Shown here piece by piece: positions 1 to 64,000 of a stretch of DNA of 64,000 nt (the stretch's first letter is position 1; the number at the start of each line of letters is the position of its first letter). The position numbers and the translations under genes are program-made. This DNA comes from Tolypothrix bouteillei VB521301 (lineage in GTDB: Bacteria > Cyanobacteriota > Cyanobacteriia > Cyanobacteriales > Nostocaceae). The stretch spans positions 4,484,895-4,548,894 of the forward strand of contig NZ_JHEG04000001.1 in the NCBI RefSeq assembly GCF_000760695.4, read 5' to 3'. Under the pieces are notes generated by a model. The model had not been told where the DNA came from, searched no databases, and saw nothing but the letters and a program-made list of their open reading frames with translations.

Positions 1-79
1 CGACAATTTTTAATGCCCACCTAACTTATGCATCAGTCCTATTATTTTCAGGAAATCACCTGAAGTGCAATCCGATCTT

Positions 80-964
80 CTAATCAGCAGAATTTGAAAC
101 TAACTCTGTGGCTTGAGTTACAGGAATCGTTGGGTATTCAGCGCTAGGTATGGGCATATTCCTTATTTCCCAAACCTTAAGTAAAATTAAATATTCGTAG
201 AAAGTTTGCAAGACACACCAGGTAAAACCCGCATACCCATCCAAGCAGCCACCTAAAACAAAATACATATAGAAGAAACGAATTAAAGGTCTAGCGGGTA
301 AGCGTAAAGACAAATCTTTGAGAGCACGACGCCGTTCAACTTCTGTCTTACCGAAAAATAAATTTTGCCAATAAACTTTTCCCCCCTCCAATTGGCGGAC
401 GGTTTCTTTAGCTTCATCTGTGGAATAGCGATTGTGTTTTTCTATCCAACGGCTGAAACCCTTACTACAGGTGTAATGAGGGTACGTTTCTTTTACAAAG
501 CTTGTAGAACCATCACACACTTCGCGTTCGGTGTGACCGTAGTCTATAAACCAGACTTTGCCGTGGCGGAAAAGGCGCATTTGATAGCGCGGGTATTGCG
601 TGCTGCGCCGAATCCATCGGTTCATAAACATAACTCGCTCGGCAACATAGTACCCGACGTATTCCTGACTTTGAATTGCTTTGTTGCACTCTGCAAACAG
701 TTCTGGTGTCATGCGCTCGTCTGCTTCGAGAATATAAACCCATTCGTGCTTGGGTGGTATATTTTCTAACATCCAAGTCCGTTGCTGACCGTGGCTTTCA
801 AAAGCGTGTTCTACAACACGTACCGGATAACGACTGGCGATTTCTACAGTGCGATCGCTACTGCATGAATCAACAACAATAATATCATCCGATAACATTG
901 CCGACTCTATACAAGCAGCAATGTCCAACTCTTCGTTATAAGTCAATATGTAAATCGAAAACAT
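80..964 (-). CDS. Family 2 glycosyltransferase
   Basis: This 294-residue protein has the GT-A fold start of family 2 glycosyltransferases: a FSIYILTYNEE N-terminus, a DSCSSDRT nucleotide-sugar segment near residue 32, and an EADER motif near residue 80 where the family usually has DADE and binds the metal. It resembles the WaaE/KdtX-like enzymes that add sugars to lipopolysaccharide or capsule precursors; the real acceptor is unknown. A hydrophobic stretch near residues 228-262 suggests membrane association. The start is the ATG at 964. The HpsJ-like gene about 150 bp further up the same strand fits a polysaccharide role, but this is inference from proximity. Confidence 0.85.
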   Translation of the reverse strand: MFSIYILTYNEELDIAACIESAMLSDDIIVVDSCSSDRTVEIASRYPVRVVEHAFESHGQQRTWMLENIPPKHEWVYILEADERMTPELFAECNKAIQSQEYVGYYVAERVMFMNRWIRRSTQYPRYQMRLFRHGKVWFIDYGHTEREVCDGSTSFVKETYPHYTCSKGFSRWIEKHNRYSTDEAKETVRQLEGGKVYWQNLFFGKTEVERRRALKDLSLRLPARPLIRFFYMYFVLGGCLDGYAGFTWCVLQTFYEYLILLKVWEIRNMPIPSAEYPTIPVTQATELVSNSAD

Positions 965-1108
965 CTCAAATTCTTAGTAATAATAACTAATTTGTGGCAA
1001 ATTATACTTTTTGTCAAATGTGATGGCAACAAGTATTGAGCCAGATGCAGTGGCAGTATGAACCACTAAAGATGAGGTGATTGATTCTACTGCCTGCCTT
1101 AGAGTGAA

Positions 1109-1945
1109 TTACCGTGCAGGAACCTTACGTCCACCACCTTGTGTAGCACCAGTACTTCTGATTCCCGTCCAACCAATGATGATGTAACCGATAGATAACA
1201 GCAAACTACTCATTCCAATTCGCAATCCTGATTTCCATGCCCGTTCTCTGGCTTGTTTCTCAGCTTCTTCCCTGCGCTCCCGAATCGTACTCAGTTGTTG
1301 AGTTGCTAAAGCTTGAGGATCGCTTTGCTGGGCAATAAATTTATCAAGTTCTTGGGGATTCGCCTTAAACTTCTTGAGCAAATCTTTTTGAGCTTGGGGA
1401 ATATTGGGGTTTTCAAGTGCTTGTTTGTACCGTTGCTCGTCTTTCAGCAGTTCGGAAAACTGGTTTTTGATTTGAGATTTTTGCTGTTCTACGGCTGCGC
1501 GGACTTTATCGTTACTCAATTGAGCTTGCACTTGATTGAGCTGGGTTTTTAATTGATTTTCTGCGGCTTCAGCATCCTTATTGATTTGCTCTACTCTAGT
1601 GGCACTTGCTTGACGAATATTATTCAGGTGTAAGGGAAAAATCAGCAAAAACATCAAGCCCAAAATGCTTGACAGTATGAATGCTGGAAATCTCAAATCG
1701 ATACCGGGACGACTTCCATCATCCATACTGTCAATCCAGTACCCCGCAAAAAGGAAACCTAAACCCACAAGCGGCACAATTCCTCGATCGACTAGCGCCG
1801 TCGCCAAATCAATTTGCCATGCCTTATTAGTAGGTTGGAAAGGAAATAACAGAATCAAAAAGTCTACAAAGAAAGACACTATTAGAATGAGTCCCACAAC
1901 CTTAGCAGTGCGGGCAGCAGTGATAGCAGCTAAATGATTATTCAT
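1109..1945 (-). CDS. HpsJ-family membrane protein
   Basis: The protein has several hydrophobic segments in its first half, a long charged and glutamine-rich coiled-coil region (about residues 110-225), and a final membrane segment near the C-terminus. This layout and the sequence match cyanobacterial HpsJ-like proteins linked to hormogonium polysaccharide secretion. I chose the ATG at 1945 (MNNHLAAI) because the seven residues upstream look non-conserved; 1966 is the alternative. Its molecular activity is not known. The neighbouring glycosyltransferase on the same strand supports an exopolysaccharide context. Family recognition is from memory of the sequence pattern, so the name is moderately sure. 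Confidence 0.7.
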   Translation of the reverse strand: MNNHLAAITAARTAKVVGLILIVSFFVDFLILLFPFQPTNKAWQIDLATALVDRGIVPLVGLGFLFAGYWIDSMDDGSRPGIDLRFPAFILSSILGLMFLLIFPLHLNNIRQASATRVEQINKDAEAAENQLKTQLNQVQAQLSNDKVRAAVEQQKSQIKNQFSELLKDEQRYKQALENPNIPQAQKDLLKKFKANPQELDKFIAQQSDPQALATQQLSTIRERREEAEKQARERAWKSGLRIGMSSLLLSIGYIIIGWTGIRSTGATQGGGRKVPAR

Positions 1946-2175
1946 AGTTTTTTGTCTCGCATACAACAGTAAAAGTCTTGTTCCATTCCAAGGTACTGGA
2001 ATATTGTTCCCATGATGCTACCCGTTGTTTATGATTGGGAGATGATTTTTTAGAATTGGAGATTGGGAAATGAGTGATTCTCCCTTATATCCCTTCCTGT
2101 CCCCAACTCAATATACTTGTGTTGAAGAATACCAAATAAACCTTCACACCCTTTGTGTCAACAGTAAATACTCCT

Positions 2176-2811
2176 TTAGGGGGAAGAAATATATTTTTCC
2201 CACAAAGGTAAATCTTCTGGGCGATCGATATCGCGTAGAACAGGTAAGCAATCAACTGATAAATTCAGCAGATGGGCAATCTCTATAGTTTGTTGTAGGA
2301 CTTGAGAAGTTCCCCAGGAGATGTTAGCAAATAAGTTTGGTATGGGGCGTTGCAGACCAATCAAGTAATAACCACCATCTTCTGCTGGACCTAGCACGAG
2401 GTCTTGACGCTCGAGTTGCTCAAAGGCTTTGACAAGAATTTCAGCATTGAGATCGGGACAATCTGTCCCAATGATGATGACTCTTTGAGCTCCTGATTCA
2501 AAAGCAGAAAGCAGCGATCGCACCAAGCGCACACCCAAGTCACCTTCTCCTTGGGGCTGGCAGTTTAAGTCAGATCCAAGCCAATCATGTAAGGTCTGCA
2601 AATTTCCACCTGCAAACCGCACTTCAAAAGATAAACTAAAGCCTGTAAGTAGCTGTTTTACCTGAGAAATTGTGTGTTCCGTCATTTGGCGCTGAAGCTC
2701 AGCTGCGCCTTCTGCACCCAAAGCGCTTATCAATCGAGTTTTTGTCTTGCCCGGTTCGGGATAGCGAGTAAATATGACTAGATGCTGTTTTGCGATTTGT
2801 GATAATGGCAT
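2176..2811 (-). CDS. DUF2064 / TIGR04282-type glycosyltransferase-like protein
   Basis: The 211-residue protein begins with HLVIFTRYPEPGKTKTRL, the signature of the DUF2064 nucleotidyl/glycosyl-transferase-like family, and continues with IIGTDCPDL and LGPAEDGGYYLIGL, the two other conserved blocks that form the GT-A nucleotide-binding site. Family members are named after an arsenosugar-biosynthesis association, but the substrate here is unknown. Length is typical and the ORF looks intact. The ATG at 2811 is followed directly by the conserved domain. It stands alone between the HpsJ-like gene and the divergent HU gene, so context gives no further hint. Confidence 0.85.
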   Translation of the reverse strand: MPLSQIAKQHLVIFTRYPEPGKTKTRLISALGAEGAAELQRQMTEHTISQVKQLLTGFSLSFEVRFAGGNLQTLHDWLGSDLNCQPQGEGDLGVRLVRSLLSAFESGAQRVIIIGTDCPDLNAEILVKAFEQLERQDLVLGPAEDGGYYLIGLQRPIPNLFANISWGTSQVLQQTIEIAHLLNLSVDCLPVLRDIDRPEDLPLWEKYISSP

Positions 2812-3183
2812 TGGATAGGTGGATTTTAGATTTTGGATGCGTGGATTTTAGATTGCGAATTGTGAATTGTTTTCCTCCTAGATAGAGTCACAAGGGTATT
2901 TACTAAGTACTTATTCCTACTTTTGAGGTGTTTTTTGGTGCCACAATTACCCAATTTATACAAAAAATCCTGAAATCTATATAAATTAATGGTTTCATCT
3001 ATCCACTTCTGGCTGGGACACTTTAGAATGATTCATTGAAAAGTCGAGCCGATGGGAGTTACAGCCCTTTTAGGCATAAATACCCAAAAAGATCGACTTC
3101 TGTAAATCTCCGAATAAAAAATTCAGTAGAGATGCATCAGGGAGCATCTGTACAAAATCTCAAGTAAACCCTAGGAGTTTGAC
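2812..3183. promoter_or_regulatory. Divergent intergenic region upstream of the HU gene
   Basis: This AT-rich stretch of 372 bp separates two divergent genes and holds no ORF I would call. It must contain the HU promoter and leader; a ribosome binding site (AGGAG) lies at about 3172-3176, just before the HU ATG. A short inverted pair (GATGCATC, 3130-3137, and GAGCATC downstream) is visible, but I assign no function to it. Confidence 0.4.
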
Positions 3184-3468
3184 ATGAATAAAGGCGAATT
3201 AGTTGATGCAGTCGCAGAAAAAGCTAGCGTGACCAAAAAACAAGCTGATGCAGTTCTGACAGCTGCACTGGAAACCATCATTGAAGCGGTGTCCTCTGGA
3301 GACAAAGTGACGCTGGTGGGATTTGGCTCTTTTGAATCACGGGAACGTAAAGCCCGTGAAGGTCGCAACCCCAAAACCAACGAGAAGATGGAAATTCCTG
3401 CAACTAAAGTTCCTGCATTTTCTGCTGGAAAACTGTTTAGGGAAAAAGTTGCGCCCCCAAAATCATAG
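3184..3468 (+). CDS. hup: HU-family DNA-binding protein (HanA type)
   Basis: This 94-residue protein is a full-length HU: an N-terminal helical dimerisation part (MNKGELVDAVAEKA), the GFGSFE turn near residue 47, and the beta-arm GRNPKTNEKMEIPATKVPAF that intercalates into DNA. It bends and compacts DNA as a dimer on the nucleoid. The sequence is almost identical to my recollection of Anabaena HanA, which is needed for heterocyst differentiation. It has an AGGAG site 7 bases before its ATG. cobD follows only about 25 bases downstream, so some co-transcription is possible although the functions are unrelated. Confidence 0.95.
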   Translation: MNKGELVDAVAEKASVTKKQADAVLTAALETIIEAVSSGDKVTLVGFGSFESRERKAREGRNPKTNEKMEIPATKVPAFSAGKLFREKVAPPKS

Positions 3469-3491
3469 GTTCTCCCAAGCGTGAGCCTTTT

Positions 3492-4604
3492 TTGGTGCGG
3501 CGACCTAAACATGGGGGAAATTTAGCTTGGGCGGCTGCACTGGCTGGTTGTCCCCCAGATGCAATTCTGGATTTTTCTGCCAGCATTAGCCCTTTGGGAC
3601 CTCCAAGAAGCGCTCTCGCTGCTATTGCGTCCCAATTGGATAATCTCAGACATTATCCAGACCCAAATTACTGTGAACTGAGACTTGCTCTCAGTCACTT
3701 TCATCAACTATCTCCCGAGTGGATTTTGCCGGGTAACGGCTCGGCAGAGTTACTCTCTCTTGCAGGCAGAGAATTAGCACAATTAGCCGCAACAGTTTTG
3801 ATCGCTCCAGCCTTTGGCGACTACTATCGAGCGCTAGCGGCATATAATGCCAAAGTTCTGGAGTTTCCCGTGTCATTAACAGCCACTGCTTTGCAGGAAT
3901 CACCTCCTTTGAATTCAGTGGCGTTCTTAAATCCTTTGTCAGAAATTCTTGACAAAGGACAAAGGACAAACGAGCGAGGACTATTGCTCAATAATCCTCA
4001 CAATCCAACAGGAAAGTTATTTTCGCGGGAAGCCATTCTGCCATATCTGGAGACATTTGCTTTGGTGGTAGTAGATGAAGCTTTTATGGATTTTTTGCCT
4101 CCAGATCGAGAACAAAGCTTGATTGAGATGGTGCAAGATTATCCAAACTTAGTGATTTTGCGATCGCTGACCAAATTCTACAGTTTGCCAGGATTGCGTC
4201 TGGGATATGCAATCGCGCATCCCGATAGATTGCAGCGCTGGCAGTTATGGCGCGACCCTTGGCCTGTAAACACATTAGCCGCCGCCGCCGCCGTCGCGGC
4301 TCTCCAAGATAAGGTGTTTCAGGCAGAAACTTGGGCATGGTTAACACCAACAAGAAACCAGCTTTTCCTTGGTTTAGCCTCTTTGCCAGAATTACAACCT
4401 TTGGATGGTGCTGCTAATTTTTTACTCGTTGAGTCACAACAATCTGTATTGCAGTTGCAGCAAAAATTACTCAAAGAACACCGAATTTTGATTCGGGATT
4501 GCCTAAGTTTTCCTGAATTAGGCGATCGCTATTTCCGTGTTGCCGTGCTTTCTTCTTTAGATAACCAGCGCTTGCTAAAAGCTTTATCATTAGTCATTAG
4601 CTAA
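3492..4604 (+). CDS. cobD: Threonine-phosphate decarboxylase (CobD)
   Basis: A fold-type I PLP enzyme of the histidinol-phosphate aminotransferase superfamily. It starts with the CobD-specific HGGN and LDFSASISPLGPP blocks, has LLNNPHNPTGKL and VVDEAFMDF, and carries the PLP-binding lysine in SLTKFYSLPGLRLGY near residue 228. CobD decarboxylates threonine phosphate to the aminopropanol phosphate used for the cobalamin (or pseudocobalamin) nucleotide loop. The start is uncertain: TTG at 3492 or GTG at 3495, with no strong ribosome site. The next native gene downstream (from 8914) is separated by the inserted IscB element, so the two may originally have been neighbours. Confidence 0.88.
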   Translation: MVRRPKHGGNLAWAAALAGCPPDAILDFSASISPLGPPRSALAAIASQLDNLRHYPDPNYCELRLALSHFHQLSPEWILPGNGSAELLSLAGRELAQLAATVLIAPAFGDYYRALAAYNAKVLEFPVSLTATALQESPPLNSVAFLNPLSEILDKGQRTNERGLLLNNPHNPTGKLFSREAILPYLETFALVVVDEAFMDFLPPDREQSLIEMVQDYPNLVILRSLTKFYSLPGLRLGYAIAHPDRLQRWQLWRDPWPVNTLAAAAAVAALQDKVFQAETWAWLTPTRNQLFLGLASLPELQPLDGAANFLLVESQQSVLQLQQKLLKEHRILIRDCLSFPELGDRYFRVAVLSSLDNQRLLKALSLVIS

Positions 4605-4638
4605 ATGATGACTAATGACTAACGACCTAACGGGAGAA

Positions 4639-4683
4639 CCAGTCGCTTAAGGTGGGAGACCTTCCTGTAGCGCTGGTCTCACA
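4639..4683. repeat. Short palindromic interspersed repeat (copy 1)
   Basis: An imperfect palindromic unit that starts CCAGTCGC and ends GCGCTGG followed by CTCAC, with inner GGTGGGAGACC. The same outer pattern recurs at 8241-8285 inside iscB and at 24749-24792 inside the GHL10 gene. It lies just outside the left end of the IscB element. Confidence 0.65.
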
Positions 4684-4711
4684 AAGGACCAAGGAAAAAA
4701 AAACGTCAGCA

Positions 4712-4732
4712 CCCCGCACTAAAGTGACGGGG
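4712..4732 (+). repeat. Left-end hairpin of the IscB element
   Basis: Stem CCCCG (4712-4716) with CGGGG (4728-4732), continued by CAC with GTG around a TAAA loop. It mirrors the right-end hairpin at 8868-8888 with one compensatory base-pair change. It may serve both as the DNA end structure and as the first stem of the omega RNA. Confidence 0.7.
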
Positions 4733-4801
4733 CTTCATGCCCCAGAATTTTGGTTAGTTGACCAGCCTAAGTACTTCAAGTACTACGTTTAAAGGCAAGT
4801 C
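4712..4801 (+). ncRNA. Omega (HEARO-type) guide RNA scaffold, 5' part
   Basis: The region between the left end and the intron is non-coding and rich in helices: the CCCCG hairpin, an AGTAC/GTACT hairpin (4770-4784), and GTTTAAAGG (4787-4795), which is complementary to CCTTTAAAC at 7378-7386 beyond the intron. IscB proteins use an RNA encoded directly upstream of iscB whose guide comes from sequence just outside the left end. Adding this part to 7280-7424 gives about 235 nt, the usual omega RNA scaffold size. Identity is inferred from position, size and pairing, not from an alignment. Confidence 0.6.
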
Positions 4802-5411
4802 GTGCGATTCGTTCACTCGAAATGAGTACTTATACTCAGGGATGAGTGGCAAGGGAATAAGAACCGAGTAATCGGAACAGAACCTTTGACAACTAAATGA
4901 CCATGAGGGTGATTACCTTAGAAATCCTAGAGTACAAGAATAAAAGTCCCTCCCCGTAGGTGCAACGGTGACAGCATCACCTCCAAGGTAGCGACTAGCC
5001 ATCAATCCTTGAAGCGAGGTGAAAAGGAGGTAAACTGGTAGCCCAAACTGGTTCTCCTTCGAGCATGAACCTATGAGTAGCGTCAGCGAAGATGTGCCTT
5101 AACCGTCGTAATCTAAAACCAGCGCAATCAGGCTGTCGCTGGAGCCAAAAGGCAATGGATAAGGGGCTGGCAAGTAACTTGTTGACCAGCACGCACTCCC
5201 AATAAACCCGGCGGATAGCATCGCTCTAAAGGTTTAAATAATGGTCATTTGGAACGAAGTAACCTAACATCCACTCTCAGTCGGTCGATACTGAGTAGGT
5301 GCTAACCGTATGTGGTGTTAGGAAAGATTGGGTCAGAAGCGAACGCCTCGTGTAATAACGAGGATATGCTGACGGACTCACGGTGATTTGGAATGTAGAG
5401 TCACAGTAGCA

Positions 5412-7181
5412 ATGAATATGGCTAATACACGAGGAGTCACAACAGGAATAAACGATGAAGCAACCCCTTCTTTAAGGGAAAAGCCGACTCATGAAACTGA
5501 AAATGACAAATCGATGGTGGACTGGAGACACATCGACTGGCGCAAGCTGGAAAAACGTGTTTTTAAGTTGCAAAAACGAATCTACAAAGCCTCTGAACGT
5601 GGTGATGTCAAAGCAGTTCGTAAACTCCAAAAGACGCTGATGAAGTCCTGGAGTGCAAAGTGTCTCGCGGTTAGACGGGTAACACAAGACAACCAAGGTA
5701 AGAAGACGGCGGGTGTGGACGGTGTGAAATCACTGACCCCAAAGCAACGTCTCACCTTAGTTGCTAAATTAAAACTAGGTTCAAAGGTATCGCCTACCAG
5801 GCGCGTATGGATTCCAAAACCTGGTAAGGACGAAAAAAGACCATTAGGCATCCCGACAATGTATGACCGCGCACTGCAAGCTCTCGTTAAAATGGCACTT
5901 GAGCCAGAATGGGAGGCTAAATTTGAACCTAACTCATATGGGTTCAGACCAGGGCGTTCATGCCACGATGCTATCGAAGCAATATTTAATAGTATGAGGC
6001 ACAAACCAAAATTTGTGCTTGATGCCGATATATCAAAGTGCTTCGATAAAATCGACCATTTGGCACTGCTTCAAAAATTAAATACATTCCCCACCATTCG
6101 CCGACAAATTCGTGCTTGGTTAAAAGCGGGAGTGATGGATAATCAGCAGTTCCAAGAGACATCTGAGGGAACACCGCAAGGCGGAGTCATTTCTCCACTA
6201 TTAGCGAATGTAGCCCTCCACGGAATGGAAGAACGGATTAAACAATATGCTGAAACATTGCCCGGTTTAAAACGGGAAAATCGCAAAAGTATATCATTAA
6301 TTCGTTATGCCGATGATTTCGTAATTCTACACGAAAATCTAACCGTTGTCCAAAGATGCCAGATAATTATATCTGAATGGTTAAAAAGCATGAATTTAGA
6401 GTTGAAGCCTTCAAAAACACGCCTAACTCACACTCTAAACAAGTATAAGGAAGAAGAACCAGGATTTAATTTTCTTGGTTTTAATATCAGGCAGTTTTCA
6501 GTGGGTAAACATCACTCGAAAAAGGGCTTCAAAATAATCATCACCCCAAGTAAGGAAAAGCAGAGGATACACTACGAGCGAATAGCTAGTATCATCGATG
6601 ACTACAGCACAGCGCCGCAAGAGGCGCTAATTAGTCGGCTCAACCCGATAATTAAAGGATGGTCTAACTACTATTCGACAGTAGTAAGCAGTGAAGCTTA
6701 CGCCAACCTCGATAGTCTTATGTATCCAAAACTTAGAGCTTGGGCAAAACGCCGTCATCCAAATAAATCAGGGAAATGGGTAGCTAAGAAATATTGGCGC
6801 ACTATTGGCGGTGATAATTGGGTATTCGCCACAACGTACAAAGGTAATCTCAGGTGGTTAACAAACCACACAGATACACCCATAGTACGCCACGTAAAAG
6901 TAAAAGGCGATGCTAGTCCATACGATGGCAACCTAATTTATTGGAGTTCAAGAATGGGCGCACACCCCGAAATGCCAAAAAGAGTGGCAACACTCTTAAA
7001 GCAACAGAAAGGAAAATGCGCTCATTGCGGATTGTATTTTCGTGAAGAAGATGTAATGGAGATTGACCACAAAATACCCCTAAGCAAAGGGGGTAAAGAC
7101 GAATATAAAAATCTCCAGCTATTACATAGACACTGCCATGATATAAAAACAGCTGAAGATGGTTCGGTTGGGGGTATGTAA
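5412..7181 (+). CDS. ltrA: Group II intron-encoded reverse transcriptase/maturase with HNH domain
   Basis: The protein (about 589 residues from ATG 5412) has an N-terminal RT0 region, the RT palm with RVWIPKPGK, RPLGIPTMYDRALQ, YGFRPGRSCHDAI and the catalytic YADDF near residue 300, then the maturase thumb (GWSNYY). The C-terminal HNH nuclease shows CAHCG, IDHKIPLSKGG and HRHCHD. It binds its intron RNA to aid splicing, then nicks target DNA and reverse transcribes the intron into it. The ORF is open upstream to 5388; ATG 5412 or 5418 are plausible starts. It sits in domain IV of the intron and reads through without frameshift. Confidence 0.92.
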   Translation: MNMANTRGVTTGINDEATPSLREKPTHETENDKSMVDWRHIDWRKLEKRVFKLQKRIYKASERGDVKAVRKLQKTLMKSWSAKCLAVRRVTQDNQGKKTAGVDGVKSLTPKQRLTLVAKLKLGSKVSPTRRVWIPKPGKDEKRPLGIPTMYDRALQALVKMALEPEWEAKFEPNSYGFRPGRSCHDAIEAIFNSMRHKPKFVLDADISKCFDKIDHLALLQKLNTFPTIRRQIRAWLKAGVMDNQQFQETSEGTPQGGVISPLLANVALHGMEERIKQYAETLPGLKRENRKSISLIRYADDFVILHENLTVVQRCQIIISEWLKSMNLELKPSKTRLTHTLNKYKEEEPGFNFLGFNIRQFSVGKHHSKKGFKIIITPSKEKQRIHYERIASIIDDYSTAPQEALISRLNPIIKGWSNYYSTVVSSEAYANLDSLMYPKLRAWAKRRHPNKSGKWVAKKYWRTIGGDNWVFATTYKGNLRWLTNHTDTPIVRHVKVKGDASPYDGNLIYWSSRMGAHPEMPKRVATLLKQQKGKCAHCGLYFREEDVMEIDHKIPLSKGGKDEYKNLQLLHRHCHDIKTAEDGSVGGM

Positions 7182-7205
7182 TTAGACAAGCACCAAATTA
7201 CTGAG

Positions 7206-7239
7206 GAGCCGGATGAGGTGAAAGTCTCACGTCCGGTTT
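7206..7239 (+). ncRNA. Group II intron domain V
   Basis: A 34-nt hairpin with the AGC catalytic triad at 7207-7209, a GAAA tetraloop at 7220-7223, and the two-base bulge region ACG at 7229-7231. This is the most conserved part of the ribozyme and fixes the intron's strand and 3' end. Confidence 0.9.
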
Positions 7240-7279
7240 TGAAGACGAGTCGCTCTGGCGACGGAGCGGCTTAGTTTAC

Positions 7280-7424
7280 TAAAGACTCACCAGCAGATGC
7301 GTAGCCAGTTTGCTGCTCTGAGATCGAATAGTTAAACATCTTTACGAGGGGTAAAGCAGTGCTATTTGAAAGTACTACCTTTAAACATTGGCGAGGCTAA
7401 TATCACCCGAAAGGAGGGACACTT
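7280..7424 (+). ncRNA. Omega (HEARO-type) guide RNA scaffold, 3' part
   Basis: Non-coding region between the intron and iscB. It begins TAAAGACT, which with AGTC at 4798-4801 forms a hairpin once the intron is removed. It also holds a CAGCA/TGCTG helix (7291-7315), a CTTTAC/GTAAAG hairpin (7340-7356) and CCTTTAAAC (7378-7386), which pairs with the 5' part. The iscB ribosome site (AAGGAGGG, 7411-7418) lies at its 3' end, so the RNA and the mRNA leader overlap, as in other iscB loci. Confidence 0.6.
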
Positions 7425-8825
7425 GTGTCCAAAGTCTTTGTAATTGATTCAGAAAAAAGACCGTTAAATCCAATTCATCCAGCACAAGCAAGACAACTTT
7501 TGAGAAATGGAAAAGCAGGAGTTTTTAAACATTTTCCTTTCACAATTATTTTGAAAGAAGCAAAACCCAATCAACAAATTCAAGTATTACGATTAAAAAT
7601 TGACCCAGGTGCCTCCGTAACTGGTATTGCTTTAGTTAATGATTCAACAGGAGAAGTGGTATTTGCTGCTGAAATTAAACATAGAGGCTTTGCAATACGC
7701 GAATCTCTTACTTCAAGAAGACAACTTCGTAGAAGTAGAAGAAATAGAAAAACTAGATATCGCCAACCCAGATTTAACAATAGAGCTAAAACAAAAGGAT
7801 GGCTGCCACCAAGTTTGCAAAGCCGCATTGCTAATATAAAAACTTGGGTTGAAAGATGGCGGAAGGTTTCACCAATTGAAGCAATATCTCAAGAACTAGT
7901 CCGCTTTGATATGCAATTAATTCGCAACCCAGATATCCAGGGTAAGGAGTACCAGCAGGGGACTTTACAGGGTTATGAGACACGCCAGTATCTTCTGGAA
8001 AAGTGGGGAAGAAGTTGTGCTTACTGCGGTATCAAAGATGTTCCCTTGCAAATAGAACATATTCTTTGTCGTGCCAAAGGAGGAAGTAACTCAATTACGA
8101 ACCTAGCATTATCGTGCGAAAAATGTAATCTCAAAAAAGGCACAAAAGATATCAGAGAGTTCCTTAAAAAAGACCCTGCAAGACTAGAGAAAATTTTGAA
8201 ACAATCAAAACAACCCTTACGGGTTCGCCCTTCGGGTTCGCCAGTCGCCTACGGCGGGAAACCCGCCTGCAGCGCTGGACTCACCAGTTCCCAGGGCGCG
8301 GGAAACCCGCCTTCAGGACTGGACTCACCGCTTGCAGATGCAGCCGCAGTTAACTCAACTCGATTTGCACTCCTGTCAGTTTTAAAAGAAACTGGATTGC
8401 CTGTAGAAACGGGTTCAGGTGGTCTGACAAAGTTTAATAGGACTCAACGAGAGTTACCAAAGACACACTACTTTGATGCAGCTTGTGTTGGTAAATCAAC
8501 TCCAGAAAAATTAATTGTCAAAGGAGTTAAACCATTACTAATTACAGCGAATGGTCACGGAACAAGACAAATGTGCGGCACAAATAAACACGGTTTCCCA
8601 ATTCGTCATCGCACAAGAAAACAAATACATTTTGGATTTCAAACTGGCGACATAGTTAAAGCAGTTGTCACTAGCGGGAAAAAAGTTGGTCATTACGTTG
8701 GTCGCGTGTTATGCCGCGCATCTGGCAGTTTTGATATTGCTACTAAGACAGGAAGAGTAGCAGGGATTAGCTATAAATATTGCAAATCTATTCACAAAAA
8801 AGATGGGTATAACTATGCATTTTAG
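7425..8825 (+). CDS. iscB: IscB RNA-guided nuclease (OMEGA), with in-frame repeat insertion
   Basis: A 466-residue IscB, ancestor-type relative of Cas9. Order: N-terminal PLMP-like region (VFVIDSEKRPLNPIHP), RuvC-I with D60 (KIDPGASVTGIAL), arginine-rich bridge helix (residues 98-117), RuvC-II with E157, HNH domain with zinc cysteines C198/C201/C231/C234 and H212, RuvC-III with H348 and D351, then a C-terminal target-interaction part. All catalytic residues are present, so DNA cleavage looks possible. Residues about 266-304 are a proline/glycine-rich insert derived from a palindromic repeat between HNH and RuvC-III. The start is GTG 7425, six bases after a strong AAGGAGGG. There is no adjacent tnpA. 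Confidence 0.92.
   Translation: MSKVFVIDSEKRPLNPIHPAQARQLLRNGKAGVFKHFPFTIILKEAKPNQQIQVLRLKIDPGASVTGIALVNDSTGEVVFAAEIKHRGFAIRESLTSRRQLRRSRRNRKTRYRQPRFNNRAKTKGWLPPSLQSRIANIKTWVERWRKVSPIEAISQELVRFDMQLIRNPDIQGKEYQQGTLQGYETRQYLLEKWGRSCAYCGIKDVPLQIEHILCRAKGGSNSITNLALSCEKCNLKKGTKDIREFLKKDPARLEKILKQSKQPLRVRPSGSPVAYGGKPACSAGLTSSQGAGNPPSGLDSPLADAAAVNSTRFALLSVLKETGLPVETGSGGLTKFNRTQRELPKTHYFDAACVGKSTPEKLIVKGVKPLLITANGHGTRQMCGTNKHGFPIRHRTRKQIHFGFQTGDIVKAVVTSGKKVGHYVGRVLCRASGSFDIATKTGRVAGISYKYCKSIHKKDGYNYAF
8219..8334. repeat. Palindromic repeat pair inserted in frame inside iscB (copies 2 and 3)
   Basis: Two adjacent units, 8241-8285 and 8284-8329, each beginning CCAG and ending CTGGACTCACC around GGGAAACCCGCC. 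A GGGTTCGCCCTTCGGGTTCG leader precedes them. They add about 39 codons, free of stops, to iscB. Removing them joins KQPL to DAAAVNSTR, the continuous sequence normal in IscB proteins. Confidence 0.8.
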
Positions 8826-8836
8826 GACATCTCGAC

Positions 8837-8852
8837 TGCCGTTAAAACGGCA
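8837..8852 (+). terminator. Hairpin after iscB
   Basis: TGCCGTT (8837-8843) pairs with AACGGCA (8846-8852), and the flanking CTCG/CGAG extends the stem. It starts 11 bases after the iscB stop. No clear T-run follows, so it could be a transcript-end or transposon-end structure. Confidence 0.4.
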
Positions 8853-8867
8853 CGAGTCGCGGTTCCT

Positions 8868-8888
8868 CCCCGAACTAAAGTTACGGGG
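8868..8888 (+). repeat. Right-end hairpin of the IscB element
   Basis: CCCCG (8868-8872) pairs with CGGGG (8884-8888), extended by AAC with GTT around a TAAA loop. Same architecture as the left end at 4712-4732. The ribosome site of the next gene (GGAGG at 8902-8906) begins just beyond it. Confidence 0.7.
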
Positions 8889-8913
8889 CTTCCCCGCTCC
8901 CGGAGGTTTTTAG

Positions 8914-10395
8914 GTGACTAATGACTACGATGTTGTGATTATTGGTGGCAGCTTAGCTGGTCGCTTTGCTGCTTTATCTGCAACCCAAATCAAGGCTAAA
9001 GTTGCTTTGGTAGAACCAACAGTAAATGGTGAGTTATATCTGACTAATAACTTTTACGGGTTTGTCTATCACCAAGCTTTTAGTCAAATCACCAACTTTG
9101 CTAGGCAACTAGATGAGGCATTTTTCAAAGGTTGTCACATTTCATGTGCTCGCAACGAACAGAAATGTCAAATTTCTGTAGATGCTTCTCAAGCACTACT
9201 TTACTCTGATGGCATTATCTCCAAGATTCAAGAGCAACATTCACCTGCTATCCTAGCAGCGCAAGGAGTAGATGTTATTGTTGGTGATGGTCAATTTCAA
9301 CCATCACCAACTCTTGCATTTGTGGTAAACAATCGCCAGCTTCGCGCTCGCACTTATTTACTAGCTACAGGTTCGCGTCCGGAAATACCAGAAATTGAAG
9401 GTTTGCAAAAAATAGGTTTTCTTACCATACCTGATGTTTGGCGATCGCTTAACAGCCCTACACCACCCAAGCAGTGGGTAATTATTGGTGGCGTACCCCA
9501 AAGTATCGAAATAGCTCAAACTTTAACGCGTTTGAATTACGATGTGACGCTTATTGTAGCTAGAAAAAATATTCTTCCTCAAGTTGACTTTGAGATTTCT
9601 CAACTCCTTTGCAGCCAGTTAGAAGCAGAAGGTGTGCGAATCATGACACAAGTACCTGTTACTCAACTCAGACGAATTGAGAATAAAAAATGGCTGCAAG
9701 TAGGAGATAAAGCGATTGAAACAGATGAAATCATAGTTGCAACCGCACAACAACCAAATATTGAATCTTTAAACTTGGCGGCAGTTGATGTTAAGTGGGA
9801 TCGCAATCGCTTATTAGTCAACGATAAACTGCAAACCACCAATCGCCGGATTTGGGCTTGTGGTGATGTTATTGGTGGTTATGCAATTGCTAATCTGGCT
9901 CACTATGAGGCAAGAATTGCCATACAAAATGCACTCTTTTTTTCAAGACAAAAAGTCAATTATCAACAGATTCCTTGGGGTATATTTACTCATCCAACAG
10001 TTGCACAAGTTGGTTTAACTGAAGCACAAGCTAAACGTCAATACAATCAAGATAAAATTATAGTTTTACGACAATATTTTAAATCTCTCGCATCTGCCCA
10101 AATACAAGATGAAACAACAGGTATATGTAAATTGATAACCCTGAGTCATGGAGAAATTTTAGGAGCTTCCATCTTGGGTGCAAAAGCAATGGAATTTATT
10201 CATGTTATTGCTTTGGCGATCGCGCATAAAATCAAGGTAACTCACTTATCTGACATAGCACCTCTCTATCCCAGTTTCTCAGAGATTTTAGAACAAACAG
10301 CCCTTGCTTGGAATCAACACAAGCTGAACAGCGATCTTGCTTGGCAAGATTTTCTTGAAAGCTTTTTTCATTTCCGACGAAATTGGAATTTGTGA
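8914..10395 (+). CDS. FAD/NAD-dependent oxidoreductase, disulfide-reductase family without the redox cysteines
   Basis: A 493-residue homologue of dihydrolipoamide dehydrogenase and mercuric reductase. FAD-binding VVIIGGSLAGRFAAL lies at residues 7-21, ATGSRP near 150, an NAD domain with VIIGGVPQSIEIAQ near 190, ACGDV near 316, and a C-terminal dimerisation domain. The CxxxxC active-site disulfide usually found near residue 40 is absent (NGELYLTNNFYG stands there), and the C-terminal HP dyad is replaced by YPSFSE. It cannot work as a classical disulfide reductase; a quinone or other electron acceptor is possible. Start is GTG 8914 with GGAGG 7 bases upstream. It was probably downstream of cobD before the IscB insertion. 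Confidence 0.85.
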   Translation: MTNDYDVVIIGGSLAGRFAALSATQIKAKVALVEPTVNGELYLTNNFYGFVYHQAFSQITNFARQLDEAFFKGCHISCARNEQKCQISVDASQALLYSDGIISKIQEQHSPAILAAQGVDVIVGDGQFQPSPTLAFVVNNRQLRARTYLLATGSRPEIPEIEGLQKIGFLTIPDVWRSLNSPTPPKQWVIIGGVPQSIEIAQTLTRLNYDVTLIVARKNILPQVDFEISQLLCSQLEAEGVRIMTQVPVTQLRRIENKKWLQVGDKAIETDEIIVATAQQPNIESLNLAAVDVKWDRNRLLVNDKLQTTNRRIWACGDVIGGYAIANLAHYEARIAIQNALFFSRQKVNYQQIPWGIFTHPTVAQVGLTEAQAKRQYNQDKIIVLRQYFKSLASAQIQDETTGICKLITLSHGEILGASILGAKAMEFIHVIALAIAHKIKVTHLSDIAPLYPSFSEILEQTALAWNQHKLNSDLAWQDFLESFFHFRRNWNL

Positions 10396-10438
10396 TTGTT
10401 AGTAGTTAGGAAAAACATCGGGCGATTGAAAATCGCGA

Positions 10439-10638
10439 CTATACAAACGAAGTCCCTTCGGGTATCTCAGGAGCGGAGACGCTACGCGTTGCGAAGCTAT
10501 GCCCGCAACGGCTTACGCCAGTCCGGCGCGGGAAACCCGCCTATGGCAATGAGCATGCCACGCACACGGTTCAGGGCTGAACTCACCACCTACGTGGACT
10601 TAATACAAAGCCCGCGCCGGCGGGCTTTGTTTGTATAG
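10439..10638. mobile_element. MITE-like element with terminal inverted repeats and nested palindromic repeat
   Basis: The ends are inverted copies: CTATACAAACGAAGTCCC (10439-10456) and, on the other strand from 10638, CTATACAAACAAAGCCCG, 16 of 18 identical. The 200-bp interior has no credible gene and contains a palindromic unit (10518-10589) of the same GGGAAACCCGCC family seen in iscB. An ORF can be traced across it but has no protein-like features. Confidence 0.6.
10605..10630 (+). terminator. Strong GC hairpin at the MITE end, downstream of the oxidoreductase gene
   Basis: ACAAAGCCCG (10605-10614) pairs with CGGGCTTTGT (10621-10630), followed by TTGTAT. It could end transcription of the flavoprotein gene, but it is also the right terminal repeat of the MITE-like element. 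Confidence 0.5.
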
Positions 10639-10698
10639 CCCAGAATTCTATTCTGACGGAATTTGCAAAAACGGGATGCACCCCATAACAACTAACAA

Positions 10699-12570
10699 CT
10701 AACGTCTTAAAGAAACATTACCAATTCCTTGGATGATCCCACGAGCGATCAAACCAATACCGCGACCAATTATCCTTGTTAAAACAAATACAACACCATT
10801 TCCTAATAAAGAGAGTAATGATTGCAAACGAGGTGTTAATGCGTCTCGAAATTCTATCGCTAAGGTAACCAATAGCGGAATGCCAGAAAGCCGAGCAAGT
10901 TCTTGATTGCGAGGAGCATAAATTGAAATTTTTGCAATACCGCGAGGTGCAAAAATAAAAAGTTCATAGCGGCTTTCAAAAATAGCTTGAGGTTGAGATA
11001 TGTAAGTGCTTAAACGATATTTCCAAGATAAATCGTTTCTAAATTTTTCTATCTCTCTAGTGGAGAGCAACTGGCGAGTGTAAAAATTTTGTTTGATTGC
11101 TTCCACATCTGATAAAGAGTTTAGCAATGGCTGAACCACACTATTAGCTATTTGAATCAGGAGATTTTCTAAAATATTTTCTGCTTGCTTTTTTGCTTCA
11201 TCACTATTGGGTGGATACGAAGTATTCTCTACTTGTAACTCGGTTTGAAATAACAAATAAGAAAATAATTCAACAAAAAAGGGAATTTGATTAATAATTT
11301 CTTCTTGAACTACAACAGCACTTTGTAGTAAGATATTGACGATTTCTAAATTACGACCGTCAACCCTAATCTTAGAAAATTTTCCAAAAAAATCTATAGT
11401 TGATTCTCGCCATATATCAAGTAACACAGTCTCTTTTAAGTTATATATGTCTTGAACTTCTATATGCGAAGTACGCATTTTATCTAGTGTATCTGCTACT
11501 TTTTGCAGAATTATATAGAGAAGTTCCCGTTTTTTGTCTGCACGTAAAATATCAATTTCTAAAACGACTTCAGTTAAGTTTTGCAAAGGGAACTGAATTT
11601 TTGTAACACAAAGAGCAAATAATTCTGCTTGTAGTGCTCTAGGGCTAAGTAAAACTGGTGGTTTTGGAGTTTTTAAGGAGTTTGGATTGGGATGAGAAAG
11701 CTGTAAAGGTAAGTCTGTGGGAAACTGCGCTCCTTCGGTAGCAAAATAATTGCCTTGGGGAACATCACGGGTGAGGGACTCGCGATCGTAGGAAACACGA
11801 GCTTCTACTTGTTGCCTTTCCAAGGGAGAAGTTAATAAGCGATCGAGTAACCAACGAGCTGCTAAAAGTTCTCGTCGGCGTCCAGCAAGAACTGCTTGCT
11901 CCAAAAGTGGAAGCCCAGGAACTTGTAATTTTGCGGTAATCTCTGCCAAAGAAACGTTGATGTAACCTTTCCCCGACAAGCGCAGCTTATTCCGAAGGCG
12001 AGATAGAGAGAGTGGGAGAGTGGGGGATTGGGAGATTTGGGGATTGGGGATGAATCGAGTTTGAATTTTGGATGGATCGTATGTACTTCTTCCTTGTCTC
12101 GCTTGTCCTCCTTGTCCCCAGTCTCCCTCTTGTTCTCCCACTTCCTCGTACCAAGACGAACGCCCAGCTGCTACTTCTTCCATAGCAGTCACTAATTCAG
12201 CCACAGGTATACCTTTGGGACAGTAACCATTGACGCCTGCAGCCTTTGCTGCCAAGAGTAGTCCTTGTTCTTGAGTTGAGCTTAAGAGCAATATCGGCAA
12301 GTTTGGATATTGAATTTTCAAATGCTGACAGAGTTGTAAACCGAGTTGTTGGCTTGAGATAGAGTGACCGTTACCCAGTTCTAAAACCACCAGGTTCACG
12401 CGATTAGGGTCATTACGTGCAAGTTCTGCTAGGATCTGCAATGCAGTGGTATCTGTTTCGGCTTCGGATATCACCTCAATGTCAGGGATGACTTCCAAAG
12501 CTACCCTTAGCCCTAACCGAAAAATAGGGTCTTGGTCAATTAACAGTAGTTTCAAAGGGCGAGCACTCAT
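10699..12570 (-). CDS. Receiver-like domain plus DUF3685 protein
   Basis: 623 residues. Residues 5-135 form a response-regulator receiver domain (LLLIDQDPIFRLGLRVAL, GVNGYCPKG) with acidic-pocket D12 and D14 and the conserved lysine. The phosphoacceptor position is glutamate (VVLELGNG, E64) instead of aspartate, so normal phosphorylation is unlikely. A low-complexity linker (about 145-195) with repeat-like DNA follows, then the cyanobacterial DUF3685 region to the C-terminus, which ends in a hydrophobic glycine-rich segment (VVFVLTRIIGRGIGLIARGI). Function is unknown. The start is the ATG at 12570. The gene is divergent from the NACHT gene across 138 bp. Confidence 0.8.
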   Translation of the reverse strand: MSARPLKLLLIDQDPIFRLGLRVALEVIPDIEVISEAETDTTALQILAELARNDPNRVNLVVLELGNGHSISSQQLGLQLCQHLKIQYPNLPILLLSSTQEQGLLLAAKAAGVNGYCPKGIPVAELVTAMEEVAAGRSSWYEEVGEQEGDWGQGGQARQGRSTYDPSKIQTRFIPNPQISQSPTLPLSLSRLRNKLRLSGKGYINVSLAEITAKLQVPGLPLLEQAVLAGRRRELLAARWLLDRLLTSPLERQQVEARVSYDRESLTRDVPQGNYFATEGAQFPTDLPLQLSHPNPNSLKTPKPPVLLSPRALQAELFALCVTKIQFPLQNLTEVVLEIDILRADKKRELLYIILQKVADTLDKMRTSHIEVQDIYNLKETVLLDIWRESTIDFFGKFSKIRVDGRNLEIVNILLQSAVVVQEEIINQIPFFVELFSYLLFQTELQVENTSYPPNSDEAKKQAENILENLLIQIANSVVQPLLNSLSDVEAIKQNFYTRQLLSTREIEKFRNDLSWKYRLSTYISQPQAIFESRYELFIFAPRGIAKISIYAPRNQELARLSGIPLLVTLAIEFRDALTPRLQSLLSLLGNGVVFVLTRIIGRGIGLIARGIIQGIGNVSLRR

Positions 12571-12708
12571 AGTTGGCTAAAAACAAGTGTTGTTCTTATT
12601 AGGTAAGAACAAGCTTTACAAATCAGCTTAATTTCCCTATTGTGACCTGTTTCCGCAACTCAATAAATGATTAATAATTCTTATAGGCTGATATTCCATA
12701 TCTAAGTA

Positions 12709-15700
12709 ATGAGTTTGAGTCTTCGGCATTGGTTAGCAGAACACGATATTGAAATTCCCCATATAGATCGATTTTCATCGGGGCAAATAGCTGGCTTGGC
12801 ATTTCGTATTGTTCAAGATATGGAACTCAAAAGCCTGAGCATATTCGATCTTTGTCCGTTCGTTGAAGTTTTAGAAGTGCCTTTAGGGGCTGATGTACTA
12901 GAAATTTCTACCTTCGCACAACTGACTCAAAACCTAGTCAGTGCCTTTAGCCAAAAAAAATCTTTAAAACGCAATGAGGGGACGTGGTTGGCGTTTCAAA
13001 TTGCTTATCTTCGTGCTTTACACCAAGTTCTCAGCCAGGAAAAAAAACTCCGCCGTCCTTGGCTAAGTAGGATGATGATATGGGATAGCCCCCCGTCCTC
13101 TTTACGTCTTCTTCCTGATGCTCAACTACAAGGGCTGCTGAAAACTCTCCGTCCTGGAAAGCTGACTGACACTCAAGCCGAGCAAGCACTGTCTGTGGTT
13201 GCAGATTCATTACTCGTCCAACAGATGAACAACGCATCTGTGGCTTGGTTGTTGGCTAATAGTGCGGAAGAAGCAGAAGCTAAGTCGCTCGTACAGCGAT
13301 TGGTGAATGGGCTTACCGGACATTTGCTTGCTGCAATTGCGGAAAATGCTCCCTCATTTGCTCAACTCCAAAAATTCTTTCGGTTGGGAAATTCGTTACT
13401 TCCAACTTCTACGTCTACTGTAACAGCAGGTGACAAAATAGACTTGTACCGAGAACTATACCGAGCCAGTTTAATTCAAAGTTACTCAGAACCGCTATTT
13501 GCAGAATCTTTTTCTCTCAAAGATGTTTATGTCTCTCCTAAGGGTCAACCATTAGAGAAGAATGGTTCCGGGCAAATGCCAACCACTTCTCAAGCGGTCG
13601 ATTTAATGACGTGGGCGCAGCAACAACTTTCCGATCTGGAAACTGTTGCTTTGATTGAATCAGAAGTGGGTTATGGCAAAAGCAGTTTTTGTCGAATTTG
13701 GGCAGGAATATTAGCTCAGGAAGCTTATCCTAACTGGATGCCAGTACTTATTAATCTTTCCGAGGTGACACCTTGCGAAAGTTTGGAAGCAACATTAAAT
13801 TCTGGTTTCAAAGGAAACTTTCACGTCAATCTTTCAGAATGGCTGGAATTATCTCATCCAAGATGCCTTTTGCTTTTGGATAGTTTGGATGAGTTACCAC
13901 CTTCTTACCTGGGTAAGAGGGCAAAAGCTATTTTTATTCAACAATTAATTGATTTTCAATCCAAGCATCAACACAAAATTTTCTTGACCAGCCGCTCGGC
14001 AGTCTTACAAGAAATCGCTCAAGATCTGCCATCACAATTAAACCGAATTACCATAGAGCATTGGGAACAGGATGAGCTGAGACAGTGGTTTCAACAATGG
14101 GCAAAAGTACAATCTTTACCAGTTGCCCAAAATTTCTTTACATTTTTAAAACAGGCAGGTATTTTCGCTACTAAACCAGAATTACAAGAACTTTCTGCTT
14201 TTGTGCGACAACCTTTGATGCTTTATTTGTTGGGCATTTTACATCGGGATGAATTGTTTGATGATGAAATTTTGCAACTAGCAGCTCAAGCTCAGCATAG
14301 AGAAAATGCTTCTTTGTTATGGGAAATTTATTACCGTCTGAGTAAATGGCTGTTTGGTTATCCTCAAGCTGAAGGTATTAAAACAGTGCAAATGGGTTGG
14401 GGTTCAAGCCATATTCACCGTACTCAAGAAGCGATCGCTAATCTATTACAAGGTCATCATCCTGAAGAATTGCTGGAAATTATGCAAGATACAGCGCTGC
14501 GTATTTTGCATTCAGGTCACTGTCGCATAAACCTGACTGAGGAATTAGATATATTGCCAGCATTTTATTTTAAGCATGGAGAAGGAAGTAGAAATTTTCT
14601 CAACGGAATCGCTAAAGTCCAAAACCCCAAATCCAAACTCAAAAATTCTCTAGAATTCACTCACTCTAAGTTAGGTGATTATTGGTCTGCTAAAGCTATA
14701 ATTGCAGGTTTAAAACAGCTTGTTAAACGTATTCCTAGTGCTTATGGTGAGCCTAGTTTTATATTGGATTCAGAAAGTGAAATTGCTCTCCATCTTTACA
14801 AGTTACTTGGTTATGGTGCTCTCAGTCAGGAAATAGAAGCACTTGTCATTGAAGGGCTGCGACGCTTAAACAAGTGGGAATTTAGTTTTGAAGTGCTGTG
14901 TCAGCGTCTGTTACCTTTTTGGTATGCCTATTGCCAAGGTTATTGGTTAAATGAGGGTATAGGGCATCAAGCTTTGAGTTACTTTCAGATGTTCCAAAAT
15001 CCCGTTAATCTGGAACAGGTGAATGCAGCAGTAGGATTCAACATTTTTTTATTACTTTTTAGCAGCCATCAGGAAGCAAAAAAAGAATTTTTTCCCTGCG
15101 GGAGCCCTGCTTCTTTAACAGAATTTAATTCAGAAGCGCTTATGTGGCTGATCGGTAGGACATCGATTTTAGGCAAAAACATTCTTATATCTCGCATTCG
15201 CTCCAAACCTTTTAGCTTTATCAATCTCTCAGGAGTTTATTTGGAAGCAGTGCTGCTAGCGGGGGCTAATTTTGGAAAGGTGAATTTATCACGTGCTGAG
15301 TTAGTTGGGACAAACTTTGCTACAGCTAATTTCCAAGATGCAAACCTTGCAGGTGCAAACCTCTCGAATACAAATTTAGATAATGCTAACTTTATGGGAG
15401 CCGATCTCACGGGCGCAAATCTTACAGGAGTAAATCTTGATTCTGTAAATTTGACTAATGCCTGTTTATTTCAAGCTGTGTTAACTGACGAGGGCAAACA
15501 GATTGCTTTACGTAAGGGTGCGATATTCTCATCAGAACAGTTTCAAATCATCAAAAATTTACTGTCACAACCATCCCTGCTTAATGTTAATAATACTACA
15601 GACAAAACAGTTATTTGGGCTAACAACAATATGTTGGAGAAGGGAATTATTGAAAGTATAGAAGGGGATCTAATTGTTTCAGAAGAGCCATACGATGATT

Positions 15701-15735
15701 GCGGCGATAACCCAACAGTAGTTAGCGATCGGTGA
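12709..15735 (+). CDS. NACHT-type STAND NTPase with C-terminal pentapeptide repeats
   Basis: 1008 residues. The first 310 or so are helical with no family I recognise. A NACHT-like NTPase follows: Walker A SEVGYGKSSF near residue 320, Walker B CLLLLDSLDELPP near 388, and FLTSRS (sensor) near 425. After a helical region, residues about 845-925 hold pentapeptide repeats (NLAGANLSNTNLDNANF pattern) forming a right-handed beta-helix, then an acidic tail. STAND NTPases act as ligand-triggered switches; some are defence sensors, others regulators. No effector domain is recognisable. It stands alone, divergent from the DUF3685 gene and convergent with the Fur gene. Confidence 0.85.
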   Translation: MSLSLRHWLAEHDIEIPHIDRFSSGQIAGLAFRIVQDMELKSLSIFDLCPFVEVLEVPLGADVLEISTFAQLTQNLVSAFSQKKSLKRNEGTWLAFQIAYLRALHQVLSQEKKLRRPWLSRMMIWDSPPSSLRLLPDAQLQGLLKTLRPGKLTDTQAEQALSVVADSLLVQQMNNASVAWLLANSAEEAEAKSLVQRLVNGLTGHLLAAIAENAPSFAQLQKFFRLGNSLLPTSTSTVTAGDKIDLYRELYRASLIQSYSEPLFAESFSLKDVYVSPKGQPLEKNGSGQMPTTSQAVDLMTWAQQQLSDLETVALIESEVGYGKSSFCRIWAGILAQEAYPNWMPVLINLSEVTPCESLEATLNSGFKGNFHVNLSEWLELSHPRCLLLLDSLDELPPSYLGKRAKAIFIQQLIDFQSKHQHKIFLTSRSAVLQEIAQDLPSQLNRITIEHWEQDELRQWFQQWAKVQSLPVAQNFFTFLKQAGIFATKPELQELSAFVRQPLMLYLLGILHRDELFDDEILQLAAQAQHRENASLLWEIYYRLSKWLFGYPQAEGIKTVQMGWGSSHIHRTQEAIANLLQGHHPEELLEIMQDTALRILHSGHCRINLTEELDILPAFYFKHGEGSRNFLNGIAKVQNPKSKLKNSLEFTHSKLGDYWSAKAIIAGLKQLVKRIPSAYGEPSFILDSESEIALHLYKLLGYGALSQEIEALVIEGLRRLNKWEFSFEVLCQRLLPFWYAYCQGYWLNEGIGHQALSYFQMFQNPVNLEQVNAAVGFNIFLLLFSSHQEAKKEFFPCGSPASLTEFNSEALMWLIGRTSILGKNILISRIRSKPFSFINLSGVYLEAVLLAGANFGKVNLSRAELVGTNFATANFQDANLAGANLSNTNLDNANFMGADLTGANLTGVNLDSVNLTNACLFQAVLTDEGKQIALRKGAIFSSEQFQIIKNLLSQPSLLNVNNTTDKTVIWANNNMLEKGIIESIEGDLIVSEEPYDDCGDNPTVVSDR

Positions 15736-15763
15736 TTAATTACCAACCACTAACTACTAACCA

Positions 15764-16219
15764 CTAACCCTCATTCTGTTCTTTGTTATTGCGGTAGCCG
15801 TAAAAGTTAATACTGTAATCGGTAATTTTAACACCTGTTTGTTCTTCTACCTTGCGAATGAAATCTTCTGGAAGTTCTATATGAACATCAAGAATTTGAT
15901 CGGTGTCCAAACAGTTAACGTGACTGTGAGAATCGCTAATATTGCCATACAAACGACCATCACAGCGTTCTATACACTCAATGATGCCTTGACCGGATAA
16001 AGCTTCTAAATTTTGATAAACAGAGGTATGTCCGATACCTTTCCCTTGCAAGTTTAGGCGATCGTAAATTTCTCGGGCAGAAAGATGCTCTTGTGCATCC
16101 CATAACAGTTCTAAAATAAAACGGCGCTGGCGACTCACGCGCATACCAAGCTTCTGACAGCGATCGAGAGCATCTTCTAGAGAACGAATTGGTTGTGTAG
16201 ATAACGCTTGTTTTTGCAT
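15764..16219 (-). CDS. furC: Fur-family transcriptional regulator (FurC/PerR-like)
   Basis: 151 residues with the Fur winged helix (GMRVSRQRRFILELLWDAQEHLSAREIYDRL, then GHTSVYQNLEAL as recognition helix) and a C-terminal dimerisation and metal part (HSHVNCLDTDQILDVHIELP). The usual CxxC zinc motifs are missing, a feature I associate with Anabaena FurC, the PerR-like paralogue, rather than FurA or FurB/Zur. It likely represses genes for peroxide or metal stress in response to metal binding. The paralogue assignment rests on memory and is less sure than the family. The start is ATG 16219; a 0.9-kb non-coding region lies upstream. Confidence 0.8.
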   Translation of the reverse strand: MQKQALSTQPIRSLEDALDRCQKLGMRVSRQRRFILELLWDAQEHLSAREIYDRLNLQGKGIGHTSVYQNLEALSGQGIIECIERCDGRLYGNISDSHSHVNCLDTDQILDVHIELPEDFIRKVEEQTGVKITDYSINFYGYRNNKEQNEG

Positions 16220-17113
16220 ATTTACTTTAAGTTTTTTAAATTAATAGGTTTCTTATCCCTGTTAAATGTTTATTTGTTATTTTATGTATCTTGCGCTTTT
16301 GCTCCTCTAAGTTCACTTCTCCCCAAGAGGAACTTTGGAGCACTGGGGCAACGGCTGGTTGAAGTGACGTATATTTTTTGCTTCTCAAGCCTAGATTGTT
16401 CACACCCTAATTTAAAACAAACTCATTACAACTTTAACTTAAAATTGCTGTAAACGTCTACTGCACCGCTGCTATCTTGTCAATAGTTAATAATTATTTG
16501 CTGTACGACTGCAATTTCCGTCAAAAGAACGCGTGTTCGTCAGACGTTACCCTCCCACCCCTTATATTAGACAGGGCTAGAACCTCGCTCCACAAGAGAA
16601 AGCCAACATTGTAAAATAAAAATTAAGCAGTCACCTATTTTGCTCGTCTTGGGGGAGTTATCCGTTTCCAAGGCTGCATTCGCTAGACTTATAAAGTTTG
16701 CACTCTACTAGGGATTTCCAAGAAACAAATTATCCCTATTGTGGGATGGGTGGGGACGCCTGTCTTATATTGTCAGCTGTAGAAGCCCCGCAGTCGCCCC
16801 AACAGGGAGATTTCCGCTATCTTCTTACGGAGACGCTGCGCGATAATGCAGGCGCTATACCCGCAAGGGCTATAAGGGTCCGCCAGTTGCCAGGGCGTGG
16901 GATACCCTTTTGAAGGGCTAGATTCACCGCACGGCGATGCTCTCGTTACCACAAGCAATATTGGGAAATTTTTTATTTGGAAGTCTCCTATATCGTCTTC
17001 ATAAATAACTATATGCGGTTTCAAACCGTATTTCAGCAAATAGGGTAATTTTCTGTAGTAAATGTTACAAAATTACTCTAACCTATCGTTCCCTAAATCA
17101 AAAGTTGAAAATC
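16220..17113. other. Long intergenic region between furC-like and mscS-like genes
   Basis: No convincing gene in 894 bp between two divergent genes; ORFs here are short and overlap repeats. It contains one palindromic repeat unit (16883-16929: CCAGTTGCCAGGGCGTGGG, ending GATTCACCG) preceded by related GC-rich sequence from about 16825. The rest is AT-rich and must hold the promoters for both flanking genes. Confidence 0.6.
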
Positions 17114-18139
17114 ATGATGATGCAATTGATTGTGCCAATTGGATTTCTTCTGATTGGCTTAGTTAGTGGAATTATTGGCGAACAAGTTATTTTTAGAAAA
17201 CTCAAAAAGATTGCATTTGGCAGAAAATTCCCAATTGGTGAAATACTGATTCAATCCTTAAATCGTATGCCGTTTATTTGGTGTACGCTAGCTGGTTTTT
17301 ATGGTGCCGTTATTAGTTATCGTGCAGACCCAGAAATTACAGATGTTCTGAAAAAAATTATTACCATTGCTTTTTTATACTCTGTCACTTTAGTTCTTGC
17401 TAGACTCACTGCAGGAATTATCAATCTTTATTTACGGAGAACAGAAGGACTTTCAGCATCTTTGATTTCTAATGCCGCCAAAACTGCTATTTTAGTTCTA
17501 GGCATACTCATTTTACTACAAACACTAGGCGTAGAAATCACACCTGTTATTACCACTTTAGGTATTACAGGTATTGCAGTTGGTTTAGCACTTCAAGACA
17601 CACTAGCCAATTTATTTTCTGGGTTTTATTTAATTATCTCCAAGCAAGTCAGAACGGGAGATTATGTGAAGCTAGATACTAGCAATCATGAGGGTTATGT
17701 TACAGATATTACTTGGCGCAACACCACTATTAAAGAGCTGTCTAACAACGTTATTATCGTACCTAACTCGAAGCTAGCTACTGCAATTTTTACAAACTAT
17801 CATCTTCCAGTTAAAGAAATTACTCTGATAATGAATGTAGGAGTTTCCTACGATAGCGATTTAGAACATGTTGAAAGGGTCACTGTAGAAGTTGCAAAAG
17901 AAGTCATGCAAGAAGTAGCCCCTGAATTGATGGGCAATGAGCCGTATTTAAGATTTGAAGAATTCGCCGATTTTAGTATTAATTTTACGCTATATATGCG
18001 AGTGAGTGAATTTTTCGATCAACGTATTGCCAGACATTTGTTTGTGAAAAAATTACACAAGCGCTATCAAAAAGAAGGAATCAAAATTCCTTTTCCTGTT
18101 CGCGATGTTTACTTGCAAGGAAATGTTAACAGTAACTAG
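17114..18139 (+). CDS. Small-conductance mechanosensitive channel family (MscS)
   Basis: 341 residues from ATG 17114 (a TTG three codons earlier is also in frame). Several N-terminal transmembrane segments are followed by the pore helix (LGITGIAVGLALQDTLANLFSGFYLI, about residues 155-180), the MscS beta domain with VRTGDYVKL and WRNTTIKELSNNVIIVPNSKL, and a mixed alpha/beta C-terminal domain. MscS channels release solutes when membrane tension rises after osmotic downshock; some family members carry other ions. The upstream region is long and non-coding. The next gene, uppP, starts 250 bp downstream on the same strand and is functionally separate. Confidence 0.9.
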   Translation: MMMQLIVPIGFLLIGLVSGIIGEQVIFRKLKKIAFGRKFPIGEILIQSLNRMPFIWCTLAGFYGAVISYRADPEITDVLKKIITIAFLYSVTLVLARLTAGIINLYLRRTEGLSASLISNAAKTAILVLGILILLQTLGVEITPVITTLGITGIAVGLALQDTLANLFSGFYLIISKQVRTGDYVKLDTSNHEGYVTDITWRNTTIKELSNNVIIVPNSKLATAIFTNYHLPVKEITLIMNVGVSYDSDLEHVERVTVEVAKEVMQEVAPELMGNEPYLRFEEFADFSINFTLYMRVSEFFDQRIARHLFVKKLHKRYQKEGIKIPFPVRDVYLQGNVNSN

Positions 18140-18390
18140 CAATCGCTACCAATTACCAGCCATGTTGGCAATCAAACCTTAACTCTTCATACTTTCTTCA
18201 TATTAAGAGTGAAAAAACTCACAAAAATAGGTTAAAGTTGATAATTTAGTAAAATTACGTAAGCTGTTCTAATCTTTGATCGTTTAACCTTTATACTTTT
18301 AAGTGCTTTTTTACTGGAGAGTTTCTGTAGGGAAGCATTTGTGAAATTGTTTGTAGAACTGATACAGATGGCGATCGCAAGGTAAACTGA

Positions 18391-19347
18391 ATGATTTTAT
18401 CAAAACGTCAATTATTTGTAATTTTAAGTGTTTCATCTGCCGCGCTCTCGATTGCGTTAGAACCGTTAAAAGCTTTTGGCACTCAGCCTACAAGCGCCAA
18501 TGGAGCCCAGCATATGAATATTTTCCAAGCCCTCGTCTTGGGTTTTGTTCAAGGAGCTACGGAATTTTTACCTATCAGTAGTACGGCTCATTTAAAAGTA
18601 GTGCCAGTGATACTTGGGTGGGGCGATCCGGGAGTCGCTTTTACAGCCGTTATTCAGCTTGGGAGTATTGCTGCAGTACTGTGGTATTTCTGGGGAGATT
18701 TGACACAACTTGTTGTAGGAGCAACAAAAGCAATTAGCCGTTCCGATTACCAAGACAAAGACTTCCGCGTGAGTTTGGGAATTCTGATAGGAACACTGCC
18801 AATCATTGTTTGTGGACTTTTAATTAAAAAATTGATTCCCGACTTTGATAATTCCCCCTTACGGAGTCTAGGAGCAATAGCCATTGCCTCAATTTTCATG
18901 TCTGTACTGTTGGGTATTGCAGAAAAACTGGGCAAGCGCAAGCGGGAATTCAGCCAGTTGGAAATGTCAGATGGTATATCGATGGGATTGGCTCAAGCTA
19001 TGGCACTCATTCCCGGTGTTTCCCGCTCGGGCTCTACACTTACAGCAGGACTATTGATTGGTTTGGAAAGAGCAACCGCCGCAAGATTTTCCTTTTTGTT
19101 AGGTATCCCTGCTATTACCTTAGCTGGTTTAGTTGAGTTAAAAGGTTTGTTTGAACTTGGCTTTGGGGATAATTTGGTTCCCTTGATCGTTGGAACAGTT
19201 TCATCAGCAGTCTTTTCTTATTTAGCGATCGCTGGTTTGTTACGTTTTCTAAAAACCCGAAGCACTTGGGTCTTTATCTGGTATCGCTTAGTCTTTGGTA
19301 TCGTGATTTTAGGGTTGATTGGAGCAGGAATTTTGACTAATCAGTAA
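18391..19347 (+). CDS. uppP: Undecaprenyl-diphosphatase (UppP/BacA)
   Basis: An integral membrane phosphatase that recycles undecaprenyl pyrophosphate to the monophosphate carrier used for peptidoglycan and other surface polymers. The two signature blocks are present: FVQGATEFLPISSTAHL (residues 53-69) and PGVSRSGSTLTAGLL near 208, with hydrophobic helices to the C-terminus. The first 45 or so residues form an extra N-terminal segment with its own hydrophobic stretch, which some cyanobacterial UppP proteins have; an internal ATG at 18514 (MNIFQALV) would give the shorter form. A strong inverted repeat follows the stop. Confidence 0.95.
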   Translation: MILSKRQLFVILSVSSAALSIALEPLKAFGTQPTSANGAQHMNIFQALVLGFVQGATEFLPISSTAHLKVVPVILGWGDPGVAFTAVIQLGSIAAVLWYFWGDLTQLVVGATKAISRSDYQDKDFRVSLGILIGTLPIIVCGLLIKKLIPDFDNSPLRSLGAIAIASIFMSVLLGIAEKLGKRKREFSQLEMSDGISMGLAQAMALIPGVSRSGSTLTAGLLIGLERATAARFSFLLGIPAITLAGLVELKGLFELGFGDNLVPLIVGTVSSAVFSYLAIAGLLRFLKTRSTWVFIWYRLVFGIVILGLIGAGILTNQ

Positions 19348-19349
19348 CT

Positions 19350-19386
19350 AGATCTCTTTCCCAGGCGGAGCTTGGGAAAGAGATCT
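19350..19386. terminator. Perfect 14-bp inverted repeat after uppP
   Basis: AGATCTCTTTCCCA (19350-19363) pairs exactly with TGGGAAAGAGATCT (19373-19386). It lies between convergent uppP and the ABC lipoprotein gene and could terminate both. The inner TTCCCAGG...GGGAA core resembles the palindrome after rnj (56697-56728), suggesting a repeat family. No T-run follows directly. Confidence 0.55.
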
Positions 19387-19458
19387 GAAAAAGACGGGGT
19401 TTTAGACTGAAGTTTTCGCTAACTAAGAAGCAGGAGCCAGGAAACGAGCAAAAATTAA

Positions 19459-20355
19459 TTACCCTAGCAAAACTGCTTTTAATTGCTGACAAGCTTTTGC
19501 GATCGCATCAATACTACCAGGATTGACAAGCCCGTAGTAATCAAACTCGTAGACTCGATTATTTTTTGTTGCTTTTAGGGACTTCCAAAAAGATTCTGAC
19601 TGAAAAGATTTTAAAAGCCCAGGTTGAGGGCTAACAATAATGAGAACTTCTGGATTGGCTTCCAAAATTTTCTCAGCAGAAAGAGTTATGTAACCGGGTA
19701 TCGGTGCTTTTCCTTGTAAATCTTCTGCTAAATTTGTTACCTGAAATTTATCCAGTAAATTGCCAGCCCAGCTTTTTTTATTTGGTGCTAAAATCGGTTG
19801 GCGGCTGACTAGTACCAAAGTAGATTCCTTCTGTATTGGTTTATCGGGCAAAAAAGTTTGGTACTGCTTTAAAAGTGGTGTTGGATCTGCATTCACTATC
19901 TTTGCTAATGTTTTAGTTAAATCTTCTAACCCTTCCCAACTATCGACTTTAGTGAGCAGAGTTTGAATACCTAACTCTTTGAGTTTGTTCGTTGTTTGAT
20001 TGGAAAAACCCTCTGCACCAATAACTAAATCTGGTTTCAAAGCTAAAATTTTCTCTAGATTTGGTGGTGCTTGACCTTCGCTGACACGAGGAATATCCTT
20101 AAAACGTGGGTCATTTTTAAATAAGTTGCTACCTGACATTCCCACAATTTTTTTACTGTCCAATCTAGAAATAATATCTGTAGATAGAGATGTTAGCGTA
20201 ACAACTTTTTCCACCGATCGCTCGGGTTGCTGTGTCACAGCAGTAGTATTTGTCTCTGATAAAGTTTTTGCCTGCTCGTTTGCTGTATTGGAGCAAGCAA
20301 AAATCCCAAAAATTATCCAGATAAATAGTCCAATCAATATTAAATAACGCTTCAT
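19459..20355 (-). CDS. ABC importer substrate-binding lipoprotein (siderophore/B12 type)
   Basis: 298 residues. The N-terminus has a lipoprotein signal (LFIWIIFGIFAC, lipid-modified cysteine near residue 21). The body is a TroA/BtuF-like periplasmic binding fold: VVTLTSLSTDIISRLD, EKILALKPDLVIG near 105, and paired lobes to the end. It would capture an iron-siderophore, haem or cobalamin ligand in the periplasm and hand it to the permease encoded upstream. It is the last of three genes in transcription order; 100 AT-rich bases separate it from the ATPase gene. The ligand cannot be told from sequence, and no riboswitch or clear Fur box was identified. Confidence 0.85.
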   Translation of the reverse strand: MKRYLILIGLFIWIIFGIFACSNTANEQAKTLSETNTTAVTQQPERSVEKVVTLTSLSTDIISRLDSKKIVGMSGSNLFKNDPRFKDIPRVSEGQAPPNLEKILALKPDLVIGAEGFSNQTTNKLKELGIQTLLTKVDSWEGLEDLTKTLAKIVNADPTPLLKQYQTFLPDKPIQKESTLVLVSRQPILAPNKKSWAGNLLDKFQVTNLAEDLQGKAPIPGYITLSAEKILEANPEVLIIVSPQPGLLKSFQSESFWKSLKATKNNRVYEFDYYGLVNPGSIDAIAKACQQLKAVLLG

Positions 20356-20455
20356 AATAACACCTCAAAATATATCAACTAAAGAATGAAGTAAATATTC
20401 TAAATAAATTGAGTCTTCTCAATCTGTATATCAATTTTTCTTATCCTTCATATTT

Positions 20456-21238
20456 TTAGTCAATTGCCATTAAAGAACAAATTTGCAAACCGACTGGTGT
20501 TTCGATTACAGCAATTTTTACACCTAAAACATTAGCTAAATTGTCTGGTGTTAATACTCTCTTGGGTTCTCCTACAGACCAAACTTTTCCTTGATAAATT
20601 AGAGCAATACGAGAGCTATACCTAGCTGCTAAATTGACATCATGCAGCACTGTAATGATAGATATATTTTGTTCTTGGTTAAGTTGTTTGAGCAACTCTA
20701 ATAACTGCAATTGGTAGCGTACATCTAAATAAGTTGTTGGCTCATCTAAGAGCAACACTTGTGGATTTTGGGCTAATGCAAGTGCTAAAAATGCTCTTTG
20801 TCTTTCACCCCCCGATAATTGTTCTACAGAGCGATCGCGGAATGTTTGCATCTGTGTTAGGTGTAAAGCTTGTTCTACTTTCTCTCTATCTTCTGCATCT
20901 AACTCCCATTGCCACCAAGGTTGGTGGGGCGTGCGTCCTAAAGAGACTAACTGTTTTACTGTCAATCCTGGAGGTATTGTTTGCTGTTGTGGGAGTAAAG
21001 CCAACTTTTTAGCAACATCTGTTGCTTTTTGAGTATGAATAGCTTGTCCGTCAAGGAGTACAGATCCTGTTTGCGGTTTCAACAAGCGACTCATCAGTTT
21101 TAGCAGGGTGGATTTTCCCGAACCGTTAGCACCGACTAAACTTAACCATTCTCCCGCTTGAAGTGTGAGGGAAATATCTTGAATAACGGGTTTGCCTGAG
21201 TATCCACCAGTAAGAGCGTGAGTTTCTAAGATTGTCAT
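20456..21238 (-). CDS. ABC importer ATP-binding protein (FecE/BtuD type)
   Basis: About 260 residues. Walker A is GANGSGKSTLLKL, the Q-loop PQQQTIPPG, signature LSGGERQRAFLALAL, Walker B VLLLDEPTTYLD and the switch histidine in VLHDVNLAARY. This is a typical type II importer ATPase for iron complexes or B12. I chose ATG 21238 because it overlaps the permease stop codon as ATGA, a sign of translational coupling; an upstream in-frame start at 21259 exists. It is the middle gene of the operon. Confidence 0.9.
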   Translation of the reverse strand: MTILETHALTGGYSGKPVIQDISLTLQAGEWLSLVGANGSGKSTLLKLMSRLLKPQTGSVLLDGQAIHTQKATDVAKKLALLPQQQTIPPGLTVKQLVSLGRTPHQPWWQWELDAEDREKVEQALHLTQMQTFRDRSVEQLSGGERQRAFLALALAQNPQVLLLDEPTTYLDVRYQLQLLELLKQLNQEQNISIITVLHDVNLAARYSSRIALIYQGKVWSVGEPKRVLTPDNLANVLGVKIAVIETPVGLQICSLMAID

Positions 21239-22221
21239 CTGCGGTTGTACAGTAACCAAATAAATACAGGCGAACCCAGCAGTGCGGTGATTGCACCTAC
21301 TGGTAATTCTACAGCGCCCAAGCGAGAAAGCAGATCGGCTCCTGTTAAAACTAAAGCGCCACCTACAGCACTTAAAGGCAAAACAAATCGGTAATCTGTG
21401 CCAACAAACAAGCGGATACCGTGGGGAACGATTAAGCCAACAAAGCCAATCAATCCGGCGACACTCACAGCACCAGCAGCAAGTAGTGTAGCAACAGCAC
21501 CAATCGTAATACGCGATCGCGCCAAGGAAACTCCCAATCCAACTGCTAAGTCATCTCCTAAATTTAATAAATTAAGACTGCGACCGAGTAGCGACCCTAG
21601 CAATAAAGCTATACAAATATAAGGTCCCGCAAGCGCAACTAGATTCCATCCCCTACCGTTAAGACTGCCAATTAGCCAACTTAACGCTGCTTGGATCTGT
21701 CCATCTTCTGCTAAAAGCAACAAAACCGATTGAATTGCTCCAAATAACGAACTCACAGCAACTCCACCCAATATTAACCTTTCGATAGAAATACCATCAC
21801 CACTGCGAGCCAGAAGATAAACGAACAAGGTAGTCAATAGGCTACCAACCCATGCAGCAAAAGGAATCCAACTTTGCAATATTCCCAGAGCAAATATTGG
21901 GACAGCTACCAAACCCGCCCCAGCCGAAATACCAAGCAAGAAAGGATCGGCTAGTCCATTCCGAAGCATTCCTTGAAGCAGTGCGCCAGACATTCCCAAA
22001 GCTGCACCCACCAGCATTGCTGCTAGGGTTCGAGGTAACCGTAAATCCCAGATAATAGTTTGAGCGAGCGTATCGCCTTTACGAAGTACTGCCTGCCATA
22101 ATTGGGATGGAGTTAAGGCAACTGCCCCAAAAGATAAAGAAATTCCTATTAAGAACACCAGTGTTACACTGAGCAGTAAAGTTGCCACTACAACACGGTT
22201 ATCTGAGATAATTTTTTTCAC
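21235..22221 (-). CDS. ABC importer permease (FecCD/BtuC type)
   Basis: 328 residues with about nine to ten transmembrane helices and FecCD signatures: WDLRLPRTLAAMLVGAALGMSGALLQG near residue 58, NGLADPFLLGISAGAG near 90, and GLIGFVGLIVPHGIRL near 250. It forms the membrane channel of a type II importer for siderophore, haem or cobalamin. It is first in the three-gene operon, and its stop overlaps the ATPase start. The start is ATG 22221; the 130 bp upstream contain simple repeats and the divergent radical SAM gene. Confidence 0.9.
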   Translation of the reverse strand: MKKIISDNRVVVATLLLSVTLVFLIGISLSFGAVALTPSQLWQAVLRKGDTLAQTIIWDLRLPRTLAAMLVGAALGMSGALLQGMLRNGLADPFLLGISAGAGLVAVPIFALGILQSWIPFAAWVGSLLTTLFVYLLARSGDGISIERLILGGVAVSSLFGAIQSVLLLLAEDGQIQAALSWLIGSLNGRGWNLVALAGPYICIALLLGSLLGRSLNLLNLGDDLAVGLGVSLARSRITIGAVATLLAAGAVSVAGLIGFVGLIVPHGIRLFVGTDYRFVLPLSAVGGALVLTGADLLSRLGAVELPVGAITALLGSPVFIWLLYNRR

Positions 22222-22350
22222 TGATGTTAATTGTTAATTGTTAATTGTTGGCTCTTAGAGACTGTGATAGAAAAACACTATAATTTTTCTGTTCATTGTA
22301 CCACCAACCACTCACTACTAACCACTAACCACTAACCATATAATCCTATT
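22222..22350. repeat. Intergenic heptanucleotide-type repeats between divergent genes
   Basis: TTAATTG copies in tandem at about 22227-22246 and ACTAACC-like copies at about 22309-22337. Such short tandem repeats are common in Nostocales intergenic DNA. The central part (22250-22300) should hold the promoters of the ABC operon and the radical SAM gene. Confidence 0.6.
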
Positions 22351-22354
22351 TAAA

Positions 22355-23683
22355 ATGGCTATTATTCATCCTGCCCGAATTACTAAAGTATTATCTGAAT
22401 CTATCGCCGCAGAAATTGGATTTGAACCGGGAGATGCAATTGTTAGCATTAACGGTACAAAGCCCAGAGATTTAATAGATTATCAATTTTTATGTGCTGA
22501 TGAAGTGCTGGAATTGGAAGTGTTAGACGCTGCTGGTAAAACACATTATATAGAAATTGAAAAAGACTTCGATGATGACTTGGGGCTAGAGTTTGAAACA
22601 GCGCTTTTTGATAATTTAATTCAGTGCAACAATCACTGTCCCTTCTGTTTTATAGACCAGCAACCTCCCGGCAAACGTTCTAGTTTATATCTGAAGGATG
22701 ATGACTATCGGCTCAGTTTTTTATATGGCTCTTACTTAACTCTTACAAATTTACCAGAACGAGAATGGCAGCGTATTGAAAATATGCGGTTGTCACCCCT
22801 TTATGTTTCCGTTCATGCAACAGAGCCAGAAGTCAGAATCCGATTGCTAAAAAATCCCCGAGCCAGTCAAATTTTGCAGCAAATTCAGTGGTTCCAAGAA
22901 AGAAGACTTCAAATTCACGCACAGGTTGTCGTCTGTCCTGGTATCAATGATGGCAGTCATTTAGAACAAACACTCAGAGATTTAGCTTCTTTTCACACAG
23001 GTGAAGTCCCTGCTGTTGCCTCTGTAGCAGTAGTACCAGTGGGTTTAACAAAATTTCGCCCGCCAGAAGACGAACTGATACCCGTAAGTACGGAAAAGGC
23101 AAGGGAAACAATTCAGCAAGTGCGATCGCTACAACGAGAGTTTCAGAAAAAATACGGTCAAAACTGTATTTGGTTAGCTGATGAGTGGTTTCTTATTGCT
23201 AGAGAGGAATTGCCAGAAGAATCCGAGTATGCAGACTATCCGCAAATCGATAACGGTGTTGGTTCCATTCGTTTATTTCTGAGACAATTTTCAGAAACAG
23301 CCGATCGGTTGTTACCACCAAAAATTGAACCTAGAAAATTTACTTGGGTTGTGGGTAACGCAGTAGAACAAGCATTTGAGCCAATTATCAAGCGATTGAA
23401 CTCAGTTGAGGGATTAGAGGTAAGTATGTGTGCTTTGTCAAGTGACTACTGGGGACAGAACATCAGCGTCACGGGCTTGCTAACCGGTCACGATTTGCTC
23501 CTAAAGTTAAAGGGGCAAGACTTAGGAAATGGAATTTTGTTGCCAAGTGTCATGCTGAAACATGGCGAATTAGTATTTTTAGATGATATAAGTGTTGATG
23601 ATGTGGCTCAAGCACTGGGTACAAAAGTATTTCCAGTGTCAGGAGTTGAAGAATTAATTTTAATGCTAATGGCTAATGGCTAA
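22355..23683 (+). CDS. PDZ-radical SAM-DUF512 protein (TIGR03279 family)
   Basis: 442 residues. An N-terminal PDZ-like domain (ESIAAEIGFEPGDAIVSINGTKPRDLIDY) leads to a radical SAM-type cluster motif CNNHCPFCFIDQ near residue 90 (CX3CX2C), then the DUF512 region with YVSVHATEP and PGINDG. Members are nearly universal in cyanobacteria and presumed FeS oxidoreductases; the reaction is unknown. The gene is intact and of family length. It starts at ATG 22355 next to AT-rich repeats and has no obvious operon partner. Confidence 0.88.
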   Translation: MAIIHPARITKVLSESIAAEIGFEPGDAIVSINGTKPRDLIDYQFLCADEVLELEVLDAAGKTHYIEIEKDFDDDLGLEFETALFDNLIQCNNHCPFCFIDQQPPGKRSSLYLKDDDYRLSFLYGSYLTLTNLPEREWQRIENMRLSPLYVSVHATEPEVRIRLLKNPRASQILQQIQWFQERRLQIHAQVVVCPGINDGSHLEQTLRDLASFHTGEVPAVASVAVVPVGLTKFRPPEDELIPVSTEKARETIQQVRSLQREFQKKYGQNCIWLADEWFLIAREELPEESEYADYPQIDNGVGSIRLFLRQFSETADRLLPPKIEPRKFTWVVGNAVEQAFEPIIKRLNSVEGLEVSMCALSSDYWGQNISVTGLLTGHDLLLKLKGQDLGNGILLPSVMLKHGELVFLDDISVDDVAQALGTKVFPVSGVEELILMLMANG

Positions 23684-23840
23684 CGGCTAATGGCTCATAG
23701 CTCATAGCATTTAATAATTAGCAATTTTATTTGATTTTTGAATACACGTAGGGTGGTCAATGCCCACCAAAAGCTTGAAGCGGTGGGCAACCAGCAATTA
23801 GCCATTAGCTATTAGCCATTAGCTATTAGCCATTAGCATA
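23665..23840. repeat. GGCTAAT/TTAGCCA heptamer repeats
   Basis: TAATGGC-type copies begin at the end of the radical SAM gene (about 23665-23700), and the complementary ATTAGCC/ATTAGCT copies lie at about 23796-23838. The two blocks are inverted relative to each other and could form a large transcript hairpin between the genes. Confidence 0.6.
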
Positions 23841-23852
23841 TGGAGGTTTATA

Positions 23853-26654
23853 GTGATCGATCGGAAACGAAAAATTCAAAAAGCAGGATTTTTAATTTTT
23901 AATTTTAAATTCTTACTATTTAATTTACTAATTTTGCCCGCTACGGCAACAACTCCAGAACCAGTTATCAGTATTGTCCAAAGTACAGAAAATACAAATC
24001 AGTGGACGGGCATTACAAACCGTTTGCAGACTGCGGGAATCAAGTACTGTGTAATTCCCTTGTGGAATGTGAGGAGTGCTGCGGATTGGGGCGATCGCAC
24101 TATCTTATTTATGCCTAATGTTGAGTCATTAGCTCCAGCGCAAGCTATTGCTTTAGAAGAATGGATGAGCAAAGGAGGACGTTTAATTGCCAGCGGTCCG
24201 GTAGGAAGTGTATCAGCACCAGGAGTTAGACAGCTTTTGCGTACACTGTTGGGGGGGTATTGGGGATTTAGCCTTGAAAACGCACAACAGTTACAACTTC
24301 CATCAAAACAAAAAATTCAGGTCTGGGCAGATAAAAAGGAACTTTTTGGCAAGATACGCGGTGGTGTGGTTGTTCCCGATGAATTAGCCACAACTCAAAC
24401 TGCTGCTGTTTGGGATTCTAAAGATAGCCCGGTCGCAGTGGTAGCTACGGATCGTTCTACATTTTTTGGTTGGCGTTGGGGAGTCGATGCTGTTGCATCA
24501 CCAGAGTTAGATACAGCTTGGTTGCAAACAAGTGTCAACCGTTTTCTCAAGAAACCTACAACTGCTCCATCTCGAGTAAAAGGGGGTTCGGGAACTTGTA
24601 GTCCCACTGTAGCAACGCTTCCCTCTACTTCTGGGATAAGGGACACAAGGGGACAAACAACTTCTTCATCTACCTCATCCAAAACTTCTCCTACTCCCCC
24701 ACTCCCCACCGCCCCATCTCCATCCTCTGCTCCCCTCTCCCTACTACGCCAGTCGCCTCAATGGGGAGAACCCCCGTATGGCGCTGGCTCCCCTACTCCC
24801 CCCATTAACATTGCACCGACACCAAAATCAGACGAAGCAATCGACCAATTAGAACAAAGAGTACGATTTAATGTTGACCCCTACTCACAATCGCCCATCA
24901 GCTCATCAGATGCGATCGCACTCCAACACGAGCTTGAAAACCTAATTGGTAGAGTAGAGAGTTCTCGTTTATCAGCTTCAGTTATTAACGGAAACACCAA
25001 CGCAGCCCAAGCGGCGAAGGCGCAACAAACAGAAGTTGCATCCACAACACCAGGTTCACTGGTTTCCAATCCAGAACAAGTTATCGATAATGCCCGCGCA
25101 GTTGCTAAAAACTTGCCTCAATTAATTGCACAAAAAAACTATGCCCTTGCCCGTCAGCAGTGGCAAATAGCAAGAGCAAATCTATGGAAACAATTTCCTC
25201 TCGACCAAAGACTTGCTCCACCAGAAATCCGGTCTGTCTGGCTCGATCGCGGCACAATCGTCCGTGCTAAGAACGAACAGGGGTTGGCTGTTATTTTTGA
25301 TAAATTCGCTCAAGCGGGAATTAACACTGTATTTTTTGAAACAGTCAACGCCGGATACACAATTTATCCCAGTAAAATTGCACCACAACAAAACCCACTT
25401 GTTCGAGGATGGGACCCCCTTGAAAGTGCAGTTAAGCTAGCTCATGAGAGAGGTATAGAATTACACGCCTGGGTTTGGGCATTTGCGGCAGGTAACAGAA
25501 ATCATAATAAATTACTGAACCTTAACCCTGAGTATCCCGGACCCGTGCTTGCTGCTCATCCCGATTGGGCGGGCTACGACAATCGCGGTCAGATGATTCC
25601 AGCAGGACAGGGTAAGCCGTTCTTCGACCCAGCTAATCCCCAATTAAGGCAATACCTACTGAATCTCTATGAGGAAATCGTCACTCATTACAACGTAGAT
25701 GGTTTGCAACTAGATTACATTCGCTATCCCTTTCAAGACCCATCGGCTAATCGGACTTATGGTTACGGCAAAGCTGCTAGAGAGCAGTTCCAACAACAAA
25801 CTGGTGTAGATCCAGCCAACATTTCTCCTAAAGACAGAGAATTATGGCAAAAGTGGACTGAATTTCGGACTTCTCAAATCAATACATTTGTTGCACAACT
25901 GTCAAAGCAACTGCGAGAAAAACGACCGAATTTGATTTTGTCAGCGGCTGTATTTCCTTTACAAGAACAAGAACGCATTCAAAAACTTCAACAACAATGG
26001 GAAGTTTGGGCAAAGAATGGGGATATAGATTTGATCGTTCCCATGACCTACGCTTTAGAGACAGCTCGTTTTGATCGACTGGCACAACCTTGGATCAGAT
26101 CTTCTCAACTGGGGTCAGCGCTATTAGTACCGGGAATTCGCTTGCTTTCATTGCCTACAGTAGGAGCATTCGATCAAATTCAACTACTGAGAGATTTGCC
26201 CGTCATTGGTTATGCTCTATTTGCCGCCGAAAACTTTGGCAATGACCTACACAAAGTCTTTAGTGCAACTCAAGGTAGCGTTCAACCCAAACCACAAGAA
26301 CTCATTCCTCACCGCCAACCTTTTCAAACGGCTGCAATCCGCTACTCTGCTTTACAACGAGAATGGAAATTTTTGTTTCAAAATAATAAGTTACCGATGT
26401 CTTCCACAACGCTAGCAACATTTCATTCTCAAGCAAATATTGTACAAAGTGCTTTAGATCGGCTAGCGAAAGAGCCTAATTCCAGTAATTTGCTTGCAGC
26501 AAAAGCCGTACTGACTCGCTTTGTGTCTCAATTTAGAATCTTAATGCGTGCTCCTTCTCAAGACAATTTGTACCAAATCAAAGTTTGGGAAAATCGTTTG
26601 ACTACAATAGATCGGTTACTACGTTACGGAGAACGTGCTCAAGTGCGTAAGTAA
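23853..26654 (+). CDS. Glycosyl hydrolase-like 10 (GHL10/DUF187) family protein, secreted
   Basis: 933 residues. The N-terminus has a hydrophobic export segment (residues 11-30). A Rossmann-like N-terminal region (to about 235) is followed by a long Ser/Thr/Pro linker (about 240-330), then the GHL10 catalytic-type domain (about 450-800) with IRSVWLDRGTIV, FFETVNAGYTIYPS, HAWVWAFAAG, DGLQLDYIRYP and LIVPMTYA. The family is presumed to act on cell-wall glycans; activity here is unproven. The start is GTG 23853, eight bases after TGGAGGT. Part of the linker (24749-24792) is encoded by a palindromic repeat, so it varies without harming the fold. Confidence 0.85.
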   Translation: MIDRKRKIQKAGFLIFNFKFLLFNLLILPATATTPEPVISIVQSTENTNQWTGITNRLQTAGIKYCVIPLWNVRSAADWGDRTILFMPNVESLAPAQAIALEEWMSKGGRLIASGPVGSVSAPGVRQLLRTLLGGYWGFSLENAQQLQLPSKQKIQVWADKKELFGKIRGGVVVPDELATTQTAAVWDSKDSPVAVVATDRSTFFGWRWGVDAVASPELDTAWLQTSVNRFLKKPTTAPSRVKGGSGTCSPTVATLPSTSGIRDTRGQTTSSSTSSKTSPTPPLPTAPSPSSAPLSLLRQSPQWGEPPYGAGSPTPPINIAPTPKSDEAIDQLEQRVRFNVDPYSQSPISSSDAIALQHELENLIGRVESSRLSASVINGNTNAAQAAKAQQTEVASTTPGSLVSNPEQVIDNARAVAKNLPQLIAQKNYALARQQWQIARANLWKQFPLDQRLAPPEIRSVWLDRGTIVRAKNEQGLAVIFDKFAQAGINTVFFETVNAGYTIYPSKIAPQQNPLVRGWDPLESAVKLAHERGIELHAWVWAFAAGNRNHNKLLNLNPEYPGPVLAAHPDWAGYDNRGQMIPAGQGKPFFDPANPQLRQYLLNLYEEIVTHYNVDGLQLDYIRYPFQDPSANRTYGYGKAAREQFQQQTGVDPANISPKDRELWQKWTEFRTSQINTFVAQLSKQLREKRPNLILSAAVFPLQEQERIQKLQQQWEVWAKNGDIDLIVPMTYALETARFDRLAQPWIRSSQLGSALLVPGIRLLSLPTVGAFDQIQLLRDLPVIGYALFAAENFGNDLHKVFSATQGSVQPKPQELIPHRQPFQTAAIRYSALQREWKFLFQNNKLPMSSTTLATFHSQANIVQSALDRLAKEPNSSNLLAAKAVLTRFVSQFRILMRAPSQDNLYQIKVWENRLTTIDRLLRYGERAQVRK
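24749..24792. repeat. Palindromic repeat inside the GHL10 linker (copy)
   Basis: CCAGTCGCCTCAATGGGG at the start and GGCGCTGGC near the end, with inner GGGGAGAACCCCC. This matches the unit in iscB (8241-8285). It reads in frame as part of the low-complexity linker. Confidence 0.7.
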
Positions 26655-27286
26655 GAACAAATACTTAAGGCTAGCCTGTGGGTGTGTAGGCAGGTGAAAT
26701 TTGAAGAAGGCAGCCTTGCTGGAGGCAGATGGCAGAAGGCTCACTTCTGTTGGGGATTCTGACCCCAACCGATTGTAGACACCGTGTAGACGGTGAAGCA
26801 GCGTTGCAGGCGGTGAGACTAGTGCCTGCGGAGGGTTTCCCGCGCCCTGGCAACTAGCGAACCCGGAGGGGTTTCCCGCGCCCTGACGACTGCTGTTCGC
26901 GAAGCGTGTGCCTTGCACATACCCGTAGGGTGGGGTTTTATACCCCTTTGGCAGAGGTCAGACGGAATAGAGGGGATTACTTGTTACCTTTAATACTTAT
27001 TCCTCCCTTCTGCCCTCTGCCCTCTGCCCTCTGCCTTTCCCAGATAAATCTTATTGGCTGTGGGAAGGAGATCCGAAGTGCAAGGATACCCTTTCCACAA
27101 GAAAATGCGGTTTCTGTAAGAGTGCTGCGCTTCAATTCTCTTAAGAAGAATTTTAAGTAATAAATATTACATTATTTATGTCAGCATACGCAAGAAAATA
27201 TTTTTTTACAAAGTCACAATAAAACAAGCTACTTTGAAAGATTACTATAATACAAAATTTTTCTACTGAGACTATTGTGACTCTTT
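26655..27286. other. Repeat-rich intergenic region
   Basis: 632 bp without a credible gene. At 26812-26890 there are two palindromic units in reverse orientation (GGTTTCCCGCGCCCTG twice). At 27010-27035 the heptamer CTCTGCC is repeated in tandem. Near the downstream kinase gene the DNA becomes AT-rich, and a TATAAT at 27246-27251 is a possible -10 element 36 bases before the ATG. Confidence 0.6.
27010..27035. repeat. CTCTGCC tandem heptamer repeat
   Basis: More than three consecutive CTCTGCC copies. This is a short tandem repeat typical of cyanobacterial intergenic regions. Confidence 0.7.
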
Positions 27287-29746
27287 ATGCACTCCTTAGA
27301 TCAACACATTGTACTACCGTGTTTGGAATCTATCATCGATCCTTCTCCTCTAACTATTACCGGAGAAGAAACTTTGTCCGATGCGGTGGAACTTATGCGT
27401 CAATCTCGGCTAAAAACAGGTTTTGTTGTGGTGTTAAATAACACACAAGTGTTGGGGTTGCTGACAGAGCAAGATATAGTACAAGTAGCTTTTTCAGATA
27501 TTAACTTTAAAACAATTAAGATTTTTGAAGTGCTGGAGACTTCAGTGAATACCCTGAAGTTTTCTGAATTGGAAAACAATATAGTACCATTACTAACTCT
27601 CTTACGCTTGTATCACTTACCTGCACTGGTTGTTGTAGATGAAAAGGAACGATTCATTGGAGTCATTACATACGAAAGTATTTGCCATTCTTTAGAAAGA
27701 CAAGGAGCGATCGTAGGTCAAGCTCAAGCAGGTCTCGTCCAAGCAAATGCAGAACTGGAAATGCGCGTTGAGGAACGTACACAAGCTTTGAGAGAGATAA
27801 ATCGGCAGTTAATGTACGAAATTGTCGATCGCCAGTTAGTAGAAGAGCAATTGCGGCAATCTCAAGAAATGTTACAACTTATTATGGACAACATTCCTCA
27901 AAGTGTGTTTTGGAAGGATACAACATCTGTCTATATAGGTTGCAACCGCAATTTTGCTCAGATGATAGGCTTGGATAGCCCAGAAGATATTATTGGTAAG
28001 ACTGACTGCGATCTAGTTCGCAACCAGGAAGAAGCCCAGTATTACCGTGAATGTGATGCTAGGGTCATGGAGAATAACGTACCAGAGTATCATGCAGTGT
28101 CACTTCACCTGCGGAAAAATGGTAGAGAAGCTTGGTTAGAAACCACTAGAGTACCACTCCATGACGTAGAAGGTAAAGTCGTAGGCATCTTAGGTACATT
28201 TGAGGATATTTCTTGCCGCAAGCAAGCCGAAGAAAGCCTTCGACTTCGCGATCGCGCAATGGCAGCTAGCAGCAATGGCATTGTGATTACTGATGTAACC
28301 GTGCCAAACTCACCAATTATTTATGCCAATAAAGCTTACGAGAAAATAACGGGTTACTCTGTAGAAGAAGTTTTGGGAAAAAATTGCCGCTTTCTTCAAA
28401 ATGGTGATACCAATCAGCCTGGTTTAATTGAATTACGCAATGCTATTATTCAGGGGAAGGGCTGTACGGTAGTTTTACGCAACTACCGTAAGGACGGCTC
28501 TTTGTTTTGGAATGAGTTAAGTATTTCTCCGGTTCACGACTCGAGTGGAAATTTAACACACTATATTGGTATTCAAACCGACATCACAGAGCGACAGAGG
28601 GCAGCTGTTGCTCTACTAGTATCGCAAGAACGGTTGCAGTATTTACTCTCCTCTAGTCCTGGAGTTATTTATAGCTGCAAACCTTCAGGCGATTTTGACA
28701 CAACGTTTATTAGTGACAATGTAACGTCCGTGCTTGGTTATGAAGTACAGGAGTTTGTGCAAACTCCTGGTTTTTGGATAAACCACATTGATTCAGAAGA
28801 TCTGCCAAGAATTATGGCTGGTGCAGCAAAACTGTTTGAGCAAAAACAAATTAACTACGAGTACCGCTTTTTCCATAAAAATGGAAGTGTCCGGTGGATG
28901 TACGATCAAGCCAAGCTTGTACTAGATGACACCGGCAACCCTTTAGAAATCGTTGGTTACTGGATTGATATTACAGAACGCAAGCAACTCGAAGAGGATC
29001 TCAAAAATGCCTTGCAAAAAGAAAAAGAACTTAACGACCTCAAATCTCGCTTTATTGCCATGACTTCCCATGAATTTCGCACGCCCTTAAGTACTATTCT
29101 CTCCTCCGCAGAATTACTACAATACTACAGTCACAAATGGACACGGGAAAAGCAGCTTTCTCACCTGCAACGCATTCAAAACGCCGTTCATCACATGATA
29201 GAAACGTTAAACGATGTTTTACTAATTGGTAGAGCAGAATCGAAAAAACTAAATTTAGATCTAGAAGAGTTTGATTTAATTGAATACTGTCAATACATGG
29301 TGAAGGAATCAGAATTAAATATTAAAAATCAACAAGTAATCAATTTTCAAAGCCAATATAATTCCATCCCATGTTCTATGGATAAGAAATTACTGGGACA
29401 AATTCTAAGTAACTTATTATCAAATGCTATTAAATATTCTCCAAACAATAACCTTATTCAATTTACCCTTCAGTTAGAAGCTGAGCAAGCAATCTTTGAA
29501 ATTCAAGACCGTGGGATTGGTATTCCACCAGACGATCTACCCCATATATTTGAATCATTTCATCGTGCTACAAACGTCGGTCACATCCAGGGAACGGGAT
29601 TGGGACTGGCCGTTGTTAAAAGATGCGTTGATACCTACAAAGGTGAAATTACTGTAACAAGCCAAGAAGCTTTAGGAACAACATTCACTGTCAGGTTACC
29701 AGTAGGGAATGGGGACGGTGAGGCTCCTATAGGAGATAAGGGGTAA
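27287..29746 (+). CDS. CBS-PAS-PAS-PAS sensor histidine kinase
   Basis: 819 residues, no membrane segment. Order: paired CBS domains (about 10-145), coiled linker, three PAS/PAC domains (about 185-310, 320-440, 445-570; the second has GKNCRFLQ, a LOV-like variant of the flavin motif), HisKA with phospho-histidine in MTSHEFRTPLS near 594, and HATPase with NLLSNAIKYSP, DRGIGIP and GTGLGLAVVKR. The CBS pair may bind adenine nucleotides and the PAS domains sense light, redox or ligands. It probably phosphorylates the receiver proteins encoded just downstream. Strand and spacing (207 and 122 bp gaps) suggest one signalling cluster. Confidence 0.88.
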   Translation: MHSLDQHIVLPCLESIIDPSPLTITGEETLSDAVELMRQSRLKTGFVVVLNNTQVLGLLTEQDIVQVAFSDINFKTIKIFEVLETSVNTLKFSELENNIVPLLTLLRLYHLPALVVVDEKERFIGVITYESICHSLERQGAIVGQAQAGLVQANAELEMRVEERTQALREINRQLMYEIVDRQLVEEQLRQSQEMLQLIMDNIPQSVFWKDTTSVYIGCNRNFAQMIGLDSPEDIIGKTDCDLVRNQEEAQYYRECDARVMENNVPEYHAVSLHLRKNGREAWLETTRVPLHDVEGKVVGILGTFEDISCRKQAEESLRLRDRAMAASSNGIVITDVTVPNSPIIYANKAYEKITGYSVEEVLGKNCRFLQNGDTNQPGLIELRNAIIQGKGCTVVLRNYRKDGSLFWNELSISPVHDSSGNLTHYIGIQTDITERQRAAVALLVSQERLQYLLSSSPGVIYSCKPSGDFDTTFISDNVTSVLGYEVQEFVQTPGFWINHIDSEDLPRIMAGAAKLFEQKQINYEYRFFHKNGSVRWMYDQAKLVLDDTGNPLEIVGYWIDITERKQLEEDLKNALQKEKELNDLKSRFIAMTSHEFRTPLSTILSSAELLQYYSHKWTREKQLSHLQRIQNAVHHMIETLNDVLLIGRAESKKLNLDLEEFDLIEYCQYMVKESELNIKNQQVINFQSQYNSIPCSMDKKLLGQILSNLLSNAIKYSPNNNLIQFTLQLEAEQAIFEIQDRGIGIPPDDLPHIFESFHRATNVGHIQGTGLGLAVVKRCVDTYKGEITVTSQEALGTTFTVRLPVGNGDGEAPIGDKG

Positions 29747-29953
29747 TGGGAAATAACAATTGACGACCCTATCTCCTACCGGAGACTCTAGATGCAAGGC
29801 ATACGCTTGGGCGGTGCCGTATTTTATGGTCAGATACTGCTTTGTTTTTGAAAGCTAAGCCTGTAGGGTCATACACCCATTAGGGTGCAGGAGACTGACC
29901 TGTAGCACCGGACTGACTGGCAATTAGTAACCAACCACAAACTTAGGAAAATT

Positions 29954-31177
29954 ATGATCAAAATTTTAGTCATTGAAGACGAACAATCAGTAAGAGAGAA
30001 TATTCTAGACCTATTAGAAGCAGAAAACTATGATATGATTTCTGCTCCCAATGGAAAAATAGGTTTACAACTGGCATTCACTGAAGCGCCCGATCTTATT
30101 TTGTGCGATCTTATGATGCCAGAGGTTGATGGCTACGGGGTACTGACTGCATTACGCGAACAAACAGTGACAGCAACAATTCCATTTATCTTTCTGACTG
30201 CTAGATCTGCCAGATCTGATTTTCGTCAAGGCATGGATCTAGGAGCAGATGACTATTTAACCAAACCATTTACTCGGGCTGAACTGTTAAATGCGATCGT
30301 CAGTCGCTTATCCAAACAAGCCACTCTCAAACAACATATAAATAATTCCAACTATGACAGTAAGGCTGTCTCCCCAGAAGCACACAAGCTTGAAATGTAC
30401 CTGCGTCAGACTTTAGAACAACGAGATTTTCGCCAATTTCAAATTTATTATCAACCTATTGTTGATATCAATTCTGGCAAAATTGTAGCAGCTGAAAGTT
30501 TATTGCGCTGGCACCATCCAGAACTGGGTATAGTTTCTCCCGTACAAGTGATACCCATAGCAGAGTCTACAGGTTTAATTGTTCCTATTGGAGAATGGAT
30601 ATTGCGTAGTGTATGCAAGCAGACTAAATTATGGCATGATTCAGGATTTCCTTTCTTGCACGTTGCGGTCAATTTATCAGTCTGTGAATTGATGCAACCT
30701 GAATTTAGTCAAAAAATTATTAAATTTTTACGGAACAATAACCTAGTGGCAGAGCGCATAGGACTAGAATTAACAGAAAGCATGATTATGCAAAATGTCG
30801 ATGGCGCTCTTCAAAATATACAGGAAATTAAATCTTTAGGAGTACAAATTGCTATTGATGATTTTGGCACAGGTTATTCTTCTTTGCTTTATCTGAAGCA
30901 ATTACCCGTTAATACATTAAAAATAGATCGTTACTTCATTCAAAACGTTGCTAACGATCCCCAAAAAGCAGCAATCACTACAGCATTGATTCAAATGGCA
31001 CACAATTTGAATCTTAAGGTTATAGCTGAAGGTGTAGAGACAGAACAAGAATTAGAATTTTTACGAACTTATAACTGTGACGCTATGCAAGGGTTCCTCT
31101 TTAGCCGTCCCATACCAGCCTCAGATTTTGAAAAAATGTTAATTGAGGATAAAAAATTAGCGGTTAATGGTCAATAG
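29954..31177 (+). CDS. Response regulator with EAL domain (c-di-GMP phosphodiesterase)
   Basis: 407 residues. A receiver domain (residues 1-125) has the phosphoacceptor aspartate in LILCDLMMPEVDG and the conserved lysine in DYLTKPFT. The EAL domain (about 140-395) keeps the catalytic set: AESLLRW (ESL in place of EAL), VNLS, ELTES, IDDFGTGYSS, LKIDR and EGVET. It should hydrolyse cyclic di-GMP when activated by phosphorylation. It has no GGDEF domain. A short ribosome site (AGGAAAATT) precedes ATG 29954. It lies between two kinase genes, its likely partners. Confidence 0.9.
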   Translation: MIKILVIEDEQSVRENILDLLEAENYDMISAPNGKIGLQLAFTEAPDLILCDLMMPEVDGYGVLTALREQTVTATIPFIFLTARSARSDFRQGMDLGADDYLTKPFTRAELLNAIVSRLSKQATLKQHINNSNYDSKAVSPEAHKLEMYLRQTLEQRDFRQFQIYYQPIVDINSGKIVAAESLLRWHHPELGIVSPVQVIPIAESTGLIVPIGEWILRSVCKQTKLWHDSGFPFLHVAVNLSVCELMQPEFSQKIIKFLRNNNLVAERIGLELTESMIMQNVDGALQNIQEIKSLGVQIAIDDFGTGYSSLLYLKQLPVNTLKIDRYFIQNVANDPQKAAITTALIQMAHNLNLKVIAEGVETEQELEFLRTYNCDAMQGFLFSRPIPASDFEKMLIEDKKLAVNGQ

Positions 31178-31299
31178 TTTTTGAGAAGATATTGAATAAT
31201 TAAAAAAGAATTATATATAAAGTTATTTTTTTAATTTTATTAAAAAAATGATAATTTAAGGAATTTAAACGCAGATAAACAAAAACCAAAAATAACAAT

Positions 31300-32394
31300 A
31301 TGCACAAAATTCTAGTTATAGAAGATGAAACAACCGTGCGGCAAAATTTGGTAGAATTACTCACTTATGAGAATTTCAAGGTTGTTGCTGCAGAAAATGG
31401 TTTAATCGGTATGCAATTAGCTCATGAGGAACTACCGGATATAATTATCTGCGATGTTATGATGCCAGAACTAGACGGGCACGACGTTTTGCAGAAATTA
31501 CGTCAACAACCCCTAACAGCAACAATTCCATTTATTTTTTTAACCGGTAAGTGTGACAAAGCCGATATGCGCCAAGGAATGGTCTTGGGGGCAGATGATT
31601 ACTTAACCAAACCTTTTACTAGGGTAGAATTATTAGCAGCTATTTCCTCAAGATTGGAAAAACAAGCTGCTATTCGTCAGCAATCACAAAAAAAGCTGGA
31701 TGAGTTGCGTAGCAATATTGCGATGTCCCTTCCTCATGAAATGCGGACACCACTTAATGGAATTTTAGGTTTTTCAGAACTTTTAATTAAAGAAGTTGAT
31801 AACCTTTCTTCACACGAAATCCGTGAAATGGCCGAAGGTATTCATAAATCGGGTGAACGTCTCTACAGGTTAATTCAAAAATTTTTACTTTATGCAGAAT
31901 TAGAAATTATAGCGACAGACTCACAGAAAATAACGTTACTCCAAAACCACAAAACTACATTTCCTGTAATAGGATTACAAAGATTAATCGATGAAAAAGC
32001 TAAAAAAATGGGTCGTGGGTCAGATGTAAGTGTTAATTTTCAAAAAACTTGTCGCTTAAGGATTTGTGAAACTAGACTTTATAAAATGGCTGAAGAATTA
32101 TTAGATAATGCTTTAAAATTCTCTTTGCCAGGAACCAATATTTATGTAGAAAGTACTGTTAAAAATAAAAAATTTACTCTATCATTTACTGATTTTGGTA
32201 GAGGTATGACAAGCTCCGAAATTTCAAATCTAGGCGCTTATCGGCAATTTGACCGAAAACTTTACGAACAGCAAGGTTCGGGTTTGGGCTTAAGCATTGT
32301 TAAGCGTATAGCGGAATTACACGGGGGGGAACTCCAAATTTACAGTCAGCCTGGAGAGAAAACGGTTGTGCAAGTACTGCTTCCATGTGCCTGA
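31300..32394 (+). CDS. Receiver-histidine kinase hybrid protein
   Basis: 364 residues: an N-terminal receiver (IIICDVMMPELDG, DYLTKPFT), then a HisKA-type helix with SLPHEMRTPLNGILGF near 150 and a HATPase domain with ELLDNALKFSLPG, DFGRGM and GSGLGLSIVKR. This order, receiver before kinase, suggests it receives phosphate from another kinase and passes a signal on. Its receiver closely resembles that of the preceding EAL protein (both have TATIPFIFLTGK or TARS-type sequence), which points to gene duplication. The start is ATG 31300. Confidence 0.88.
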   Translation: MHKILVIEDETTVRQNLVELLTYENFKVVAAENGLIGMQLAHEELPDIIICDVMMPELDGHDVLQKLRQQPLTATIPFIFLTGKCDKADMRQGMVLGADDYLTKPFTRVELLAAISSRLEKQAAIRQQSQKKLDELRSNIAMSLPHEMRTPLNGILGFSELLIKEVDNLSSHEIREMAEGIHKSGERLYRLIQKFLLYAELEIIATDSQKITLLQNHKTTFPVIGLQRLIDEKAKKMGRGSDVSVNFQKTCRLRICETRLYKMAEELLDNALKFSLPGTNIYVESTVKNKKFTLSFTDFGRGMTSSEISNLGAYRQFDRKLYEQQGSGLGLSIVKRIAELHGGELQIYSQPGEKTVVQVLLPCA

Positions 32395-32544
32395 GAGCAA
32401 AAAAATAAATTCTTATAAATTAATCTTCCTACTTTTAATTCCAGCGATTGAGGACAGCTTTTTCACTCAATGGCAATCAGCGATCGCTGACCAAACGTTA
32501 AACTTGAAGGTGTTGCACCGTGAAGTTATACGGAAACTGCTACT

Positions 32545-33879
32545 ATGAAATCTCTGCGTTGGTTGCTGCTGTTTCTGTTTCTGGGTACAGCAGCCTGCGT
32601 TCAAACCAGTGCCTACCCAGAAGAATCTACACCCCAAGCTTCTGCACCTTCTACTCAACTAGCACAGAATTCAGCACAAACAGAAAATGTGATTCCGACT
32701 GAGACTCTGTCTCCTACACCCATTAATATTGACGTCAAAAGTTTACCAAAACCTTTTGCTACTGATAGTGCTTCAAAAGGACCTCAAGTTGTAGCGATTC
32801 CTGCAAAACCGACTCTGCGCGTACCCTCTGGCTTTGTTGTTAACGTTTTTGCCGAGGGTTTAAATGCACCGCGTTGGTTGGCTTTAACTCCGACTGGAGA
32901 TGTTTTGGTGACAGAAACCAGACAAAATCGCATTCGTTTACTTAAAGATACCAACGGTGATGGCGTGGCTGATATTAAAGAGACATTTGCTAGTTCTGCA
33001 AATGGACTGAATATTCCCTTTGGTATGGCTTTTGCAGATAATTCCTTCTTTTTGGGTAATACTGATGCTGTCTTGAAATTTCCTTACCAACAAGGTCAAC
33101 AGCAACTCATTGGGAACGGACAAAAAATCGCTGATTTACCCGGTGGTGGATACAATCAGCACTGGACTCGTAACGTATTGTCATCACCAGATAGTAAAAA
33201 AATATACGTCTCTATTGGTTCGGAAACTAATGTAGATGAAGAACCACTACCAAGGGCTTCCGTACAGGTTATGAACTTAGATGGGACTGGGCGGCAAACC
33301 TTTGCCTCCGGTTTGCGTAACCCAGTGGGTCTGGACTTTCATCCTGTAACGAAAGAACTTTACACAACTGTCAACGAACGAGACGGCATAGGAGATGATT
33401 TAGTACCAGATTACTTTACTCGCATTCAGCAGGGAGAATTTTATGGATGGCCTTATACGTACCTAACACCTAATAATCTTGACCCCCGCCAAACCACAGG
33501 TAACAAAAGCAAACAACCCGACTTAGCAGCTCGCACTCGTACTCCAGATGTTTTATTTCAAGCACATTCAGCTGCTTTGGGCTTGCAGTTTTATGACGGA
33601 CAAACCTTTCCCCAAAAATACCGTAATGGTGCTTTTGTTGCCTTTCGCGGTTCTTGGAATCGCGATCGCGGTACTGGTTACAAAATTGTCTTTGTCCCTT
33701 TTGATAGTAAAGGCAGACCCCAAGGCTACTATGAAGACTTCCTCACGGGATTTTTACTTGACCCTTCCATACCCACAACTTGGGGGCGTCCTGTAGGGTT
33801 ACTTGTCCTACCTGATGGTAGTCTTCTCGTCACCGAGGAAGCTAACAATCGGATTTATAGGATTCAGTACAAAGGTTAG
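32545..33879 (+). CDS. Sorbosone/glucose dehydrogenase-like beta-propeller lipoprotein
   Basis: 444 residues. A lipoprotein signal with lipobox GTAAC (cysteine near residue 18) is followed by a Pro/Ser-rich stretch and a PQQ-type six-bladed beta-propeller (FVVNVFAEGLNAPRWLALTPTGDVLV, YVSIGSETNVDEEPLPRASVQVMNLDGTG, GLRNPVGLDFHP, FRGSWNRDRGTGYKIVFVPF). It resembles L-sorbosone and soluble aldose dehydrogenases that oxidise sugars in the periplasm; whether PQQ is made by this organism cannot be told here. The start is ATG 32545. Upstream and downstream genes are unrelated. Confidence 0.85.
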   Translation: MKSLRWLLLFLFLGTAACVQTSAYPEESTPQASAPSTQLAQNSAQTENVIPTETLSPTPINIDVKSLPKPFATDSASKGPQVVAIPAKPTLRVPSGFVVNVFAEGLNAPRWLALTPTGDVLVTETRQNRIRLLKDTNGDGVADIKETFASSANGLNIPFGMAFADNSFFLGNTDAVLKFPYQQGQQQLIGNGQKIADLPGGGYNQHWTRNVLSSPDSKKIYVSIGSETNVDEEPLPRASVQVMNLDGTGRQTFASGLRNPVGLDFHPVTKELYTTVNERDGIGDDLVPDYFTRIQQGEFYGWPYTYLTPNNLDPRQTTGNKSKQPDLAARTRTPDVLFQAHSAALGLQFYDGQTFPQKYRNGAFVAFRGSWNRDRGTGYKIVFVPFDSKGRPQGYYEDFLTGFLLDPSIPTTWGRPVGLLVLPDGSLLVTEEANNRIYRIQYKG

Positions 33880-33947
33880 TGGTTAGTAGTTAGCGATCGG
33901 TCGTAGTAACTAACAACTAACAACTAACAACTATCAACTAACAAGCA

Positions 33948-34721
33948 TCAAAACCATCCCTCAAGTTCGAGGGTTTCTACCATCTGGAGACCACGGGTGT
34001 CACCGACGCCCAAGATAGCTGCTTTGGCATCCTCCCTAACTCCTAAATCTTTGTCTTCTGCGAAAGATTGAATTAAAGCGTCTACAGCTGTGGCGTAGAC
34101 GACATTAGAAGGGAGTTGGCGACACAGTTGCCCTAATGCCCAGGCACAATTACTTCGCACGGGAGCAACGGGGTCTTGCACTAATGCTTCAATCAAGGGT
34201 GGTATTGCCCCCACAACTGCTTCATAACCTACATCTGCCATCTGAACTAGGGCGCTTGCAGCCCACAAACGTACTGCTGAAATATCAGTTCTTAACGCAT
34301 CTGTTAGGGGCACTAAAGAACGGCGATCGCGACAGTTTCCCAATGCCCAAACAATGCCTTTACGCACGTAACCATTCCAATCTAGGTTTAATTGGGTAAT
34401 CAATGGCTGCACGGCATCTGGGCTTGGGTTGCGTCCGAGGGCGTATGCTACGCTCACCCGTACCAAAGGGCAAGTATCAGTTAACAAACGAATCAAATGC
34501 GGAATAGCTCGTGCATCTTCTATGTCACAAAAAGCACGAGAAGCCAGCATTCTCTGCTGTGGTTCTGGATGTTCCAGTAGAGCTAGCATTGCCTCTGGAT
34601 TTGGCTTAGGTGTTTCTGCTTCCGCAGTCAGCGGTCCTAAACGATCTAGGGGACTTTCCAGTTCTATCTCTACATCATCAAGTAAGCTTAGGTCTTCTTC
34701 GTCATACATATCGTATTTCAA
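33948..34721 (-). CDS. HEAT-repeat protein
   Basis: 257 residues. After an acidic N-terminal 30 residues come about five HEAT/PBS-lyase-type repeats (for example DARAIPHLIRLLTDTCPLVRVSVAYALG and PVRSNCAWALGQL). In cyanobacteria such proteins act in phycobilisome assembly or degradation (CpcE, NblB) or as general scaffolds. No lyase-specific residues can be assigned, so I do not name it. The 66-bp gap before the preceding gene holds AACTAACA-type tandem repeats. Confidence 0.8.
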   Translation of the reverse strand: MKYDMYDEEDLSLLDDVEIELESPLDRLGPLTAEAETPKPNPEAMLALLEHPEPQQRMLASRAFCDIEDARAIPHLIRLLTDTCPLVRVSVAYALGRNPSPDAVQPLITQLNLDWNGYVRKGIVWALGNCRDRRSLVPLTDALRTDISAVRLWAASALVQMADVGYEAVVGAIPPLIEALVQDPVAPVRSNCAWALGQLCRQLPSNVVYATAVDALIQSFAEDKDLGVREDAKAAILGVGDTRGLQMVETLELEGWF

Positions 34722-34810
34722 TCCCTGATAGGGATTAATATAAAACCCTTCGTGTCCAGAAGTGAAGATGTATAAGTTTTATGGCTAAATATTGCACTTA
34801 CGTATAAATC

Positions 34811-35329
34811 TTATTCGTCACGGTTAAGAGGTTTAAACATCCACAGTGATTGAGTTCCGTAGCCCAGTTGATTGTAAAGATTGTATGCAGCCGTGTTAGA
34901 CTCAAACACTTGTAATGCTATTTGGCGATCTCCTCTAGCCTTGGCCCACTCTTCTACATACAGCATCAAAGCTTTAGCTATTCCCTGTCGCCGATATTCT
35001 GGCGCAACATAAAGTAAAAAAATATGAGCGTGACGAGTTCCCTGTATCTGATCGATGGCATTTCCAACCCAGATACAGGCGACAGGAGAAGAGGACGGGG
35101 TAGACAAGGTAGACGTTGCTTCCTTGTCCTCCTGGTTTCCTTGGTCTGCTAAAACCCACCAAACAGGTGTTTTAGTAGAGAAATACTGTTCAACTGTTTG
35201 TACTAAATGAGAAAAATCCTGTTGCTCTGGAAAAAGTTCTTGGTAAGTTCGCTGCATGAACTTGACCAATAGGGCGCGGTCTAGAGTAGAACCACGACGA
35301 ACAATATAATCAGGTAGTAAGGATTCCAA
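34811..35329 (-). CDS. GNAT-family N-acetyltransferase
   Basis: 172 residues with the acetyl-CoA site LYVAPEYRRQGIAKALMLYVEEWAKARG (about residues 103-130) and the C-terminal ESNTAAYNLYNQLGY. A Thr/Ser-rich insert near 72-83 may be variable. Substrate is unknown. The start is ATG 35329. Confidence 0.88.
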   Translation of the reverse strand: MESLLPDYIVRRGSTLDRALLVKFMQRTYQELFPEQQDFSHLVQTVEQYFSTKTPVWWVLADQGNQEDKEATSTLSTPSSSPVACIWVGNAIDQIQGTRHAHIFLLYVAPEYRRQGIAKALMLYVEEWAKARGDRQIALQVFESNTAAYNLYNQLGYGTQSLWMFKPLNRDE

Positions 35330-35397
35330 AACTCAATGGGGGAAATTGTTATATTTTTTGTCAAGGTAGTTAATGGTTAGTAGCTAACCACTAACTA

Positions 35398-35550
35398 CTA
35401 ACTCCCAACCAACAACATTCCCAATTCCCCAATAGGTGCGGGTGCTGCCATATCTGAGGGTAGGAAAATGCGAGCGCTCACGGCCACAAGGGCAGCGAAA
35501 AATATAAGCACTACGAGTAGAGGAGCAATATACTGTCGGAAAATAGACAT
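35398..35550 (-). CDS. Small single-pass membrane protein (50 residues)
   Basis: An ORF of 50 codons runs from ATG 35550 to TAG 35398. It begins MSIFRQYIAPLLVVL, has a hydrophobic helix (about residues 9-25), then SARIFLPSDMAAPAPI. It looks like a conserved cyanobacterial small membrane protein rather than chance: the helix is clean and the PSD-APAP pattern is protein-like. No family name comes to mind. It lies between the acetyltransferase gene and a two-helix membrane protein gene on the same strand. A strong ribosome site is not evident. Confidence 0.6.
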   Translation of the reverse strand: MSIFRQYIAPLLVVLIFFAALVAVSARIFLPSDMAAPAPIGELGMLLVGS

Positions 35551-35651
35551 AACACAGAAAGCTCGGAACAGCAAGTTATTCTGATAACTAGCTTAAGAAA
35601 TATTAAGCTGTCTTATTTATTCTAGCGACTTTAGATCTCTAAGAAACAAAG

Positions 35652-36062
35652 TTATCGGCGATCGCGTTCCAAATCGGCAATGCTTTTTTCCCAGTACCAA
35701 TTTTCTGGCATACCGGGAAAATCTTGCTTTGCTTGCTCCACGAGGCGTTCTGCAGTAGCAGCGTCACCAGATAACAGACCAATCAGCTTATTCTTAAGAT
35801 TGGTATCAGGTGTACGCTCATCACTTTGGGGCTTACTTCCATTAGAAGAAGGTCGAGATGAAGGTGACTGCTGCCTTCTAAATTCCCAAAATAATACGTA
35901 ATACAGGGTACCAAAAATAACAATTAGGCTAAATGTTCCTAGAAACGTTAACAAGTTAAGTGCTAAAAATCCCAGAACTAACTGGGAAAGAACGTAGCCG
36001 AGTAGTACGCCAGTGATTAAAAGAATAACTGTTGCGGTACTAATGATGAGCTTCTGCCCCAT
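35652..36062 (-). CDS. Two-helix membrane protein of unknown function
   Basis: 136 residues with two hydrophobic segments at about 7-29 and 33-58. A Ser/Pro-rich linker (63-86) and a soluble tail (LLSGDAATAERLVEQAKQDFPGMPENWYWEKSIADLERDR) follow; the WYWEKSIADLERDR ending is a pattern seen in cyanobacterial hypothetical proteins. It starts 5 bases after the AmpG-like gene stop, so the two are almost surely co-transcribed. Confidence 0.75.
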   Translation of the reverse strand: MGQKLIISTATVILLITGVLLGYVLSQLVLGFLALNLLTFLGTFSLIVIFGTLYYVLFWEFRRQQSPSSRPSSNGSKPQSDERTPDTNLKNKLIGLLSGDAATAERLVEQAKQDFPGMPENWYWEKSIADLERDRR

Positions 36063-36067
36063 AATTC

Positions 36068-37558
36068 TTATTCCTCATAGTCAAGTCCGGGTCTAGAAAA
36101 CGGTTTTGGATGTTGATTCCAAGGAGCAATAACAGGCAAAAGCAGCAATCCTGGTAGGGCTGCGACCAAGGTCAGTAGAAAGAATGAAGACCAACCTGTT
36201 GCTTTCGCTAAATCGCCAGAGGGAGCCGAGAGAATATCCCTACTAATAGCCATCAAGCTAGAGAATAATGCAAATTGAGTTGTTGTAAAACTGTGGCTGC
36301 AAAGACTCATTAAAAAGGCAACCGTCACAACTGTAACTAAGCCAGCACAGAAGTTTTCAACATTAATTGCTAATACCAAAAGATTGCTATTTTTGCCAGC
36401 CACCGATAAGACGTAATAACCCAAGTTACTCACTAACTGTAATACACCAAATATCCAAAGAGCGCGATTGATACCAATTTTACTCATCACGATACCGCCA
36501 ACAAGTACACCGACGGTTGTTGCTATCAATCCCATAACACCTTGAATTGCGGCAATTTCTGTTTTGCTAAAGCCTATTTCCCTTAAGAACAAATTACCAG
36601 TCACGCCGACTAATGCATCACCTAATTTATAGAGCAAGATAAAAATCAGAATCAGGCTAGCTTGCGAGATTCCAAATCGCTCAAAGAAATCTTGAAGTGG
36701 TAAGATGACAGCATCTTGTAAGGATTGAGGCGATTGATTTTGAGTTTGGTTCAGATGCTTTTTTGGTGTCAGAACAGATAAAGCTATCCAGCCTATCAAC
36801 AAAATTGCTAGCACCCAGTAGAACACGGGTAACGCTATAGCACGAGAGATCGCTCCTCCCAATAAACCTGCAACTAACAAACCTATCAACACTATAAAAA
36901 TCCCTTCTTTGAAAGACAAGGGAGAAACGGGGGTTGAAGTTGTGCGTTGCTGCAGTTCTGCTGGTGCCCAAAGGGTTGTGATTATACCTACAGCCATAAA
37001 AGCAGCCATCAGAAAATAAACTGCATTCCAAGGAATAATATCAGCTAAAGCTATAGCGAGGAAACTCGTGATAAATAAAGCGACACGGTAGCCAAGTACC
37101 CAAAGCGATGCGCCTGTTTCTAATTCCAGTGGCTGCAAGACATCTGTACGGTAGGCGTCACCGACAATGTCTTGAGTCGCACTTAAAAACGAAATGACAA
37201 AAGCAGTAATTGCTAGTATGTTCAGGACTTGTACGTTTTGAGATGGTTGTTGCAAAGCCATAGCGACGATCGCAACTACCAACCCTACTTGAGTCAAGAT
37301 CAGCCAACCACGCCTTGGTCCTAGGAAAGGCGGTACAAACCTGTCAACGAGTGGAGACCACAAAAATTTTAAGGAATAAGGCAACGCCATTAGACCAAAT
37401 AACGTAATTGTGCCTAAATCCACCTTTGCATCTTGCATCCATAATTGTAAAGTTTTGCTAGTTAAAAATAACGGCAAACCGGATGAAAAACCCAGCAACA
37501 ATAAAGCCGCCATCTTTCGACTTACAAAAGCTCGTTGAATTGATAAAATAGTTTTCAC
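36068..37558 (-). CDS. MFS transporter, AmpG (muropeptide permease)-like
   Basis: 496 residues with about 12-14 hydrophobic helices. The N-terminal LLLLGFSSGLPLFLTSKTLQLWMQD and MALPYSLKFLWSPLVDRFVPPFLGPRRGW blocks are AmpG hallmarks. AmpG takes up anhydromuropeptides for cell-wall recycling. A long loop (about 205-275) separates the two halves. The start is ATG 37558. It is first of a pair with the 136-residue protein. Confidence 0.88.
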   Translation of the reverse strand: MKTILSIQRAFVSRKMAALLLLGFSSGLPLFLTSKTLQLWMQDAKVDLGTITLFGLMALPYSLKFLWSPLVDRFVPPFLGPRRGWLILTQVGLVVAIVAMALQQPSQNVQVLNILAITAFVISFLSATQDIVGDAYRTDVLQPLELETGASLWVLGYRVALFITSFLAIALADIIPWNAVYFLMAAFMAVGIITTLWAPAELQQRTTSTPVSPLSFKEGIFIVLIGLLVAGLLGGAISRAIALPVFYWVLAILLIGWIALSVLTPKKHLNQTQNQSPQSLQDAVILPLQDFFERFGISQASLILIFILLYKLGDALVGVTGNLFLREIGFSKTEIAAIQGVMGLIATTVGVLVGGIVMSKIGINRALWIFGVLQLVSNLGYYVLSVAGKNSNLLVLAINVENFCAGLVTVVTVAFLMSLCSHSFTTTQFALFSSLMAISRDILSAPSGDLAKATGWSSFFLLTLVAALPGLLLLPVIAPWNQHPKPFSRPGLDYEE

Positions 37559-37718
37559 AATTTTAATTTATCTCCTCCGGTACCCGGACGAATGTGAGTT
37601 ATATTGCCATATTTATAAAGTAGTGTCAGGCAAAGATGCCAATTTATCGTGTTATTGCACCTTACCCCTTCTCTCGTTCGCAACTAGAGTTTGGGCATGC
37701 AGATCGTGAGGTGGAACC

Positions 37719-38105
37719 TCACGCGTCCGCAGCCAATTCAATCAAATCTTCAATTTTCTTAATATTTGGATCGCCAGCCAAGTAACCGATACCGCGATGT
37801 AAGTGAAGGCGAAACTGGGTCGCAAGAGTTTCTTTATCTGTCCCAAAGCCATCGTTGTAACAGCGTTGCTTGAGAGCAAGTAACAGAATATCGGACATCT
37901 CGCCACCGAACACCGACCATGTCATTTCAACGTTGCTGTCAGCAGGTATGGGTACGGGTGATGGAGGGGTGGGTTCCGCAAGAGAACGACAAAAACCCCA
38001 ACGACACAACACGTTCCAGTTTTCAATTTTGGTACTGCGTTTGAGTTTGATGAGTTGCTCTTTTGCTGTTTGTGAGAGTTTTATACGGTCAAGAGGAGGT
38101 TCCAT
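37719..38105 (-). CDS. dndE: DNA phosphorothioation protein DndE
   Basis: 128 residues with DndE features: an N-terminal LDRIKLSQTAKEQLIKLKRSTKIENWNVLCRWGFC block, GGEMSDILLLALKQR, and LHRGIGYLAGD near the C-terminus. DndE binds nicked DNA as a tetramer and is part of the complex that puts sulfur into the DNA backbone. It lies downstream of dndC-dndD on the same strand but after a 251-bp gap, so it may have its own promoter or have been separated by an insertion. Confidence 0.92.
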   Translation of the reverse strand: MEPPLDRIKLSQTAKEQLIKLKRSTKIENWNVLCRWGFCRSLAEPTPPSPVPIPADSNVEMTWSVFGGEMSDILLLALKQRCYNDGFGTDKETLATQFRLHLHRGIGYLAGDPNIKKIEDLIELAADA

Positions 38106-38356
38106 GGGTAGATAGAGGCGTAGGGGGGGAACAAAAACACTGTGTTTGAGCTACATTATGCAGATTATTTCATGTATCGTGCAAACACTTCAGGATAAAG
38201 TACTTGACCGATCGTGTCTAGCTCCCTAACTTTTTAGAGGATGTCTGAAAAGTTTTTAGTGATGTATCAAAGTTTCGCAGATCGCCCATGTTTAAAGGTC
38301 TAAAAGAGAACACGTATAAAATTTAATACTTTAATTGGTCTCCTCAATGTTATCAA
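38106..38356. other. Gap between dndD and dndE
   Basis: 251 bp with no ORF. It includes GAGGATGTCTGAAAAG at about 38238-38253, a sequence of a kind often found at ends of cyanobacterial insertion sequences. It may be a leftover of a past insertion that separated dndE from dndD. Confidence 0.35.
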
Positions 38357-40345
38357 TTACCAAAAATACCCCTCTTTAACCGTTGTTTGACGAGTCAAAG
38401 AATCATATTGCAGGAGGTATGTACGAGCGATCGCTTCATTTTCTTGCAAGACTTTAAATTCCTTTTCTGCAATTTCTGTATCGGTAGAAAGCAGAATCAC
38501 CTGATGAGAAGCAGAGGGAAAGTAACGCTCAACTAAGTTAGTGCGGTGAGAGGAATCTAGCCTTCCCAAAGGAGTATCAATAGCTACAGGTAAGCGATGC
38601 CCGGAAACACGAGCTAGTCCCCAAAGGAATGCGATCGCTAAAAGTTGCTTCTCTCCTGCTGATAAACGATTTTTTGGAACCATCTTCCCCTGTAGATCGT
38701 ACAAAGAGAGACCAAACGTAGCAGTATCAATAACTATACGGTGTACTAAATCTGATTTATGTAATAAGTAGCGAAAACACTCAGTCACTTCCGCTTCCAG
38801 TTTATTAAGTTTTTTCAGAGTCAAGCGTTCGCGAAAAAGCGAAAGTGTTTGTTGAACTTTAGCAGAAGCAGCAATGATATGCTCTTTACTCTTACGGTCA
38901 ATATTTTGGTCTGTATATTTTTTTAAATCTTTTTTTGACTTTTCAATTGCGGCGTCTAATTCAACCAAATAACGTCTTTTAGCTTCATGTTCTACTTTGA
39001 TTTGTGCAACTTGACTTTGTGCTTCTACGTGTGCATTGTGTAACTTTTGATATATCTCTGGAGAAGCAGCCGTTTGCAATTGTCTCTCTAGTTTTAGAAG
39101 CTCCTCTTCTTTTGTCTTGAGCAGCCCAAGTTGGTGTTGAGCAGAAGATTTTGCGGTTTCTAAAGAATAACTGATGATATGAGAGAGTTGAGCTAGCAAT
39201 TTTTCATCAGCCAGTAACCATGCTTCTTCTCCATTGTTTGAAGCCAATTGCTTGCTTTCCTCTTCAATTAAAAATTTAATTTTATCAAATTGTTCTTCTG
39301 ACAAATTTACTTGAGCAATCCTATTAATCAAACGTTCATTTCTTTCCAGTAAAACATTTCGGGCTATTTGTGTTTGTGAAGAGTGGATTTCACTTTCTCC
39401 TGTTTTCCGTACTTGAACGAGTAGAGGTTGAATTAACACCATTGGTAAGACATCAGCAGCCAATAGACACATAACTTGACGGACTTGTTCAATTTCTCCC
39501 GTCACTTGTGCTTGCTGTTTTTCTAGCTGACTGCGTTCTCCTGCAATTTTGCCACCTTCTGAAATAAATTTATCAAGACATACTCTCTGTTTTTCTTCAG
39601 ATGCTTCTAACTGAGCTTTAATGCGGTTTAATTGTTCCTGAGTTACTTGTTTTTCTTCTGTTTGTTGTTGGAGTCTTTGTTCAATTTCTTCCAAATTTGC
39701 CAAGTCTTTTGTATCCGCTAGTTCCTTGCGTTTGCGGCTGACTAAAATTTCTAAATCTTCTGCCAAACGTTCTGCTAGCTCTAAACCTAAAAGCCCGCGA
39801 ATCGCTTCAACAACATTTTGTGGAGGAACGTCCTGTTGTGCGAGTTCTTTTACCTGTTCGCCATCAAACAGAAATAGGTTAGAAATTCCTAAAGGAATCA
39901 AATTTTCAACATACTCATCCCATATAGTCACTAAGCTCGTGTCAAGCCATTCGTCATTTGTTCCAATATCCAAAATACCTAAATGGTCTTTCCCATCTTT
40001 GGGATTTTTTTCCCAAGTTCTGACAATACGGTATCTGACTGGCTTATCATTTTCAATATGTTCAAAAGCCAATTCAATTCTGGTTTTCTCTGTTGGAGGA
40101 GTGGAACTGCTGACACATTGCGTGAGAAAATCACTGTAACTTAGATTTCCCCGAGTAGAACATTGAGCGCGAGGTCCATACAGTGCAAGGCGAATAGCAT
40201 CCATTAAAGTCGTTTTGCCACCACCATTCATTCCACCAAATAAGATAATGGGACAGGAACTATCATTTTTTCTAGGGTCAAGTTTGATAGTTTGACGACC
40301 GTAGTAAGGACCAAAGTTTTGTAGTACTAGTTCAAGGAAGATCAC
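38357..40345 (-). CDS. dndD: DNA phosphorothioation ATPase DndD (SMC-like)
   Basis: 662 residues. Walker A is GGMNGGGKTTLMDAIRLALYG near residue 38. Long coiled coils span about 190-290 and 400-490. The C-terminal part has the ABC signature LSAGEKQLLAIAFLWGL, Walker B-like VAIDTPLGRLD and the D-loop. No CxxC zinc hook is seen. DndD is an ATPase with DNA-nicking activity in the sulfur-modification complex. It follows dndC by 81 bp on the same strand. Confidence 0.93.
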   Translation of the reverse strand: MIFLELVLQNFGPYYGRQTIKLDPRKNDSSCPIILFGGMNGGGKTTLMDAIRLALYGPRAQCSTRGNLSYSDFLTQCVSSSTPPTEKTRIELAFEHIENDKPVRYRIVRTWEKNPKDGKDHLGILDIGTNDEWLDTSLVTIWDEYVENLIPLGISNLFLFDGEQVKELAQQDVPPQNVVEAIRGLLGLELAERLAEDLEILVSRKRKELADTKDLANLEEIEQRLQQQTEEKQVTQEQLNRIKAQLEASEEKQRVCLDKFISEGGKIAGERSQLEKQQAQVTGEIEQVRQVMCLLAADVLPMVLIQPLLVQVRKTGESEIHSSQTQIARNVLLERNERLINRIAQVNLSEEQFDKIKFLIEEESKQLASNNGEEAWLLADEKLLAQLSHIISYSLETAKSSAQHQLGLLKTKEEELLKLERQLQTAASPEIYQKLHNAHVEAQSQVAQIKVEHEAKRRYLVELDAAIEKSKKDLKKYTDQNIDRKSKEHIIAASAKVQQTLSLFRERLTLKKLNKLEAEVTECFRYLLHKSDLVHRIVIDTATFGLSLYDLQGKMVPKNRLSAGEKQLLAIAFLWGLARVSGHRLPVAIDTPLGRLDSSHRTNLVERYFPSASHQVILLSTDTEIAEKEFKVLQENEAIARTYLLQYDSLTRQTTVKEGYFW

Positions 40346-40426
40346 AGTAGTTTCTTAATATTTGAATCTCAGGCAAAAGTTGGTAATAGATCTGATAACG
40401 TAACATTACGGTTGAATTATATTGTC

Positions 40427-42037
40427 TTAACTCTCTGCTTTTTTGGCTTGAAACTTAACTTGTCGCCAACTTTGCGGTTTGTCCGATTCCACATTGTTTG
40501 TTATAGCAGCATCGCCCAATGTTAACTGCTTGATTTTTGCGACATCGCCTTCAACAACCGCCTCTTTCAAATCTCTTTTCAAATGAGCGTTCCTAACAGC
40601 TTCATCTTGGGAACGCGAACTTCTTTCAAAACATTTTTCTAGTGTGTCAAATATTCCTACTCGGCGAGTTCGTTTGCGATACTGACGTTCTGTATCCAAG
40701 AGATTTGCCATGAGTTCCAAGTGCATTGCATCCTCACCACAGATTTCTTCAAGCACAGCCCATTCATCACTACCCAACAAACTCATACCAGCACCGGGAC
40801 GGGGATCTTGAAAAATTTCCCCCGTGACTTCCTGATAAATTTTGGGTAAGCTATCATCAAATTCGTGTCTTTCCTCCAGCCATATGCGTCGAATTTCACT
40901 GAGTTCTTCTATAGAAATCAAGGTGATATCACGCATATTTTCGGGTGCGGTGTGACGAATTTGCATTTGAACAGTTAGGAGTTGTCGGAGCCAGTCTTCT
41001 CTAGCTTCTTTAATGTAGGGACCGGGTATCGGCTCAACCGACACGTCTCCATCTGTATTGCGCTCGTAGAGTTGCACGTCACCATTTCTCCGCCGAAAAT
41101 CTCGGCGATCGCGGTTTTCTTCAGCATCTAATTCCTTACGAAATTCAAGTAGAGGTTGCAACCACTCTTTCTCTTCGTCATTTTGAATCATTGCTGCGAG
41201 AGATTTATCTTGGCTGACGAGCGTGCAAACCCAGCATCCAAAACGAGAGCTACCACAACTGGGGGTGGATGTATCAACAACTAAAGGACATTCATTATCA
41301 GCGCTAGCACCTCTATACATGGCGAATAAGTCCTTGTTGCTGTAGCCCCATGGGTTTTCCCATTGCATCAGATACAACCAAACTTCATCGTTTCGCCAGT
41401 CTTCAATGGGGCTGTACACAAGGGAGTTGGGCAAATTCATATTAGGGCTGAGGCGATCGCGTACCCGCTTGGCTTCCCATTTTTTCATCCTCGCCGCACG
41501 ATTTGTGCTTTCAGCTTTGCGAGTCCCCAAAACAACAATAGCTTCACCGTTGTTTCTGATAACGTCACGAATAAAACGGTTAGATGGATTGATTTTAAGA
41601 CGTTCCGTACACCAGCGAAATTTTCCTTTTGGGGCTGGGTATCCTTTACCAATAAAACCTACCCAGAATGTTTCTTTAACATCTGGCTGTAGGAGATGCG
41701 GTTCTATTGGCATTTGTTGTTCGAGCGCTGCTAGTTTCATCTGCTCTAGGGAATGGCGTACCCATGCAGATACATAAGGATTTTCTACAAGCGTGTCTGT
41801 TGTAATAACGTGTATTGTTTTAGTGCGCTTGGAATGTGGGAGCCCGGCGATCGCATTCCACACTAACTGTAGAGTAGCAGTGCTGTCTTTACCTCCAGAA
41901 TATCCCACGACCCAAGGAATTGCATCCAAGCAGTACAATTCTTGAATTTCGGTAGTTAGAGATTCAATATCTTCTACTAACTCTGCCACAGGTCGCTGAG
42001 TTTGACCTTTGTTTTCTGGCTGTTGCGTGGTGCTCAT
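40427..42037 (-). CDS. dndC: DNA phosphorothioation protein DndC (PAPS reductase-like)
   Basis: About 536 residues. The PP-loop SGGKDSTATLQ near residue 49 binds ATP. Cysteines for the 4Fe-4S cluster are in FRWCTERLK and SCGSSRFGCWVCTLV. DndC activates and transfers sulfur to DNA with DndD and DndE. I chose ATG 42037 (MSTTQQ), preceded by AGGGTAGG; a TTG at 42055 abuts its own AGGAG with no spacing. No dndA cysteine desulfurase gene is nearby, so sulfur would come from another desulfurase such as IscS/SufS. Confidence 0.94.
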   Translation of the reverse strand: MSTTQQPENKGQTQRPVAELVEDIESLTTEIQELYCLDAIPWVVGYSGGKDSTATLQLVWNAIAGLPHSKRTKTIHVITTDTLVENPYVSAWVRHSLEQMKLAALEQQMPIEPHLLQPDVKETFWVGFIGKGYPAPKGKFRWCTERLKINPSNRFIRDVIRNNGEAIVVLGTRKAESTNRAARMKKWEAKRVRDRLSPNMNLPNSLVYSPIEDWRNDEVWLYLMQWENPWGYSNKDLFAMYRGASADNECPLVVDTSTPSCGSSRFGCWVCTLVSQDKSLAAMIQNDEEKEWLQPLLEFRKELDAEENRDRRDFRRRNGDVQLYERNTDGDVSVEPIPGPYIKEAREDWLRQLLTVQMQIRHTAPENMRDITLISIEELSEIRRIWLEERHEFDDSLPKIYQEVTGEIFQDPRPGAGMSLLGSDEWAVLEEICGEDAMHLELMANLLDTERQYRKRTRRVGIFDTLEKCFERSSRSQDEAVRNAHLKRDLKEAVVEGDVAKIKQLTLGDAAITNNVESDKPQSWRQVKFQAKKAES

Positions 42038-42296
42038 TTGCCTACCCTTGTTCAACTCCTGCTAGTTTCATTACAAAAGACGGAGGTTCAATCCATAAAG
42101 CCTGCTTTTGCAGGGTTGTTCCAGAACTTCCGCTTTCAATCGCCTACGCCTCTGCTGTTTAGAGGTTGTTTTTGTCAAGGAATTCCTATTCTTGCATAAA
42201 TTAGCACAGATTAAGGTTTTTAAAAACTTTTTTTATAAAGACTCAATTTCTTGTAAATTTAACTTCGTCTCTAGTTTTAAGTTTAAAAAAACTCAT
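42038..42296. promoter_or_regulatory. Divergent promoter region between dndC and dndB
   Basis: 259 AT-rich bp between two divergent dnd genes; it must hold both promoters. In Streptomyces, DndB-type proteins bind such regions and repress dnd genes, so this is a plausible operator site. No clear palindrome was identified. Confidence 0.45.
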
Positions 42297-43895
42297 ATGG
42301 ATAACACTCAAGACAACCGCAATACTAAAATTGTCAGTCAGTATGAAGCACAGAAAGACGAGCACCAACATTTACTCGTTTCTACACTTGATAAGTATCA
42401 AGAGGGAACTGACCAGATTCTAGTTCGGAAAACTGACATGGGGGGTACTCAGGCATATGTTAGCTCTGTGACTCTAGAATGGTTTGCAAGCCGGGTCAAC
42501 TTTGCGTCTTACTTACCTTTGTTTCAAAAAAAGTATAACGCTCAAACTGATAACGTTGAGATCGACGCCGAAAGTATTGACGAGGTTCAACAACGTCCCT
42601 TGGACTGGTCGCGTCAAGCACCATTGGTGCAGTATTTGGCGACTCGAAAACACCACAAATTTCCACCAGTTCTAGTAGTCATTAGTAAATCGTGGGTAGA
42701 CAACCCTGATGCACCCGAGTGGGACAGTGAAGGACGAGCCATAAAACCCACAACTGATTTCACGCCATTTGATAAAGATGGTAAATTCGGGTTGCTGAAC
42801 GTTTCTCAGAAAGATGTCACTATTTATGCCTTAGATGGTCAACATCGATTGATGGGAGTACAAGGTTTAATAGAGTTGCTTCAATCTGGTAAACTGCGGA
42901 GATACAGAAAAGATAAAACTCCTTTCGATACCTTCATAACAGTTAACGATTTGTTAGAGCAATACCAAGTTGCACCCGATTATTTGGAAAAGTTACCTCA
43001 AGAAGAAATTGGCATAGAATTTATTTGTGCGGTTGCGGCTGGTGAAACCCGTGAAGAAGCAAGATTGCGCGTTAGGTCTGTCTTTGTTCATGTCAACCTC
43101 ATGGCAGTTCCTTTAAGCAAAGGTCAGCTTGCACAATTGAATGAGGATGATGGTTTTTCTATTGTTGCTAGAAAAATTGCTGTAACCCATCCACTGTTAG
43201 AGCAGCGCGAGGGTAGGAACCCTCGAGTCAATTGGAATAGTGCAACAGTTGCGACTAAGTCCACTGTTTTGACAACCCTACAAGCACTTAAAGAAATGTC
43301 TGAAAGGTACTTGGGGCAAAAGTTTTTGCACTGGAAACCTTTGGACAAAGGTTTAATCCCCATGCGACCGGAGAATGAAGACCTTGAAGAAGGAATCAAG
43401 GATTTTCAAACACTGTTTGATTATTTAGCGAGTCTTCCGAGCTATAACATTCTCAAATATGAAGAGACACCAGCTTTACGACACTTCAGCTTTGAAAAGA
43501 ATGGCGGTGAAGGAAATATACTTTTCCGTCCTGTTGGTCAAGTTGCCTTAGCTCAAGCTCTTGGTGTTTTAATATTTAAAATGGGATTTTCCTTGGAAGA
43601 CGTATTTAAAAAGCTGCGTAAGTTCGATCGCGAAGGCGGGTTTAGTGGTATGGAGCATCCTAAATCCCTTTGGTATGGCGTTTTATACGATCCAAACAAG
43701 AAGCGAGTACAGGTTGCAGGACGGGATCTTGCAGCTAAGTTACTCATCTATATTTTAGGTGGTGTAGAAGATAGTGTTGAACGTGCTGAATTGCGTAGGG
43801 ATTTGGCTAAAGCGAGAACGCTTGAAGATAAAACAATCGGTTTTGATGGTAAATTCGTTGAACCCAAGCAGCTAGGGCTTCCGACCGGAATATAG
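42297..43895 (+). CDS. dndB: DndB-like DGQHR-domain protein
   Basis: 532 residues from ATG 42297 (ORF open further upstream without protein-like sequence). The family motif YALDGQHRLMGVQGL lies near residue 183, with VHVNLMAVPLSKGQLAQLNEDDG near 270. DndB proteins tune phosphorothioation, at least partly by repressing the dnd genes and by DNA and ATP binding. This one is longer than the roughly 365 residues of the E. coli or Salmonella protein, with extra sequence at both ends. It is divergent from dndC, the classical arrangement for a regulator. A second DGQHR gene follows 592 bp downstream. Confidence 0.85.
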   Translation: MDNTQDNRNTKIVSQYEAQKDEHQHLLVSTLDKYQEGTDQILVRKTDMGGTQAYVSSVTLEWFASRVNFASYLPLFQKKYNAQTDNVEIDAESIDEVQQRPLDWSRQAPLVQYLATRKHHKFPPVLVVISKSWVDNPDAPEWDSEGRAIKPTTDFTPFDKDGKFGLLNVSQKDVTIYALDGQHRLMGVQGLIELLQSGKLRRYRKDKTPFDTFITVNDLLEQYQVAPDYLEKLPQEEIGIEFICAVAAGETREEARLRVRSVFVHVNLMAVPLSKGQLAQLNEDDGFSIVARKIAVTHPLLEQREGRNPRVNWNSATVATKSTVLTTLQALKEMSERYLGQKFLHWKPLDKGLIPMRPENEDLEEGIKDFQTLFDYLASLPSYNILKYEETPALRHFSFEKNGGEGNILFRPVGQVALAQALGVLIFKMGFSLEDVFKKLRKFDREGGFSGMEHPKSLWYGVLYDPNKKRVQVAGRDLAAKLLIYILGGVEDSVERAELRRDLAKARTLEDKTIGFDGKFVEPKQLGLPTGI

Positions 43896-44153
43896 AATTC
43901 TCAGCAGAGTTATTAACTCAGAGATTAAAACAATTGCACCTTAGGCTTTGTGTTATTTCTTGTTCAGAAGCTATTAGGTAGCAATAGGTATTTATAGTTC
44001 GGTTTTTTAGAAAAAATTCAAAAACAGTTGTGTTTGATTGATTTTCTAAAAAATTTCTGAAAATTAGACATTTCAGCTTATAATTGCTTGCCAGTTATGA
44101 ACTTATTCTCCTAAGAGCAGCTTCTTTACGTTATCTACGCTTAGGTATAGTTA

Positions 44154-44296
44154 ATGGCTGACTTAAGGATAGATGCAAGCAGCTACACGCGACGTGGTAA
44201 CAAGGTTATAAAAATTTGTTTTTAGTACCTGCAAGTAATATTGAGCTTGCAAAATTACGTAAGTCTATAGCTAAAGAAAGAATAGTGAAAATTTAA
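44154..44296 (+). pseudogene. Possible remnant coding fragments between the two DGQHR genes
   Basis: Within a 592-bp gap (43896-44487) two short, protein-like reading segments lie in different frames: 44154-44225 (MADLRIDASSYTRRGNKVIK, then a stop at 44223) and a segment ending at TAA 44296 (LVPASNIELAKLRKSIAKER). Their close abutment suggests a frameshifted small gene or the tail of a lost gene. I do not recognise a family. The rest of the gap is AT-rich and shows nothing else. Confidence 0.25.
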
Positions 44297-44487
44297 AACA
44301 AGTTTTTACAAAAATTTCATATAAACTAAACAATTAAAACTGACATCTACTTTGTCATTCGTTACATTGAGACAAGAGCAAATTTATTAATTAACTAATG
44401 ACAATGTTGCTGACAGTTATACTTAAGCTTCCATTTTAAAGTTAATCCTTACATTTGCTTGCATCTGCCAAATTTTGTAGGATTTTT

Positions 44488-45699
44488 ATGACTTATTTAA
44501 ATGAAGAGAGTAACGATATTATTTCACCTCAAGATAAAGCGCAGATTAGTACATTGATTGAGCCACTTTTCTCGAAGCATCATCGCGATCGCTGTTACAT
44601 AGGTCTCATTTTTGAGCAGGGAAAGCGGGAGATGTTACAAATTAATGTTCCAGCCAGCGATTTTTCCAGCCTTCTCCAAGCAAAACCATCAACTGGTAAC
44701 GATCCTGATTCTGGTAAAAATCGTCCGGAAGTTCAAGGACATACAGAGGAAATTAAACAGTATATTCTTGACCGTGCTCGTAAAGGAAAATCTTGGATAT
44801 TGGGAACACTGACAGCAAATGTCAATCCAAAAGATATAAAAGTGATTAAATTGTATCGAAATATGTGTTTGGTGATTGTTCGCCGTACAGTTAAGCTAGA
44901 TATTACTGATGGACAACATAGAAAACGTGCAATTCATGAATTAATGGAAAGCTCTGAAAGCGAGTTAATTGCCGATAATGATTTTCCTATTACTTTAGTA
45001 TTAGAAGGGGATTTTCGCCAGTGTCAAACAGATTTTCGAGATATGGCTCAAACTAGATCGTTAGATAAATCTTTATTGCTATCGTTTGGAGAGTATTCTG
45101 GTAGAGTTGGTATTACTAAAGAATTAATTGAGAGAGTCTCAATGTTTTCTGGTAAAACAGAAAAGGTTAAAGCAAATCCCTCAACTAAAAACAAGCTAAT
45201 TTATACTATGAATTACATAGCGAGATTTGTTAGTTGTGTTTTTACTAATAACGCAGATAATGAACTACAAGATTATGATGTAATAGAGAAGTCTGAATCT
45301 TTAGTTGAATGCCTAAATCAGTTTTTTTCAGAATGCCATAATACAAAATATATTTCCGCCAAAAGCAATCATGAATTAACAGTTACTGATGTAGCAAATT
45401 TTAAAGAAAATTGTTTGCTAGGGGTGAGTGCTGGATTGGAAGTTTTAGGACGTTTACTATACTGGACTTACTCAGCTGAAAGCAATTATTTCGATGAAGA
45501 AAAAATTTCCCAACTAGCACAAATTAATTGGTCAAGAGACTACGATTTGTGGAGAAATAATATAGTAAGGATAGATCCCCAACCTAAAAATCCAAATAAA
45601 CCATATAGAGTCATAACCAAACCATATAGAGTCATAACCACTGCAAATGCTGTAACTGATGCAGTGAAGATGGTAAAAAACAGGCTGGAATGGAGCTAG
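44488..45699 (+). CDS. Second DGQHR-domain (DndB-like) protein
   Basis: About 403 residues from ATG 44488, preceded by AGGA. The DGQHR motif is in KLDITDGQHRKRAIHEL near residue 137. The rest is helical, with a C-terminal duplication: KPYRVIT occurs twice in a row (45598-45642), a 21-bp tandem repeat. It is a distant paralogue of the upstream DndB-like protein and probably interacts with DNA in the same system. It is convergent with the Dnd-associated gene downstream. Confidence 0.78.
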   Translation: MTYLNEESNDIISPQDKAQISTLIEPLFSKHHRDRCYIGLIFEQGKREMLQINVPASDFSSLLQAKPSTGNDPDSGKNRPEVQGHTEEIKQYILDRARKGKSWILGTLTANVNPKDIKVIKLYRNMCLVIVRRTVKLDITDGQHRKRAIHELMESSESELIADNDFPITLVLEGDFRQCQTDFRDMAQTRSLDKSLLLSFGEYSGRVGITKELIERVSMFSGKTEKVKANPSTKNKLIYTMNYIARFVSCVFTNNADNELQDYDVIEKSESLVECLNQFFSECHNTKYISAKSNHELTVTDVANFKENCLLGVSAGLEVLGRLLYWTYSAESNYFDEEKISQLAQINWSRDYDLWRNNIVRIDPQPKNPNKPYRVITKPYRVITTANAVTDAVKMVKNRLEWS

Positions 45700-45721
45700 C
45701 TGATTCATTAAAAGCCGCTAC

Positions 45722-46195
45722 TCAAGACAGGAATTTAGTTAAATTAAATTCCTCGTCGTCCTCTTCTTGTTCAAATCGTTCAGAACTAAGGAGCAATAAA
45801 ATTCGCTCTAAATAATCTACAGTACCTCGAACTTCAGCTTGTAAAATCTCCAAGCCCCCATTAGCGTATTCCTCAAAAATACGCAGACGTTCGTTTTCAA
45901 ACTTGTCCTCTTGAGAAGAAAGAATATTAATGTCTTGAGTTGCAGTCACTCCCAATAACTTAATGACTAGATCGTATCCTCTAGATACAAAAATTTCTTG
46001 TCCTATAGGAGCAGGTTCCCGTTTAGATATTTCCCCCAAAGCCACACGCCGTTTGTGCTTCGCACCCAAAGCCGCAGCAAAAGCGATCGCATCAGCATAA
46101 GTTTGGAAAGGACCCGTTGCGCCATCAGCCGAAGTTAAAGCTTTTACCAAATCAGCCTTATCCTTAGCAACTCTAACTTTCCCAGTTTCTGCCAT
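45722..46195 (-). CDS. Dnd system-associated protein 4 family
   Basis: 157 residues beginning MAETGKVRVAKDKADLVKAL, with the block GPFQTYADAIAFAAALGAKHKRR and a C-terminal helical region (YDLVIKLLGVTATQDINILS, acidic end). This matches the small protein often encoded beside dnd genes and annotated as Dnd-associated protein 4. Its role is unknown, possibly a partner of restriction or modification proteins. It lies convergent with the second DGQHR gene; upstream on the same strand is the HsdR-N-type gene. Confidence 0.8.
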   Translation of the reverse strand: MAETGKVRVAKDKADLVKALTSADGATGPFQTYADAIAFAAALGAKHKRRVALGEISKREPAPIGQEIFVSRGYDLVIKLLGVTATQDINILSSQEDKFENERLRIFEEYANGGLEILQAEVRGTVDYLERILLLLSSERFEQEEDDEEFNLTKFLS

Positions 46196-46275
46196 ATTAC
46201 TTATATGTTAATTGTAATAATCTTAACCTACATCTAAGCAAAATGTTAGCAAACTCCATCCGCATTTGTCCGCGT

Positions 46276-46908
46276 TCATCTGCGGTTCCGACCAATATTT
46301 TTTAGAATTTGCAGAACGCTGTAAAGTTCTCTAGCAGACGTAAACAAAGTAAAAACTCGCGACAAACCATATTGAGAACTACCCTCTTGGCTCAACTTAA
46401 CAAATAAAATATCATCCCCATTCGTCACCATGCCAAACACGGCTTTACTTGAATACGGGTTAGCCATCAAATAAGCCAGTGCTTGCGGTAAAGCTGACAC
46501 AACCGAAAGTGCAGTTTTTTTAGACTCCACTACCAAGATCCAAAACTGATTTTGCAGCACTAAAACATCAATTCGTCCCCGCAGCACCTCTTCGCCATCA
46601 TTCAGTACTAAATCCACAGACGGCTCAGCCTTAATCATAAAAGGAGGATCGTAAAATCCCGCCACCCCTAACAAAGGTGACATCACCAACAATAACACTG
46701 TCCCCTCTAACAAATCCCCTACAGTACGATGATACAAATATCTACGTCGCAATTCATCTAAAGCAGCTTTTTCAGTTTCTGTAATTTCAGGCAATCCCTC
46801 ATACCACTCAGAAAAAAACTGCTCGTCCTCAATTCGCACCAAGCCAAACCGATTTTGGACATCAGCCAAACTGGTAATCGCTTCTGTTATTGCTGTGGTT
46901 TGTGTCAT
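46276..46908 (-). CDS. Stand-alone HsdR N-terminal-type PD-(D/E)xK protein
   Basis: 210 residues. The central part has a nuclease-like core: LNDGEEVLRGRIDVLVLQNQFWILVVESKKTALSV, where D near residue 114 and the E-x-K in VVESKK match the PD-(D/E)xK pattern of the type I restriction R-subunit N-terminus. There is no helicase domain. Many cyanobacteria encode such free-standing proteins with no known role. Next to the Dnd genes it could be a restriction partner, but this is only context. It overlaps no gene and is 6 bases from the alpha/beta hydrolase gene. Confidence 0.7.
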   Translation of the reverse strand: MTQTTAITEAITSLADVQNRFGLVRIEDEQFFSEWYEGLPEITETEKAALDELRRRYLYHRTVGDLLEGTVLLLVMSPLLGVAGFYDPPFMIKAEPSVDLVLNDGEEVLRGRIDVLVLQNQFWILVVESKKTALSVVSALPQALAYLMANPYSSKAVFGMVTNGDDILFVKLSQEGSSQYGLSRVFTLFTSARELYSVLQILKNIGRNRR

Positions 46909-46914
46909 TCCTTA

Positions 46915-47847
46915 TTACATTCCTGCCATACCTAGCCTACTTTCCAACTGCAAAAACTCACGCACCCGTGACAAATAATTAGGTGCATCTTCCAACATGG
47001 GAAAATGCGCCGTATCTCGAATAACGGTAAATTCAATATTTTCATTCAATGCTGCTGCTTGACGCCCCATTTCAGCCGGAATAATTTTGTCATACTCCCC
47101 AGCAATCAGGAGTGTCGGTACTGTTATCCTCGCAAACTCCTGTGGCATTGTTTCGGCTGCTGCTTTACTCACTGCTGTAAAAATAGTCCCCAATGCAGCA
47201 TCATAATCAGCTACCAGAAAATCTTCCAAAAAAGCTTTGCGTTCTACAGCCGAGATAGGACGACGCAAAAACCGCGCCATAAACATCCTGTCAATAAATG
47301 GTATGTTCGCCAACCATTTAGGACGGAATTTCACAACATAACCACCAAATTTATGAAAAGCTGCAAAGGCTTTTTCGTCGTACTCAAAAATACCAGCACA
47401 AGTCAAAATTGCTCTTTGTGCTCTCTGCGGGTAGCGATTCAGAAACAACGTCACAATTGACGTTCCCGTAGAATGAGCAGTGATATACACTCTTTGAAGT
47501 CGCAAGGCGTCTAACAAAGCAGCTAAATCCTCAGCGTACTCCTCAAGCTCATAAGTTAACTCCTGAATAGCTTGAGATTCAGCTTCGGGCGATCGCGATT
47601 CAAAAGATTCAGCAACAGATTCACTTGCTTGAGCTATGGTTGGCTTCCCATAGGAGCGTCCAAAGCCACGCATATCATACAGCAAGCAATCGAATTGTTC
47701 TGATAAAACCCGTGCCGTACTCTCCCAATACCGAGCAGAACCAGCCCAACCATGGACAAAAACCATCACGGGTTTTTCTTGAACCTCTGATGGCTTTTTT
47801 ATCCACTCGTAATAATGCTCAACGCCACGAATACTAATGTAAGACAT
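46915..47847 (-). CDS. Alpha/beta hydrolase
   Basis: 310 residues with the oxyanion HGWAGSARYW near residue 31, nucleophile elbow AHSTGTS (Ser near 123), IAGEYDKIIP (acid) near 252 and catalytic His in DTAHFPML near 280. Substrate is unknown; likely an esterase or haloperoxidase-type enzyme. Only 6 bp separate its stop from the start of the HsdR-N-type gene, so the two are likely one operon. Confidence 0.87.
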   Translation of the reverse strand: MSYISIRGVEHYYEWIKKPSEVQEKPVMVFVHGWAGSARYWESTARVLSEQFDCLLYDMRGFGRSYGKPTIAQASESVAESFESRSPEAESQAIQELTYELEEYAEDLAALLDALRLQRVYITAHSTGTSIVTLFLNRYPQRAQRAILTCAGIFEYDEKAFAAFHKFGGYVVKFRPKWLANIPFIDRMFMARFLRRPISAVERKAFLEDFLVADYDAALGTIFTAVSKAAAETMPQEFARITVPTLLIAGEYDKIIPAEMGRQAAALNENIEFTVIRDTAHFPMLEDAPNYLSRVREFLQLESRLGMAGM

Positions 47848-48049
47848 TTTTGAATTATGAATTATGAATGATGAATTATGAAAGGTATTTCAAGTTTTGA
47901 ATTATAGGTTAATGAATTTTGGAATGAAAAAAATTTTGAATTTTGAAACTAAATTTTACTATTTAGTCCTCATAATTCCTAATTTATCATTCCTTCTTCA
48001 TCCTTCATAATTTTTTATTCATAATTCATCATTCATAATTCATCATTCT
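47848..48049. repeat. AT-rich inverted heptamer repeats
   Basis: GAATTAT/GAATGAT copies at about 47851-47880 are inverted relative to ATAATTC/ATCATTC copies at about 48017-48047. Together they could form a long RNA stem that ends clpX transcripts before the hydrolase gene. Confidence 0.55.
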
Positions 48050-49390
48050 TTAAGCTGACTCTGGTTTTGGTATTGAAGATGGATGCACCAACAATTCTGC
48101 TGTCGATCGCTTCTCTACCATTTCTCGCGTTACCGTACAGCGAGTCACGTCTTTGCGGGAGGGTAACTCGTACATCACGTCCAACATCAGTTCTTCAACA
48201 ATGCCTCGCAGCGCTCTTGCACCTGTTTTCCGCCGATATGCTTCCTGGGCAATTGCTCGCAAAGCTTCTTGTTTGAACTCTAACTGAACGTTGTCCATCT
48301 TCAGTAGTTTTTGGTATTGCTTCACCAAAGCGCTGCGGGGCTGGGTCAGAATCGCCATGAGTGCTTCCTCATCTAGCGGTTCTACCACTGCTACCATTGG
48401 AATTCTCCCGATGAATTCTGGAATCATGCCAAATTTCACCAGGTCATCTGGTTCTAGGTGACGCAGAGTGTCAGCCGTGCGCCTGTCTTTTGTCTGACCT
48501 TCGCCCGGTTGTACAAAACCTATTGACTTTTTACCAATTCTCTGTTCTACGACTTTTTCCAAACCAACAAACGCACCGCCGCAGATAAACAGGATATTGC
48601 TGGTATCAATCTGGATGCAGTCTTGATAGGGGTGCTTGCGCCCTCCTTGGGGTGGAACATTAGCGATCGTCCCCTCTAACATTTTCAGCAAAGCTTGCTG
48701 TACGCCTTCTCCAGAAACATCGCGAGTAATTGATGGGTTTTCGCTTTTACGAGCAATCTTATCGATTTCATCGATGTAAATAATGCCTCGCTGTGCTTCC
48801 TCAACATCTAAATCTGCCACCTGTAACAGTCGCAGCAAGATATTTTCCACATCTTCTCCCACGTACCCTGCTTCCGTTAAGGTAGTAGCATCAGCCACAG
48901 CAAAGGGGACATCAAGAATCTTGGCTAGAGTTTGTGCTAACAGAGTCTTTCCACATCCAGTAGGACCAATTAGCAAGATATTAGACTTTTGTAGCTCTAC
49001 AGCATCGTCCAATGCTTTGCCACTGCCTTTAGCTTGAACGATGGATAACCGCTTGTAGTGATTGTAAACGGCAACTGAAAGAACTTTTTTGGCTTCTTCT
49101 TGACCAATAACGTGTTCGTCGAGGTACTTTTTAATCTCTCGCGGTTTTGGTATTTGATTGAACGAGAGACTTGAAGAGCGACGAGCACGTTTTTGAGGTG
49201 GTTCTGACCTGGGTGCTGGTTGAGACGACGCTGCCCCATTCGTGTCTAGTAACTCTTCATCCAGGATTTCATTACATAAGTCAACGCATTCATCGCAAAT
49301 GTAGACTCCCGGTCCGGCGATTAACTTGCGAACCTGCTCCTGAGACTTACCACAAAATGAACACTTTAAATGGGAGTCGTACTTAGACAT
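48050..49390 (-). CDS. clpX: ClpX, ATPase subunit of Clp protease
   Basis: 446 residues. An N-terminal C4 zinc-binding domain (CSFCG and CDECVDLC) is followed by AAA+ ATPase elements: Walker A GPTGCGKT near 138, pore loop GYVG, Walker [11 protein letters not shown], and the IGF-like loop IGKKSIGF that docks ClpP. It unfolds tagged proteins and feeds them to ClpP. It starts 10 bases after clpP on the same strand, with AAGAGG as ribosome site; an operon clpP-clpX is expected. Confidence 0.97.
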
Positions 49391-49399
49391 ACCAGCCTC

Positions 49400-50098
49400 T
49401 TATTTCAGAACGGTGACGTTTTCCCCTGCGACGGGGAGATTTTGTCGTAGAATGACTTGATCGATCAAGCCATAATTTTTTGCCTCTTCTGCCGACATAA
49501 AAAAGTCGCGTTCAGTATCGGCTTCTACTCTTTCTAAGGGTTGACCAGTATGCTGGGCCAGTAACTGATTCAACTTAGATTTATGATAAAGAATTTCTCT
49601 GGCTTGTATTTCGATATCCACTGCTTGTCCCTGAGCACCTCCCAAGGGTTGGTGAATCATAATCCGGGAGTCAGGAAGAGACATCCGCTTGCCACGAGTT
49701 CCTGCGGTTAACAAAAATGCCCCCATGCTAGCAGCCAATCCAAAACAGATTGTCACCACATCGGGACGAATTTGCTGGATTGTATCATAAATTGCCATAC
49801 CTGCTGTAACGGAACCACCGGGAGAATTGATGTACAGTTGAATGTCTTTTTCAGAATCTTCCGCGTCTAAGAACAATAACTGAGCAACAATCGAGTTAGA
49901 AACGACATCGTCAATGGGCGTTCCCAGAAAGATGATTCGATCGCGCAGCAAACGAGAGTATATATCAAAAGCTCGCTCTCCAACTCCGGATTGTTCTACA
50001 ACCATCGGGACGATGTTGCTAGGACTATTTAAGGAGGAGTAAAGCTTGAAGTCACTCGAACTATTAAATTGGTAGTTTCCCGACTGAGATACAAGCAT
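49400..50098 (-). CDS. clpP: ClpP, proteolytic subunit of Clp protease
   Basis: A serine protease forming heptameric rings. Catalytic Ser is in [11 protein letters not shown], His in [13 protein letters not shown] and Asp in DTERDFFM. The start is uncertain: ATG 50098 ([11 protein letters not shown]) is my choice, giving 232 residues; ATG 50005 (MVVEQSG) would begin at the usual core, and 50143 is the furthest upstream. The N-terminal extension of about 30 residues is rich in Ser/Asn and may be cleaved. It is encoded between tig and clpX on the same strand, the conserved order. Confidence 0.95.
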
Positions 50099-50291
50099 AG
50101 AAGAACTTTTGATGACAAGTGTAACAGTAATTTTTGCAGCCAAAGCTGCTACGAATCAAAAATTGAATTCGCGATATAACTATGTGTTAACCATTATGCC
50201 TCATATATATTGCTCCGTGTGAAACAGTATCAAATCAAGTGCGACCATTTACCAAAATTTTGATAAACGGTCACTGCTTAGCGATCGCTGC

Positions 50292-51761
50292 TCACTGGTC
50301 GCCGCTCACTGATTCTGCTTGGACTTCCACCGTTTGTTCTGAAGCTGGCTGTGTAAATTCTGCTTCAGTCACGGGAACCGTTTCGGCCAATTCCACTTCA
50401 GAATCCTCCTCTGTGACTGTTTCCGCGCTCAAAGACCCTTCTGGCACTAGTTCAACAGTTGACCGTTCTAGGAGCCAATCCATGATTTTTTCAGACAACA
50501 GTTCATTTTCCACGACTTCCTGAAGTCTCTCAGGATCGACATCGCGCTCTTTATACTGCTCTAGCAACTCTTCGACTCTAGCTTTCACCTCTTCTGGAGA
50601 TACTTCGATAGATTCGCGCTTGCCGATTTCCTGTAAAGATAGCGATCGCTTGATACGTTCGACAGCTTCATCACGAGAACGTTCCCGCAACTGAGGAATG
50701 ACGTCTTGGGTAAACAACTTTTTGATATCAATGCCTTGTTGAGAAAGACGGACTGCTGTTTGTGTCAGCATCGCATCCACTTCCTCTTGAATCATGGTTT
50801 CTGGCAAATCTACTTCTACGTGCTTCACCAATTCAGCCAACAGGGCTTCTTGCTTGTTTGACTTGGTTTTCTGCTCTGCTTCCTTTTGGAAACGTTCTTC
50901 TAAAGAATTGCGTAATTCCTCAAAAGTTTCAAAATCACTGACTTCTTGAGCAAAATCATCGTTCAATTCCGGCAGTTCTTTTTCCTTGAGTTCCTTAAGT
51001 GTAACCGTGAAAATAGCTGGTTTTCCTGCCAACTCCTCATTTGCATAAGGATCTGGAAACTGAGCCGTAATTTCTTTAGTTTCTCCAGGATTCATGCCTA
51101 CCATTCCCGTTACGAAACCAGGAATAAATTTATCCTCTTGCAACTCCACCTGAAAATCAGTTGCTTCGCCACCCGGTATGGGTTGCGGTTCTGCAGACGG
51201 GTCCTCACCTTCGCCTTTGGCAATAACGCCCTTGAAATCAACAACAGCAATATCGCCGAGTTGGGCTGCTCTTCCTTCTACTGGAATTAGCGTTGCCATT
51301 TGTTGGCGTTCGCCATCTAAGACTTGCTCAACCCGGTCTGGGTCGTACTTGACTTCTTCTGCTTTTAATTGTAATCCCGTGTAATCGCTGACTTCTACCT
51401 CTGGTTGAACATCTACAGCCGCAGAAAATGTCAAAGGCTTACCGGGTTCGTAGTGACCTATCAACTCCTCAAACGAAGAGCGCAACTTTGGCTGACCGAT
51501 CGCTTTCACTTCTGCTTGTTTAACAGCTTTTTCGATTCCATCTTGAATCAGTTCTTCTAGCGCTGCTGCCTTAATGCGAGTTACGCCCATGCGCTGTATT
51601 AATATTTGCCGAGGCACTTTGCCTTTACGAAACCCAGGAATATTTGCAGTACTCGCTAAGTTTTTAATGACCTGTTCGTAAGATTCCTTGGTCTTTTCCG
51701 GCGCAATTTCTATTTCCAGACCAACTTGACTGGCGGGAAGTTTTTCCTGGGTTACTTTCAT
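50292..51761 (-). CDS. tig: Trigger factor (ribosome-associated chaperone)
   Basis: 489 residues. The N-terminal ribosome-binding domain has the signature GFRKGKVPRQI near residue 41. The FKBP-type prolyl isomerase domain lies at about 160-245 (GDIAVVDFKGV). The C-terminal chaperone arms follow, with an acidic tail. It binds nascent chains at the ribosome exit. It is transcribed toward clpP-clpX, a common chaperone-protease arrangement, with a 190-bp gap before clpP. The start is ATG 51761. Confidence 0.96.
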   Translation of the reverse strand: MKVTQEKLPASQVGLEIEIAPEKTKESYEQVIKNLASTANIPGFRKGKVPRQILIQRMGVTRIKAAALEELIQDGIEKAVKQAEVKAIGQPKLRSSFEELIGHYEPGKPLTFSAAVDVQPEVEVSDYTGLQLKAEEVKYDPDRVEQVLDGERQQMATLIPVEGRAAQLGDIAVVDFKGVIAKGEGEDPSAEPQPIPGGEATDFQVELQEDKFIPGFVTGMVGMNPGETKEITAQFPDPYANEELAGKPAIFTVTLKELKEKELPELNDDFAQEVSDFETFEELRNSLEERFQKEAEQKTKSNKQEALLAELVKHVEVDLPETMIQEEVDAMLTQTAVRLSQQGIDIKKLFTQDVIPQLRERSRDEAVERIKRSLSLQEIGKRESIEVSPEEVKARVEELLEQYKERDVDPERLQEVVENELLSEKIMDWLLERSTVELVPEGSLSAETVTEEDSEVELAETVPVTEAEFTQPASEQTVEVQAESVSGDQ

Positions 51762-52445
51762 CTTCGTCTCTACGTATGTCGCTATCTTTGTGTTTTCTTT
51801 TACTAAGTAAATTTTTGGGGAACCGCAAAAAATAGATTATCTCACAAGAAATGTGAAACATTTTTTCTTTGGAAGTTCCTTGGTTGCTGACACTTTATCT
51901 CAAATTAGTTTATCTATTAATCCTCCAAATAGTTTTTCCCAAAGAGGTGACACGTGATATCCTGGTTCTCAATCAGCAGTTTGCATGACCTGCGTTATAC
52001 CGTAGGGTACAGCTGTCTAATGGGGCTGAGCGCAGTTCTTGCTTCGTTCGACACCTTGGGGGCTAGACAAGTTGACTGGCTTGCTGCTTGAAGTCCATCT
52101 GAATCATAGTACATCAATCATTCTGATAACGCACCTTGATAGAGATAAGACTTGTCATCAGGCTAAGGTGCAGACATATGCATTTTTGCACTAACTTGAG
52201 AACAGGTAGTATAATGTGTTTAATTTGGTTGAAAATTTAATGATTATTAATTGTTGTAAAATGCAGCAATCACAAGCATAACTAAGAAAGTAAATGTATT
52301 AAATTAAGAAATACGATCAATTGCTAAAAATAATAAAACTATCTATTAAAAGGTTGACAAGGCATTTGGTATGTGCCAGTGCCATCTAGATTCTGAACTT
52401 TTACAAGAACTCGCACATAAACACTATTTAGAGGAGGAAGCCAGT
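51762..52445. promoter_or_regulatory. Divergent control region between tig and asd, with asd promoter
   Basis: 684 bp with no gene. A sigma70-like promoter for asd is visible: TTGCAC at 52186-52191, 18 bases, then TATAAT at 52210-52215, which would give a leader of about 220 bases. The remaining sequence includes a GC-richer part (about 52000-52090) in which I see no feature. Confidence 0.5.
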
Positions 52446-53489
52446 TTGTCTAAATCCTATCGCATAGCTATTTTGGGAGCGACCGGTGCTGTTGGTCAAG
52501 AGTTGCTAGATTTACTGTCCGAACGGAATTTCCCTGTTTCCGATCTCAAGCTATTGGCATCCGAGCGGAGTGCGGGTAAGAGGATATCGTTCAAAGGGGA
52601 AAGTTTATTAGTAGAGCCAGTCAGTGAAAAGGTCTTTGAGAACGTAGATTTAGTCCTTGCAAGCGCAGGAGGTTCCACCTCAAAAGCTTTGGCACCAAAA
52701 GCTGTGGCCTCTGGTGCTGTGGTTATAGACAATTCCAGTGCCTTTCGCATGAATCCGGAAGTTCCCCTAGTTGTTCCAGAGGTAAATCCAGAAAGCGCCG
52801 CAACCCATAAAGGCATAATCGCCAATCCCAACTGCACCACAATTTTGATGGCAGTGGCTGTTTGGCCATTGCACAAGATAAAACCCGTGCGCCGTATAGT
52901 AGCTGCAACATATCAATCAGCTAGTGGTGCGGGTGCTAGAGCTATGGAGGAAGTAAAAACTCAAACAAGCGACATCCTAGCAGGTAAACAACCTGTTGCT
53001 GAAGTGTTTCCCTACCCCTTAGCGTTTAATTTATTTCCCCACAACTCCCCATTGAATGATTCCGGGTACTGTGAGGAAGAAATGAAAATGGTTAATGAAA
53101 CCCGTAAAATCTTTGGAGAAGAAAGTATAAGAATTACGGCAACTTGCGTGCGGGTTCCCGTACTCCGCGCTCACTCAGAAGCAATTAACCTAGAGTTTGA
53201 AGAACACTTTAGCCCAGAAAAAGCAAGAGAAATTCTGCAGCAAGCACCTGGTGTAAAGTTGGTGGAAAATTGGCAGGCAAACTATTTTCCAATGCCAATG
53301 GAAGCTACAGGTCAAGATGAAGTTTTAGTGGGAAGAATTCGTCAAGACATCTCACACCCCTCCGGTTTAGAACTATGGCTGTGTGGAGATCAAATCCGCA
53401 AGGGCGCAGCATTGAATGCCATACAAATTGCTGAATTGTTAGTTGAAAAAAGTTGGTTAAAGCCACAGGAATTGGTGGTTAGCGGTTAG
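52446..53489 (+). CDS. asd: Aspartate-semialdehyde dehydrogenase
   Basis: About 347 residues. NADP-binding GATGAVGQELL is at the N-terminus, the nucleophile cysteine in NPNCTTILM near residue 130, and catalytic GAGARAMEE and RVPVLRAHSEAI follow. It makes aspartate semialdehyde for lysine/diaminopimelate, threonine and methionine. An ATG at 52371 is in frame, but the TTG at 52446 follows GAGGAGGA by 7 bases and starts exactly at the family N-terminus (SKSYRIAILG), so I prefer it. dapA follows 98 bp later and takes its product. Confidence 0.94.
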   Translation: MSKSYRIAILGATGAVGQELLDLLSERNFPVSDLKLLASERSAGKRISFKGESLLVEPVSEKVFENVDLVLASAGGSTSKALAPKAVASGAVVIDNSSAFRMNPEVPLVVPEVNPESAATHKGIIANPNCTTILMAVAVWPLHKIKPVRRIVAATYQSASGAGARAMEEVKTQTSDILAGKQPVAEVFPYPLAFNLFPHNSPLNDSGYCEEEMKMVNETRKIFGEESIRITATCVRVPVLRAHSEAINLEFEEHFSPEKAREILQQAPGVKLVENWQANYFPMPMEATGQDEVLVGRIRQDISHPSGLELWLCGDQIRKGAALNAIQIAELLVEKSWLKPQELVVSG

Positions 53490-53587
53490 TAGTTATTAGT
53501 TAGTGGTTAGTAGCTTAGGAACAACTAACCACTAACAATTCACAATGAACAACTAACAATTAACAAAAAATTAGGAGAAAACTGAGG

Positions 53588-54487
53588 GTGGTAGATTTTG
53601 GTAGAGTTCTAACCGCTATGATTACACCGTTACGTGAAGACGGTAGTGTAAATTACGATGTAGCAGCAGAACTAGCGGTGCATCTAGCTAGCAACGGAAC
53701 CGATACAATAGTCGTGTGCGGTACAACTGGAGAATCCCCAACTTTAACTTGGGACGAGGAATACCAGTTGTTCTCTGTGGTGCTGCAAGCAGTGCAAGGA
53801 AAAGCTCTTGTTATAGCAGGGTGTGGATCGAATTCCACCAAAGAAGCAATTGCTGCTACCCAAAAGGCAGCTACAATAGGAGTACATGGCACGCTGCAAG
53901 TGGTTCCTTACTACAATAAGCCGCCGCAAGCAGGCCTGTATCAGCATTTTCAGGCGATCGCCCAGGCAACGCCAGAATTGCCGATATTGCTATACAACGT
54001 TCCCGGACGCACAGGTCAAAATCTTTTACCACCGACAGTGGCGCGTTTAGCGGAAATTGATAATATTGTAGGAATAAAAGAATCAAGTGGAAATTTAGAC
54101 CAAGCGAGCGAGATTCGTCGGTTGACACCAAAAGATTTCCCGATCTATTCTGGCGATGATTATTTAACACTACCTTTGTTAGCAGTGGGGGCAAAGGGAG
54201 TGGTTAGCGTAGCTTCTCACCTTGTAGGGAACCAACTACAGCAAATGATTCAAGCTTTTGAAATAGGTCAGGTTCAGTCAGCTAGGGAAATACATCTCCA
54301 ACTGTTTCCTTTATTTAAAGCTTTATTTGCAACTACCAATCCAATTCCAATTAAGAAAGCATTGAACCTTGTGGGTTGGAACGTGGGTTCAAGTCGTCTA
54401 CCACTAACTGAGGCCGATCCAGAAGTCAGTCAAAAGTTAGAAACGGTTCTTCAGGAACTCAATCTCCTCAAAGCAACAACGAGTTAA
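53588..54487 (+). CDS. dapA: 4-hydroxy-tetrahydrodipicolinate synthase
   Basis: 299 residues. The family motifs are present: [11 protein letters not shown] near 44, YYNKPPQ, catalytic Tyr in LYNVPGRTG near 137, and the Schiff-base lysine in VGIKESSGN near 166. The enzyme condenses pyruvate with aspartate semialdehyde to start diaminopimelate synthesis. The start is GTG 53588, with AGGAGA 13 bases upstream. It is next to asd, its substrate supplier, and before rnj, a conserved cyanobacterial order. Confidence 0.96.
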
Positions 54488-54865
54488 ACACGTGTGGGGT
54501 GTTTGCTAGTTAAGCTATGTGTTAAGAAAATGTGCGTGATTTTACCATATCGCAGAGCGAAAGTCTGTGTTAAGAATGAAGTGAATATAATTATGAATTC
54601 CAAGCTTTTCAAGCCCATTTAAATTAAGCAGTTTGGTGAGTCGTCAAAAATAAAGTTAACTAGCGAGGGTTATCATTTGTCATTGTTAATTTGAAACGGT
54701 TATAACAATTTTCCATGTCATCACATAATGACTTTTATTTGCATTCACTTACATATATTGTCCGTGTTTCTATTACAAGAAAACTTCTAAATCTTGTGTT
54801 TTGAACGACAGAGAAACAACGCTCTAAAATCTCAAATTTTTAACGAAGAACAACCAAGGGAGAAA
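54488..54865. promoter_or_regulatory. Leader region of rnj
   Basis: 378 AT-rich bp between dapA and rnj. No gene is evident. A CACGTGTGGGGTG block follows the dapA stop. The long leader could allow autoregulation of RNase J, which I cannot test here. The ribosome site AAGGGAG is at 54855-54861. Confidence 0.4.
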
Positions 54866-56641
54866 ATGGTAAAAAACGAAACTTCTGCTGCCCTAAAAAT
54901 TATTCCATTGGGTGGCTTGCACGAAATTGGTAAAAATACCTGCGTTTTCGAGTACGAGGATGAAATTATCCTTTTAGATGCGGGATTAGCTTTCCCTACA
55001 GAAGCCATGCACGGGGTGAATATTGTCTTACCAGACATGACTTATATAAGGGAAAACCGTCACAAAATTAAGGGTATGATTGTTACCCACGGTCATGAAG
55101 ATCATATTGGCGGTATAGCTTTTCATTTAAAACAATTTGAAATTCCTGTTATTTACGGTCCGAGATTAGCATTGGCGATGCTAGAGGGTAAGTTGGAAGA
55201 AGCAGGAGTCCGCGATCGCACGGAGTTGAAGACTGTTCAGCCTCGGGATGTCGTCAGAATTGGCAAACATTTCTTTGTTGAATTCATCCGCAATACCCAC
55301 TCTATAGCTGATAGCTTTACCGTAGCCATTCATACCCCTCTCGGTGTAGTCATTCATACAGGAGATTTCAAATTTGACCATACTCCAGTAGATGGCGAAC
55401 GTTTTGATATCCAAAGGCTAGCCGAACACGGAGAAAAAGGCGTCCTTTGTTTGATGAGTGATTCCACGAACTCAGAAGTTCCAGGATTCACCCCTTCAGA
55501 AGGTTCGGTATATCCAAATTTAGAAAGGGTTTTTACTCAAGCCACCGGACGGCTCTTTGTTACAACCTTTGCCTCGAGCGTGCATCGCATCAATATGATT
55601 TTGCATCTCGCACAAAAGTACAAACGCACGGTGACAGTGGTTGGGCGTTCCATGCTCAATTTAATTGCCCATGCCCGGAATTTAGGATATATCAAGTGCG
55701 AAGACAATCTACTACAACCGTTGCACGTAGTTCGCAATCTTCCCGATGAAAACGTACTCGTTCTGACAACAGGTTCTCAAGGTGAGCCAATGTCAGCCAT
55801 GACGAGAATTGCCAAGCAAGAGCATCCCCACATCAAAATTCGGCAAGGGGATACAGTGGTATTTTCAGCCAATCCCATTCCCGGTAATACCATCGCAGTG
55901 GTAACTGTCATCGATCAATTAATGATGCAAGGGGCAAATGTGGTCTACGGTCGAGAAAAAGGCATTCACGTCTCAGGGCATGGATGTCAGGAAGACCAAA
56001 AGCTGATGATTGCTCTAACCAAGCCCAAATTCTTCTTACCAGTTCACGGGGAACACCGGATGCTGGTAAAACACAGCCAAACAGCCCAAAGCATGGGTAT
56101 TCCTGCTGAAAACATGGTCATTATTCAAAATGGCAATGTTGTAGAATTGACAGAAGAATCTATTCGTGTCGCAGGTAAAGTACCAGCCGGATTGGAACTA
56201 GTAGATACATCCGGTATTGGCATGGTTAGCGACAAAGTCCTGCACGAACGGCAACGCATGGCAGAAGAAGGTATTGTCACAATTGCAACAGCAATAGATT
56301 GGACAGGGAAACTTATGGCGAAGCCAGAAATTCACCTGCGCGGTGTTGTGACTAGTTTTGAGCGATCGCTACTGCAAAAATGGGTGCAGCAGCGAATTGA
56401 AGAAATCCTGAACGTGCGTTGGTCTGAATTTTCCACCTCTTCTTATGGAAGCGATCAACTAGAAGTAGATTGGGTTGGATTGCAAGAGCATTTGGAAAAA
56501 GAACTCGCACGCTCCTTGAAAAGAGAACTGCATTGTCAACCAACAGTGACATTACTGATGCAAATTCCTGATGAACCTCCGGTAAAAGTTGCTGATGGTA
56601 GAAGACGCCGCACTCGCACGGCGGCTCAAGTCGCATCGTAA
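54866..56641 (+). CDS. rnj: Ribonuclease J
   Basis: 591 residues from ATG 54866 (AAGGGAG 4-5 bases upstream; an in-frame ATG at 54794 is less likely). A metallo-beta-lactamase fold with THGHEDHIGG (zinc ligands) near residue 75, HTGDFKFDHTP near 170, a beta-CASP domain with TTGSQGEPMSAM near 300, and VSGHGCQEDQKL / PVHGEHRML, then a C-terminal domain rich in Arg. It is a 5'-exo and endo-ribonuclease for mRNA turnover and rRNA processing. A palindrome lies just after the stop. Confidence 0.96.
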   Translation: MVKNETSAALKIIPLGGLHEIGKNTCVFEYEDEIILLDAGLAFPTEAMHGVNIVLPDMTYIRENRHKIKGMIVTHGHEDHIGGIAFHLKQFEIPVIYGPRLALAMLEGKLEEAGVRDRTELKTVQPRDVVRIGKHFFVEFIRNTHSIADSFTVAIHTPLGVVIHTGDFKFDHTPVDGERFDIQRLAEHGEKGVLCLMSDSTNSEVPGFTPSEGSVYPNLERVFTQATGRLFVTTFASSVHRINMILHLAQKYKRTVTVVGRSMLNLIAHARNLGYIKCEDNLLQPLHVVRNLPDENVLVLTTGSQGEPMSAMTRIAKQEHPHIKIRQGDTVVFSANPIPGNTIAVVTVIDQLMMQGANVVYGREKGIHVSGHGCQEDQKLMIALTKPKFFLPVHGEHRMLVKHSQTAQSMGIPAENMVIIQNGNVVELTEESIRVAGKVPAGLELVDTSGIGMVSDKVLHERQRMAEEGIVTIATAIDWTGKLMAKPEIHLRGVVTSFERSLLQKWVQQRIEEILNVRWSEFSTSSYGSDQLEVDWVGLQEHLEKELARSLKRELHCQPTVTLLMQIPDEPPVKVADGRRRRTRTAAQVAS

Positions 56642-56696
56642 ATTATCCCCTCATCTCAATGCGAGAGGGGGCTTTGCCCTCCCTCGATCTAGTTAC

Positions 56697-56728
56697 TCTC
56701 GTTCCCAGGCTAAACATGGGAACGAGAG
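56697..56728. terminator. 12-bp inverted repeat between convergent rnj and transporter genes
   Basis: CTCTCGTTCCCA (56697-56708) pairs with TGGGAACGAGAG (56717-56728). It is likely a bidirectional terminator and shares its TTCCCAGG core with the hairpin at 19350-19386. Confidence 0.55.
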
Positions 56729-56736
56729 ATTTGAGT

Positions 56737-57957
56737 TTAAGCAATCAGCAGAAAAGTCAGAAGTAAAGTTAAGACAGTTAGAGGTAATCCAAAGCGCAAA
56801 TGCTCTAAAAAAGTCAGCTTGTAACCCAACTCAGCAGCTGCTTCCACAACAATTAAATTAGCGACCGATCCAAACAAAGTGAGATTTCCAGCCAAAGTCG
56901 ATCCAGCCGCTAGCAACAGCCAAGACTGGGAATTGTCTTGAGGAATTAAAGGTTGGAGAAGCAATACCGCAGGAACATTAGAAATCAGGTTCGACAATAC
57001 AGCCGTGACACTTAAAAGACCAATAGGAGAACCAGTTGCATGAGTGAACGGCTCAAGCAAATTCAACTTTTGCGTTACCCTTGAAAGAATAAACAGCCCA
57101 GAAAACATAACCAGAAGATTCCAATCGACTTGTTTGAGAATGCGCTGTGGTTTAATCCGCCGAGTGATAAGTAACAAACTCGCTGCAATCAGGGCAGATT
57201 CAGCAAGAGGTAAGCCCACAGCAAAAGCAATCAACAATCCAGTCGCGATCGTTAAAGTTTTTTGATACAAAGGTTTGTAAACACGTGCTTTACCATTCGG
57301 CAACGAGCTGCACGGTTGAGTCGATCGCACACTTGGGTATAGTAGCCACAACAACCCAACCTGAATTACCAAACCTATCAAAGCAACGGGAGTCAATGCC
57401 CTTGCAAAATCTAAATAACCGATCCCCGAAAAAGAACCGATGAGAATATTTTGGGGATTTCCACTCAAGGTAGCGACAGAACCAATATTAGTTGCGCCAG
57501 CGACTGCAAGCAAATAGGGAATTGGATTTAAATTTAAGCTCTTTGTAAGACTCAAGGTGAGTGGGGTAAAAACTAGGGCTAAGGTGTCATTGAGAAAAAA
57601 AGCAGACAGGACACCACTACCAAAAGTCAAGACAGTTATTAAGCCGAATGGACTGCGAGTAAAACTAAGCAATACCAGCAGGGATCGCGGAAAAAAGCCA
57701 GCAAAAGATAAATTGGCATTAACAACCATCATGCTGAGCAGAAACACAATAGTTTTGGCATCAATTGCATCCCAAGCTTCCTGCAACTTGAGAACACCCA
57801 GCGCAATCAGAAATGCCGAACCTACTAGGGCGATTGTGGCGCGGTTCATGCGTAAACCGGGGAAAAAACCAATTGCTAACCCCAAGTAAGTCAGTCCTAA
57901 GACACCGTAAATTGCAAATTGAAGCAAAAGCATAGGGGTTAGGGACACGGAGGACAA
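56737..57957 (-). CDS. SLC13/ArsB-like anion or sodium-coupled transporter
   Basis: 406 residues with about ten membrane helices. Blocks such as FFLNDTLALVFTPLTLSLTK, LAVAGATNIGSVATLSGNPQNILIG and LLAAGSTLAGNLTLFGSVANLIVVE show the two inverted SLC13/ArsB/NhaD-type repeats with SGNPQN- and GSVANL-type signature turns. The substrate (dicarboxylate, sulfate, sodium/proton or arsenite) cannot be assigned. It is convergent with rnj. The start is ATG or equivalent at 57957. Confidence 0.82.
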   Translation of the reverse strand: MSSVSLTPMLLLQFAIYGVLGLTYLGLAIGFFPGLRMNRATIALVGSAFLIALGVLKLQEAWDAIDAKTIVFLLSMMVVNANLSFAGFFPRSLLVLLSFTRSPFGLITVLTFGSGVLSAFFLNDTLALVFTPLTLSLTKSLNLNPIPYLLAVAGATNIGSVATLSGNPQNILIGSFSGIGYLDFARALTPVALIGLVIQVGLLWLLYPSVRSTQPCSSLPNGKARVYKPLYQKTLTIATGLLIAFAVGLPLAESALIAASLLLITRRIKPQRILKQVDWNLLVMFSGLFILSRVTQKLNLLEPFTHATGSPIGLLSVTAVLSNLISNVPAVLLLQPLIPQDNSQSWLLLAAGSTLAGNLTLFGSVANLIVVEAAAELGYKLTFLEHLRFGLPLTVLTLLLTFLLIA

Positions 57958-58502
57958 GGAAGAACTCTCAATTCCCAGTTTCTTACTCCCTCTTGTACGC
58001 AGTTTGCGATCGCTATATACTTTTTTATTAAAACTTTACTTTTCTTGACAAACTTATATTTTTTCTTTAAATATAGCTGTACCGTTTGTGAGGTAAAAAC
58101 AATGTAAAATTTACGTAGTTTGGCTAGAAGCTAATAATCAACCTCCAACTGCTATTTACCAGTATTTTTACTTAAGAAAAAGGCTGGTTAAGGAATGAAA
58201 CATAAAGTTTTGTAAAAGTTTGATTTAGCTATACCCAACGGCAGATGACTTCATTAGAATTTAATCGTTGTGTCAAGTTATAAACAAGATGCTAGTACCA
58301 CACTTCCGATCAAAAGGAAATTGTTGTTAACTTGACTTAATATAAAACAGGCTTTGATGCTAGTAGCTACTCAATCATCAGGTTGTACAGATTGTCAAAT
58401 TGCATCTCAAGTCAGGACAAGATTTTTCCGGGACGAGTCATGACAATGTTGTAGATTTTCAGCAGGCAGTTAAAGACCCTCAATCAAAGAGAGGATTGCA
58501 AA
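57958..58502. other. Intergenic region upstream of the Mo-nitrogenase C-domain gene
   Basis: 545 bp between divergent genes without a credible ORF; the longest open stretch begins at 58358 and has 28 codons. AT-rich throughout. GAGAGGA at about 58489-58495 is the ribosome site of the next gene. Confidence 0.5.
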
Positions 58503-58880
58503 ATGAAGGTATACCATAATACCCCAAAAAGAATTTTTGTTGCAAGCTGGGTATCGTTAAATCCAGCACCAGAAAACGAAACTAAAGCGGTTGGACTACG
58601 CGGTTCATCTCCCAAGCCTCACTTTGATATTCTCAAACCGTTAAGGCAGTGGTTGGATAATTTTCAAGTACAAAATCGCGAGATAGCGCACCGCTTGTGC
58701 AAATCTATCCCATCTCAATGCCCCTTTGAGCGAGACATCAACCTATTTGGAAAAACCCTATTTCGCATTCCGCCATTGTGCAAGCTCAACCCTTTGTATA
58801 ACGAGGTGGTCAGCTTGCGTTTTCGCGCATTGTGTTATTTGGCTGACGAATGCGGCGAAGATGTAACGCAATATTGCTAA
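58503..58880 (+). CDS. Mo-dependent nitrogenase C-terminal domain protein
   Basis: 125 residues. After a variable N-terminus of about 40 residues comes LKPLRQWLDNFQVQNREIAHRLCKSIPSQCPFERDINLFGKTLFRIPPLCKLNPLYNEVVSLRFRALCYLADE split over the second half, the pattern of the Mo-nitro_C family. Despite the name, many copies in cyanobacteria stand apart from nif genes and have unknown function. Cysteines are conserved in the family. Followed by a tandem heptamer repeat. Confidence 0.82.
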   Translation: MKVYHNTPKRIFVASWVSLNPAPENETKAVGLRGSSPKPHFDILKPLRQWLDNFQVQNREIAHRLCKSIPSQCPFERDINLFGKTLFRIPPLCKLNPLYNEVVSLRFRALCYLADECGEDVTQYC

Positions 58881-58917
58881 TGGCTAATGGCTAATGGCTA
58901 ATGGCTAATGGCTAATG
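58879..58917. repeat. GGCTAAT heptamer tandem repeat
   Basis: About five and a half perfect copies of GGCTAAT in a row immediately after the preceding gene. Confidence 0.85.
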
Positions 58918-58956
58918 GAAGACTGACCAATAACCAATAACCACTAACAATTACCA

Positions 58957-60933
58957 TTAATCGCTTTTTGACCACTTTTTAATGGCTTCCTGAGCCTGTT
59001 TGTAGGCACCTGTCCCTTCTGGTACTAGCACGGCAGTGTCAATAGCTGACTTAAATTCTCCTCGGTTAGCACGCCTTTGAGCAAGATCGAAAATTTTTTC
59101 GCTCCAAGTGTCAATAGATTTCTTAGCAACATCAAAGCCTGGTTGACCTTGTGGCACTTTCTTGGCAACCTCGATCGCACGATTGTATGTAGAAGCCTGT
59201 CCGGGTCGAACTAAGCCGCTAGCAGCATCGACGAGAGTTGTGTTACTCACATACTGCTTTGCCATTAGTCGCCACTGTCTCATCTGGAATTGTGCCTTGG
59301 AGTATATTGATTCCTCTTTTGTAATTAATTGCGCCGCAGCGATCGCATCTGAATAACGCTTTTCTTTTGCACGATTTTCCGCTAACTCCAAAATTATCCG
59401 GCTCCAAACTTCAACATTGGTTTGAGCTTGTTGGTAAAGAGGATCGCTTGGTGGAATTTCACGAGCTTTTGTAATTGCCAAACGTAAATTGCTTGCTTGC
59501 TTGGGAGTCAGCGACATCTTCTCCAAGTCCGCTAGGGCTTGTTTTCGCTTTTGAGACTCGTTGGAACTAGAAGTTGGTTGGACCGTTGGTTGAGAAGTAA
59601 TTTGGACCGTTGGTTTGGGACTCACTATAGGATCTGAGGGCGTTGACGCTGTTACTGGAACTGTAGGAGCGTTTGGTGAACCCCCAACAGCATTGCGATC
59701 GCCTATTGAGCGGCTCCCTTGGGGAGCATTACCATTCGTGTCAGTTTTTGAAGACACGGGCAAAAGCCTCCCCAATCTCAATCCCACTCGTTCGTGGAGA
59801 ACAGCCACTGCGATGATACATAAAAGTAGCATCGTAGCCACACTGCCAAAGAGAAGTTTTGGCAGAAAAGAGTTTGTTGATTTTTTGGAAGAAGTGGAGT
59901 AAGTGCTTGGGGGAGTGGAAGCGGGGGGAGACAAGGAAGGAGGGCTAGACAAGGGAGAGGGGGTAGACAAGGGAGAGGGGGTAGACAAGGGAGGAGGGCT
60001 AGACAACGAAGAGGGGGTAGACAAGGGAGAGGGGGTAGACAAGGGAGAAATTGCTGCTACCCTGTCTCCCCTGTCTCCCCTGTCCCTCTTGTCCCCTTCT
60101 CCCCTTGTCTCCACTTCCTCCCCAATAGAAGGAGCAACTAGTACAAGTGGTGTAAATTCCGAGCGAGCAAAAGCTGAGGCGCTTTTTTTGTCGATTTTTT
60201 CATCGAATTGGGGCAAGATAATTTGCCCTTGTGAGGTAGGGACAACAATCGGATTTTGTGTAGGACGCCAGTGATGCTGACACAATTCTGGTGTACGAAC
60301 ACTGAGGTAGTTTTCTAAATTCGTTAAACTGCTGCCATGACCGAAACGCAGAGCTTCCAAAAGCGTTGCTGTAAAAAATCCATGACCTAATTCGCTGCTT
60401 TCATAAGAAAATTCTTCTAGTTGGCAAGAAAGAATCGTAGAAATTTGTAATTCTTTGGCTAACTCTACTAATTCTTGACCAACAAAAGCATCTGCTTGAG
60501 AGCCAGTAGCACGGTTAATATCAAGCAGGATAAACGCATTCAGTGCAGCAACTTGCAAGCTTTGCATGATAGAGCGCACGTCTATACCTGTTTCCTCAAT
60601 GCTATTGGGGTTTCCATCCATCGGCATTAAGTAATCTTGTCCTTTAGCGTTTGTGCCATAACCACTAAAGAAAAACCACACTCGGTCTTGAGGTTGAAAG
60701 TCTGTTGCTACCAAATCTTCAAACAACAGCAGAATATTTTCCTTAGTAGGAAGTGTCGGTCTATCTCTAAAAGGTGGTGAAGTATCTGTCATTAACAGAC
60801 ACTGTTGCGGTAAAAAACCACCGTATGTCACTAAAAAATCTTTGACAGCCTCAGCATCTGCTTGAGCATAACCCAAGGGTTGGTAGAAATGATATTGATT
60901 GATGCCAATGGCGATCGCCCAATTGTTTGCCAT
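58957..60933 (-). CDS. Caspase-family (orthocaspase-like) protein lacking the catalytic dyad
   Basis: 658 residues. The N-terminal peptidase C14-like domain (1-235) has the right strands, but the catalytic His is Tyr (FFFSGYG, Y92) and the Cys is Asn (ILLDINRA, N140), so it is a pseudo-protease. A Ser/Pro/Leu repeat linker (about 295-345) encoded by an 18-bp tandem repeat, a transmembrane helix (LLFGSVATMLLLCIIAVAVL, about 358-377) and a helical C-terminal part with three similar repeats (for example AIEVAKKVPQGQP, AITKAREIPPSDP) follow. Inactive orthocaspases may act as scaffolds or decoys. It starts at ATG 60933. Confidence 0.85.
   Translation of the reverse strand: MANNWAIAIGINQYHFYQPLGYAQADAEAVKDFLVTYGGFLPQQCLLMTDTSPPFRDRPTLPTKENILLLFEDLVATDFQPQDRVWFFFSGYGTNAKGQDYLMPMDGNPNSIEETGIDVRSIMQSLQVAALNAFILLDINRATGSQADAFVGQELVELAKELQISTILSCQLEEFSYESSELGHGFFTATLLEALRFGHGSSLTNLENYLSVRTPELCQHHWRPTQNPIVVPTSQGQIILPQFDEKIDKKSASAFARSEFTPLVLVAPSIGEEVETRGEGDKRDRGDRGDRVAAISPLSTPSPLSTPSSLSSPPPLSTPSPLSTPSPLSSPPSLSPPASTPPSTYSTSSKKSTNSFLPKLLFGSVATMLLLCIIAVAVLHERVGLRLGRLLPVSSKTDTNGNAPQGSRSIGDRNAVGGSPNAPTVPVTASTPSDPIVSPKPTVQITSQPTVQPTSSSNESQKRKQALADLEKMSLTPKQASNLRLAITKAREIPPSDPLYQQAQTNVEVWSRIILELAENRAKEKRYSDAIAAAQLITKEESIYSKAQFQMRQWRLMAKQYVSNTTLVDAASGLVRPGQASTYNRAIEVAKKVPQGQPGFDVAKKSIDTWSEKIFDLAQRRANRGEFKSAIDTAVLVPEGTGAYKQAQEAIKKWSKSD
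59929..60048. repeat. 18-bp tandem repeat inside the caspase-like gene
   Basis: The hexamer GTAGAC or CTAGAC recurs every 18 bases at 59945, 59963, 59981, 59999, 60017 and 60035, within GGGGGTAGACAAGGGAGA units. On the coding strand it encodes SPLSTP repeats in the linker and may vary in copy number between strains. Confidence 0.8.
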
Positions 60934-61303
60934 CGTGCTTTTAGTTTAGTTATTGTTTGCTATTTCTAACAGTGACTAGTGACTAATAACCAGTAACCAG
61001 TTAATTACCATACTTTAAAGTAGAAAATTTGAATCGTGAATCAATTTCTTTTTTTCCATACAAAACTTAGGGGATTCTACAGTATACAGAACCGCTCAAT
61101 AGTTGGCGAACAGCAACGTTCGATCCCTAATTTAAGGGCTTCTACAGTATGCATCACCGCTTAATAGTCGCCGATCGCTAATTACGGATTACTGATAATT
61201 GTACTGAAGCCAAAATCCCCAACAATGAAGTATAAAATTTTCATTATTGATACTTATTTCGAGCGATTCAGATTAAGGTTATCACCTAAGGAGCTATAGA
61301 GTT
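60934..61303. other. Intergenic region with a 65-bp imperfect duplication
   Basis: 370 bp without a gene, between divergent genes. TTCTACAGTAT occurs at 61075-61085 and again at 61140-61150, each followed by related CACCGCT/ACCGCTC-AATAGT sequence, giving a duplicated unit of about 40 bp with 65-bp spacing. AAGGAG at about 61288 serves the next gene. Confidence 0.5.
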
Positions 61304-61891
61304 ATGAGGAGCGGCTATGTTTTTCAGTCATCAAGGATTATTCTTTTTCAAACCAATCCATTTAAAACACTCATTCAGTCTATACCAGTCATTGGCAAGA
61401 AAATCCGGATAGCTTCTGCTGTAATTGTGTTGATGAGTAGTGGAGTTCCCTTATGGATAGCGAGCGAAGCACTGAACCCCCAGATCGCACAAGCTTACAC
61501 CGCCAGACTTGACCTTTCCATTGACCGCTTTCCTGAAGAAAATTACGAAACTCTCCTAACTAGAGCAGAAACGGCGGCTAGAGCAGCTGCTCAACGCAGT
61601 TTTGACCAAGATATTTTAGTTACGGATGTTTCTATAATGGTTTCCGTACAAAATTATGGTGCGATCGCACCAGTTCTAGAATTAAAAGTCAGTCGTCCGC
61701 AATGGCGTACACGTCCAGATCCAAAGCGTTGGGCAACTTACTTTAAAACAGCGCGATCGCTGCTATTTTTTGGAGGTAAGTTTTCTACTACCCAGGATGC
61801 TAACGCAGAATCACCCAATCCTCCTGCACCCCCACCTCAAAATACCGAGCCCAAACCAAGTGGGGAAAATGCTGTACCGCCAAAAAAATAG
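61304..61891 (+). CDS. Secreted or anchored protein of unknown function
   Basis: 195 residues. An N-terminal basic region leads to a hydrophobic segment (about residues 36-60: IASAVIVLMSSGVPLWIASEAL) and an AQAY-type cleavage-like site. The body has ARLDLSIDRFPEENYETLLTRAETAARAAAQRSF, then a Pro-rich C-terminus (NPPAPPPQNTEPKP). It is likely exported. I do not recognise a family. AAGGAG lies 10 bases before ATG 61304. Confidence 0.72.
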   Translation: MRSGYVFQSSRIILFQTNPFKTLIQSIPVIGKKIRIASAVIVLMSSGVPLWIASEALNPQIAQAYTARLDLSIDRFPEENYETLLTRAETAARAAAQRSFDQDILVTDVSIMVSVQNYGAIAPVLELKVSRPQWRTRPDPKRWATYFKTARSLLFFGGKFSTTQDANAESPNPPAPPPQNTEPKPSGENAVPPKK

Positions 61892-62050
61892 ATATGAAGG
61901 ATAAAGTATCAAGTATAAACAAGTTCCCCCGCCAAGAAGTACAACTGGACTAACTCACCAGCGACGAGTACTTTATCCTTTACAGTTTACACTTCAGCCT
62001 TTTGTTAGCATACAATAGTGAGGTTGTCAAAAATTGCAGTATCCGCAAAC

Positions 62051-62224
62051 ATGGCTGTTCCAAAGAAGAAAACATCAAAATCGAAACGAGATAAACGTCG
62101 AGCGACTTGGAGACACAAAGCTACAATTCAAGCCCAGAAAGCCCTGTCTCTAGGCAAATCAATCCTGACTGGACGTTCCACCTTTGTCTATCCAACTGCT
62201 GAAGAAGAGGAAGAAGAGGAATAG
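62051..62224 (+). CDS. rpmF: Ribosomal protein L32
   Basis: 57 residues starting [20 protein letters not shown], the invariant L32 N-terminus, and ending in a run of seven glutamates. It is part of the large ribosomal subunit. The true start is ATG 62051; open frame upstream to 62018 is not part of the protein. The zinc-binding cysteines of some L32 forms are absent (a C-minus type). Confidence 0.96.
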
Positions 62225-62229
62225 TAGAA

Positions 62230-62340
62230 TAGCTAATGGCTAACGGCTAATGGCTAATGGCTAACGGTATACAAACGGCTCAATTAGCAATTAGCTATTA
62301 GCTATTAGCAAAAAATTAGCAATTAGCAATTAGCAAAAAA
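62230..62340. repeat. Heptamer repeats, GGCTAAT then inverted ATTAGCA/ATTAGCT
   Basis: About four GGCTAAT/GGCTAAC copies at 62233-62268 are followed by inverted TTAGCAA/TTAGCTA copies at 62283-62338. Together they can fold into a long hairpin after rpmF. Confidence 0.65.
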
Positions 62341-62357
62341 TCTATATTTCTACTAGT

Positions 62358-62954
62358 ATGCTGGGAAAGTTTTTTCAGAAGCCAACACAACAAGAAGGCG
62401 ATCGCGTTCCACCCGGACAGTACCTCACAAAGGGATTTCCCGTACTAACCTATGGCGCAACGCCTCAAATCAATATAGAGGAATGGGAATTTAAGGTTTG
62501 GGGTTTAGCAAAACCTAAAACCTTCAAATGGTCGGATTTCTTGGAGTTACCCCATCATGAATTCACAGCAGATTTCCACTGTGTAACACGTTGGTCAAAA
62601 CTTGATGTCAAATGGACTGGCATTAAGGTAACAGATTTCATGAAATCTATTGAGGTAGATTCCAAAGCAGCCCATGTTATGGAACACTGCTACGGTGGCT
62701 ACACCACCAATATCTCAATGGAAGACTTTGTAAGAGAAGAAAATTTCTTTGCTTTTCAAGTTTTTGGCGAACCCTTACCTGCTGAACACGGCGGTCCTTT
62801 GCGATTGGTTGTACCTCACCTTTACGCTTGGAAAAGTGCTAAGTGGATTAATGGCTTGGAGTTCCTAGAAAAAGAGGATCTGGGCTTTTGGGAACGCAAT
62901 GGCTATCATCGTCGTGGAGAACCTTGGGCGGAAGAACGCTATAGCAGCTTCTGA
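62358..62954 (+). CDS. Sulfite oxidase-like molybdopterin oxidoreductase
   Basis: 198 residues of the oxidoreductase molybdopterin-binding family: VWGLAKPKTFKWSDFLELPHHEFTADFHCVTRWSKLDVKWTGIKV spans about 40-90, with the Mo-ligand cysteine in FHCVTRW (about 76) and the LRLVVPHLYAWKSAKWI segment near 155. No signal peptide, so probably cytoplasmic, unlike YedY/MsrP. Substrate unknown. The start is ATG 62358. Confidence 0.88.
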   Translation: MLGKFFQKPTQQEGDRVPPGQYLTKGFPVLTYGATPQINIEEWEFKVWGLAKPKTFKWSDFLELPHHEFTADFHCVTRWSKLDVKWTGIKVTDFMKSIEVDSKAAHVMEHCYGGYTTNISMEDFVREENFFAFQVFGEPLPAEHGGPLRLVVPHLYAWKSAKWINGLEFLEKEDLGFWERNGYHRRGEPWAEERYSSF

Positions 62955-62957
62955 ATT

Positions 62958-63016
62958 ATGAATGATGAATGGTGAATGATGAAATTTTCATAATTCATAA
63001 TTCATAATTCATAATT
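62958..63016. terminator. AT-rich inverted heptamer repeats between convergent genes
   Basis: ATGAATGATGAAT-type copies (about 62958-62982) are inverted to ATTCATAATTCAT copies (about 62990-63014), followed by TTCTTTT. It probably ends both the sulfite-oxidase-like and aldehyde dehydrogenase transcripts. Confidence 0.5.
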
Positions 63017-63019
63017 CTT

Positions 63020-64000
63020 TTAGTTAAAAAATCGCTTCAATAGAGACAATTTACCCTTGTAAGGAGGGTAAAGCAGTTTTGAGTTTAACCAGAAAGACCT
63101 GCGTAACACACTTTTATAATGGGAAAATGTATCAAAACTAGCTTTACCGTGATAATTACCCATACCGCTATCACCAACACCTCCAAATGGTAAAGATGAG
63201 ACACCAACGTGCAAGACAGTATCGTTGATACAAACACCGCCAGATGATGTTGTCTGTAAAACTTTCTTTTGCAGGCTTTTATTGTTGGAAAATAAGTACA
63301 GAGCTAGAGGTTTTGATCGAGAGTTAATTAAATCAATTGCTTCTTGTACATCTGTGTATTCAATAATAGGAAGAATTGGACCAAAAATTTCTTCCTGCAT
63401 AACTGGATCTGTTGGAGAAACATTATCGAGTACTGTAGGAGCAATATAACGTTCTTCCCGATTCGTTTCTCCTCCAATTAGAATTTTGCTATCTTTTATC
63501 AGATTAACTAATCTGTCAAAATGTCTTTGATTGACAATTCTGGCATAATCGGGGCTTGTGGCTGGATTATCTCCATAAAATTCTTGCAAACGCTTTTGAA
63601 TTTCTACTAATAAATTTTCTTTGATTTTTTTATCAACTAAAAGATAATCAGGTGCAATACAAGTTTGTCCGGAATTCAAAAACTTACCCCAAGCAATGCG
63701 TGTGGCTGTATGTTCGAGGTTGGTATCAGAATCGACAATGCAAGGACTTTTGCCACCCAACTCTAGAGTCACTGGCGTTAAGTTTTTTGCAGCTGCTTCC
63801 ATAACAATTTTGCCTACAGCTGTTCCACCAGTAAAAAAGATATGGTCAAACTTTTCTGCAAGAAGTTGCTGACTGGTTTCCACACCTCCTTCGACTACAT
63901 TTATATATGCTGAATCGAAGTATTTCTGAATAATTTTACTAACAACCAAAGAAGTTTGTTGTGCAAGTTCTGAAGGTTTAAGAATTGTACAGTTTCCTGC
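63020..64000 (-). CDS. Aldehyde dehydrogenase, C-terminal part (runs off the window)
   Basis: The reading frame continues to the window edge: [22 protein letters not shown] precedes the first in-frame start codon, so the gene starts beyond 64000. Visible are [31 protein letters not shown] (catalytic Glu in LELGGK), the nucleophile Cys in [13 protein letters not shown], and the C-terminal [24 protein letters not shown]. This matches class 3-type (fatty) aldehyde dehydrogenases that oxidise aldehydes to acids with NAD(P). The hydrophobic/basic tail ([18 protein letters not shown]) is usual for this class. Confidence 0.9.

Follow-up and report, generated by a model that had tools for sequence, protein, structure and literature searches.

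The stretch of DNA analysed here, which we call the window, spans 64,000 nucleotides of the Tolypothrix bouteillei VB521301 genome (positions 4484895-4548894 of contig 1, in a genome of 9.95 Mb in 2 contigs). It carries an IscB element in which the omega-RNA gene lies in two halves, with a group II intron between them. The features to which we refer throughout are the following.

4705..4801, + strand: 5' half of the omega RNA (HEARO), which is also the 5' exon of the intron (from HEARO, the relatives' profile and alignment A1)
4787..4795, + strand: 5' strand of a helix spanning the intron (8 consensus pairs, 4787-4794; A1 columns 110-117)
4788..4793, + strand: IBS2, TTTAAA (5/6 positions pair with EBS2, by eye)
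4794..4801, + strand: IBS1, GGCAAGTC (against EBS1, 5 Watson-Crick pairs, 2 G-U pairs and a mismatch at -1)
4802..7279, + strand: group II intron, GTGCG...TTTAC, 2,478 bases (Rfam domains 5 and 6, RT/maturase reading frame; ends set by empty sites)
5112..5117, + strand: EBS2, TCTAAA (by eye; 6/6 pairing with TTTAGA of the copy B exon)
5176..5183, + strand: EBS1, AACTTGTT, in a hairpin loop (one base unlike copy B, matching the IBS1 change there)
5388..7181, + strand: intron-encoded protein with reverse transcriptase, maturase and HNH domains (RVT_1, RVT_N, GIIM, HNH)
7203..7243, + strand: intron domain 5 (RF04357, 62.4 bits; RF00029, 55.2 bits, with an RF00029 cut-off of 40)
7243..7279, + strand: intron domain 6, in which one A, at 7273, is bulged (folding energy -20 kcal/mol, z -4.83)
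7280..7412, + strand: 3' half of the omega RNA (HEARO), which is also the 3' exon of the intron (from the relatives' profile and HEARO)
7378..7386, + strand: 3' strand of the helix spanning the intron (A1 columns 229-236; the bases pairing with 4787-4794 are 7379-7386)
7425..8825, + strand: iscB, 466 aa (NF040563, 432.8 bits against a cut-off of 175; RRXRR and HNH domains; PDB IscB chains by sequence)
8868..8888, + strand: possible right end of the element, CCCCG..CTAAAGT..ACGGGG, resembling a hairpin at 4711-4732 (by eye)

Rfam recognises the omega RNA in two pieces. HEARO matches 4705-4864 at 40.5 bits and 7185-7406 at 73.5 bits, both below the gathering score of 83, and the second of these matches runs through intron letters on its 5' side. 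Profiles built from 14 intron-free relatives alone match 4705-4799 (E 1.8e-17) and 7280-7412 (E 4.6e-24), so that the conserved RNA breaks off and resumes at the ends of the intron. The 5' exon finishes ...GTTTAAAGGCAAGTC, its last base being 4801, and the 3' exon opens with TAAAGACTCACC at 7280. A preliminary description of this DNA had begun the omega-RNA region at 4712, and here it needs correction: the conserved left end of the RNA lies near 4705. On the other side the 3' half ends at about 7412, directly upstream of iscB, which starts at 7425. The window iscB contains an in-frame repeat at about residues 265-303 (window ~8217-8335) that recurs at dozens of places in the genome and is absent from the IscB of copy B, the second copy of this arrangement described below.

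The insert resembles known mobile group II introns (RF00029, TIGR04416) in its GUGCG start, AC end, domain 5, bulged A in domain 6 and EBS1/IBS1 pair and, like those with an RT-maturase-HNH protein, it encodes its own protein and is present in several copies. The protein matches TIGR04416 at 341.2 bits (cut-off 300) from an intact reading frame, and the bulged A at 7273 is expected to be the branch point. The preliminary description had claimed that an omega-RNA region is interrupted at 4801/7280 by a complete group II intron, and the profiles that stop and resume there, domains 5 and 6 and the RT/maturase reading frame bear this out. Judged from sequence, then, the RNA encoded at 4705-4801 and 7280-7412 is a HEARO/omega RNA, as had been proposed (the HEARO pieces and the 14-relative profiles are joined below by an alignment and its covariation), and the insert between its halves is a complete group II intron.

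We looked for the empty site in 80 related iscB loci taken from named genomes, calling the halves split where the 5' half preceded the 3' half by over 170 bases. The halves are adjacent, with 0-121 bases between the profile matches, in 60 of these loci, a number that includes the 14 relatives of alignment A1. They are split apart in none of the 80, 20 of which could not be judged (8 with a 3' half only and 12 with no match near the iscB start, some of the 12 beginning near a contig end). This comparison with intron-free relatives, set beforehand as a possible refutation, found the region conserved and reading through the join. The same genome also holds omega RNAs that have no iscB within ~2 kb, at L230:2221-2501 (HEARO, 138.4 bits), L231:2081-2364 (115.9 bits) and L232:2115-2328 (82.0 bits, slightly below the cut-off). 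L230 and L231 read AAGAGTTAAAG straight across the intron site, and all three of these solo RNAs might serve IscB proteins in trans.

Among the 12 loci lacking a profile match near the matched iscB start are three, L096, L121 and L138, whose iscB reading frame is itself split by a group II intron (near codons 37, 411 and 46, respectively); the intron protein of L096 and L121 is 67-68% identical to that of the window intron. These loci resemble the window in having a group II intron within an IscB element but differ in that the protein-coding part is split, while the omega RNA is whole, without an intron, in L096 (HEARO, 151.0 bits) and L138 (150.5 bits).

The complementarity across the intron to which the preliminary description had drawn attention is real: GTTTAAAGG (4787-4795) is exactly complementary to CCTTTAAAC (7378-7386). 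By itself a 9-base complement is weak evidence, given that 65 of 1000 dinucleotide shuffles reach an equal or greater length. Stronger evidence comes from alignment A1 (n=16), made from the joined RNAs of the window (copy A) and of copy B together with 14 relatives, which were picked from the 80 iscB loci for being intron-free, having both halves and sharing the same long RNA form. The joined copies align with these relatives unbroken at the join (a wider set comprised 28 plus L040). RNAalifold predicts 52 pairs from A1, with at least one double change in 29, and 98.1% of the cells are paired; shifting the partners by 1-3 columns lowers this to 28.9-38.6%. The pairs were, however, counted on the very alignment that yielded the consensus structure, which favours it. 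In the intron-spanning helix (columns 110-117/229-236) 99.2% of the cells are paired and 5 of the 8 pairs show double changes; the helix is intact in both copies, with an A-U pair in A where B has G-C. One other consensus helix (columns 85-87/240-242) has a strand on either side of the intron, and an unspliced RNA would therefore have to pair the strands of both over 2.5 kb. The AGTC-TAAA-GACT hairpin suggested for the junction fared less well. Its letters are present, but by eye the stem is kept in none of the 15 other aligned sequences, although several of these can form alternative stems of 3-6 pairs across the join.

We also scored the RNAs with a home-made structure score, trained on the 14 relatives, which were themselves scored leave-one-out. 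The joined sequences reach 194.6 (copy A) and 206.0 (copy B), while the unspliced 3' pieces score 96.7 (A) and 88.6 (B), the unspliced 5' pieces -97.0 (A) and -94.2 (B), and the best of 30 shuffles -104.8. The left-out relatives score 215.9-337.2, in every case above both joined copies. In the score's own alignment 44 of the 52 modelled pairs stand in joined A and 48 in joined B. By this measure the joined A and B RNAs clearly belong to the omega-RNA family but are weaker members of it than 14 of 14 relatives.

The genome contains four full copies of the intron: A, in the window, and B, C and D. Introns A and B are 99% identical, and C and D are identical to each other and 86% identical to A. 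Copy B occupies the same omega-RNA site as A. The omega-RNA exons of A and B show 88% identity over 90 bases and 83% over 141 bases, and two stretches of their iscB genes show 80% and 75%. The introns are thus far more alike than the sequence around them, indicating that one moved later or that the introns were exchanged. All 25 differences between them, in 2498 columns, fall within the first 618, and the remainder is identical, giving the pair a mosaic look, as if by conversion or recombination. Copy C interrupts the omega RNA of an element from a different IscB subfamily, at a point 31 bases in from the left end of that element. Three paralogs of this element in the same genome (L041-L043) are uninterrupted at the copy C site, as are five of six elements examined in G193, the other genome from the genus; the sixth gave no 5' match. 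HEARO is not reported by Rfam in L038 or L041-L043, and what leads us to class the C-type RNA as an omega RNA is its conservation and its location ahead of iscB rather than any match to the family. The 5' exon of copy D is a 31-base left end like that of copy C, with a weak omega profile match (E 0.0015), and its 3' exon amounts to a single T, after which comes another, truncated copy of the intron (194 bases matched; L039:1972-4656). From their exons we count three of the four full copies as certain omega-RNA insertions and the fourth as a probable one. At least 13 group II domain 5/6 matches are present in the genome, among 150 scored of 627 candidates.

The targeting sequences follow the sites. 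In copy A, EBS1 pairs at 7 of 8 positions, two of them G-U, with a C-A mismatch at IBS1 -1. In copy B, EBS1 pairs 7/7 (one G-U) with the exon AAGAGTT, a sequence common to L230, L231 and, as judged by eye, 8 of the 14 relatives in A1; this EBS1 and that of A differ by one base, and the change in A fits the exon base that it faces. In copies C and D, EBS1 is ACTACGA and pairs 7/7 with the exon TCGTAGT. EBS1 thus differs between the two omega-RNA insertion sites and suits each. Pairing of EBS2 with IBS2, judged by eye, is 6/6 in B, 5/6 in A and 5/5 in C.

Some match to the intron is found in 160 of 217 genomes of the host family, many of these being partial matches that cover its protein part. 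A search for the exact A/B junction pattern in the 217 family genomes and in 291 genomes sampled from the order returned this genome alone, apart from false matches in G018 and G140, which have neither omega RNA nor iscB. The C-site pattern likewise was found only in this genome among the 217, apart from one false match in G127, which has no omega, intron or iscB match. Both patterns need fixed letters, and diverged cases would escape them. Of 30 C-type IscB loci, intron sequence is present in L194 only, which is copy C itself.

With the help of its maturase, a complete group II intron whose EBS and IBS sequences fit splices itself out, and it retrohomes to sites that offer this pairing. The explanation that we favour, and consider likely, is that the intron entered omega-RNA genes by retrohoming and that splicing restores the scaffold IscB needs, making guide formation ribozyme-dependent. 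What we observe is a split omega RNA, a complete intron, empty sites, covariation and two insertion sites with fitting EBS1; from these we infer that the intron is spliced in the cell, that IscB takes up the spliced RNA and that retrohoming was the route. A retromobile intron would use EBS/IBS pairing to find a short target in the omega-RNA gene and insert there. In the window it sits where the RNA is unpaired, immediately 3' of a strand of the enclosing helix, a position that leaves the halves 2.5 kb apart in the precursor. Maturase-assisted splicing would then join 4801 to 7280, and the contiguous halves could fold into the scaffold and enter the IscB complex. The insertion would in that case be nearly harmless to the IscB element, with the guide from this locus hinging on the ribozyme; indeed, the guide RNA of the window locus probably forms only after intron excision. 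IscB itself would presumably depend on splicing too, unless the solo omega RNAs elsewhere in the genome supply it instead, as they might. Against this explanation we count the repeat within the window iscB, the copy A mismatches (C-A at IBS1 -1 and one in IBS2), the weak omega match of copy D (31 bases), the counting of pairs on the alignment that yielded the structure, and the detection of the intron site in one genome only. We also count the scores of joined A and B, for which relaxed selection could be the cause.

Those scores invite a less favourable reading, that the intron has disabled the omega RNA, such that splicing is weak, the RNA is drifting and IscB, if it is made, uses other omega RNAs in trans. 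The existence of L230, L231 and L232 gives this reading a source of guides. We nevertheless think it unlikely, given that the intron is complete and has a fitting EBS1, most of the modelled pairs stand in both copies and the intron-spanning helix has been kept in each. Another objection concerns the mode of arrival. Intron-bearing IscB elements might simply have been copied, without separate retrohoming, and their introns later made alike by gene conversion, for which the mosaic distribution of the A/B differences could be taken as evidence. However, both omega-RNA types have many relatives that lack an intron, and the EBS1 change between A and B is matched by a change in the exon; we regard copying of this kind as distinctly improbable.

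Harder to set aside is the suggestion that omega RNAs are no special home for this intron family, which would enter any fitting target and find in IscB elements merely ordinary multicopy targets. Group II introns also occur within the iscB reading frames of L096, L121 and L138, and none of 29 related intron loci in other genomes, sampled from a longer list, has iscB or an omega-RNA half in its flanks (up to ~1.5 kb). On the other hand, three of the four full copies here interrupt omega RNAs, the 5' exon of the fourth is a 31-base omega left end, and two different omega-RNA sites are occupied with different EBS1 sequences. We lean slightly against this suggestion. Its counterpart is that an intron lineage has settled in omega-RNA genes of at least two subfamilies by changes in EBS1, splice-gating several RNA-guided nucleases of one cell with a shared maturase, and here we find ourselves evenly balanced between acceptance and doubt. 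Were it so, there would be no guide without ribozyme and maturase, the maturase would be shared in trans between loci, and the intron would be spread by IscB elements whose guide it restores.

As an IscB system the locus is otherwise conventional: it shares with IscB and its omega RNA (HEARO, RF02033; NF040563) the RuvC-like RRXRR and HNH domains, an omega RNA directly upstream and covarying helices, and departs from them in that its omega-RNA gene is broken by a 2,478-base group II intron. As a group II intron it departs from the known mobile ones in that its exons make up a guide RNA instead of coding for protein, and in that copies lie in such RNA genes here. The closest precedent combining such parts is the IStron, which joins a group I intron to an element of the IS605/IS607 type (PMC4227781). 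Like the window locus, it unites a self-splicing intron with an IscB/TnpB-like element. The two differ in that the IStron intron is of group I and the whole element is spliced from a host gene, whereas in the window a group II intron lies inside the guide RNA. We considered whether the window element is itself an IStron and rejected this identity, as the intron is group II, is inside the element and has omega RNA on both sides. At the window, in contrast to the IStron, splicing would mend the guide. Recent work reportedly describes a conflict between intron splicing and the TnpB guide RNA in IStrons. Our literature search, outside which most subscription papers and bioRxiv lay, found no description of a group II intron in an omega/HEARO RNA.

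If the favoured explanation is true, the activity of a relative of the Cas9 ancestor depends on a self-splicing retroelement, and two RNA-guided mobile elements are nested: EBS/IBS pairing directs the inner one and the omega RNA the outer one, whose guide the inner one mends. At the RNA level the prediction is simple, a single junction joining 4801 to 7280.

Several further observations deserve mention. Copy D (L039) is accompanied by a reading frame on the opposite strand that looks similar to photolyase, and by a tRNA cluster downstream. Omega-RNA 5' halves occur without a 3' half, and without a nearby match to the window intron, at L233:1995-2075 and L234:1878-1933. Finally, L044:2520-2836 is a 317-base HEARO RNA that holds a piece similar to the repeat in the window iscB.
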